Shown here: positions 1 through 34,912 of the stretch, one piece after another
Layout: the number at the start of each line of letters is the position of its first letter
Position numbering within the stretch: the stretch's first letter is position 1
Source: Clostridia bacterium
GTDB taxonomy: Bacteria; Bacillota; Clostridia; Oscillospirales; Acutalibacteraceae
Assembly: GCA_017395425.1 (NCBI GenBank)
Contig: JAFPUM010000050.1
Coordinates: 1-34,912 of the forward strand
Length of the DNA stretch: 34,912 nt
Direction of reading: 5' to 3'
The notes under the pieces: model-generated
What the model was told of the DNA's origin: nothing
The model's database searches: none
What the model saw: only the letters and a program-made list of their open reading frames with translations
Position numbers and translations under genes: made by a program

Positions 1-13
1 CACTCACCTCCAC
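1..13 (-). promoter_or_regulatory. Ribosome binding site of a gene starting beyond the left edge
   Basis: Read on the minus strand the first 13 bases are GTGGAGGTGAGTG, a near-perfect Shine-Dalgarno sequence. It points to a leftward gene whose start codon lies just outside the window. Nothing can be said about the product. Confidence 0.5.
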
Positions 14-47
14 GTTTTCTGTAGTATGCCGACTTCCTACAGTTATC

Positions 48-76
48 ATTATAGCGCATTTTATTCTTTAGCGAAA
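48..76 (-). promoter_or_regulatory. Putative leftward promoter
   Basis: On the minus strand a perfect TATAAT lies at 48-53, about 35 bases upstream of the ribosome binding site at the window edge. The matching -35 (TTTCGC, 71-76) is poor, so the promoter rests mainly on the -10. A short inverted repeat (CTGTAG 19-24 / CTACAG 37-42) lies in the leader. Confidence 0.4.
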
Positions 77-225
77 GCTCCGTTGACTCGTTTCATAACC
101 TCATCGGTGCCTTTCGCAGAAAGGCGGTTTATAACTATGGATGAACCGTCCTTACGGGCGTTGTAGCGGCGGGATACAGGTGCAGGATGAGAGGCGTGAC
201 AAGAAAAAATTTGAAATGTTTTCAA
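61..225 (-). pseudogene. Possible small or remnant ORF, 54 codons
   Basis: A minus-strand frame runs from a TTG at 225 to TAA at 61. Its C-terminal two thirds (RRYNARKDGSSIVINRL, then a charged helix ending in NGAFAKE) looks protein-like. The N-terminal part is of poor composition and there is no Shine-Dalgarno before the TTG, nor any upstream ATG. It could be the tail of a decayed gene, a small protein started elsewhere, or chance. I do not recognise the family. Confidence 0.22.
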
Positions 226-232
226 AAAACTA

Positions 233-261
233 TTGCAAATTCTGTCGGGCTGTGCTAGAAT
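233..261 (+). promoter_or_regulatory. secG promoter
   Basis: TTGCAA (233-238), a 17-base spacer and TAGAAT (256-261) preceded by TGC, an extended -10. Transcription would start near 268 and give a leader of about 78 bases before secG. Confidence 0.65.
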
Positions 262-345
262 TAATGAGATATGTTAGTGAGTGAGAGCAATATTCACGCC
301 TCATAACTAATGCCTTAATCCTAAGCAGAAAGCGGTGACAGAAAA

Positions 346-606
346 ATGCTGACAGTTTCCGAGTGGATTATCAGTGCCTTGCTGATGGTGGTCGCTGTGG
401 TGATGATCGTGATTGTACTTTTTCAGGAAACAGATGATGACGGTATGTCGGGTGCCATCGGCGGTTCATCCTCTGCCTATGACTCCTATCTGGGCAAGAA
501 CGAGGGCAGAACTACCAATGCCAAGCTCGCCAGATTCACTAAAATTATGGCGACGATTTTCTTTGTATTCGTGCTGGTGCTGGATGTGCTGACCGTGCTT
601 GACTGA
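346..606 (+). CDS. secG: Protein translocase subunit SecG
   Basis: 86-residue inner-membrane subunit of the SecYEG channel that assists SecA-driven export. It has two hydrophobic segments (about residues 8-28 and 66-85) joined by a polar loop with the family hallmark GGSSSAYDSYLGKN, the usual glycine/serine-rich stretch followed by an F/Y-x-x-x-L-G-K-like block. The length is typical. The ATG at 346 follows a weak purine-rich AAGCGG; no better in-frame start exists. It is followed by its own terminator. In many Firmicutes rnr and smpB come next; here an acetyltransferase does. Confidence 0.93.
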   Translation: MLTVSEWIISALLMVVAVVMIVIVLFQETDDDGMSGAIGGSSSAYDSYLGKNEGRTTNAKLARFTKIMATIFFVFVLVLDVLTVLD

Positions 607-630
607 TCATTGAGCCGTGGTATTTGCGTG

Positions 631-672
631 TATGCGGAGCGGGGAGTTTTCCTGCTTCGCATATTTTCTTTT
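631..672 (+). terminator. Rho-independent terminator after secG
   Basis: A 15-bp stem (631-645 with 649-663, three G-U pairs) closes a 3-base loop and is followed by ATTTTCTTTT. It separates secG from the acetyltransferase, which may depend partly on read-through. Confidence 0.8.
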
Positions 673-699
673 CACTGAAAAACAAAAGGAGAATGCGGC

Positions 700-1236
700 A
701 TGACCTTTCAGCCATTGGAAACCGAACGGCTGATGATTCGTAGATTTCGTCCTGACGACGCGGCGGCGCTGTATACCTATCTTTCCAAGGAGTCGGTGGT
801 GCGGTATGAGCCGTATGATCCCTACACGCCCGAACAGGCGAGGCGGGAAGCGGAGTATCGTTCCCGCTCGGAAGACTTCTTCGCCGTGACACTGAAGGAC
901 GGCACGCTGATCGGCAATGTATATCTCGGACGGCGCGAGTTGGACTGTGCGGAACTGGGATTTGTGTTTGACGACCGCTGGCAGCGCTGCGGATATGCCA
1001 CCGAGGCATCCCGCGCCATACTGAATTATGCCTTTGGAACATTGCAAAAACATCGCGTTATCGCCGGGTGCGATGTGCGCAACGTGCGGTCGTGGAAACT
1101 GATGGAGCGATTGGGGATGCGCAGAGAGGGAGCGTTCCGTCAAAGCACTTATTACAAAAGGGATCCGGAGGGCCATCCGATGTGGATTGATACATTTCAA
1201 TATGCGATATTAAAGGATGAATGGGAAAACAACTGA
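700..1236 (+). CDS. GNAT family N-acetyltransferase, RimJ/RimL type
   Basis: 178-residue cytoplasmic acetyltransferase that would move an acetyl group from acetyl-CoA to an amine. The sequence shows the RimJ/RimL subfamily pattern: N-terminal LETERLMIRRFRPDDAAALY, a central acetyl-CoA-binding stretch (QRCGYATEASRAILNYAF) and the C-terminal NVRSWKLMERLGMRREG signature, in which the Asn and the LGM..EG block are characteristic. A good AGGAG lies 8 bases before the ATG. The substrate cannot be read from sequence; protein N-termini, antibiotics or small amines are possible for this group. It lies 21 bases upstream of the ribosome binding site for nth and is probably cotranscribed with it. Confidence 0.88.
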   Translation: MTFQPLETERLMIRRFRPDDAAALYTYLSKESVVRYEPYDPYTPEQARREAEYRSRSEDFFAVTLKDGTLIGNVYLGRRELDCAELGFVFDDRWQRCGYATEASRAILNYAFGTLQKHRVIAGCDVRNVRSWKLMERLGMRREGAFRQSTYYKRDPEGHPMWIDTFQYAILKDEWENN

Positions 1237-1266
1237 CAATCAGATTACGAAAAGGACGTGGAAGAT

Positions 1267-1908
1267 ATGAGCCCTAAAGAATTGGCGGCGCGGACGGTGG
1301 CGGCACTGAAAGAAATCTATCCTGACGCTATCTGTTCACTCACGTATACCAATCCTCTGCAACTGCTGATTGCGGTACGGCTGTCGGCGCAGTGTACCGA
1401 CGCAAGAGTGAATCAAGTCACACCCATGCTGTTTGAGAAATATCCCACGCTCGACGATTTGTGCAACGCGGATGCGGAGGACATCGGGGAGATCATCAAG
1501 CCCTGCGGGCTGTTCAATACCAAGGCGCGGGATATCCGGCAGCTGGCGATTATGCTGCGGGATCAATACGGCGGTACGGTTCCCGACAGCATGGAGGAAC
1601 TGCTGAAACTTCCCGGCGTGGGACGCAAGACTGCCAATCTCATTCTGGGCGATGTTTACGGACAACCCGCAATTGTGGCAGATACCCACTGCATCCGCAT
1701 TGCCGGCAGAATCGGTCTGACCGACGGCACCAAAGACCCCGTCAAGGTGGAAAAGCAGCTTCGATCCTGCGTAGATCCAAACGAAGGGAGCGATCTTTGT
1801 CACCGGTTTGTGCTGTTCGGGCGGGACATCTGTACCGCGCGTTCACCTAAATGCGGCAATTGTCCGCTGAATGGATTTTGCCGATATGCCCATGAAAACG
1901 CCTTGTAA
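1267..1908 (+). CDS. nth: Endonuclease III (DNA glycosylase/AP lyase)
   Basis: Base-excision repair enzyme that removes oxidised pyrimidines and nicks abasic sites. The helix-hairpin-helix LPGVGRKTANLIL carries the catalytic Lys121, and Asp139 lies in VADTHCIRIAGR, matching Lys120/Asp138 of the E. coli enzyme. The C-terminal 4Fe-4S ligands are Cys189, 196, 199 and 205 in the classic C-x6-C-x2-C-x5-C spacing. The start is set at ATG 1267 because the AAGGA at 1252-1256 is 10 bases away. A GTG at 1258 in the same frame sits directly on that Shine-Dalgarno. Length, 213 residues, is normal. Confidence 0.96.
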   Translation: MSPKELAARTVAALKEIYPDAICSLTYTNPLQLLIAVRLSAQCTDARVNQVTPMLFEKYPTLDDLCNADAEDIGEIIKPCGLFNTKARDIRQLAIMLRDQYGGTVPDSMEELLKLPGVGRKTANLILGDVYGQPAIVADTHCIRIAGRIGLTDGTKDPVKVEKQLRSCVDPNEGSDLCHRFVLFGRDICTARSPKCGNCPLNGFCRYAHENAL

Positions 1909-1967
1909 AAAACACCGACGTATCAGAACAGCCGGAGATGGTTGTTCCGAGAACGTCGGTGTTTTTT
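1907..1967. terminator. Bidirectional terminator between nth and the AIM24 gene
   Basis: A 15-bp perfect inverted repeat (1907-1921 with 1953-1967) has A-runs at its left end and T-runs at its right end, so it can end transcription from either side. A second 8-bp hairpin (GAACAGCC/GGTTGTTC) lies inside the loop. The left arm overlaps the nth stop codon. Confidence 0.85.
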
Positions 1968-2005
1968 ATGTGTCAAGAAAATCCGTTACAAAATCAATTA
2001 CGCCA

Positions 2006-2689
2006 TCAGCCGTTACCCGAGGGAAAGTAGGGCCTCAGCGCTCCCGCCAGCATATTGATCGGCATGGACTGGAGATAGACTTTACCGGGACCGGTGATAA
2101 CTGTGTTGAACAAACCCTCACCGCCGAAGAGAACATTGGTCACACCGCGAATCTGCTGCACAGACATCGTGCAGGTTTCGCTCATGGCTGCGAGGATGCC
2201 CGTATCCACGATAATCTGCTGACCGGGCGCTAAGTCGTATTCCACGACGGAACCGTCAATTTCCACAAAGGCAGTACCGTTGCCGCTGAGCTTCTGCATG
2301 ATGAAGCCCTCGCCGCCGAACAGACCGGAACCGATACGCTGGTTGACAAAAACCGACAGTTCCACGCCGGCTTCCGCCGCAAGAAAACCGCGTTTCTGCA
2401 CGATAATCGTATTGGCGGGGGAAATCTGGAAATCCAGAATAGTGCCGGGGAAGCTGGACGCAAAAGCGATCATGCCTTGTCCGCCTTCAGCGGTATAAAT
2501 ATTCTGGAAAAGTCTCTCACCCGAGAACATTCTGCCCAGCGCTTTGCCGATGCCGCCGTTGCTGCTGGTTTCCATGCGCATATTGGGACTCATCCAGCTC
2601 ATGGCGCCGCTCTCGGTAATCATTTTTTCGCCGGCCTGCAGGGTGCAGGTGACAACCGGGAGGGGAGTGCCTGTGATTTGATACTGCAT
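2006..2689 (-). CDS. AIM24 / TIGR00266 family protein
   Basis: 227-residue protein of the AIM24 family, known from bacteria and from the mitochondrial protein Aim24. The fold is a trimeric, TRAP-like beta structure without catalytic residues, and its bacterial role is not settled. Recognisable features are the N-terminal GTPLPVVTCTLQAGEKMITESGAMSWM block, two glycine-rich GLFGGEG/LFGGEGLFN repeats and the C-terminal GPGKVYLQSMPI. There is no signal peptide or membrane segment. The start at 2689 follows GAGAGG at a good distance; the upstream frame extension (to 2872) runs through its promoter and is not coding. Confidence 0.88.
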   Translation of the reverse strand: MQYQITGTPLPVVTCTLQAGEKMITESGAMSWMSPNMRMETSSNGGIGKALGRMFSGERLFQNIYTAEGGQGMIAFASSFPGTILDFQISPANTIIVQKRGFLAAEAGVELSVFVNQRIGSGLFGGEGFIMQKLSGNGTAFVEIDGSVVEYDLAPGQQIIVDTGILAAMSETCTMSVQQIRGVTNVLFGGEGLFNTVITGPGKVYLQSMPINMLAGALRPYFPSGNG

Positions 2690-2753
2690 ATTATCATAAC
2701 CTCTCTTTTTCTGAAGTCGTATGTATTTTTGCATACAAAAACACATCACAATC

Positions 2754-2782
2754 ATTATACTGTTTTTTTTCGGAAAATGCAA
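2754..2782 (-). promoter_or_regulatory. Promoter of the AIM24 gene
   Basis: Minus strand: TTGCAT (2777-2782), 17-base spacer, perfect TATAAT (2754-2759). This gives a leader of about 60 bases. Confidence 0.7.
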
Positions 2783-2940
2783 CAATTTTTTGAGAAAAAA
2801 CAGTGAAACATTGGTGCTTTTTCGTTTTATAAATATAGCAAAAATAAATAACAGTGAAGAAGGGGGGATCAAAAGCAGGCAGTCGTCATTCAGGAAAAAA
2901 ACGACGACAAACGATTTCTATATTAAATAGCAAAAAAACA

Positions 2941-2970
2941 TTGAAAAAGCTTCAAGTTATATGTTATAAT
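2941..2970 (+). promoter_or_regulatory. Promoter of the GH31 gene
   Basis: TTGAAA (2941-2946), an 18-base spacer and perfect TATAAT (2965-2970). The predicted start near 2977 leaves a leader of about 113 bases, long enough for regulation. Confidence 0.7.
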
Positions 2971-3036
2971 AGCTATGGAATAATGGTTATGGTAGATTAT
3001 AAAGAAAAATAAACTGTTATATAAAATAATTTACGA

Positions 3037-3059
3037 TTATCATCTAAAACAGATGATAA
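3037..3059 (+). promoter_or_regulatory. Inverted repeat in the GH31 leader, possible operator
   Basis: Perfect 9-bp arms TTATCATCT / AGATGATAA separated by AAAAC, about 60 bases downstream of the predicted transcription start and 15 bases before the Shine-Dalgarno. There is no T-run, so it is not a terminator. A repressor site or an mRNA hairpin is possible; no regulator gene lies beside it. Confidence 0.4.
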
Positions 3060-3089
3060 GGGATTGTTTTAGCGGAGGTTGATATACCT

Positions 3090-5390
3090 ATGAATTACGG
3101 CAGAATTAAGTCTTTCCATGCGGAAGGAAACCGTGTGGAGATACTCTTTGAGCATCAGAAGGCAGCTATCACTGCCATTACAGATGAAATCATCAATATT
3201 TTCAGCCCGGGTCAATCCGAAATCAATCATTCCTTTGCGATTGAGGGTGATAAGAGCAAGCCGGTGAATGTGATTGCCAATATGGTAGGTAATTACATTG
3301 TTATTTCCACCTCCAAATTGGCGGTGTATGTGTACGACCAATGCCGCGTGAATTTTTATACCTCGGACGGTACCGTTCTCTGCCGCGATTATAAGGGGGA
3401 ACGGGAAGCACAGGGTGTGGCGATCATCAGCAAGGAAGCTGCGGAGCAGGCGCGTATGGAAGGTCATGTGCTGACAGACGGTTTGACACGGCACGCAATT
3501 GAAGTGGTGAAGTGTATCGAAGGCGACGAATATTTCTACGGTCTGGGGGATAAATACAGCTTTCTGGACAAAAAAGGCTATGATTTTGAGATGTGGAACA
3601 GTGACCTTCCCGAGCCGCATTTTGAATCCATGACCCGGCTTTATAAATCCATTCCGTTTCTCCTGGTGCATCGCGAAGCGGTGAATTACGGGATTTTCTT
3701 TGACAATCATCATCGGACCTATTTTGATCTGGGCAAGGAAAACGATGGCTACTATTCTTTCGCCGCGGATGAGGGAAATCTTGACTATTACCTGATTTAC
3801 GGAACAACACTCAAATCGGTCATCAGTGGCTATACCTATCTGACCGGAACCACGCCGCTGCCCCAGCTTTGGACACTCGGTTATCACCAGTGCCGCTGGT
3901 CTTATGAAAACCGTGCCGAGCTGCTTTCCGTCGCGGACAGTATGAGAGAGAATGAAATCCCCTGTGATGCGCTGTATTGTGACATCGACTATATGGATCA
4001 CTTCAAGGTTTTCACTTGGGGTGAATCCCAGTACCCCGATCACCGCAAAATGCTGGAGGAACTGCAAAAGCGCGGATTCAAGGTTGTAACCATTATCGAC
4101 CCCGGTGTGAAGAAGGAAGAGGGCTATTTTGTTTATGATGAAGGCATTGCCAATGATTACTTTGTGCATGCCCCCGATGGAAGTGTATATGAAAATGTAG
4201 TCTGGCCGGGTGATTCGGTTTTTCCGGATTTCGGACGGCGCGCGGTGCGCAATTGGTGGGCGGACAAGCAGAAGTGCATGACAGACGATGGCGTGGCAGG
4301 AATCTGGAACGATATGAATGAGCCGGCGAGTTTCCGGGGAGAAATTCCGGGTGATGTGGTGTTTTATGACGAGGAACGTGCTTCGACGCACAGGGAAATG
4401 CACAACGTATATGCATCCCTGATGGCGAAAGCCACTTATGAAGGCATCCGTCGTCATACCGGCAAGCGTCCCTTTGTCATCACGCGTGCCTTTTACAGCG
4501 GCGCGCAGAAGTATACCACCGCGTGGACAGGCGACAATCAGAGTCACTGGTCGCACCTTCGTTATGCCATTGCCCAGCTCTGCTCGATCGGCATGAGCGG
4601 TCTGGCTTTTATAGGGACAGATGTGGGCGGCTTCGGCGCGAACTGTACGGCGGAACTGCTTTGCCGCTGGACGCAGGTCGGCTGTCTGTCGCCGTTCTTC
4701 CGCAATCATGCCGCGAAGGGTACCCGTCATCAGGAACCGTGGGCGTTTGACCGTCAGACCATGGAAATCTGCCGTAAATACATCCGTCTCCGCTACCGCC
4801 TGATTCCCTATCTGTATGATTGTTTCCGCATAGCGGAGGCAATGGGTATTCCCGTATTCCGCCCGTTGGTGCTGAATTTTGAGAAGGATGCCAACACAGC
4901 CCGCATCAACGATCAGTTTATGGTGGGCGACTGGATTATGGCAGCACCGATTGTAGATCAGGGCAAGGTCAGCCGCGATGTTTATCTTCCCAAGGGATGC
5001 AACTGGTACGATTTCCACACTGGTGAGCGATTCCCCGGCGGCAGCCGGATTCTCCGGGAAGCACCGCTCGATACCTGTCCCATCTATATCAAGGAAGGAG
5101 CGATTCTGCCGCTTTGGCCGGTGATGAACTATGTGGGGGAGAAGAAGGTCGATTGTCTGGAACTGATGGTCTTCGGCAGCGACGGTACCTATACCCATTA
5201 TCAGGACAACGGAGAGGACTTTGCCTATCGTGACGGAGAATACAATCTCTATCAATTTATGCGCCGGAACGGTCGTCTTTCCATTGAAATGACCCATGCC
5301 GGCTACGCGGAAAGGTACGAGGCGTTCAAAGTGACTATGAACGGCAAAACCTTCAAAATTAAATTTTCGGGACGAAAACTGGTAATTTAA
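3090..5390 (+). CDS. Glycoside hydrolase family 31 (alpha-glucosidase-like)
   Basis: 766-residue cytoplasmic enzyme (no signal peptide) that would release glucose or xylose from alpha-linked oligosaccharides. The GH31 nucleophile is Asp408 in GIWNDMNEPASF; the acid/base is Asp482 in WTGDNQSHWSHL. The N-terminal beta domain, the LWTLGYHQCRWSY strand and the DALYCDIDYMD motif are typical, as is FIGTDVGGFGAN after the catalytic pair. GGAGG precedes the ATG at 3090. GH31 also contains xylosidases and glucan lyases; sequence alone does not decide the substrate. Only 36 bases separate it from the next gene, suggesting cotranscription. It uses almost no TTA, CTA or TCA codons, which leaves a long meaningless open frame on the opposite strand. 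Confidence 0.93.
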   Translation: MNYGRIKSFHAEGNRVEILFEHQKAAITAITDEIINIFSPGQSEINHSFAIEGDKSKPVNVIANMVGNYIVISTSKLAVYVYDQCRVNFYTSDGTVLCRDYKGEREAQGVAIISKEAAEQARMEGHVLTDGLTRHAIEVVKCIEGDEYFYGLGDKYSFLDKKGYDFEMWNSDLPEPHFESMTRLYKSIPFLLVHREAVNYGIFFDNHHRTYFDLGKENDGYYSFAADEGNLDYYLIYGTTLKSVISGYTYLTGTTPLPQLWTLGYHQCRWSYENRAELLSVADSMRENEIPCDALYCDIDYMDHFKVFTWGESQYPDHRKMLEELQKRGFKVVTIIDPGVKKEEGYFVYDEGIANDYFVHAPDGSVYENVVWPGDSVFPDFGRRAVRNWWADKQKCMTDDGVAGIWNDMNEPASFRGEIPGDVVFYDEERASTHREMHNVYASLMAKATYEGIRRHTGKRPFVITRAFYSGAQKYTTAWTGDNQSHWSHLRYAIAQLCSIGMSGLAFIGTDVGGFGANCTAELLCRWTQVGCLSPFFRNHAAKGTRHQEPWAFDRQTMEICRKYIRLRYRLIPYLYDCFRIAEAMGIPVFRPLVLNFEKDANTARINDQFMVGDWIMAAPIVDQGKVSRDVYLPKGCNWYDFHTGERFPGGSRILREAPLDTCPIYIKEGAILPLWPVMNYVGEKKVDCLELMVFGSDGTYTHYQDNGEDFAYRDGEYNLYQFMRRNGRLSIEMTHAGYAERYEAFKVTMNGKTFKIKFSGRKLVI

Positions 5391-5426
5391 TCGGCAAATA
5401 GCGCACTTGAAACGGGGCATGATATA

Positions 5427-6974
5427 ATGAACATAAAAAAGCTCGGCGGTTCTCTTCTGGCTTTGCTGCTGATGCTGGCAGTATTGACCGGGAATCTGAC
5501 CGTGCCGGTGGAAGCAGCCGGCGGCAAGACCGGTATCGGGCTTGCCGAATGGGCTTTTCGTGCGTATAATGAGGGCTGGACCTATTCTTATGGCGGGTCT
5601 TCGGCCGGCGCGGTAGACTGTTCGGGACTGATTCGTTCATACAGCGGCAAGGGAGGAGGCGCCAAGGCACTGCTCGACGCTTCCTCCGTCAACGGTTCGG
5701 TCAGCGATATGCCGCGCATTCACGGACTTGGCTTATGGTGTGAAGGACACGCGGGCGTCTATGTGGGCAAAAACAAAGACGGTACCAATATGGCTATTGA
5801 CATGCGCAATTCCCGTGTGAATGTAGTTTATGCCGCCATGAATTCCCGTTATTACAGTCCGTGGGTCAAGTGGTTCAAGGTAAGCGGACTGTCCTATCCG
5901 ACGACCGGCTGGTACGAATTCCGGGGAAACACCTACTATTATAAGAACGGGGAATTCTGTGTGGGAGCGGTTAAGGTGGACGGTAAAACTTATGACTTCG
6001 GTAAATCCGGCGCGCTGATCGGGGAAATGGATCCCGGCACGCTGACTACCACCAGGAAGACCACCACAACCGTCACGACAACGACAACGACCACTACCAC
6101 CACCACCACTACTGCCACCGCTCCGCCGGAAATTACCACGACTACCGAAGAACCTACCGCTGCGGTTACGACAGCGGAGATTACCACCACGCAAAGCACC
6201 ACAACGGCTGCGCCGACGGAACAGACCACCACTTCCGCCAAACAGACCACCACATCGCAAACCACGGTCAAGCGTACCACATCTACCCGCCAATCTACTA
6301 CGGAAAAATCTGCTGCTGCCAAATCAACTAGGAAAAAAACGACCACCGGCAAATCCTCCGCAACCGCCAAGGCGTCCCGCGATACGACCTCTACGACATC
6401 GTCCACCAAGCGGACGACTGTTACCACTGCCACTGCATCCCCTGATACCTATATTTCTTATGAAGGCGGCATGAAGGGAGAAGGCGTATCCCGCATTCAG
6501 CAGCGGCTTTACGCGCTGGGGTATTATGATCAGGATATCACGGATTACTACGGATCTTTTACCCGGGATGCGGTGAAGGCGTTCCAGAAAGCGATCGGTG
6601 TGCTGCCCACCGGGATTGCCGATGAAGCCACCCAGCGGCGGCTTTTTAGCGATGACGCGCCGGCATATGACGAAGCGCTTTCACTGATGAACGATGCCGA
6701 CTATCAGATGGACGAGGCGGAGGAGACAGAAACACCGTCAGAAGAAGAGCTGGAAATGTCCGTACCGGTGATTGCCGATTCCGAAGGAATCGCGTCGCTG
6801 AGTATGACTGCCAATCCTTATGGCTTTACCCGCACCTACGGCGAATCGGGGCCGCTTCAGACGATGGGTGTGTTTTCCTATCAGTCTCCGTCTGTGGTAT
6901 TCTACCGCGACGGGGAAAGTTACAGCGTGACCGAGGATGTGATGGAAAGCCTCCGGAACTGCGTATTTTTGTAA
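5427..6974 (+). CDS. Secreted NlpC/P60 peptidoglycan hydrolase with wall-binding modules
   Basis: 515 residues. A signal peptide (about 1-30, ending PVEA-A) is followed by an NlpC/P60 cysteine peptidase domain (about 33-155) with the triad Cys65 (AVDCSGL), His108 (EGHAGVYVG) and probably Asp125. These enzymes cleave peptide stems of peptidoglycan. Next comes one choline-binding-like aromatic repeat (about 161-200, GWYEFRGNTYYYKNG), a very Thr-rich linker (about 205-340, including 13 Thr in a row), a PG_binding_1 domain (about 345-408) and an acidic tail with a C-terminal domain I do not recognise. The Shine-Dalgarno is weak (CGGGG). It probably belongs to a transcript starting at the GH31 gene. 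Confidence 0.88.
   Translation: MNIKKLGGSLLALLLMLAVLTGNLTVPVEAAGGKTGIGLAEWAFRAYNEGWTYSYGGSSAGAVDCSGLIRSYSGKGGGAKALLDASSVNGSVSDMPRIHGLGLWCEGHAGVYVGKNKDGTNMAIDMRNSRVNVVYAAMNSRYYSPWVKWFKVSGLSYPTTGWYEFRGNTYYYKNGEFCVGAVKVDGKTYDFGKSGALIGEMDPGTLTTTRKTTTTVTTTTTTTTTTTTTATAPPEITTTTEEPTAAVTTAEITTTQSTTTAAPTEQTTTSAKQTTTSQTTVKRTTSTRQSTTEKSAAAKSTRKKTTTGKSSATAKASRDTTSTTSSTKRTTVTTATASPDTYISYEGGMKGEGVSRIQQRLYALGYYDQDITDYYGSFTRDAVKAFQKAIGVLPTGIADEATQRRLFSDDAPAYDEALSLMNDADYQMDEAEETETPSEEELEMSVPVIADSEGIASLSMTANPYGFTRTYGESGPLQTMGVFSYQSPSVVFYRDGESYSVTEDVMESLRNCVFL
6040..6440 (+). repeat. Thr-rich low-complexity coding tract
   Basis: About 130 codons dominated by ACN (Thr) with Lys, Ser and Ala. The Thr codons are mixed (ACC, ACA, ACG, ACT), so this is not a simple microsatellite. 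It encodes the flexible linker between catalytic and peptidoglycan-binding parts of the NlpC/P60 protein; such linkers are often glycosylated in wall proteins, which is inference here. Confidence 0.75.
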
Positions 6975-6992
6975 GGAAAGGAGGTGTAACTG

Positions 6993-7910
6993 TTGTCGTC
7001 AACAGAGAATTATTCGCTGTCCCGCGACAGCGATGAAGATTACCTCAGTCCGCGGAATCTTGACATACTCCGGCGGCTGCGGCTGATCGATGATACGTTT
7101 TTTGCCGCTTGTTTTGATAACGATCCGGAACTGACGGAGTTTGTTCTGCGGATTCTGATCGGCAGGGACGATCTTCATGTCACGGAAGCCAGGACACAAT
7201 ACACTATAAAAAATATCAACGGTCACTCCGCGGTGCTGGACGCGCTTGCCACTGATGCACAAGGGCATATTTACAATATTGAGGTGCAGCGTGCCAGTCG
7301 GGGCGCCGTACCGGAGCGTGCGCGGTATAACGGAAGTCTGATTGACAGCCGTTTCTTTCCAAAAGGGGAAGATTACACCAGGCTGCCCCAGACGTATGTG
7401 ATATTTCTCACAGAACATGATGTGATCGGCGACAATTTAGGCATTTATCACATTGAAAGGACAGTGGCGGAAACCGGCAAGCCATTCGGGGACGGTTCAC
7501 ATATCATTTATGCCAACGCCTCCTGTTGCGATGATTCGGCACTGGGACAGCTGATGCACGATTTTCTGTGTTCAGACCCCACAGCAATGTACTATTCGGC
7601 GTTGTCCCGGAAAACAGGGCTTTATAAGGAAGAAAACGAGGGGGTAAGACATATGTGTCAGATCATTGAAGATGCCATCAGGGAAGAGAGAGGAATGATA
7701 TTCCGAAAAGGACTGGAGCAAGGTCTCGAGCAGGGTCTTGAGCAAGGTCTTGAGCAGGGTCGTCAGGAAGAACGGGCCAAGGCCGCCAGGTCAGCGGAGC
7801 GCAATGCGGGACGGATGCTGGCAGACGGTCTTTCGGTTGAGCGGATTGTACAGTACACGGGTCTGCCGTTGGAAACCGTGCGCAGGCTCGCCGGACTTTC
7901 CAACGAATGA
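6993..7910 (+). CDS. Rpn family PD-(D/E)XK nuclease / putative transposase (TIGR01784-like)
   Basis: 305 residues, TTG start with an ideal AAAGGAGGTG 7 bases upstream. The N-terminal PD-(D/E)XK_2 nuclease domain (about 20-200) shows DDTFFAACFDNDPE, Asp83 (AVLDALATDA) and Glu97-Val-Gln99 (IYNIEVQR), the D...ExQ form of the active site usual in this family. Rpn proteins are DNases that stimulate RecA-independent recombination in E. coli; they are called transposases only by association. A GLEQ tetrapeptide repeat (residues 240-256) precedes a basic C-terminal helix pair. It lies 18 bases after the NlpC/P60 gene. No inverted terminal repeats are visible around it. Confidence 0.82.
   Translation: MSSTENYSLSRDSDEDYLSPRNLDILRRLRLIDDTFFAACFDNDPELTEFVLRILIGRDDLHVTEARTQYTIKNINGHSAVLDALATDAQGHIYNIEVQRASRGAVPERARYNGSLIDSRFFPKGEDYTRLPQTYVIFLTEHDVIGDNLGIYHIERTVAETGKPFGDGSHIIYANASCCDDSALGQLMHDFLCSDPTAMYYSALSRKTGLYKEENEGVRHMCQIIEDAIREERGMIFRKGLEQGLEQGLEQGLEQGRQEERAKAARSAERNAGRMLADGLSVERIVQYTGLPLETVRRLAGLSNE
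7710..7760 (+). repeat. 12-base tandem repeat encoding (GLEQ)n
   Basis: Four near-identical 12-base units encode G-L-E-Q four times, followed by a degenerate GRQEE. Unit length is a multiple of three, so changes in copy number keep the frame. A related tract is present in the second nuclease gene at 14198-14295. Confidence 0.85.
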
Positions 7911-7971
7911 GGCAGGCTGAAATCTTTGGTATTTCATAACCATACAGAATTCAATGAAGGAGGTGACCGGC

Positions 7972-8952
7972 ATGAGCGCGGGACTGGTTCGTTTAGCGAT
8001 TTTATTAGGCACATTGTCGGTTATCCTTCTGGTCGGAATGACGGTTTTCGGCTTCTGGATGTTTGACTTTGCACTGGTGCGGAAGGAGAAGATGGACTTT
8101 GACGCGGGCGATGACCTGCTGCCCCATATGGACGTAATCCGGCTGCGCACCCGGGAAGCACAGGAAAAAATCCGCAGCCTGCATACCGAAGAGATTTATA
8201 TCAAATCCCACGACGGTCTGCTGCTTCACGCAACGTTTGTTCCATCCGAATTTTTTTCCCGCAAGGTTGTGATTGCGGTTCATGGCTATAACAGTTACGG
8301 CATGTTTGATATGGCGAGTGCCGTACCAACCTTCCGGCGTATGGGCTTTAATGTGATTGTGGTGGATAACCGTGCGCACGGCAGCAGCGAGGGAAAATAC
8401 ATTGGCTTCGGCTGGCTCGACCGCATGGATGTTCTGGGCTGGATTCGCTATGCGATGTCACGCTTCGGAGAGAACAGCGAAATTTTACTGTATGGCGTTT
8501 CGATGGGAGCCGCAACTGTACTGATGTCCTGCGGAGAGGCGGCGCTTCCTCATCAGGTTAAGGGTGTGATTGCCGACTGTCCGTTTGCGGGGGCATATGA
8601 GGAATTCGGTTACATGATGCGCTACAATTACCGTGTGCCGGGTCGTCCGCTGCTCTACTTTGCCAGTGCGGTCTGTAAGCTGCGTGCGGGCTATTCTTTC
8701 CACGATTGTTCGACCTTGCGCGCAGTCAGGAATATCCGCATCCCGGTTTTGTTTATTCACGGTCTGGATGATACCTTTGTACCGCCTTATATGACCGAAA
8801 AAATGTACCGGGTGTGTCGTGCAAAGCATAAATATCTTTATATGGTGCCGAAAGCAACTCATTGTTACAGTGCCTTTCAGGATTGGAATGCCTATAACCG
8901 GCAGCTTTCGGATTTTGTCTATAACATCGAACACCCTGAAGCGGAGGTCTGA
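7972..8952 (+). CDS. Alpha/beta hydrolase, membrane-anchored
   Basis: 326 residues. An N-terminal hydrophobic segment (about 5-30) probably anchors the protein with the hydrolase domain outside. The serine-hydrolase triad is readable: Ser177 in GVSMGAATV, Asp266 or Asp267 in HGLDDTFVP and His297 in KATHCYSAF; the oxyanion region is HGYNSYG. It resembles the BAAT/dipeptidyl-peptidase-like hydrolases of Firmicutes; the ester or amide substrate is unknown. The start at 7972 is preferred over the ATG at 7954 because AAGGAGGTG (7957-7965) lies 6 bases before it. It follows the nuclease gene by 61 bases, with no terminator seen on either side. Confidence 0.85.
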   Translation: MSAGLVRLAILLGTLSVILLVGMTVFGFWMFDFALVRKEKMDFDAGDDLLPHMDVIRLRTREAQEKIRSLHTEEIYIKSHDGLLLHATFVPSEFFSRKVVIAVHGYNSYGMFDMASAVPTFRRMGFNVIVVDNRAHGSSEGKYIGFGWLDRMDVLGWIRYAMSRFGENSEILLYGVSMGAATVLMSCGEAALPHQVKGVIADCPFAGAYEEFGYMMRYNYRVPGRPLLYFASAVCKLRAGYSFHDCSTLRAVRNIRIPVLFIHGLDDTFVPPYMTEKMYRVCRAKHKYLYMVPKATHCYSAFQDWNAYNRQLSDFVYNIEHPEAEV

Positions 8953-9030
8953 TCTGCCACGCAAACTGACCACTAATCCCTCTTTCCCTGCTGCTTTATT
9001 TGTCTGAAATGCAAGAAATTCAAAAATGGC

Positions 9031-9059
9031 TTGCAAATCTGAATGTTTTGTAGTAAGAT
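9031..9059 (+). promoter_or_regulatory. Promoter upstream of the aminotransferase
   Basis: TTGCAA (9031-9036), 17-base spacer, TAAGAT (9054-9059). Transcription is predicted to begin near 9066, immediately upstream of the large hairpin at 9086-9137. Confidence 0.6.
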
Positions 9060-9071
9060 AAAGAGAGCATT

Positions 9072-9146
9072 TTCGCGGGAAATACGCGGAGGTGCCAAGT
9101 GCCTTGTTTTGAAAAGGAAGGCATTTCGCACGTCCGCTTTATTTTT
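9072..9146 (+). ncRNA. Candidate leader attenuator or small RNA ending in a strong terminator
   Basis: Bases 9086-9105 pair with 9118-9137 (18 of 20 positions, two mismatches, 12-base loop) and are followed at once by TTTATTTTTG, an intrinsic terminator. It lies between a promoter and the aminotransferase start. A competing hairpin, TTCGCG (9072-9077) with CGCGGA (9085-9090), overlaps the first five bases of the terminator stem, as in attenuators. The transcript upstream of the terminator stem would be only about 20 bases, too short for known riboswitch aptamers. A small RNA or a protein-controlled attenuator are both possible. Confidence 0.5.
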
Positions 9147-9180
9147 GCCGCAATGATTCATCGAGGGAGTGTATGATTTT

Positions 9181-10461
9181 ATGGCATCATTCAAGAGCAT
9201 GAATAAGGAAGAACTCACCGCCGTCAAAAATCAGCTTCAGACGGTCTATGACGCGTATCAGGCGAAAGGTCTGAGCCTCAATATGGCGAGAGGCATTCCC
9301 AGCAAGGCGCAGCTGGAGCTTTCGATGGGACTGCTCGATTCGGTCAACAGTTCGACCGATCTTACGGGGATTAACGGTGCTGACTACCGGAATTACGGTA
9401 TTCTCGACGGTATTCCGGAAGCCAAGCAGCTCTTTGCCGATCTTTTCGGCGTGACGACAGATGAGATCATTGTCGGCGGCAATTCCAGCCTGACGCTTAT
9501 GTTTGATACCATTTCCTCCGCTATGGCGCACGGTCTTCTCGGGAGCACACCGTGGGCGAGCCTGCCGGAAGTAAAATTCCTCTGTCCGGTCCCCGGCTAT
9601 GACCGGCATTTTGCCATTACCGAGTACTTCGGCATAAAAATGATTCCCGTTCCCATGGATGAGAACGGACCCTATATGGATTTCATTGAAAATGCCGTAG
9701 CAAGTGATCCCTATATCAAGGGCATCTGGTGCGTACCCAAGTATTCCAATCCCGCCGGCATTACCTATTCGGACGACGTGGTGCGCCGTTTTGCTCGTCT
9801 CAAGCCCGCCGCCAAGGATTTCCGTATATTCTGGGACAATGCCTACTGCATTCATCACCTGTTCCATGAGGATGTGAAACTCCTTGATATCCTCGATGAA
9901 TGCAAGAAGGCAGGCACCCCCAATATGGTATATATGTACTTTTCCACATCCAAGATTACCTTCCCGGGTGCCGGTCTGGCAGGTATGGCTTCCTCCGAAG
10001 AGAATATCACTGCCATCAAAAAGCGTATGTCCGTACAGTCCATCGGACCGGATAAGATTAATCAGCTGCGTCATATGAAGTTCTTTAAGAACCTTGACGG
10101 GCTGCTGGAACAGATGAAGAAACACGCCGAGATCATCCGTCCCAAGTTTGAGGCGGTGGAAAAGACGCTGACCGAAGAATTCGGTGACAGCGGCGTCGCT
10201 GTCTGGAGCAAGCCCAACGGCGGTTATTTTGTGAGCCTTAATGTCATAGACGGCTGCGCCAAGCGCACGGTACAGCTTTGTAAAGAGGCGGGTGTGACGT
10301 TGACCAAGGCAGGCGCGACCTATCCCTACGGTGACGACCCGCACGACAGCAATATCCGTATTGCGCCTACTTCACCCACGGTGGAGGAACTGACGGAGGC
10401 GATGAAGATTCTCGCTGTCAGCGCAAAACTCGCAGCGGCGGAAAAGCTGCTGAATGCGTAA
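9181..10461 (+). CDS. PLP-dependent aminotransferase (PF12897-like, class I/II fold)
   Basis: 426-residue cytoplasmic aminotransferase of the fold-type I family. Lys258 in STSKITFPGAGLAG is the expected PLP Schiff-base lysine, Asp219 in FWDNAYC contacts the pyridine nitrogen, and GGNSSLTLMFDTIS is the cofactor-phosphate region. The sequence resembles the MocR-domain-like/putative aspartate aminotransferase group annotated as PF12897. The amino donor is not certain. The ATG at 9181 is chosen because GAGGGAG lies about 11 bases upstream; the GTG at 9169 overlaps that site. Expression would require read-through of the hairpin ending at 9146. Confidence 0.88.
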   Translation: MASFKSMNKEELTAVKNQLQTVYDAYQAKGLSLNMARGIPSKAQLELSMGLLDSVNSSTDLTGINGADYRNYGILDGIPEAKQLFADLFGVTTDEIIVGGNSSLTLMFDTISSAMAHGLLGSTPWASLPEVKFLCPVPGYDRHFAITEYFGIKMIPVPMDENGPYMDFIENAVASDPYIKGIWCVPKYSNPAGITYSDDVVRRFARLKPAAKDFRIFWDNAYCIHHLFHEDVKLLDILDECKKAGTPNMVYMYFSTSKITFPGAGLAGMASSEENITAIKKRMSVQSIGPDKINQLRHMKFFKNLDGLLEQMKKHAEIIRPKFEAVEKTLTEEFGDSGVAVWSKPNGGYFVSLNVIDGCAKRTVQLCKEAGVTLTKAGATYPYGDDPHDSNIRIAPTSPTVEELTEAMKILAVSAKLAAAEKLLNA

Positions 10462-10466
10462 ATATC

Positions 10467-10505
10467 AAAGGCTTTCCATCCGGCATCGGGCGGGAAGCCT
10501 TTTTG
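10467..10505 (+). terminator. Terminator of the aminotransferase gene
   Basis: An 11-bp stem (10467-10477 with 10492-10502, one G-U pair) followed by TTTT, beginning five bases after the stop codon. Confidence 0.8.
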
Positions 10506-10547
10506 GGTGAAAAGAAAGGTTTTTGTTAGGAAATCCGCAAAAAAAGA

Positions 10548-10576
10548 TTGACAATTTCGCACGGAAATTTTATAAT
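10548..10576 (+). promoter_or_regulatory. secDF promoter (perfect consensus)
   Basis: TTGACA (10548-10553), exactly 17 bases, TATAAT (10571-10576): a full match to the housekeeping sigma-A consensus. The leader is about 58 bases. Confidence 0.85.
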
Positions 10577-10640
10577 ATTTCTGTTATGTTCGTTTGCGCG
10601 TGCAGCAGCGGACAAACTAACCACACAAGGAGGAACATTC

Positions 10641-12152
10641 ATGAAACGTGTAGGCAAGCCGTGGTTTTTCGTGGTTGCCTTGCTGATCTTCGGTCTGGCA
10701 TATACGTCATTTTTTGGCGTGTACAAGCAGAACGGCGATTTGCAGGAAACCATCATCCGCGGCGCAAAGGATATCAGATGGGGTACCGACATACAGGGCG
10801 GCGTCAGTGTAACCTTCGGACCGGAGGAATCCATTGACGCGACAAACGATCAGATCGAGAGCGCCAAATCCATTCTCGAAATCCGTTTGGTATCGTCCGG
10901 CGTCACGGATTATGAGCTTTACGCGGACAAGGACAATGACCGTCTGCTCGTGAGCTTTCCGTGGAAAGATAATAATTCTCAGGATGTTGCGGGTACCATC
11001 AAGAGTCTGTCACAGAGTGCCGAACTGTTCTTTATCGGCGGCACGCCGGGCAGCATTACCATTACGTATAACGAGGACGGTACGAAAACCGTCACCGACG
11101 AAAACGGTGAGGAATGCGATGTTGTTCTCGAGGGCAAGGATGTCAAAAAGGCTGAGAGCGGTTACATTTCCAATGACAACGAATTCGTGGTTTCGCTCGA
11201 ACTGACCACCGAACCGGCGGAGGGAGAGGAACTCAGCGGCAAGGAAAAGTTTGCGCAGGGAACCGAAAACTATCTGAACCAGCGGATTTCCATATGGATG
11301 GACGACGTGTGCCTTTCCGCACCCACGGTCAACAATGTGATTTCCGACGGCAAGGCGCAGATTTCCGGCAGCTTCACCGCCGAATCCGCCAAAACCCTTG
11401 CCGACAATATCAACGGCGGCGCGCTTCCTTTCAAGCTCGTCACCATCGATTATTCTTCGATTGATCCGACGCTCGGTACCGACGCGCTGCAGGCCATGCT
11501 GATTGCAGGTATTATTGCGTTTTCGCTGATTTGTGTCTTTATGATTGCCTACTATCGTCTGCCGGGTGTGGTAGCATGCATCTGCCTGCTGGGGCAGGTA
11601 GCCGGCACTCTTGCCGCGGTATCCGGCTACTTCTCGGTTTTCGACAGCTTTACGCTGACCCTTCCGGGTATCGCCGGTATCATTTTGTCGGTCGGTATGG
11701 GTGTGGATGCCAATATCATCACCGCCGAGCGTATCCGTGAGGAACTGCGAAAGGGAAAGACCCTTGACGGCGCGATTAAAGCCGGCTCTTCCAACAGCTT
11801 CTCGGCAATTTTCGACAGCAATGTGACCAATATTATCGTGTCTGTGATTCTTATGGGCGTATTTGGTCCTCCCGATACGGTATGGAGCACGCTTCTCACA
11901 CCTTTCCTGTGGATGTTCGGAACCTCTACGACCGGCGCGATTTACTCCTTCGGCTATACCCTGCTGGTAGGTGTGATCCTGAACTTCATTATGGGCGTTG
12001 CAGCTTCCCGCATCATGGTCAGTTCGCTTTCCGGTTATCAGCTTCTGCGCGGTCGAAAGCTCTATGGCGATTACAGCGAGAAGAAAAAGCGTGAAATTGA
12101 GGCGGCTGCCAATCGCGCATATGCCCAGAGAAAGGAGGCGGCAGAGGACTAA
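10641..12152 (+). CDS. secD: Protein translocase subunit SecD
   Basis: 503-residue membrane protein which, with SecF, uses the proton gradient to complete export through SecYEG. One N-terminal membrane segment (about 8-26) is followed by a large extracytoplasmic domain beginning WGTDIQGGVSVTF (the D1 motif) and five C-terminal segments (about 280-475). The TM4 signature LPGIAGIILSVGMGVDANIITAERIREE keeps the proton-path Asp356. AAGGAGG lies 7 bases before ATG 10641; the longer open frame upstream runs through the promoter. The stop codon overlaps the secF start by one base (TAATG), so the two are translationally coupled. Confidence 0.96.
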   Translation: MKRVGKPWFFVVALLIFGLAYTSFFGVYKQNGDLQETIIRGAKDIRWGTDIQGGVSVTFGPEESIDATNDQIESAKSILEIRLVSSGVTDYELYADKDNDRLLVSFPWKDNNSQDVAGTIKSLSQSAELFFIGGTPGSITITYNEDGTKTVTDENGEECDVVLEGKDVKKAESGYISNDNEFVVSLELTTEPAEGEELSGKEKFAQGTENYLNQRISIWMDDVCLSAPTVNNVISDGKAQISGSFTAESAKTLADNINGGALPFKLVTIDYSSIDPTLGTDALQAMLIAGIIAFSLICVFMIAYYRLPGVVACICLLGQVAGTLAAVSGYFSVFDSFTLTLPGIAGIILSVGMGVDANIITAERIREELRKGKTLDGAIKAGSSNSFSAIFDSNVTNIIVSVILMGVFGPPDTVWSTLLTPFLWMFGTSTTGAIYSFGYTLLVGVILNFIMGVAASRIMVSSLSGYQLLRGRKLYGDYSEKKKREIEAAANRAYAQRKEAAED

Positions 12153-13183
12153 TGGTGAAGGATTACCTTGCTCGAAGAGATTTTGATTTTTTGAAATACC
12201 GCAAACGGTTCCTGCTGCTGGCTCTCTGTGTGATACTGGTGGGTGTGGTATTCAATGTGGTGCGCGGCACGAAGCTGGATATCAAGTTTACCGGCGGCGC
12301 CATGCTGAAATACTCCTACTCGCTCGACGATACGGTTTCGGATTCCGACGTATCCGCCAGTGATTACATGAAACTCGACAAGACAGCTATCGCGGGTATG
12401 GTTAAAGAAGTTACCGGGCAGGATTCTACGATTACCATCGCCCAGAGTGCTTCGGCAGATGGAGGCGTCAAGAATACCATTACGGTTTCCATGAGTGGCA
12501 AAAAGACCATGGACGAGGATACGGGGGATCAGCTCGCGGAAAAAATGACAGCGGAATATCCTCGCGTAAATTTTGCCATGATTGAATCCAACTCCGTGGA
12601 TGCAACTACCGGCAGTGAGTTCTTTGGAAAATGTCTGATGGCGGTTTTTCTGGCGGCTGTCTTCATGATTATCTATGTTGCGCTGCGTTTCCGTAAAATC
12701 GGCGGCATGTCGGCAGGCATTACGGCGATCATTGCCATTATCCACGACTGCCTGATTGTTTACTTCGCGTTTGTTGCACTTGGCTTCTCGATCAATGACA
12801 ATTTCATTGCCGTTCTGCTGACCATTATTGGTTACTCCATCAACTCCACTATCATTATCTATGACCGAATCCGTGAAAATCGCGAGGTTATGGGGAAGAA
12901 GGCGACTTATGCGGAATTGGCGAATCGGAGTCTGAATGAAACACTTGGCAGAACGATCAATACCAATCTGACCCTGATTGTGGCGGTGCTGACAGTCGTG
13001 ATTGTGGCATTTATCTATGATATCACCTCTATCATCACGTTTGCGGTTCCCATGCTGGCGGGTGTCATTGCGGGTACTTATTCTTCCATGTTCATTTCCA
13101 ATGCGCTTTGGGTTACATGGCGTGAATACCGTGACAACAGACTGACACAGAAAAAGCTGAGTTCCTTCGCCAAGAAGAAGTAG
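12152..13183 (+). CDS. secF: Protein translocase subunit SecF
   Basis: 343-residue partner of SecD with six membrane segments: one near 19-37, then five between about 160 and 325. The LDIKFTGGAML block matches the conserved F1 motif, and GYSINSTIIIYDRIREN is the TM4 signature. In most SecF proteins this signature reads GYSxND; here Ser232 occupies the Asp position. Arg267 in the following LGRTINTN is kept. The C-terminus is Lys-rich (SFAKKK). The ATG overlaps the secD stop; GGAGG lies 13 bases upstream inside secD. The pair ends at a strong terminator. Confidence 0.95.
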   Translation: MVKDYLARRDFDFLKYRKRFLLLALCVILVGVVFNVVRGTKLDIKFTGGAMLKYSYSLDDTVSDSDVSASDYMKLDKTAIAGMVKEVTGQDSTITIAQSASADGGVKNTITVSMSGKKTMDEDTGDQLAEKMTAEYPRVNFAMIESNSVDATTGSEFFGKCLMAVFLAAVFMIIYVALRFRKIGGMSAGITAIIAIIHDCLIVYFAFVALGFSINDNFIAVLLTIIGYSINSTIIIYDRIRENREVMGKKATYAELANRSLNETLGRTINTNLTLIVAVLTVVIVAFIYDITSIITFAVPMLAGVIAGTYSSMFISNALWVTWREYRDNRLTQKKLSSFAKKK

Positions 13184-13214
13184 CAATTGTAATATATTTT
13201 TACAAATGTATGTG

Positions 13215-13261
13215 AAAAGGACATTTCCACGGACAGCTCGTTTGGTGGAAATGTCCTTTTT
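13215..13261 (+). terminator. Terminator of the secDF operon
   Basis: A perfect 16-bp stem (13215-13230 with 13245-13260), 14-base loop, ending in TTTTT. Confidence 0.88.
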
Positions 13262-13296
13262 ATCGCAAATTGGGTTGTACGCAGTTTTCCTATATC

Positions 13297-13325
13297 TTGA
13301 CATCGAGCAAGAACGAGGATATAAT
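13297..13325 (+). promoter_or_regulatory. Promoter of the second Rpn-type nuclease (perfect consensus)
   Basis: TTGACA (13297-13302), 17 bases, TATAAT (13320-13325). The predicted start near 13332 coincides with the GGGAGG ribosome binding site (13332-13337), so the leader would be only about 18 bases. Confidence 0.75.
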
Positions 13326-13349
13326 AAAAACGGGAGGGAAGAAAAGAAT

Positions 13350-14453
13350 ATGCAGATGGACACATCACTGGCGGGTTATCTGCGCGCAGGTGAAGGGCAG
13401 GATCCCTGCGATGCGCTGGCAAAGGAAATTCTGAGCAACCGGGAGATTCTGGCGTGGATATTGAAGGGCGTCGTAGAAGAATTCAAGGATTGCACCATAC
13501 GCGATATCGCCGATAAATATATTGAGAGTGATTTGGAGATTGCCGCGACGGCGGTGGATGCCGATATGAATCACCGTCGAAGAACGGATTCTATCACAGG
13601 GATGAATACAGAGGATAAAACCGTTGGAGAGGGAACCATATATTATGACATTCGTTTTTCCGCCTTGGCGCCCGGGGACGGCAGACAAATCAAGCTGATC
13701 ATCAACGTGGAAGCGCAGAATGCGTATCGTCCGGGTTATCCGCTGGTCAAGCGCGCGTTGTATTATGCCGCCAGAATGATTTCCGCGCAGAACGGAACGG
13801 AATTTGCGGCACCGCACTATGAAAACCTCAAAAAAGTATATTCTATCTGGATTTGTTCACAGCCGCCTCAGGTGAGACAGCAGGCCATCACGCGCTATAC
13901 GGTTCGGGAAGAAACGGTTTTGGGGCATTCCACGGAGAAAAAAGAAAATTACGATCTTTTGTCGGTGATTTTTATCAATCTGAGCAATCGTTTTGATGAG
14001 CATTCCGGAAATATGATTGATCTGCTGAACACAGCACTCACCGGCGAATTAAGTGCCAACCAAAAAATCAAAGTACTGCATGAGGACTATGGAATTCATA
14101 TGACCAAAAAATTGGAAGGAGATGTATCGCTCATGTGTAATATCAGTGAAGGATACCGCATCAGAGGGATGGAACTGGGACGTGCGGAAGGATTTCGTCA
14201 GGGAATGGAGCAGGGAATGGAGCAGGGTATCCAGCAGGGAATGGAGCAGGGTATCCAGCAGGGAATGGAGCAGGGTATCCAGCAGGGAATGCAAAAAGGA
14301 TTAAACGAAGGCATTCTGAAAGGTATGCTGTCTGCCATCAGAAATATCATGGAAAGTATGAATATCTCTGCCGATCAGGCAATGAACCTGTTGAAAATCC
14401 CGGAGAACGACCGACCCCGGTACTTGAAATTGCTGGAAGAAACCCCTGCATAA
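13350..14453 (+). CDS. Rpn-type PD-(D/E)XK nuclease family protein
   Basis: 367 residues. The nuclease core (about 60-215) contains Asp100 (IYYDIRFSA) and Glu121-Ala-Gln123 (LIINVEAQ), followed by YPLVKRALYYAARMISAQ and the KKVYSIWIC strand, a pattern typical of clostridial proteins annotated as PD-(D/E)XK nuclease family transposases. A tract of GMEQ/GIQQ tetrapeptides occupies about residues 284-317 and a helical tail follows. It belongs to a different branch from the nuclease at 6993 but has the same overall design. GGGAGG precedes ATG 13350. It is a single-gene unit between secDF and pyrH, with no terminal inverted repeats. Biological role is unknown; Rpn homologues in E. coli are recombination-promoting DNases. 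Confidence 0.8.
   Translation: MQMDTSLAGYLRAGEGQDPCDALAKEILSNREILAWILKGVVEEFKDCTIRDIADKYIESDLEIAATAVDADMNHRRRTDSITGMNTEDKTVGEGTIYYDIRFSALAPGDGRQIKLIINVEAQNAYRPGYPLVKRALYYAARMISAQNGTEFAAPHYENLKKVYSIWICSQPPQVRQQAITRYTVREETVLGHSTEKKENYDLLSVIFINLSNRFDEHSGNMIDLLNTALTGELSANQKIKVLHEDYGIHMTKKLEGDVSLMCNISEGYRIRGMELGRAEGFRQGMEQGMEQGIQQGMEQGIQQGMEQGIQQGMQKGLNEGILKGMLSAIRNIMESMNISADQAMNLLKIPENDRPRYLKLLEETPA
14198..14295 (+). repeat. 24-base tandem repeat encoding GMEQGIQQ
   Basis: A 24-base unit (GGAATGGAGCAG then GGTATCCAGCAG) is repeated three times almost exactly, after an extra 12-base GMEQ unit and before a degenerate GMQKG. All copies stay in frame. The near-identity of the copies suggests recent expansion by slippage or recombination. 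Confidence 0.88.
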
Positions 14454-14537
14454 CATCAAAACAGCATAGTGCGTTTCAGATTTCATGGATGAAATTGTAA
14501 AATTTCAATAAATTCTCAAAAAAATTTTCGCATATGC

Positions 14538-14566
14538 TTTACTTTTTGGCAGAATTTGTGTAGAAT
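14538..14566 (+). promoter_or_regulatory. Putative pyrH operon promoter
   Basis: TTTACT (14538-14543), 17-base spacer, TAGAAT (14561-14566), 64 bases before pyrH. The matches are moderate, but the surrounding AT-rich sequence and position fit. I see no clear terminator for the preceding nuclease gene. Confidence 0.5.
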
Positions 14567-14630
14567 AATACGGATAGAATGATCCAATCATTTGTAATCA
14601 GGAAAAAACAGCAGGAAAGGCATGATTCAT

Positions 14631-15341
14631 ATGGAGGCTAAATATTCCCGTGTGCTGCTCAAACTGAGCGGTGAGGCGCTTGCCGGCGAGAAACACTTCG
14701 GACTGGATGGCGAAGTGATGCACGACATTTGCAAGGCGATCAAGGAATGCGCCGATATGGGCGTACAGATTGGCATTGTGGTGGGGGGCGGCAATTATTG
14801 GCGCGGTCGTACATCCGAAGGAATGGACAGAACCAGAGCCGACCACATCGGTATGCTCGCTACCCAGATGAATGCGCTCGCAGTGGCTGACGCTCTGGAA
14901 CAGCTCGGCGCAACAGTGCGCGTGCAGTCTGCTATTCACATGAATACAATCGCGGAACCGTACATTCGCAACCGTGCGGTGCGCCACTTGGAAAAAGGGC
15001 GTATCTGCATCTTTGGCTGCGGCACAGGCAATCCCTTCTGCTCCACCGATTCCGCGGCGGCGTTGCGCGCCGTGGAAATTGAAGCTGATGTGATTTTGAA
15101 AGCGACGATGGTGGACGGTGTGTATGACAGCGATCCCAAAGTCAACCCCAACGCGGTGAAGTACGATACGCTCACCTTCGATGAAGTGCTGGCGAAAAAC
15201 CTGAAGGTGATGGACAGTTCTGCCGCTACGATGTGCCGGGAGAATAACATGCCCATTCATGTTTTTAATCTGGATCATCCGGAAAACATGGTGAAAATCA
15301 TGCAGGGTGACGAATCAATTGGCACCGTTGTTACTCCGTAA
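14631..15341 (+). CDS. pyrH: Uridylate kinase (UMP kinase)
   Basis: 236-residue cytoplasmic enzyme converting UMP and ATP to UDP and ADP, the hexameric bacterial type of the amino-acid-kinase fold. Signature blocks are KLSGEALAG near the N-terminus (phosphate loop), [10 protein letters not shown], the [20 protein letters not shown] stretch that contacts UMP, and [19 protein letters not shown] with [10 protein letters not shown]. The start at 14631 fits AGGAAAGG at 14613-14620 (10 bases); an in-frame ATG at 14622 would touch that site. It opens the conserved pyrH-frr-uppS-cdsA-dxr-rseP series. The usual rpsB-tsf genes are not upstream; the nuclease gene is there instead. Confidence 0.96.
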
Positions 15342-15411
15342 TACGCATTCAATCTGATGATTCTCAATAATTTAACAACTTAATTATTTACGAAAAGAAG
15401 GTAACATTCTC

Positions 15412-15966
15412 ATGAAAAAAGTCATTGACGATATGAAAGCTAAAATGGAAAAGACCCTTGATGTGCTCAATAACGAATTTCGCACGATGCGCGCGGGAAG
15501 AGCTAATCCCGGTGTGCTGGATAAGGTAAATGTGGATTATTACGGTGTTTCCACACCTATCAAGCAGCTTGCAGCGGTCAATGCACTTGATGCGAGGACG
15601 CTCACAATTCAGCCCTATGACGCAGGCAGTCTCAAAGCGATGGAACGTGCGATTAATGAGGCGGATATCGGTATTCATCCCCAGAACGACGGTAAGATCA
15701 TTCGATTGGTTTTCCCGCCGCTCAATGAAGAGCGCCGCAAGGAATTGGCAAAAGACGTACACAAGATGGGTGAAGAGAGTAAAGTGGCGGTGCGTTCCAT
15801 TCGCCGCGACGCAGTGGATAAACTCAAGACAATGAAGAAAAATTCGGATATCACAGAAGACGATCTGAAGCAGGGCGAAAAGAAAATTCAGGATGCCACA
15901 GATAAATATTGCAAGCAAATTGATACAATGTGTGCTGATAAGAGCAAGGAGATCATGGAAATTTAA
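15412..15966 (+). CDS. frr: Ribosome recycling factor
   Basis: 184-residue cytoplasmic factor that with EF-G splits post-termination ribosomes. The MRAGRANPGVLDKVNVDYYG motif, DIGIHPQNDGKIIRLVFPPLNEERRKEL and RSIRRDAVDKLK are diagnostic, and the length is exactly that of the family. AAGAAGG lies 12 bases before the ATG. It is 70 bases after pyrH and followed by two hairpins before uppS. Confidence 0.97.
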   Translation: MKKVIDDMKAKMEKTLDVLNNEFRTMRAGRANPGVLDKVNVDYYGVSTPIKQLAAVNALDARTLTIQPYDAGSLKAMERAINEADIGIHPQNDGKIIRLVFPPLNEERRKELAKDVHKMGEESKVAVRSIRRDAVDKLKTMKKNSDITEDDLKQGEKKIQDATDKYCKQIDTMCADKSKEIMEI

Positions 15967-15994
15967 GGCGGATTCCATTTTCTTTTCTTCGTTC

Positions 15995-16014
15995 CCTGCC
16001 GTTTTCCGGCGGCA
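15995..16014 (+). other. GC-rich hairpin after frr
   Basis: CTGCCG and CGGCAG form a short hairpin 28 bases beyond the frr stop. No T-run follows, so it may protect the mRNA end rather than terminate. Confidence 0.35.
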
Positions 16015-16050
16015 GAAAGTCAAAAGATTGGTGTGCTTCCACAGAATTAC

Positions 16051-16090
16051 GAAGGCTCCCTTGTCATATGATGGAAAGGGAGTCTTTCTT
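16051..16090 (+). terminator. Terminator-like hairpin between frr and uppS
   Basis: A 12-bp stem (16051-16062 with 16076-16087, two G-U pairs) followed by CTTTAC. It would partly uncouple the lipid genes from pyrH-frr. The T-run is interrupted, so read-through into uppS is plausible; no convincing promoter lies between it and uppS. Confidence 0.55.
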
Positions 16091-16130
16091 TACATGAGAT
16101 TGTAAACCATTGAAACAATAGTAAAGTGAG

Positions 16131-16883
16131 ATGACAGCCGTGTTATTTACGAAAAAGAAAACCAAAATCGACCGGTCTCAGCGTGTGCTGCCCGTGCATG
16201 TGGGCATTATTATGGACGGCAACGGTCGCTGGGCCAAAAAACGCGGCCTGCCCCGACAGGCAGGTCATCAGGTCGGCGCTTCCAATTTCCGCAAGATTAC
16301 CCGCTATTGCCAGCGCATCGGCATCAAGTATCTCACTGTCTATGCTTTTTCTACCGAAAACTGGAAGCGTCCCAAGGAAGAAGTGGAGGCGCTGATGAAT
16401 CTGTTCTACGATTATCTGGTGGAAGCCCTGCGGGATTTCCGCGAGGATAATATCCGTGTCACGTTCATCGGGGATATGTCCGCGTTCAGCCCGAAATTGC
16501 AGGAATTGATGGTGGAAACGATGGAGTTATCTGCCGATAAAACCAGTATGCAGCTGAACATTGCTATGAATTACGGAGGACGGGACGAATTGCTGCGGGC
16601 GGTCAAAGCGATTTCAAATGAAGTGGCGGCAGGCGCCTTGCAGGAGAGTGACATTACGGCGGAGGTAGTGTCGGATCATCTCTACACGGCAGGGCAGCCC
16701 GACCCCGACCTGATTATTCGCCCCAGCGGTGAATACCGCACCTCCAATTTCCTGCTCTGGCAATCGGCTTATGCGGAGTATGTCTTTATGGACGATATTC
16801 TTTGGCCGGATTTCAGTACCGAAAATCTGGAAGAAGCGCTTGACGAATATGCCCGCCGTCATCGCCGCTTCGGAGGAGTCTGA
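16131..16883 (+). CDS. uppS: Isoprenyl (undecaprenyl) diphosphate synthase
   Basis: 250-residue cis-prenyltransferase that builds undecaprenyl diphosphate, the lipid carrier for peptidoglycan and surface polymers. The catalytic Asp29 is in HVGIIMDGNGRWAKKRGLPR, followed by YAFSTENWKRP and the C-terminal signature DLIIRPSGEYRTSNFLLWQSAYAE. The more common form of the last motif is IRTSGE; the Thr-to-Pro change is seen here directly. The Shine-Dalgarno is weak (AAAGTGAG adjoining the ATG), so the exact start is less sure than the identity. cdsA follows after 5 bases. Confidence 0.95.
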   Translation: MTAVLFTKKKTKIDRSQRVLPVHVGIIMDGNGRWAKKRGLPRQAGHQVGASNFRKITRYCQRIGIKYLTVYAFSTENWKRPKEEVEALMNLFYDYLVEALRDFREDNIRVTFIGDMSAFSPKLQELMVETMELSADKTSMQLNIAMNYGGRDELLRAVKAISNEVAAGALQESDITAEVVSDHLYTAGQPDPDLIIRPSGEYRTSNFLLWQSAYAEYVFMDDILWPDFSTENLEEALDEYARRHRRFGGV

Positions 16884-16888
16884 TATCA

Positions 16889-17785
16889 ATGAAAGAACGA
16901 TTGCTCACCGCCGCTGTCGGTATCCCGCTGGCACTTGCGATTGTGATTGCCTCGGCGTGGTTTCCCTGGGTGATGTACACGGTTTTGCTGCTGCTCTGTA
17001 TGATCGGCATCTATGAAGTACTCAAGACCGTCGGCGCGGATCGAAACAAAATCCTTTATCCGCCCTGCTTTCTGTACGGTATCATTGTAATGCTGTCCCC
17101 TCTGTTGGATTGTTGGGGCTGGGATTTGGAAGCGGTGATTTTGCCCGCATCACTGGTATTTTTGTTTGTGATGTTTGCCATTCTGCTCCGGAAGCATCAG
17201 ACGCTTCGCATTGAAACCCTTTGTACCGTCATGATTCTGACCATGTTTGTTTCGTTTCCGTTCATGGTGATGGAACTGATTTATATGACATTCAGTGATT
17301 TGGTGCCGCCTGTCAGTGATGACGGCGCGCGGTATTTCTGCGGCGTGGCGATGGTGTCATATTGTCTCATTGTGTCATGGGTAGCCGACGGCGGCGCCTA
17401 CTTTGTCGGGCGTGCGCTGGGCAAGCACAAGATGGCGCCTGTGCTCAGTCCCAAGAAGACCGTCGAAGGTGCGGTGGGCGGTTTTGTCATTTCCCTCATC
17501 CTCTCATTGGGAACAGCGTATGTGTACGCTGATGTGCTGCACTGCCTGCCGTGGAGAGTAAATTTTCTCTATCTAGCGATCATTTCGGCGATATGTATCC
17601 TGATGTCCATGTTTGGCGATATCTCTTTTTCCGCTGTCAAACGGCAGTACGGCATCAAGGATTTTGGCAATCTCATGCCGGGACACGGCGGGGTGCTGGA
17701 TCGGTTTGACAGCGTGCTGTTTGTCTGTCCTACATTCTATCTGCTGCAATTTATCCTGCCGATTCTTATTATCACACAGCCATAA
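16889..17785 (+). CDS. cdsA: Phosphatidate cytidylyltransferase
   Basis: 298-residue polytopic membrane enzyme making CDP-diacylglycerol from phosphatidate and CTP, the branch point of phospholipid synthesis. About eight hydrophobic segments are visible. The C-terminal CDS signature is clear: KRQYGIKDFGNLMPGHGGVL followed by DRFDS, with the Asp residues of KD and DRFDS expected to bind metal. GGAGGAG inside the end of uppS serves as ribosome binding site, so translation of the two is probably coupled. Length is normal. Confidence 0.95.
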   Translation: MKERLLTAAVGIPLALAIVIASAWFPWVMYTVLLLLCMIGIYEVLKTVGADRNKILYPPCFLYGIIVMLSPLLDCWGWDLEAVILPASLVFLFVMFAILLRKHQTLRIETLCTVMILTMFVSFPFMVMELIYMTFSDLVPPVSDDGARYFCGVAMVSYCLIVSWVADGGAYFVGRALGKHKMAPVLSPKKTVEGAVGGFVISLILSLGTAYVYADVLHCLPWRVNFLYLAIISAICILMSMFGDISFSAVKRQYGIKDFGNLMPGHGGVLDRFDSVLFVCPTFYLLQFILPILIITQP

Positions 17786-17805
17786 ACAAAAAAGGAATGG
17801 AATCT

Positions 17806-18990
17806 ATGAACGATATACAATCCCCATTGCAAAAACGCCGGAATATCGCGATTCTCGGCTCAACCGGATCTATTGGCACACAGGCGCTCGATGTGGCGCG
17901 CGGTATGGGACTGAATGTCACCGCTTTATGTGCCAATCGCAATATTGCACTGCTGGAGCAGCAGGCAAGGGAATTTCACCCGGACGTGGTGGCGGTGATG
18001 GATGAAGCCGCCGGGAGAGAACTCAAAATCAAATTAGCCGATACGCCCGTTAAGGTTCTGCAGGGCATGGACGGCTTTATTGAGGCTGCCACGCTGCCGC
18101 AGAATGATGTGACGCTCAATTCGGTCGTCGGCATGGTGGGCTTGCTTCCCACGCTGGCGATTATTGAGGCGGGCATTGATTTAGCGCTTGCCAACAAGGA
18201 AACGCTGGTGGCGGGCGGTCAATTGGTTATGGGTGCGGCCAAAGCCAAAGGCGTGCCGATTCTGCCGGTGGACAGCGAGCATTCCGCCATCTTCCAGTGT
18301 CTTCAGGGGTCTCCGGGCTCGCACGCCTTCAAGCGGATTCTGCTCACGGCGTCGGGCGGACCCTTTTTCGGCAAAACCCGTGAGGAACTGCGGGACGTGA
18401 CGCCCGAACAGGCGCTGAAACACCCCAACTGGAGCATGGGCGCCAAGATTACGATTGATTCCTCCACCCTCATGAACAAGGGACTGGAGGTCATTGAGGC
18501 GGCATGGCTCTTTGACAAGCGTGTGAACGAAATTGAAGTGGTGGTGCATCGCGAAAGCATCATTCATTCGGCAGTGGAATTCTGCGACAATTCCGTGATT
18601 GCCCAGCTCGGTACGCCGGATATGCGCATTCCCATTCAGTATGCCATCAGCTATCCCGACCGCGCGCCTTCTCCGGCGAAGCCGCTGGATTTGTTTGAGG
18701 TTGGCAAGCTCTCCTTCTACCGTCCGGATACGGAAACGTTTGTTTGTCTGGCTGCCTGTCAGGAGGCGATGCGTCGCGGCGGATTAGCGCCCGCGGCAGC
18801 CAACGGCGCCAATGAAAAGGCGGTCGAGCTGTTCCTTGCGAAAAAAATCCGTTTCCTTGACATCGGACAGTATGTCTGGGAGGCGATGGAACGTCAGCCC
18901 AAGGTAGATTCCTTTACCGTGGAGGACGTTCTTGCCTGCGACAGGGCGGCAAGGGACTACGTGGCAGCCAAAGCCTCGTTAAAGAATTGA
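17806..18990 (+). CDS. dxr: 1-deoxy-D-xylulose-5-phosphate reductoisomerase
   Basis: 394-residue NADPH-dependent enzyme of the MEP pathway, making 2-C-methyl-D-erythritol 4-phosphate for isoprenoids and so feeding uppS. The NADPH loop GSTGSIGTQALDV is near the N-terminus; LANKETLVAGG, the metal/substrate motif PVDSEHSAIFQCLQG and SSTLMNKGLEVIEAAWLF are all intact. The start is placed at 17806 because AAGGA lies 9 bases before it and directly abuts the alternative ATG at 17797. It lies between cdsA and rseP, the standard clostridial order. Confidence 0.96.
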   Translation: MNDIQSPLQKRRNIAILGSTGSIGTQALDVARGMGLNVTALCANRNIALLEQQAREFHPDVVAVMDEAAGRELKIKLADTPVKVLQGMDGFIEAATLPQNDVTLNSVVGMVGLLPTLAIIEAGIDLALANKETLVAGGQLVMGAAKAKGVPILPVDSEHSAIFQCLQGSPGSHAFKRILLTASGGPFFGKTREELRDVTPEQALKHPNWSMGAKITIDSSTLMNKGLEVIEAAWLFDKRVNEIEVVVHRESIIHSAVEFCDNSVIAQLGTPDMRIPIQYAISYPDRAPSPAKPLDLFEVGKLSFYRPDTETFVCLAACQEAMRRGGLAPAAANGANEKAVELFLAKKIRFLDIGQYVWEAMERQPKVDSFTVEDVLACDRAARDYVAAKASLKN

Positions 18991-19030
18991 GGGTGGGAGA
19001 ACTGTACCGCTCGCGAACGCACGAAAAGGA

Positions 19031-20101
19031 GTGATTTCTATTTCTGTCTTAAACACGGTTTTAACGATTATCATTGCTGTGGTTCTCTTTGCGCTGATTA
19101 TCGGCATACACGAATTCGGTCATTTTATTACTGCCAAGAAATGCGGCGTGAAGGTCAATGAATTTGCCATCGGCATGGGACCCAAGCTGTTTTCCAAACA
19201 GGGCAAAGAGACGCTTTACTCTCTGCGACTGATTCCCATCGGCGGCTACTGTGCCATGGAGGGGGAAGACGAGGAAAGTGACGACGAACGCGCACTCAAC
19301 AACAAGGTGTGGTGGCAGCGCGGTATTATATTGGCGGCAGGCGCTTTGATGAATATCCTGCTGGGGATTGTGTTTATGTTCATCATTCAGGTACAGGAGC
19401 CGTATTATGCTTCCACACAGATTGCCTATCTGGTAAGCGATTCCACCAGCATGAATGCCGGCATTGAACTGGGCGACGATATCTATTCCATCAACGGCTA
19501 CCGCACCCGCAATACCACCGACATGAGCTTTGCGCTCTCCACCGCGAAGGACGGTGTGCTGGATATCGTGGTCAAGCGCGACGGCAAAAAGCTGACCTTC
19601 CGCGATCTGCAGATGGAAGTTGTGTCTTATTCCGACACGGTTGCGATGACCCGCATTGATTTCAAAGTGCGCCGCGTGGACAAAACCGTCGGCACGGTGC
19701 TGTCCACTACCTTTTCGGAGACGCTTTCGTTTGTGCGCATGATTTATGCCAGCCTCATCATGCTGGTGACAGGGCAGGCAGGCTTCAACGAGGTGTCCGG
19801 ACCGGTCGGTATGGCGTCCGCCATCGGGCAGGTGGCGGAAGAGGGATTCGCGGTGAGCTTTCTGGGCGGTCTGAACAATATCATCTACTTCATGGCGCTC
19901 ATCACGGTCAACCTCGGCATCTTCAATCTGCTCCCGCTGCCGGCACTGGACGGCGGACGGCTGCTGTTTGTGCTGATTGAAGCTATCCGCGGCAAGCCCA
20001 TTGACCCCGAAAAGGAAGGCATCGTGCATCTGATCGGCTTTGCGCTGCTGATTCTGCTCATGATAGCGGTGACGATCAAAGACGTGTGGAGCCTGTTTTA
20101 A
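19031..20101 (+). CDS. rseP: RIP metalloprotease RseP (site-2 protease)
   Basis: About 353-356 residue membrane zinc protease that cuts signal-peptide remnants and anti-sigma factors within the membrane. HEFGHF (first membrane segment) holds the zinc histidines and catalytic Glu. A PDZ domain occupies roughly 125-210, and NLLPLPALDGG in the C-terminal part supplies the third ligand. The start is uncertain. The frame opens with GTG at 19031, but the AGGAG at 19027-19031 overlaps that codon. The codon at the right distance is ATT at 19040, giving ISVLNTVLTII as the N-terminus. It ends the conserved series; the usual ispG is not downstream. Confidence 0.94.
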   Translation: MISISVLNTVLTIIIAVVLFALIIGIHEFGHFITAKKCGVKVNEFAIGMGPKLFSKQGKETLYSLRLIPIGGYCAMEGEDEESDDERALNNKVWWQRGIILAAGALMNILLGIVFMFIIQVQEPYYASTQIAYLVSDSTSMNAGIELGDDIYSINGYRTRNTTDMSFALSTAKDGVLDIVVKRDGKKLTFRDLQMEVVSYSDTVAMTRIDFKVRRVDKTVGTVLSTTFSETLSFVRMIYASLIMLVTGQAGFNEVSGPVGMASAIGQVAEEGFAVSFLGGLNNIIYFMALITVNLGIFNLLPLPALDGGRLLFVLIEAIRGKPIDPEKEGIVHLIGFALLILLMIAVTIKDVWSLF

Positions 20102-20150
20102 GATCGGTGTATACGTTCGGTTTCATCAGGCACGGTTTGAAAAATAAGGA

Positions 20151-20195
20151 AAAACCATCGGCGGGTTCTCTTCACGGGAAGTCGCCGATGGTTTT
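20151..20195. terminator. Bidirectional terminator between rseP and the radical SAM gene
   Basis: A perfect 13-bp stem (20151-20163 with 20183-20195) flanked by A-rich and T-rich sequence. It serves rseP on the plus strand and the convergent radical SAM gene, whose stop is at 20205, on the minus strand. Confidence 0.85.
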
Positions 20196-20204
20196 ATTTT
20201 GAAA

Positions 20205-21074
20205 TCATCCAAACAGCGACAACTGTTCGGGTGTGTCGCCGGGAAACGTGTTCAGATACTCAAAAATCTCGTCAGTGCGGTAGAGAATGCCTTCCCGCCG
20301 GCAGGTATCGCGGAAGAGATGCAGGAGCCGTCCCTGATTTGGGGAAGGCAGCTCATAGGCATTGCCGTAAGAAGCGATATAGCGTTGCTTCAATCCGGGG
20401 AAATGCCTGTCCAGCTGCGCATAAAAATATTCGCGGCTGCCTTCCCGGAGGGTCATTCCCATGCCGAAGCACAGGATGCCTTTCACCTGCGCTTCGACAC
20501 AGAGCCGGAGGATACCGCGGATATTTTCTTCGGTGTCGTTGATAAAAGGAAGGATGGGGCAGAGCCATACCACCGTGGGAATGCCGTTGTCCCGCATAGT
20601 TTTCAGCACTTCCACCCGTTCGGAGGTGGGGGAGACGTGGGGTTCGATGATAGAGCATAGTGCGTTGTCATAGGTGGTAAGCGTCATCTGTACAACGCAT
20701 TTCCCTTGGGCGTGAATGTGTCGGAGCAGTTCGAGGTCGCGGAGAATGTGCGCCGACTTGGTGAGTACTGACAGTCCGAAGCCGTAGCGGTCGATGATTT
20801 CCAGACATTGGCGTGTGATTTGCCATTCCTCTTCGAGGGGAATGTAAGGGTCACACATGGAGCCGGTGCCGATCATACAGCGCTGTTTTTTTCGCCGCAG
20901 CGCCTGTTCCAGCAGGGACGGCGCGTTGAGCTTGATCTCGATATCCTCGAAGTCGTGGGTCATGCCGTAACACTTGCTGCGGGTATCGCAGTAAATGCAG
21001 CCGTGCTGACACCCCCGATAAACATTCATACCGTTGTGTGCCGACAGAATGCCCTTTGCCTCCACTGTGTGCAT
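20205..21074 (-). CDS. SPL-like radical SAM protein
   Basis: 289-residue radical SAM enzyme. Cys22, Cys26 and Cys29 (RGCQHGCIYCD) give the C-x3-C-x2-C motif that binds the 4Fe-4S cluster and S-adenosylmethionine. GTGSMCDPYIPLEE, LTKSAHILRDLELL and VVQMTLTTYD match the COG1533 (SplB-related) group. Full spore photoproduct lyases are longer and carry an extra conserved Cys that I do not see placed here, so the reaction is unknown. The start follows AAAGGATG at about 12 bases. It lies five bases after the DUF4830 gene, hence one transcript. Confidence 0.85.
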   Translation of the reverse strand: MHTVEAKGILSAHNGMNVYRGCQHGCIYCDTRSKCYGMTHDFEDIEIKLNAPSLLEQALRRKKQRCMIGTGSMCDPYIPLEEEWQITRQCLEIIDRYGFGLSVLTKSAHILRDLELLRHIHAQGKCVVQMTLTTYDNALCSIIEPHVSPTSERVEVLKTMRDNGIPTVVWLCPILPFINDTEENIRGILRLCVEAQVKGILCFGMGMTLREGSREYFYAQLDRHFPGLKQRYIASYGNAYELPSPNQGRLLHLFRDTCRREGILYRTDEIFEYLNTFPGDTPEQLSLFG

Positions 21075-21079
21075 ATGGT

Positions 21080-21619
21080 TTACACATCCTTTTGATCCGG
21101 CTGACTTTCCGCCGGAGAAGAACGGACGTCGGCGGGAAGCAGCAGCGAATGGGTGAATTTTTCCTCGCCGGTGGAGGAAATATCCCCGCCGATTACCTTG
21201 CCGTCGAGAATGAGCAGCGTGGCTTTGACGTTGCGGGGGATGCCGGGATAATTGGTCACGGCGTAGACCCATTTTTTAACCTTGGCGCCGCGATAGGGTT
21301 CAAGATCAAAGCCCAGCGGCTTTTGCAGCTCGTTGTACTGGGTGAGCGCATCATCGAATGCTGCGGGAATGACCACGTTGCGGGCTTCCAGCGGGTCATC
21401 TTCGATTTCCCAGCCGAACTGCGAAAGAAACTGAACGCGTTCGCCCGGTGTGCGGGCGCTGACGAGAAATTTGCTCACAGAAGTCACCGTGTTGGCGGAG
21501 GTGCTGCGGGTGTGGGACTTTGGCGAAAAGATATACCACAGTGTCGCCGCGAAGCAGAGCAGTCCGATAAGCAGGATGATCAGTTCCGCTTTGCTGGTCT
21601 TAAAGGTTTTGACAAACAT
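21080..21619 (-). CDS. DUF4830 domain-containing protein
   Basis: 179 residues with an N-terminal membrane segment (about 13-31) and an extracytoplasmic domain. The block from FLSQFGWEIEDDP through VVIPAAFDDALTQYNELQK, GFDLEPYRG and LDGKVIGGDISS matches the clostridial DUF4830 family, whose function is not known. GGGAGG lies 9 bases before the ATG at 21619. No convincing promoter is visible between it and the terminator at 21720-21758, so its transcription start is unresolved. Confidence 0.78.
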   Translation of the reverse strand: MFVKTFKTSKAELIILLIGLLCFAATLWYIFSPKSHTRSTSANTVTSVSKFLVSARTPGERVQFLSQFGWEIEDDPLEARNVVIPAAFDDALTQYNELQKPLGFDLEPYRGAKVKKWVYAVTNYPGIPRNVKATLLILDGKVIGGDISSTGEEKFTHSLLLPADVRSSPAESQPDQKDV

Positions 21620-21719
21620 AGAATGATTTCCTCCCGGTCACAGTTTTTTGGGTCGGTAAAGCATATGACGGAAGAGGCGGATTCTTGCCTGTCCCCGGAT
21701 GGGTTTTGCGCCGGAACAG

Positions 21720-21758
21720 AAAAACGCCGCCGGGGAAAGGAATCACACCCCGGCGGCG
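21720..21758 (-). terminator. Terminator of the cytidylate-kinase-like gene
   Basis: Minus strand: perfect 11-bp GC stem (21748-21758 with 21725-21735) followed by TTTTT, starting 10 bases after the stop codon. Confidence 0.88.
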
Positions 21759-21768
21759 AAGCGGAAGC

Positions 21769-22365
21769 TCAGGAAAGACCGGCAAGTTCAATGATGATAT
21801 CGGCGCATTTGCCGTAATCAATGGAGGCAGTATTGAGCATAATGTCATAATTCACGGAAGCACTCCATTTGTTGTCGGTGAAAAACTGATAATAATTGCG
21901 GCGCTGTTTATCCTTGCGCTGGATAAAGGTCTCGGCTTTGGCGCGGGAGACATCCTCGAGTGACACCGTGCGGTCGATACGCATTTCCATGGAAGAGGAA
22001 TAGATAAAGGTGCGCAGAATGGGACGCAGATCCGCCAGAATGACGTCCGCGCAGCGTCCCAGAAAAATCCCGCCCTCATGCTCCTTGCAGAGACGGCGCA
22101 TGGCTTCCGACACGGCGAAATAGGTGCGGTAAATGGCGGACTGCTCGTAATCGCCGGTGGTGGAAAACATGGACAGGTTGTAGATCAGACTGCCCACATA
22201 GTTTTCGTCGTAATTGCGCAGCAATCCTACATCCACGCCGAAATCCTCCGCCGCCTTGAGAATGATTTCGTTATCGAAAAACGGCACGCCGGTTTTTTGG
22301 GATAGCTGAAGCGCTATCTCGCGCCCGCCGCTGCCGAAGGTTCTGTCAATGGTGATGGTTTTCAA
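21769..22365 (-). CDS. Cytidylate kinase-like family protein (PF13189-like)
   Basis: 198 residues. The N-terminus TITIDRTFGSGGREIALQLS is the P-loop-like motif of this family (GSGGREIA in place of a standard Walker A), followed by FFDNEIIL, GGIFLGRCADVIL and a basic lid-like segment with RAKAETFIQRKDKQRRNYY. These proteins resemble CMP kinase but are distinct from Cmk, and their substrate is not established. The start is TTG at 22365, with AAAGGAGG 10 bases upstream. It is divergent from the lysozyme gene and has its own promoter and terminator. Confidence 0.83.
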   Translation of the reverse strand: MKTITIDRTFGSGGREIALQLSQKTGVPFFDNEIILKAAEDFGVDVGLLRNYDENYVGSLIYNLSMFSTTGDYEQSAIYRTYFAVSEAMRRLCKEHEGGIFLGRCADVILADLRPILRTFIYSSSMEMRIDRTVSLEDVSRAKAETFIQRKDKQRRNYYQFFTDNKWSASVNYDIMLNTASIDYGKCADIIIELAGLS

Positions 22366-22398
22366 AGTGTAACTGCCTCCTTTATCCGATTATTCACA

Positions 22399-22427
22399 AT
22401 GATACCACATTTTTGTCATTTTTTCAA
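22399..22427 (-). promoter_or_regulatory. Promoter of the cytidylate-kinase-like gene
   Basis: Minus strand: TTGAAA (22422-22427), 17-base spacer, TATCAT (22399-22404). Confidence 0.65.
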
Positions 22428-22545
22428 GAGTTTTTTGTAAATAAATATCAACAGATTACAATTCTGTATCCACTGACAGGGGATGTGTTAAAAAAATTAC
22501 ATTATAATTACAAGAAAATGTCAAATAATTGATGAACACTCACAA

Positions 22546-22574
22546 TTGATTTTTCGGCTGACTTCGTGTATAAT
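22546..22574 (+). promoter_or_regulatory. Promoter of the lysozyme/Ig-repeat gene
   Basis: TTGATT (22546-22551), 17-base spacer, perfect TATAAT (22569-22574), 37 bases before the start codon. Confidence 0.7.
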
Positions 22575-22610
22575 TTAACAAACGCAACATAGAAAGGATG
22601 TATTAGTAAC

Positions 22611-24575
22611 ATGCACACAGCCAGAAAAAATGACCGTGGTAGCAGAACAACCATTTTGTCTGAGGGAATCAAGAGAGCGACAGCGCTGGTATTGATTCTT
22701 TTCTTGTTTACGGGCATTGTGCCGCAGACAACCGTCCGGGCGAAGAGCATCTCAACGAATGAAAGCATTGTGTTCCGTTATTTGATAAACGAAATGGGAT
22801 TCAATACGGCAGCCGCTTGTGGTGTGCTTGCCAATATGGAATATGAATCCAACTTCCGTCCGACGATGGTGGGGGATAAGGGGACAAGCTACGGCATCTG
22901 CCAGTGGCATTACAGCCGCCGCACCAATCTCATGATTTATTGCATGGGGCACGGCTATGATTATACTTCGCTGGATGGACAGCTCCGTTTTTTGGAGTAT
23001 GAACTGAAAACGAACAGCAAATACAGAAAATATGTCTATAATAAGTTGATGTCGGTTCCCAATACCGCGCAGGGCGCGTATGACGCCGGTTTTGCCTGGT
23101 GCTATTATTTTGAGATTCCGAGTAATTATCAGAGTGTGTCTTATTCGAGAGCCAGACTTGCCATGAATACCTACTGGCCCGCTTATAAGAACGGCGGAAC
23201 CTCGGTCGCGCCGGTGAGCATGGATCCGCGGGATTACAAGGTGTCCTTCACCCGTACACTCAAGTATGTGAGCGGCGGCAATATGAACGGCACCGACGTG
23301 AAGTATATGCAGGTATGTCTGCGTCATCTGGGCTATACGGTAGATGTGGACGGTTATTACGGATCCGGCACCGCCGCGGTGGTCAAGCAGTTCCAGAAGG
23401 ACAGCGGTCTGACGGCAGACGGCATCTGCGGTTCCGGCACATGGAACGCGATGGTCAAGGCGGTCACGGTGGACGGCGGTTCGCTGAGCATCGTGGAGCA
23501 GCCCGTTGACTGCGCTGTGCAGTATGGCGAGAAAGTCAGCTTTACGCTGAAAGCCGACGGTGAGGGTCTTACCTATCAATGGCAGTACAGCGATGACGGC
23601 GGCAAGACGTGGAAGCGCAGTACCATCACCAAGGCTACATACTCCACCACGCTTTCCAGGAGCAATGCCAACCGCATGGTGCGCTGCATCGTCACCGACA
23701 AATACAAGAATCAGGAAACGTCCAAGGCTGCTTCCATGAAGCTCGGCAAGGTTCTGACCATTGTAGAGCAGCCGGAGGACTGCATCCGGAAGCTGGGCAG
23801 TGAAATGGTCTTCACGGTCAAGGCGGAAGGAGAGGGACTGACCTATCAATGGCAGCTCAGCGACAACAACGGCAAGACATGGCGCAACAGCAGCGCAAAA
23901 ACCGCTACTTACGCGGTAAATCTCACCGAGGGCAGCATTAACCGTATGGTGCGCTGTGTGGTAAAGGACAGCGCGGGTAAGACAGTGACTTCCAAGGCAG
24001 CCACCATGAAGCTGCTGGAAGCGGAAATTACACAGCAGCCTGTCAACTGTGCCGTAGAAATCGGCGCAAAGGCGACGTTCCGCGTAGGTGCTGCGGGTAA
24101 CGGTCTGCGTTATCAGTGGCAGCTGAGTGACGACAACGGCAAGACATGGCGTCTCAGCAGCGTGACAACTTCCGAATACGCGGTGACGCTGACCGATGAA
24201 AACGACGGTCGCTGCGTGCGCTGCATTGTGTACGACAAAAACGGCGGCAAGCTGATTTCTCAGACCGCTACGATGACCGCGATTGGTGTTAAGCCCATTT
24301 CTCTGGGCATTACCAAGCAGCCCGCGAATGCTTCTGCCGCAGAGGGTAAGCAGATTGCTTTTGAAATCAAGGCAACCGGTAAGAAGCTGAAATATCAGTG
24401 GCAGCTGAGTGATGACAACGGCAAGACGTGGCGTAACAGCAGCACTACCACCGCTGTTTATTCCACTGTGATGACCCCTGACAAAAACGGACGCAAGCTG
24501 CGGTGCATTATCACCGACGGCAGCACCGGCAAGAGCATTACCTCCAAGACGGCAACGATGAAACTCAGCGTATAA
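22611..24575 (+). CDS. Secreted phage-tail-type lysozyme with peptidoglycan-binding domain and four Ig-like repeats
   Basis: 654 residues. A long signal peptide (about 1-44, ending VRA-KS) precedes a domain (about 50-195) resembling phage tail lysozyme (PF18013): LINEMGFNTAAACGVLANME, then YESNFRP with Glu79 the probable catalytic acid, and TSYGICQW. A PG_binding_1 domain follows (about 215-285: DVKYMQVCLRHLGY, GYYGSGTAAVVKQFQ). Residues 292-654 are four Ig-like repeats of about 90 residues with the core YQWQLSDDNGKTWR and RCIVTD. The first three carry an additional Cys in QPVDC/QPEDC/QPVNC, absent from the fourth. It would act in the cell wall. AAAGGATG precedes the ATG by about 12 bases. 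Confidence 0.88.
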   Translation: MHTARKNDRGSRTTILSEGIKRATALVLILFLFTGIVPQTTVRAKSISTNESIVFRYLINEMGFNTAAACGVLANMEYESNFRPTMVGDKGTSYGICQWHYSRRTNLMIYCMGHGYDYTSLDGQLRFLEYELKTNSKYRKYVYNKLMSVPNTAQGAYDAGFAWCYYFEIPSNYQSVSYSRARLAMNTYWPAYKNGGTSVAPVSMDPRDYKVSFTRTLKYVSGGNMNGTDVKYMQVCLRHLGYTVDVDGYYGSGTAAVVKQFQKDSGLTADGICGSGTWNAMVKAVTVDGGSLSIVEQPVDCAVQYGEKVSFTLKADGEGLTYQWQYSDDGGKTWKRSTITKATYSTTLSRSNANRMVRCIVTDKYKNQETSKAASMKLGKVLTIVEQPEDCIRKLGSEMVFTVKAEGEGLTYQWQLSDNNGKTWRNSSAKTATYAVNLTEGSINRMVRCVVKDSAGKTVTSKAATMKLLEAEITQQPVNCAVEIGAKATFRVGAAGNGLRYQWQLSDDNGKTWRLSSVTTSEYAVTLTDENDGRCVRCIVYDKNGGKLISQTATMTAIGVKPISLGITKQPANASAAEGKQIAFEIKATGKKLKYQWQLSDDNGKTWRNSSTTTAVYSTVMTPDKNGRKLRCIITDGSTGKSITSKTATMKLSV

Positions 24576-24615
24576 GTGTGGGATTCCGCACACGGAGCGG
24601 CAGTTATTGCGCAAA

Positions 24616-24665
24616 AACAACCAGCGGCGTGACGGTTCATAATGAACGTTACGCCGCTGGTTGTT
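24616..24665. terminator. Bidirectional terminator after the lysozyme gene
   Basis: Perfect 15-bp stem (24616-24630 with 24651-24665) containing a smaller GTTCA/TGAAC hairpin. The convergent membrane-protein gene ends at 24696 on the other side. Confidence 0.78.
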
Positions 24666-24695
24666 ATACATTATGCGGGAGCGGAGCGGAACATT

Positions 24696-25520
24696 TCAGG
24701 AATTGCCGAATACAATCTGTTCCGCTTCCGCCACTTTATCAATGAGCTTGGTGTGGGGGAGATAGTAGAACGTATAGCGGTGTCCCTTTTGGAGTTCGCT
24801 GCTGCTGCCGCTGTACCGGAGAGAGAGAGATTCACCGCTGGTGCCTTTGATGATAATTTCCGTTCGTCCCGGTCCCGCCAGAACCCCCATACTGGGAGAA
24901 GCAGCGGAGACGGTGCCTGTGACGGCTGTCAATTCGGGGTCGCTGACCGAAATGTCGCGTATGGAGGGAATGGCCTTCATGATAAACAGTACTGCCAGCA
25001 GGGCAAAGAGTCCTGCCGCTACCCATGCGAACCGACGGCGTATTTTGTGATGTACAACCGAAAAGAGGAAAATCACCGTGGCAACGGTGAAACTCAGAAG
25101 AGCAATGGCGCCCAGATACAGTACATAAACCCCGAGCGGATCGAAGAGAATGCCGAATCCCAGTCCGATCAGAATCATGCTGCACAGCGCCGCTGCCGAT
25201 GTGAGCGCAATAGGGCGAACGGTCGCACGACCGAGCGGGATCAAGCCGTTGTCAGCGAGGGGATTGCCCAGTGCGTCCACAACCTGTATCCGTGTAAAAA
25301 AGATAAAATAGCGCAGAATGAGCGCTGCTGTCGCCAGAGATAGCAGCAATCCGGCGGCGAGAAAGAAAAATCCGACGCGGCTGTCAAGCGTCAGCCACGA
25401 CGGCATGATGGCGCCGTATCGTCGGCTGACACCGATAATGCCCAGAAGAACCGTTCCCGCCAATGTGGCGGCTGTGACCGGCACCCCTTTTGCTATTTTT
25501 TGCTGCATATTTTGCTGCAT
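24696..25520 (-). CDS. Hypothetical membrane protein
   Basis: 274 residues, family not recognised. About five hydrophobic segments (near 14-31, 48-72, 103-125, 128-152 and 160-180) are followed by a soluble C-terminal domain (about 185-274) rich in Ser, Gly and beta-type sequence (ITVSD-like strands, EIIIKGTSGESLSLRY, RYTFYYLPHTK). The start at 25520 has AAGGA 9 bases upstream. The first codons are duplicated (MQQN MQQK) by a 12-base tandem repeat. It sits between two Ig-repeat genes but shares no repeat with them. Confidence 0.7.
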   Translation of the reverse strand: MQQNMQQKIAKGVPVTAATLAGTVLLGIIGVSRRYGAIMPSWLTLDSRVGFFFLAAGLLLSLATAALILRYFIFFTRIQVVDALGNPLADNGLIPLGRATVRPIALTSAAALCSMILIGLGFGILFDPLGVYVLYLGAIALLSFTVATVIFLFSVVHHKIRRRFAWVAAGLFALLAVLFIMKAIPSIRDISVSDPELTAVTGTVSAASPSMGVLAGPGRTEIIIKGTSGESLSLRYSGSSSELQKGHRYTFYYLPHTKLIDKVAEAEQIVFGNS

Positions 25521-25521
25521 A
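25498..25521. repeat. 12-base tandem duplication at the start of the membrane-protein gene
   Basis: TTTTGCTGCATA occurs twice in tandem (25498-25509 and 25510-25521), placing two ATG codons 12 bases apart in frame on the minus strand. The outer one (25520) has the better ribosome binding distance. Confidence 0.8.
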
Positions 25522-25592
25522 TTTCAAAATCCTTCCTGATGATGGTGTCCTGATAATCATGTCATCATGGTATACCAACCACATTTTACCAT

Positions 25593-25621
25593 ATATTAAC
25601 ACACTATTAACAAATTGTCAA
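25593..25621 (-). promoter_or_regulatory. Promoter of the membrane-protein gene
   Basis: Minus strand: TTGACA (25616-25621), 17-base spacer, TAATAT (25593-25598). A 10-base palindrome TGGTATACCA (25568-25577) lies just downstream in the leader and could be an operator. Confidence 0.65.
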
Positions 25622-25699
25622 TGGTGTTTTTTGTGATGGATTCCCTATGCCATTTCATGCCGCAAATCGCGGTTATCCCACAGTTTCTGCAAATTCCAC

Positions 25700-25728
25700 T
25701 TGCAATTGAAGGAATTTTGTGATAATAT
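25700..25728 (+). promoter_or_regulatory. Promoter of the unknown gene and CAP gene
   Basis: TTGCAA (25700-25705), 17-base spacer, TAATAT (25723-25728). No other promoter is obvious before the CAP gene, so both may be read from it. Confidence 0.6.
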
Positions 25729-25787
25729 GAAAGACAGATTTGATTTTGCCTGAATGACTTTATGATAGAAGGAGCGAAGTAAAACGG

Positions 25788-26540
25788 ATGAACGGTGAAT
25801 TGATGAACCTGTTTCAGCTTACGCTGGCAGCCAGACAGTCCCTTCGCACGGAGAAAGTCACTTTGCCGCCCTCAGACAGTACATTGGTGGAGGGATATGA
25901 CTTTCAGTTTGCGCAGCGGGGTGAGAAGGACGCGCTGCCCGCTGTACGGACGGAGCGTGTGGCGGATTGGCTTGAACTGCTCCGGACGCGGGGCGCAAGG
26001 GATCTGAAACTGATTGTGGAGGATCAGATTGCCGATTATGAAGCGCTGCGGGGACTTAACGGGTTGCCCTGCTGTCTGATCTGTTTCTATGACGACGGTG
26101 CCACGGTCTGGCAGAAGCGCTGGCTGTATAATGTGGTGAGCAAACGATGCCATGTGCATATGGAAGAATTTGTGATTCCCCAGCCTCCGCAGGAAAAGCC
26201 GATGTTCCGCGACGTCTCGCAGGATATGGTAATGCTGCTGGAGCGGCTGCGGGCATTGGCGCAGAAGCTGGAACTGAGCCGTTTTGCCTTTGCGTTCCGT
26301 GCGGCACAAAACAAACTGCAAGCCAATTTTGTGCCTGCCGATGGTATGATGTCACCGGCGCACCGCCGTCTGTTGGCGGCAGCGACAGAAGCCTATGTGT
26401 TTGACGGTGAAGTGCCGTGGACCGAAGAGGGCAAAGCAGCTGCGGAGCAAAAGGGATTGCTGGAGGAATACCAATTGCTTACGGGAGAACTCTATCGTGG
26501 CATTGCGCTGTCCTATATGTATGCCGCCAACGAATGGTAA
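25788..26540 (+). CDS. Hypothetical soluble protein
   Basis: 250 residues, not recognised. It has no signal peptide or membrane segment and is probably cytoplasmic. Visible features are a charged N-terminal half, a hydrophobic strand LPCCLICFYDDGATVWQKRWLY with a Cys pair, a likely helical stretch (about 145-180, VMLLERLRALAQKLELSRFAFAF) and an acidic C-terminus. GAAGGAG lies about 13 bases before the ATG; a second in-frame ATG lies at 25803. It stops 45 bases before the CAP gene on the same strand, so a shared transcript is likely, but no functional link is evident. Confidence 0.7.
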   Translation: MNGELMNLFQLTLAARQSLRTEKVTLPPSDSTLVEGYDFQFAQRGEKDALPAVRTERVADWLELLRTRGARDLKLIVEDQIADYEALRGLNGLPCCLICFYDDGATVWQKRWLYNVVSKRCHVHMEEFVIPQPPQEKPMFRDVSQDMVMLLERLRALAQKLELSRFAFAFRAAQNKLQANFVPADGMMSPAHRRLLAAATEAYVFDGEVPWTEEGKAAAEQKGLLEEYQLLTGELYRGIALSYMYAANEW

Positions 26541-26585
26541 TCATCTTTTTACCTGAGATTATCAAAATATAAGGAGGTTTTTTCA

Positions 26586-28220
26586 TTGAAAAAAGGTTGT
26601 AAAAGAGCATGGTCCCTGTCGGTACTGCTGCTGACGCTGGCATTTGTGTTCACGCTGCCGGCACAGACGGCGGGGGTCATACAGGGACAAACCGTGTATG
26701 CTGCTGCCACCTACGGAAGCAAACAGATGGAAGAATATGCGCGTGAAGTGGCGATACTGGTCAACCGTGAGCGCCGGGCGAAAGGGCTCAGTCCGCTGAA
26801 ACTGTCCGACAAGCTGAGCGAAGTGGCCATTCTGCGCGCCAAAGAGACCGAAACGCTCTTTTCTCATACCCGTCCCAACGGCACAAGCTGCTTTACCGCG
26901 ATGGACGAGGCAGAAATCGACTATTACTACGCAGGTGAAAACATCGCCTATGGGCAGAAGACGCCCGAAGCGGTGATGAACGCGTGGATGAATTCGGAGG
27001 GACACCGCAACAATATTCTCAGCGAGACGCCCAATTATCTCGGCGTAGGCGTGACCTATAACAATAACCGTTTCTATTGGGTGCAGCTTTTTGCTTCATC
27101 CGGCAATCTGAACGGAAAGGTTCCCGCCGATCAGGAAACCGTCACCCGCATTACACAGCACCCCGCCAATTATACCGGCAGGGAGGGGGATACGGCGACT
27201 TTTACAGTCAAGGCAGACGGCGACGGATTGACCTATCAGTGGCAGCTTTCGGACGATCAGGGCAAGACATGGCGTACAAGCCTGACCAAATCGTCCACCT
27301 ATACCGCCAAGCTTAGTGACAAGAATGACGGCCGCTATTTGTGCTGCATTGTAACCGACGCATATGGCAACCGTCTGATCTCCAATTCCGCCGTGATGAA
27401 GATTGCCAAGCTGACCATTACGCACCAACCCAGCGATGCCTCAGCCGGTCTGGGAGCGCAGGTGAATTTTGTGGTCAAAGCAACCGGCGAGAGCCTGTTG
27501 TATCAGTGGCAGCTCAGCGACAACAAGGGCGCTACATGGCGCAACAGCGCGATTCGCACATCGGCGTATTACACAACACTTACCGCTAAGCATAACGGGC
27601 GGTATGTGCGTTGCGTCATCACTGACAAATACGGCAACTCTGCCATATCTGATCAAGCGGAAATGCGCGTTTCTCCCGTGAAGATTACCGGACAGCCTGT
27701 GGATGTCACGGCTTCGCTCGGCGATCAGGTGAAGTTTACGGTCAAAGCCAAGGGCGACGGGCTGACCTACCAATGGCAGCTCAGCGATGACAGCGGCGCG
27801 ACGTGGCGCAGCAGTTCCACCAAGACCGCGATATATACCACGACCCTCAGTGAAAAGAACAACGGACGCTATGTGCGGTGCGTGGTAACGGATGCATACG
27901 GCAATGAGACCGTATCCGGTTCGGCTGCCATGCGGGGACGCAAGGCAAGATTTATTACCCAGCCCGCCTCTGTGACGGCGGAAATGGGTGACCGGGTGAG
28001 TTTCTCCTTCATTGCGGAAGGGGACGGATTGACCTATGAGTGGCAGCTCAGTGATGATCATGGAACGACCTGGCGTAAAAGCTCCACCAAGACGGCAACG
28101 TATAGCACTACCCTCAGTGAGAAGAACAACGGTCGTTCGCTGCGGTGCCTGATTACCGATAAGTACGGCAATCAGGTGGTTTCCCAGACGGTTACCATGA
28201 ATGCCGTAACCGAAGAGTAA
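26586..28220 (+). CDS. Secreted CAP-domain protein with four Ig-like repeats
   Basis: 544 residues from a TTG start with AAGGAGG 8 bases upstream. A signal peptide (about 1-40, ending VYAA-AT) leads to a CAP/SCP domain (about 46-172) with the expected pocket residues His94 (FSHTRPNG), Glu118 (AGENIAYG), Glu138 and His140 (WMNSEGHRNNIL). Bacterial CAP proteins are extracellular; their activity is unsettled. Four Ig-like repeats follow (188-274, 276-362, 365-451, 454-541), each with YQWQLSD (YEWQLSD in the last), TWR and a Cys in the RCxxTD strand. The repeats match those of the lysozyme and LRR proteins nearby. There is no LPxTG sorting signal; retention in the wall would need another mechanism. 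Confidence 0.9.
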   Translation: MKKGCKRAWSLSVLLLTLAFVFTLPAQTAGVIQGQTVYAAATYGSKQMEEYAREVAILVNRERRAKGLSPLKLSDKLSEVAILRAKETETLFSHTRPNGTSCFTAMDEAEIDYYYAGENIAYGQKTPEAVMNAWMNSEGHRNNILSETPNYLGVGVTYNNNRFYWVQLFASSGNLNGKVPADQETVTRITQHPANYTGREGDTATFTVKADGDGLTYQWQLSDDQGKTWRTSLTKSSTYTAKLSDKNDGRYLCCIVTDAYGNRLISNSAVMKIAKLTITHQPSDASAGLGAQVNFVVKATGESLLYQWQLSDNKGATWRNSAIRTSAYYTTLTAKHNGRYVRCVITDKYGNSAISDQAEMRVSPVKITGQPVDVTASLGDQVKFTVKAKGDGLTYQWQLSDDSGATWRSSSTKTAIYTTTLSEKNNGRYVRCVVTDAYGNETVSGSAAMRGRKARFITQPASVTAEMGDRVSFSFIAEGDGLTYEWQLSDDHGTTWRKSSTKTATYSTTLSEKNNGRSLRCLITDKYGNQVVSQTVTMNAVTEE

Positions 28221-28251
28221 CGGTTACGATTTGATAAATAATCCATCGCAA

Positions 28252-28305
28252 AACAGCGCACACGCTGTCTGAATGAAAATCAGGCAATGTGTGCGCTGTT
28301 ATTTT
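28252..28305. terminator. Bidirectional terminator between the CAP and LRR genes
   Basis: Perfect 12-bp stem (28252-28263 with 28289-28300) with an inner GTCTGA/TCAGGC stem, followed by ATTTTG. The LRR gene stops at 28328 from the other side. A separate 7-bp hairpin (28206-28212 with 28221-28227) overlaps the CAP stop codon. Confidence 0.78.
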
Positions 28306-28327
28306 GTGCTTGTTTTGCTGAGAGCTA

Positions 28328-31300
28328 CTATGCGGCTTTCATGGTCACGACTTTGGAAATAAGGGTGTTGCCGTATTTGTCCGTGACCAGACAGCGGAGG
28401 CTTCTGCCGTTGTTTTTGGCAGAGAGCGTAGTAGAATAGCTGGCGGTTTTCACGGAACTGTTGCGCCATGTGCTGCCGTCGTCAGAGAGCTGCCATTGAT
28501 AGGTCAGGGTGCCGGGACCCTGTGCCGTCACTTGGAAGGATACCCGTTCTCCCATTCCCGCTTTGACGCTGACGGGCTGCTTGGTAATCTGAAGCGAAGA
28601 AATCTTCATGTAAGCCGCGTTGGATTTGACGGAATGACCGTAAGCGTCGGATACGATGCAGCGGAGATAGCGGGTATTGTTGGTATCGGAAAGAGTGGTG
28701 CAATAGGTATCGGTGCGGTTGCTGCTGTCCCGCCACGAGGCGCCCTTGTTGTCGGAGAGCTGCCACTGATAGCGGAGACTGCTGCCGGTCGCCTTTATGC
28801 GGAAGGTGACAAGATCCCCCTTGAGGGCAGTCACGCTCGCGGGCTGGGCGGTAATGACGGGTACGGTGGAGGTGCTTGTCATACAGGCGGCGTTGGAAGC
28901 GATGGAATTGCCGTATTTATCGGATACAACGCAGCGCACAAAGCGACCGTCATTTTTGGAGGAAATGGTGGTGGAATAAGTGTCGGTCTGATTGCTGCTG
29001 TTGCGCCAGTTGGTGCCCTGATCATCACTCAGCTGCCACTGATAGGTGATGCCGGGACCGCTGGCGCCGATCCGGAAGGTGACCGCTTCGCCTTGCGCCG
29101 CCTGTACATCGACCGGCTGGCGGCTGATGGTGAGGGAAGAAACCTTCATGTAAACGGCGTTGGTCTTGGCAACATGATTATGGTTGGTGTTGGCGATGTA
29201 GCAGCGGACATAACGTCCGCTGTTGTTTTTGGTGAGAACCGTTTCGTAAATAGTGGAAGTGCAGGAGACATTGTTCCATGTTACACCCTTGTCGTCGCTG
29301 ATCTGCCATTGATAAGAATTGCCTCCTTCGGCGGTGACGCGGAAAGTCACGCTGTCGCCTGCCAGCCCCGTGACACTCTGGGGCTGTGAGGTGATTTTCA
29401 CTCTGTTGAGGTAGATAGATGCCGTCTTTGAAATAATAGTCGAACCCCCGGCGTCCTTGATGACGCACCGCATCATGCGATTTTTCATGGCTTCGGTCAT
29501 GGTATCGGTGAAAATAGACGTTGTCTGCTCCGTATCGACCCATGTTTTGCCGCTGTCATCGCTGAACTGCCACAGGTAAGTCAGATTTTTGCCGGTGGCG
29601 GTCACGCTCATGGAGAAGGTATTGCCAGCTATGCGTGTCACGCTTTGCGGTTGCTGCTGTATGGTGGGAGGATTGCACTTGAGGCGCACGGTCTGGGAAG
29701 TAGCGGTATGACCCTGACTGTCCGAGACCACGCAGCGCAGATATTGACCGACATTCTGTTCGGTCAGCGTGAGGGTGCAGCTGCTGCGGATGAACTGATT
29801 AGACAGATCTTCATTCACCACGCAGTCCGCGGGTACGCTCTGCCAGCTTTTTTTGTCAGAACTGAGCTGCCACTGATAGGTCAGATTGCCATAGGCGTTG
29901 GCGCTGCACTGATAGGTCAATGGCTGTCCGAAATCGCCGGTTTTGCTGGAGGAAGGCTGCGTGCTGATGGCAAATCCGGTGAGCAGATTTATCGTCCGTG
30001 AAATGACACGGTTGCCGTATTGGTCAGCAACAATGCAGCGAAGATAGATGGGGTTGTAATTGCTGTGGCGTAATTCATACCGACAGAAACTGTCTGTCGA
30101 GTCGATGTTTGTCCAATAGTCTCCCTCGTCCCCCGCATATTGCCCCTTCTGCCACTGATAGGTCAGACCTTCGCCGACCGCCTCAATGGAAAATTTGACA
30201 AGACTGCCATTGGAACCGATTCCGTCATAGGGCTGGGTGATGATGCGGGGCGGTTCGATGATTCTGACGGGGAACGTGGCGGTCAGATTCTCATAGGAGA
30301 CAGTGACGGTCTGCGTGCCGGTGGTATCAAAAGCCATCGGCGTATAGGCGAAACCGTCGATTAACTGACGGGTGGCACCGTTGGCATAATGCAGGAGCAC
30401 CATCAGCCCGTCGGGTTCAAACGGTTGACCGACAACATAGACGGTTTTGCAGGGCAAACTGGTGATCGAAAGAGAAACAGGCGGTTCGTCCGGTATGGAT
30501 ACCGTCTCGGCAAATGTGACCGAAGCGTTCAGAAGCGCATCATTGCCTTCCCCGATATGGTAGCAGAGCGTATTCCACTCGTCGGCACTGCCCATATAAT
30601 GCACTTGTTTCAGGGATGTACAGTTGACAAAGGCGTACTCACCGATTTCCGTCACACCCCGACCGATGGTAATTTCCCGGAGTGAGGTGCAGTCGGCAAA
30701 GGTGAAGCTCCCCACGCGGGGGACGCGGTTGGGAATTACAAAGGATTCCAGTTTGGCGCAGCCCTGCGCGAAACCGTCCGTCAGGGAAGCAAGAGGTGCG
30801 TTGACGTCCAGTGTGAGCGAGGACAGATTGGCATTGGGGCTGAAGGTGGTCTGAATCTCCGTCACGGTAGCGGGTAGAATGACCGATTCCAGCGCCGTAC
30901 ATTCTGTAAAGGCGCTTTTCTGAATGGTGCGGAGAGAATTGCCGAGATGAACCGTCCGAAGTGCCGTGCAGCCCCGGAAGGCATATTGTTCCAGCGTTTC
31001 GAGCCGGTTGCCGAAGGTGACTTCTGTCAAAGCAGCGCAGCCTGCAAACATATCCGAAGCGTAAGTCAGGCGGGAATCCGGGTCAAAAGTGACGGTGCGG
31101 AGGGAAGCGTTATTGGAGAAAGCCAGAGAACCAATGGTTTCGACCGACGCGGGAATATGCAGTGTGGTCATATTGCAATATTTAAAAGCACCTTTTCCGA
31201 TGGTTTTCAGACCGCTGCCGAAGGTGACGCTTTTCAGACCGCCCATGGTGACATAGTCTCTGCCGATATAGCCCGCCTGCGGAAAGGCATATTCACCGAT

Positions 31301-32200
31301 GAATTCCAGCGAATCGGGGAACGTGACGTTCTCCAGCGGACAGGCATAAAAGGCATAGTTGCCAATGGAGCGGAGATGCTGCCCGAACGTAAACGATGTC
31401 AGTTTATTGCAGGAAGAAAACGCGCTGTTGCCGATGGATTCCACACCGCCGGGCAGGACAACCGTCTGCAATGCACTGTCCTGTGAAAACAGGCTGTCGG
31501 GAATTCGGGTAATCGGAGAACCGCTCGCAAAGGTGAAGGACTTCAGGCTGGAGCATTTGAAAAAAGCGCCGCTGCCCAGTGTCTCCACCGTAGCGGGAAG
31601 GGTGAACGAGGTAAAGGCACATTCGCCGAAGCCCTCCTGATCGATGATTTTGAGGCACGTCTGGCTGCCGAAGGTCACATTGGTGGCGTTGCAGCCGGAA
31701 AACGCCCATTTTCCGATGCGTTCTACCGAATTGGGAATGGTGATTTTGGCGAGATTTACGCAATCGCCGAAGGCAACGTCATCGATATTCTGCACACGGC
31801 TGCCCAGTTTCAGTGTGGTGAGGGAACCGCAATTCAGGAAGGCGTTCTTGCCGATGACGGTCACGGAATCGGGAATCGTGACAGATGTCACGGCGCTGCC
31901 CCGGAAGGCGTTATCACAGATAGACGTAATCTGCCCGTAAAAGCGGATATCCGTGAGTTTGCCGCCATACCTCCCATAATAATAGCTGCTGCCGGATTGA
32001 ATCTGCCACGGGGCGGAGGTCATGTCACCGCTGCCGCTGATGTTCAGTACGCCGGTGTCGGGGTTGATGCTCCAGTGGAGATTGTCGCCGCATTCGCCGC
32101 TGGTGGGATAATTGGCAGCCTGTACCGTTTTCCCGCGGCAGCAGAAGAGTATTGCCATGACACAGACGATGATCATGGTCAGGTTCTTTTGTTTCATCAT
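28328..32200 (-). CDS. Giant secreted BspA-type leucine-rich-repeat protein with Big_3 and seven Ig-like repeats
   Basis: 1290 residues. A signal peptide (about 1-28, ending VQA-AN) is followed by the BspA-type N-terminus (LHWSINPDTGVLNISGSGDM) and about 20 LRR_5 repeats (roughly 85-565) of the form FxxCxxLxxVxIPxSVxxIGxxAF. A group-3 bacterial Ig domain (about 575-648) and seven Ig-like repeats (about 651-1290) complete it. The last five repeats are closest to those in the CAP and lysozyme proteins. BspA-like proteins bind host or matrix proteins and other cells; here the role is inferred as surface adhesion. The start at 32200 is preferred because AAAGGAGTG ends 6 bases before it; an ATG at 32218 lies upstream of that site. 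No LPxTG motif is present. Confidence 0.9.
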   Translation of the reverse strand: MMKQKNLTMIIVCVMAILFCCRGKTVQAANYPTSGECGDNLHWSINPDTGVLNISGSGDMTSAPWQIQSGSSYYYGRYGGKLTDIRFYGQITSICDNAFRGSAVTSVTIPDSVTVIGKNAFLNCGSLTTLKLGSRVQNIDDVAFGDCVNLAKITIPNSVERIGKWAFSGCNATNVTFGSQTCLKIIDQEGFGECAFTSFTLPATVETLGSGAFFKCSSLKSFTFASGSPITRIPDSLFSQDSALQTVVLPGGVESIGNSAFSSCNKLTSFTFGQHLRSIGNYAFYACPLENVTFPDSLEFIGEYAFPQAGYIGRDYVTMGGLKSVTFGSGLKTIGKGAFKYCNMTTLHIPASVETIGSLAFSNNASLRTVTFDPDSRLTYASDMFAGCAALTEVTFGNRLETLEQYAFRGCTALRTVHLGNSLRTIQKSAFTECTALESVILPATVTEIQTTFSPNANLSSLTLDVNAPLASLTDGFAQGCAKLESFVIPNRVPRVGSFTFADCTSLREITIGRGVTEIGEYAFVNCTSLKQVHYMGSADEWNTLCYHIGEGNDALLNASVTFAETVSIPDEPPVSLSITSLPCKTVYVVGQPFEPDGLMVLLHYANGATRQLIDGFAYTPMAFDTTGTQTVTVSYENLTATFPVRIIEPPRIITQPYDGIGSNGSLVKFSIEAVGEGLTYQWQKGQYAGDEGDYWTNIDSTDSFCRYELRHSNYNPIYLRCIVADQYGNRVISRTINLLTGFAISTQPSSSKTGDFGQPLTYQCSANAYGNLTYQWQLSSDKKSWQSVPADCVVNEDLSNQFIRSSCTLTLTEQNVGQYLRCVVSDSQGHTATSQTVRLKCNPPTIQQQPQSVTRIAGNTFSMSVTATGKNLTYLWQFSDDSGKTWVDTEQTTSIFTDTMTEAMKNRMMRCVIKDAGGSTIISKTASIYLNRVKITSQPQSVTGLAGDSVTFRVTAEGGNSYQWQISDDKGVTWNNVSCTSTIYETVLTKNNSGRYVRCYIANTNHNHVAKTNAVYMKVSSLTISRQPVDVQAAQGEAVTFRIGASGPGITYQWQLSDDQGTNWRNSSNQTDTYSTTISSKNDGRFVRCVVSDKYGNSIASNAACMTSTSTVPVITAQPASVTALKGDLVTFRIKATGSSLRYQWQLSDNKGASWRDSSNRTDTYCTTLSDTNNTRYLRCIVSDAYGHSVKSNAAYMKISSLQITKQPVSVKAGMGERVSFQVTAQGPGTLTYQWQLSDDGSTWRNSSVKTASYSTTLSAKNNGRSLRCLVTDKYGNTLISKVVTMKAA

Positions 32201-32245
32201 GATAGACACTCCTTTCATGGTGCGAATTGTTTGGCTTACAGGACT

Positions 32246-32274
32246 ATTATACTATTTTTTGGGGATTATGTCAA
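32246..32274 (-). promoter_or_regulatory. Promoter of the LRR gene (perfect consensus)
   Basis: Minus strand: TTGACA (32269-32274), 17 bases, TATAAT (32246-32251). A full consensus promoter for a 3.9-kb secreted protein. Confidence 0.8.
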
Positions 32275-32308
32275 TCCGGTTTGTGGAAAAATTGTACGTG
32301 AGAAAGGC

Positions 32309-32337
32309 TTTACATTCACATGATAATGTGGTAAAAT
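32309..32337 (+). promoter_or_regulatory. Promoter of the TrpR-like operon with palindromic spacer
   Basis: TTTACA (32309-32314), 17-base spacer, TAAAAT (32332-32337). The spacer holds the inverted repeat CACAT-GATA-ATGTG (32317-32330). A palindrome in this position is a typical repressor site, and the first gene of the operon encodes a DNA-binding protein, so autoregulation is a reasonable inference. Confidence 0.6.
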
Positions 32338-32402
32338 ATGATTGTTTTTCGATTTAACGTGCGAAACAGAAGCAAGATTACGATAAGAAGGTATGTATCC
32401 AT

Positions 32403-32762
32403 ATGAGTATGAATCCCGGTAATAAGCTGAAAGACGAGAATCTCGATTTTCTTTTCAGCGGCATTCTGAAACTGGAAACGCTGGACGAATGCTATCAGTT
32501 CTTTGAGGATCTGTGTACCGTCTCAGAGATCAAGGCGATGTCACAGCGGGCGGTGGTTGCCAAGATGCTGCGCGACCATCATGTGTACAGCGACATCGTG
32601 GGACGCACTGGCGCGAGTACGGCAACCATTAGCCGCGTCAATCGTTCGCTGAATTACGGACGGGATGGCTATGATATGATCTTCGGGCGGATGACCGAAG
32701 AAGAGCGTCGGCTCATCGAGACACCGAAAAACGCGGCGGAAGAGGACGGCGAGGCGCAATGA
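32403..32762 (+). CDS. YerC/YecD family TrpR-related DNA-binding protein
   Basis: 119-residue relative of the Trp repressor found across Firmicutes. The helix-turn-helix part is readable: LCTVSEIKAMSQRAVVAKML, then DIVGRTGASTATISRVNRSL (recognition helix), then YGRDGYDMIFGRM. The length is slightly above the usual 95-105 because of an acidic C-terminal tail. Effector and targets are unknown in this family. AGAAGG precedes the ATG at 11 bases. Its TGA overlaps the methyltransferase ATG (ATGA), so the two are translationally coupled. The palindrome in its own promoter is a candidate target. Confidence 0.9.
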   Translation: MSMNPGNKLKDENLDFLFSGILKLETLDECYQFFEDLCTVSEIKAMSQRAVVAKMLRDHHVYSDIVGRTGASTATISRVNRSLNYGRDGYDMIFGRMTEEERRLIETPKNAAEEDGEAQ

Positions 32763-33526
32763 GCTATGAAGCGTTCGCGGAATATTATGACGCACTCATG
32801 AGCGATGTCGATTATGACGCCCGGGCGTCATATCTCGACCGCCTGATTCGCTCGGTCAAACCCGCGGCAAAGCTGCTGGTGGATCTGGCGTGTGGCACGG
32901 GCAGTCTGACCGTGAAGCTTGCCGCGAAGGGGTATGACGTGATCGGCACCGATATCTCGGAAGAAATGCTCAGTAAGGCGCGGGAAAAATCCGACGGCAG
33001 CATTCTCTTTCTGTGCCAATCCATGCAGGAACTGGATATGTACGGCACCATTGACGCCTTTGTCTGCACGCTCGACAGTCTCAACCATCTGCCGGATCGC
33101 GGCGAGGTAGTCAGGGCGTTTGAGCGGGTGGCACTGTTTCTGGAGCCGGACGGCGTATTTGTGTTTGATATGAACACCCCCTATAAGCACGCGGAGGTGC
33201 TGGGGGATAATTGCTTTGTCTATGAAAATGAGCAGGTGCTTTGTGTGTGGCAGAATGAAGATAAAGGCGGCGGCAAGGTACATATCGCGCTGGATTTTTT
33301 TGAAGAGCAGGCGGACGGACGCTATGAGCGCTATACGGAAGATTTCGACGAGACAGCCTATTCGCTCGCCGAAACGGAGGAAATGCTGCAGGAAGCCGGA
33401 CTGCGGCTGTTGAATGTGTATGACGATATGACGTTTGACCCGCCGAGGGAAGACAGTCAGCGGCTGGTGTTTGTGGCAGTCAAGGCGGAGAACAAAACAG
33501 AAGGACGGGAACAAATCTATGAGTAA
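32759..33526 (+). CDS. Class I SAM-dependent methyltransferase
   Basis: 255-residue cytoplasmic methyltransferase. Motif I (LLVDLACGTGSLTVKLA) binds S-adenosylmethionine; the acidic end of the second strand is GYDVIGTDIS with SEEMLSKAREK, and FVCTLDSLNHLPD lies at the motif IV position. The C-terminal half has the beta-rich insertion typical of the YqeM/SAM-methyltransferase group of Firmicutes. The acceptor molecule cannot be deduced. It overlaps the regulator upstream by four bases and hslO downstream by eight, an unusually tight operon. Confidence 0.88.
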   Translation: MSYEAFAEYYDALMSDVDYDARASYLDRLIRSVKPAAKLLVDLACGTGSLTVKLAAKGYDVIGTDISEEMLSKAREKSDGSILFLCQSMQELDMYGTIDAFVCTLDSLNHLPDRGEVVRAFERVALFLEPDGVFVFDMNTPYKHAEVLGDNCFVYENEQVLCVWQNEDKGGGKVHIALDFFEEQADGRYERYTEDFDETAYSLAETEEMLQEAGLRLLNVYDDMTFDPPREDSQRLVFVAVKAENKTEGREQIYE

Positions 33527-34409
33527 ACTGGTCAGATGTATCACGACCGACGGTCTGGTGATGGGAGCGGCAATCGATTCCACCGATATTGTGCGCAAGG
33601 CGCAGGAGCTTCATCGCACTACGCCCGTGATTACCTCGGCGCTGGGACGGATGCTCACCGGCGCGTCGATTATGGGCAATAAGCTCAAGGAGGATAATGC
33701 CTCCCTGACGCTGCGGATCAATGGCGGCGGACCGGCAGGTTCCATTATTGCGGTGTCGGACAGCAAAGGCAATGTCCGGGGATATGCCCAGCAGCCCGGA
33801 CTTCGGCTCATGCCCAACGCCAAAGGACAGCTCGACGTGGCGCGTGCGGTGGGGAAGAACGGCACGGTGACGGTCATCAAGGATTATGGCTACGGTCAGC
33901 CCTATTGTACCCAGACGCCCCTTATCACAGGCGAAGTGGCAGAGGATTTGACCGCTTATTATGCGATCAGCGAACAGGTGCCGACGATTTTCTGTATTGG
34001 CGTTCACTTCGATGAGAAGTGGCGAATGGACAAGGCAGGCGGACTGCTCATCCAACTGCTGCCGGCGGCGGATCACCGTGAAATCGAAAAACTGGAGGAA
34101 ATGCTCAAGACCATGCCGCCGGTGACGCAGATGCTGCTGGAGGGCAATACGCCTGAGCAGATTCTGGCACGTACACTGCCGGGCTTTGAACTGGAGATAT
34201 TCGACAGTCAGGAAGTCGCCTATCGCTGTGACTGCTCGCGGGAGCGGGTGGAGAATGCCTTTCTGACCATGCGCCCCGACGAGATTCGGGGATTGGCGGA
34301 TGAGAGCGGGAAAGCGGAGGTTGTGTGTCATTTCTGCAATCAAAAATACTATTTCACGCAGGAGCGTCTCAACGAACTGGCGGAGATACAGGAAGCGCGC
34401 GGAAATTAG
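33519..34409 (+). CDS. hslO: 33 kDa chaperonin Hsp33, redox-regulated
   Basis: 296-residue cytoplasmic holdase chaperone switched on by oxidation. The zinc site is complete: Cys237-x-Cys239 (RCDCSRERV) and Cys270-x2-Cys273 (VVCHFCNQKY). The N-terminal domain contains MLTGASIMGNKLK and LRINGGGPAGSIIAVSD, both typical. The start ATG at 33519 overlaps the end of the methyltransferase gene; GGGA and AAGGA lie 8 and 13 bases upstream. The longer open frame upstream is inside the methyltransferase gene and is not real. Being coupled to a TrpR-like regulator and a methyltransferase is typical of no pathway I know. Confidence 0.96.
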   Translation: MSKLVRCITTDGLVMGAAIDSTDIVRKAQELHRTTPVITSALGRMLTGASIMGNKLKEDNASLTLRINGGGPAGSIIAVSDSKGNVRGYAQQPGLRLMPNAKGQLDVARAVGKNGTVTVIKDYGYGQPYCTQTPLITGEVAEDLTAYYAISEQVPTIFCIGVHFDEKWRMDKAGGLLIQLLPAADHREIEKLEEMLKTMPPVTQMLLEGNTPEQILARTLPGFELEIFDSQEVAYRCDCSRERVENAFLTMRPDEIRGLADESGKAEVVCHFCNQKYYFTQERLNELAEIQEARGN

Positions 34410-34465
34410 CGCGATGCCTTGGCACCGAAAATCAGGAAGACACATACTCTGTCAATGAAGGATGT

Positions 34466-34492
34466 ATACCTTATATATGGTATGTAAGGTAT
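34466..34492. repeat. Inverted repeat downstream of hslO
   Basis: ATACCTTA (34466-34473) and TAAGGTAT (34485-34492) with an 11-base spacer. No T-run follows, so it is a weak terminator at best; the sequence after it (34501-34536) is A-rich. No gene is visible between hslO and the tRNAs. Confidence 0.45.
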
Positions 34493-34536
34493 TACGGACA
34501 GAAAAACAAAAAAGTCAAAAAAAAGAAAAAAAACAC

Positions 34537-34565
34537 TTGACATTTGCCCTTCCATGGTGTAATAT
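34537..34565 (+). promoter_or_regulatory. tRNA operon promoter
   Basis: TTGACA (34537-34542), 17-base spacer, TAATAT (34560-34565), with an AT-rich upstream region typical of stable-RNA promoters. It lies about 60 bases before the first tRNA. Confidence 0.75.
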
Positions 34566-34630
34566 ATAACACGTCACTGAGAGCGGGAGCCCGTCGAATA
34601 GCAGTCATCGCCGTAATCAGTGCGTGATAT

Positions 34631-34706
34631 GGGAGCATAGCTCAGCTGGGAGAGCATCTGCCTTACAAGCAGAGGGTCACAGGTTCGAGCCCTGTTGTTC
34701 CCACCA
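34631..34706 (+). tRNA. tRNA-Val (anticodon TAC)
   Basis: 76 bases with encoded CCA. The acceptor arms GGGAGCA and TGTTCCC pair with one G-U, the anticodon stem is TCTGC/GCAGA and the loop CTTACAA gives anticodon TAC. The T arm has TTCGAGC. Confidence 0.96.
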
Positions 34707-34712
34707 TTATCT

Positions 34713-34789
34713 GGCCCGGTAGTTCAGCTGGTTAGAACGCTAGCCTGTCACGCTAGAGGTCGACGGTTCGAGCCCGTTCCGGGTCGCCA
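34713..34789 (+). tRNA. tRNA-Asp (anticodon GTC)
   Basis: 77 bases with encoded CCA. Acceptor GGCCCGG/CCGGGTC (one G-U), anticodon stem CTAGC/GCTAG, loop CTGTCAC with anticodon GTC, discriminator G as expected for Asp. Confidence 0.96.
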
Positions 34790-34794
34790 GATAT

Positions 34795-34870
34795 GCCTCT
34801 GTAGCTCAGTCGGTAGAGCAGGGGACTGAAAATCCCCGTGTCATTGGTTCGATTCCGATCGGAGGCACCA
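34795..34870 (+). tRNA. tRNA-Phe (anticodon GAA)
   Basis: 76 bases with encoded CCA. Acceptor GCCTCTG/CGGAGGC, anticodon stem GGGGA/TCCCC, loop CTGAAAA with anticodon GAA, discriminator A. Confidence 0.96.
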
Positions 34871-34875
34871 GAAAC

Positions 34876-34912
34876 GCGCCTGTCGGCGCTAAATGAATAG
34901 TGAATAGTGAAG
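34876..34912 (+). other. Hairpin and short direct repeat after the tRNAs, cut by the window end
   Basis: A 5-bp GCGCC/GGCGC hairpin (34876-34889) follows tRNA-Phe without a T-run. Then GAATAGT occurs twice in tandem, followed by GAAG. Such GTGAATAGTGAA tracts occur as dispersed intergenic repeats in some Clostridia (recollection, not checked). Further tRNAs may follow outside the window. Confidence 0.35.

Follow-up and report, generated by a model that had tools for sequence, protein, structure and literature searches.

Why do a lysozyme, a CAP protein and a leucine-rich-repeat (LRR) protein, encoded as neighbours in a Clostridia bacterium, carry the same kind of Ig-like repeat tail, and what does this tail do? 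The window, that is, the whole stretch of 34,912 nucleotides analysed here, had been interpreted from its letters alone (below, the sequence-only reading) as containing a local surface-protein locus in which a wall- or partner-binding tail had been moved between heads. The features concerned are listed below.

22611..24575, + strand: secreted lysozyme with four C-terminal Ig modules (654-aa ORF)
22758..23174, + strand: Phage_lysozyme2 head (PF18013; Pfam, 104 bits vs cut-off 28.2)
23286..23453, + strand: PG_binding_1 (PF01471) in the lysozyme protein (62.3 bits vs cut-off 23)
23490-23750, 23760-24020, 24027-24284, 24309-24569, + strand: Ig modules lys1-lys4 (profile and alignment)
26586..28220, + strand: secreted CAP protein with four C-terminal Ig modules (544 aa, TTG start)
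26757..27092, + strand: CAP head (PF00188; YkwD type; 73.9 bits vs cut-off 21.1)
27150-27413, 27417-27680, 27684-27935, 27954-28205, + strand: Ig modules cap1-cap4 (profile and alignment)
28328..32218, - strand: secreted BspA-type LRR protein with Big_3 and seven C-terminal Ig modules (1296 aa)
30566..31966, approximate, limits estimated from the protein sequence, - strand: LRR_5 region (PF13306; 344 bits)
30266..30454, - strand: Big_3 domain (PF07523; Pfam) of the LRR protein, between LRR and Ig array
29978-30244, 29669-29968, 29399-29662, 29132-29395, - strand: Ig modules lrr1-lrr4 (profile and alignment; total array 28334..30244)
28868-29128, 28592-28855, 28334-28588, - strand: Ig modules lrr5-lrr7 (profile and alignment)

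All three proteins begin with a hydrophobic segment that resembles a signal peptide by eye, and Pfam finds no known anchor in the CAP and LRR proteins. The CAP head reaches 112.5 bits against TIGR02909, under that model's cut-off of 171; Thr-rich stretches were seen on CAP paralogs.

The 15 repeats (4 + 4 + 7) are modules of 86-102 residues when split at the ..QP motif, and a profile built from them scores each at 84-133 bits, a result that is partly circular because the same modules made the profile. Mean pairwise identity is 43.0% within proteins and 43.9% between them, and the best pair, cap4-lrr7 (69%), crosses genes. The modules also resemble one another more than they resemble any other Ig domain found; one repeat family in 15 copies, as originally proposed, is borne out. 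No single Pfam Ig family with a known unrelated role accounts for them; several general models pass instead. PKD and I-set exceed their cut-offs on all three proteins and Ig_3 (PF13927) on CAP and LRR, with the lysozyme at 26.2 vs 30, these scores being whole-protein sums over several modules. The models passing on at least one protein are PKD (PF00801), PKD_4, I-set (PF07679), Ig_3, C2-set_2 and BNR/Asp-box. The module is best described as a putative I-set-like Ig domain, matched in Pfam through general Ig/PKD and Asp-box models. By homology, it would adopt an Ig fold, with the Asp-box at the presumed C-C' hairpin in the source lineage. The canonical I-set Cys pair is absent: with strand names that we assign from the general Ig fold, the presumed F-strand Cys is found in 100% of the 83 distinct modules of the source genome (G000) and the presumed B-strand position is V75/I16. 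A single Cys occurs in 60 of the 83.

The motif YQWQLSDD-x-G-x-TWR, given earlier as a hallmark of the repeat, proved typical of the source lineage and not of the family as a whole. Among modules above the score cut, the strict Asp-box S-x-D-x-G-x-[TSN]-W occurs in 65/83 of G000, 102/133 of its two nearest genomes (G001 and G007), 44/71 of RUG342 and RUG14881, and 12/18 from two other genera of the order. It is found in 0/154 modules of G006 and G013, with one loose match, and is absent from the degenerate window modules lrr1 and lrr2. Six presumably exposed positions are near-invariant within the clade (Q32, S34, D36, W41, R62, R65), and five of them have a different commonest residue in G006 and G013; positions fixed in one clade mostly differ in the other.

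Conservation also varies along the array. Terminal modules of different proteins share 64% mean identity and internal ones 50%. Terminal modules cluster beyond shuffled labels (10 changes vs 16.6-16.7; 0/500 shuffles), most forks of the tree being unsupported; they do not form one clade, and a single terminal clade was rejected. Elsewhere in the analysis, one module set comprised 34 of 52 non-redundant modules, all from G000, and another, of 58 of the 59 listed tail pairs, served the PDB sequence search alone.

The tail is not confined to this locus. The assembly holds 87-89 modules in 24 ORFs on 15 contigs, which does not fit a local surface-protein locus, yet the three-gene group itself is syntenic in G001 and G007: lysozyme and CAP lie on the same strand and an LRR-like gene is convergent, the LRR head being judged by eye in G007 and cut by the contig end in G001. 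At least ten kinds of head carry the tail, and its sharing among unrelated heads is supported. The expectation of mainly wall-directed heads failed, since BspA-type LRR_5 is commonest (8/24 ORFs) and lysozyme, CHAP, NlpC/P60 and a PG_binding_1 protein together make 4. Two heads are C-type lectins; GDSL lipase and transglutaminase are further enzyme heads. Arrays range from 1 to 22 tandem modules (22 in L102). Pfam searches covered all 24 module ORFs of G000, 19 proteins of G006 and one of G013 (42 are complete there), six from RUG342 and RUG14881, four from other genera and 9 of 12 from G017. A cellulosome was considered and rejected: the genome has one dockerin, beside a cohesin protein with an Ig tail, which is too little.

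At the level of the genus, the Ig module was found in 18/18 genomes, and in 1/19 other genera of the family. The Phage_lysozyme2 part of the lysozyme matches in 16 of the 18; solely the PG-binding part does so in G004, and G009 is without a match. The lysozyme orthologs of G001 and G007 have three Ig modules each vs four in the window, the G001 head being 93% identical to the window's. Three genomes, those of sister species, differ sharply in their tails. Big_3 matches number 71 in G003, 65 in G017 and 47 in G016, whereas each of the remaining 15 has 0-6; Ig matches number 7, 6 and 4 in the same three and 39-149 in 11 others, as counted with a profile from the source genome alone, which may miss divergent modules in the Big_3 species. 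G008, G009, G011 and G015 are poor in both. Thus 14/18 genomes are rich in one tail family and poor in the other, although over all 18 the ranks of the two counts correlate weakly (rho -0.40, p 0.10). A SecD tree groups the Big_3-rich genomes in a single clade, and the exchange is therefore probably one history.

This exchange can be followed head by head. In the sister species, lysozyme, CHAP, PG-binding, LRR and lectin heads precede a Big_3 array, and CAP follows it. With repeats masked, reciprocal best hits gave six pairs of Asp-box-Ig with Big_3 proteins and eight pairs of a second Ig type with Big_3, at 31-60% head identity over 132-805 aligned columns; the pairing drew on retrieved genome stretches, so best hits may miss paralogs outside them. 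The LRR pairing is weaker because these heads are repetitive, and the CAP pair is not a like-for-like swap because the array changes sides between species. From clade to clade, paired heads have correlated array spans (rho 0.63-0.90, 5-8 pairs, permutation p 0.04-0.05); by a second measure, the mean log difference, p is 0.015, 0.07 and 0.13, and the pairs are not independent. Big_3 stands on a published list of stalk domains (PMC8286594). That close relatives bear another repeat domain on homologous heads suggests a tail serving mainly as an interchangeable stalk.

From these observations, we propose that the Ig array is probably the exchangeable stalk of a large secreted-protein family found across this genus. 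The domain, strung 1-22 times and usually C-terminal of the head, would serve as an extended arm of adjustable length, a mechanical role that we infer, and its exposed faces may add weak multivalent contacts. Arrays would lengthen and shorten, probably by unequal recombination, as the one-module difference between lysozymes illustrates, and they appear exchangeable, as the Big_3 arrays on homologous heads indicate. Also counted in favour of a stalk were the C-terminal place that Big_3 and Ig arrays have in common, the arrays lying ahead of C-terminal catalytic domains, and the Thr-rich stretches of CAP paralogs. Retention of the CAP and LRR proteins on the cell is putative. Counted against a stalk were, among other points, the near-invariant presumed-exposed positions, the epithelial binding by phage Ig-like proteins (PMC13370021), the change of side of the CAP array, the weaker LRR pairing, flush ends commoner than with Big_2, the weak rank correlation, the single clade of Big_3-rich genomes, the profile made from one genome and the four genomes poor in both tails. 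The good conservation of the terminal module also speaks against a plain spacer, because a spacer does not require it; if gene 3' ends had been copied recently, the same conservation could result.

The position of the array at the protein end is one argument for the older idea of a non-covalent wall-binding or retention tail, WxL-like, which would hold secreted heads on the wall. In retrieved stretches of ten assemblies, 119 of 140 complete 3' ends finish with an array, which lies within 5 aa of the stop in 97/115 Ig and 22/25 Big_3 cases (84-88%); this count sets aside 3'-open ORFs together with two G000 ORFs cut by a contig end, includes some cut at the 5' end, and equates the CAMJHU01 and CAMHEZ01 loci with G001 and G007, whose coordinates match. 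LP.T[GAN], the only sorting motif sought, occurs in 0/140 of these ORFs despite three sortase matches above cut-off in the genome, and the 22 among them from the source assembly uphold the earlier statement that an LPxTG anchor is lacking. The well-conserved terminal module and the CAP and LRR proteins without another known anchor would fit a retention tail as well. Big_2 proteins of the same genome end flush less often (3/8 end 6-10 aa past the match and 5/8 continue for 131-438 aa), so that end position may matter. However, Big_3 proteins and some Big_2 proteins are also flush-ended, and a module-specific C-terminal sorting signal was rejected on this ground, a rejection that may leave a role of end position standing. 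Proteins whose catalytic domain is itself C-terminal (amidase_3, C39 peptidase, NlpC/P60; CAP in the Big_3 species) have the array in front of that domain. In the rest of the genus, lysozyme copies finish with -VG (one with -LG) behind a linker of 4-30 residues; most of the remaining module proteins of G006 and G013 have different ends, e.g., -TIK, -TVK or -KIG, and the -VG ending therefore belongs to the lysozymes. The array also sits on proteins with attachments of their own, namely PG_binding_1 (P0001, L031), 14 Choline_bind_3 stretches (L025:226-6912), one SLH domain (L117:5252-7519) and a transmembrane-like segment (L027:6863-7798). Together with the replacement of tails by Big_3 and the change of five of six presumed-exposed positions, this makes a retention tail unlikely, and neither specific wall binding nor partner binding by the Ig tail is supported.

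An adhesive array, in which each module would bind mucus or epithelial glycans of the host with low strength and gain avidity from tandem repetition, is suggested by analogy with gut phages and appears less likely again. Outside bacteria, the best relatives among solved structures and profiles are phage proteins: PDB 9ncf_S and 9c2d_S, of which 9ncf is presumably from a phage, judging by the kind of name, and PHROG 3995 ('tail protein'), which matches with E down to 1.5e-47. Ig-like phage proteins displayed on another phage confer epithelial binding (PMC13370021, in part), and the two C-type lectin heads would suit adhesion. The identity of the phage relatives to the CAP protein, 28.0-30.5% for the best 15 of 171 records, is uninformative on ligand, however, and homologous heads of the sister species do without the Ig domain. 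Phages are the nearest outsiders found, but only three distant loci on viral contigs have a module-like match; there is no sign of recent transfer, and a phage origin was rejected. We regard it as least probable that tail-to-tail contact through an exposed Asp-box hairpin joins all heads in one surface coat. In Ig-like folds, Asp-boxes lie on the surface and in many cases support contacts between domains (PMC2716378, in part), a single tail family dominates in most genomes, and the membrane-anchored L027 also finishes with two modules; repeat recombination equally predicts one dominant family per genome, though, and the Asp-box is absent from G006 and G013.

The exchangeable stalk thus remains our preferred reading. 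Stalk domains are usually studied protein by protein, and this genus offers a natural exchange experiment, with related heads, two unrelated repeat domains, several proteins at once and array spans that partly match. Swapping arrays between homologs would put the question 'spacer or binder?' to a direct test. The locus also cautions against inferring a local system or a common ligand from a repeat tail that neighbouring genes have in common. As a speculation to which we give little weight, the species may run many secreted surface proteins on one tail 'currency' (Asp-box Ig, second Ig type or Big_3), which one lineage would have replaced in many of its head families; should contacts between tails set coat membership, a change of currency would change coat compatibility between species. 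Shuffling of adhesin domains as such has been published (PMC10952558); a limited check of titles and abstract openings in the open-access literature found no description of a genus-wide tail exchange.

Among known systems, fibrillar-adhesin-like proteins resemble the present family in having an N-terminal head and tandem beta-sandwich domains towards the C-terminus, often without a recognisable anchor (excerpts of PMC8286594 and PMC9210967); nearly half of those in PMC8286594 lack a known anchor, and their stalk domain Big_3 sits on the sister-species homologs. Tandem known or plausible stalk domains are present here (1-22 Ig modules; Big_3 on homologs), and the LRR and C-type lectin heads are plausibly adhesive. 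In contrast, lysozyme, CAP and CHAP are not adhesive domains, enzymes or cell-wall domains make up many of the heads (lysozyme, CHAP, CAP, GDSL lipase, transglutaminase), no one curated Pfam stalk family corresponds to the Ig module, and anchoring is putative. WxL and other non-covalent wall-binding domains are likewise C-terminal on many secreted proteins of a monoderm (PMC5817068, in part), but none matched the modules in Pfam, and wall attachment here is putative. An Asp-box inside an Ig-like domain is known from chitobiase and sulfite oxidase, where such domains are single in the part of PMC2716378 drawn on; here they stand in tandem, up to 22. The tailed-phage Ig-like domains (PHROG 3995; 9ncf, 9c2d) share the I-set-like sequence, QP start, YQW core and tandem copies, whereas the four 9ncf modules shown are without the Asp-box and the present ones belong to proteins secreted by bacteria. 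BspA-type LRR surface proteins have an LRR part followed by Ig-like domains. The same order is seen here with LRR_5, the commonest head, but the tail family is common to non-LRR proteins and is exchanged between species.

The three genes were found to be as the sequence-only reading had described them, an account confirmed by their open reading frames, Pfam domains and module counts (4, 4 and 7):

22611-24575, + strand: lysozyme; Phage_lysozyme2, PG_binding_1, 4 modules
26586-28220, + strand: CAP protein; YkwD-type CAP domain, 4 modules
28328-32218, - strand: LRR protein; BspA-type LRR_5, one Big_3, 7 modules

Mean identity among the 15 modules, of which modules 1 and 2 of the LRR protein are degenerate, is 43% within proteins and 44% between proteins. 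The DNA repeats reported between one gene and another are 63-80% alike, and thus appear to be old copies. The length of the array seems to be readily altered. Between the lysozymes of the window and of G001, a near relative in the genus, exactly one 89-residue unit was gained in the window or lost in G001, while the heads are 93% identical; the alignment break was set within a conserved hairpin, and one of the two drafts may be misassembled here. In the CAP protein, the first half of module cap4 (27954-28205) differs strongly from the G001 ortholog (L216:8886-10541), with most other protein sequence near-identical, as if this patch had been swapped by gene conversion. Elsewhere in the window, a second wall-directed protein (5427-6974) lacks Ig modules and has NlpC/P60 (just under the cut-off), PG_binding_1 and a long stretch rich in Thr. 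Two further proteins (6993-7910 and 13206-14453), which we take to resemble Rpn/PD-(D/E)XK family members, carry glutamine-glycine repeats of the MEQGIQQG type near the C-terminus.

The module is an I-set-like Ig domain, its fold being predicted from its relatives in Pfam, PDB and PHROG. Only general Pfam models score it: PKD and I-set pass in all three window proteins, Ig_3 in two of the three, and PKD_4, C2-set_2 or BNR/Asp-box in some. Its relatives by sequence in PDB are 9ncf_S ('Immunoglobulin-like domain protein') and 9c2d_S ('Tail protein'), followed by Robo1, titin, LRIG1 and contactin, and PHROG 3995 (tail protein) matches it with E down to 1.5e-47. The presumed F-strand Cys is invariant in the 83 modules used from the window's assembly, G000, and its presumed B-strand partner is mostly Val or Ile. 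The motif S-D-D-x-G-x-T-W fits the Asp-box consensus S-x-D-x-G-x-T-W given in PMC2716378. The strict form occurs in 65 of these 83 modules; in G006 and G013, a clade with a second Ig type, the strict form was found in 0 and a loose form in 1 of 154.

A profile search of G000 gave 87 matches at E 1e-8 and 89 at 1e-5, in 24 ORFs across 15 contigs; the gene number is approximate, since two ORFs have no more than one module, which is divergent and scores weakly, and contig ends truncate several others. The heads are LRR_5 (8 ORFs), C-type lectin (2) and, in one ORF each, lysozyme, CAP, CHAP, NlpC/P60 with choline-binding repeats, transglutaminase, a Big_3 array, PG_binding_1, a zinc-ribbon with a transmembrane-like segment, cohesin and dockerin. 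One ORF combines LRR_5, transglutaminase and Big_2, and three lack a recognised head, two of them being fragments. The dockerin protein, the sole dockerin match in G000, has a divergent Ig domain and directly precedes the Ig-tailed cohesin protein (L030:774-1568 and L030:1-876); L107 and L112 hold similar-looking pairs, judged by common C-terminal sequence alone. Matches were obtained in 18 of 18 genus genomes against 1 of 19 from other genera of the family, in 4 of 23 from the order's other families, and in 11 of 298 others drawn evenly across the phylum; weaker matches reach other phyla. The top-matching named records are MAGs from uncultured Clostridia, Clostridiales and Ruminococcaceae, including some RUG isolates, presumably from the rumen.

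In three sister species (G003, G016 and G017), the lysozyme head is 50-54% identical to the Ig-tailed heads and ends in one Big_3-type domain, detected by its own profile. These genomes have 71, 47 and 65 Pfam Big_3 matches, against 0-6 in the other 15 genus genomes, and 7, 4 and 6 Ig matches, against 39-149 in 11 others, where counts outside G000 are lower bounds because the profile was built from G000 modules. Four genomes (G008, G009, G011 and G015) are low in both, G009 having 1 Ig and 0 Big_3, and the plain rank correlation between the two counts is weak (rho -0.40, p 0.10). In a SecD tree without G001, which has a SecD fragment only, the Big_3-rich genomes group together with support, next to G000, G007 and G009, in a single clade; thus, the exchange is probably one history. 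With repeats masked, reciprocal best hits to Big_3 proteins gave six pairs from G000/G007 and eight from G006/G013. The array lies on the same side in the lysozyme, CHAP, PG_binding_1, LRR and lectin pairs, and on the opposite, N-terminal side in the Big_3 member of the CAP pair. Array spans correlate across pairs (rho 0.63-0.90, 5-8 pairs, p 0.04-0.05), but a second measure gave p 0.015, 0.07 and 0.13, and the pairs are related. This suggests that stalk length may be under constraint. Thr-rich stretches occur on CAP paralogs of G000 and other genomes, including Thr-rich tails on some in genomes low in both repeat families. Related heads bear Ig arrays, Big_3 arrays or Thr-rich stretches; what these three dissimilar elements most likely have in common is an extended arm.

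Among 140 complete 3' ends in fetched stretches from ten assemblies, 119 arrays are flush, with the stop at most 5 aa away (97 of 115 Ig, 22 of 25 Big_3); in 92 the stop comes exactly one residue past the profile end, and LP.T[GAN] occurs in none of the 140. The 21 others comprise 11 with at least 166 aa downstream, five with 26-70 aa and five just over the line (8-9 aa in all). Choline-binding repeats with NlpC/P60, C39 peptidase, amidase_3 and, in Big_3 species, CAP are examples of what follows in the first 11, and a GDSL lipase is sandwiched between Ig modules in two G006 proteins. Large proteins at L025:226-6912, L102:6662-13501 and L120:1022-7807 have 8-9 Ig modules on the N-terminal side, followed by choline-binding repeats and NlpC/P60 in L025 and by similar-looking repeats in the other two. 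Ig-array proteins of different families within the order (L019:1134-2309, L231:6015-7595) have a short Cys-containing end of the KYH...C type. Where the end could be read in lysozymes from the rest of the genus (L195, L217-L220, L223-L226, L228), it is -VG, in one case -LG, despite a linker after the module that ranges from 4 to 30 residues. A zinc-ribbon protein (L027:6863-7798) has a transmembrane-like segment and two Ig modules at its end, so the array may be membrane-presented. Of eight G000 proteins with Big_2, taken as a control, three are flush, ending 6-10 aa past the match; flush ends are thus not exclusive to the module, though commoner with it.

The sequence-only reading had proposed a wall- or partner-binding tail. 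Such a tail may bind the wall, and several observations count against a plain stalk and allow for binding: identity between proteins is higher for terminal modules (64%) than for internal ones (50%), flush ends exceed those of the Big_2 control, several presumably exposed positions are near-invariant within the clade, and Ig-like phage proteins are described in PMC13370021 as conferring epithelial binding. However, a wall-binding tail has to be squared with its presence on proteins attached to the wall or membrane by other means, and with the exchange of Ig for Big_3. Overall, a binding role for the array is considered possible but less likely than not, and the array is preferably read as an exchangeable stalk.

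Modular Ig-like stalks are already a known kind. In PMC8286594, Big_3 is among the listed stalk domains, and nearly half of the fibrillar-adhesin-like proteins are without a known anchor. As far as literature searches show, what is apparently new is the Asp-box Ig array as a lineage's common tail, together with the finding that in a sister lineage Big_3 has taken the place of this array on several homologous heads.
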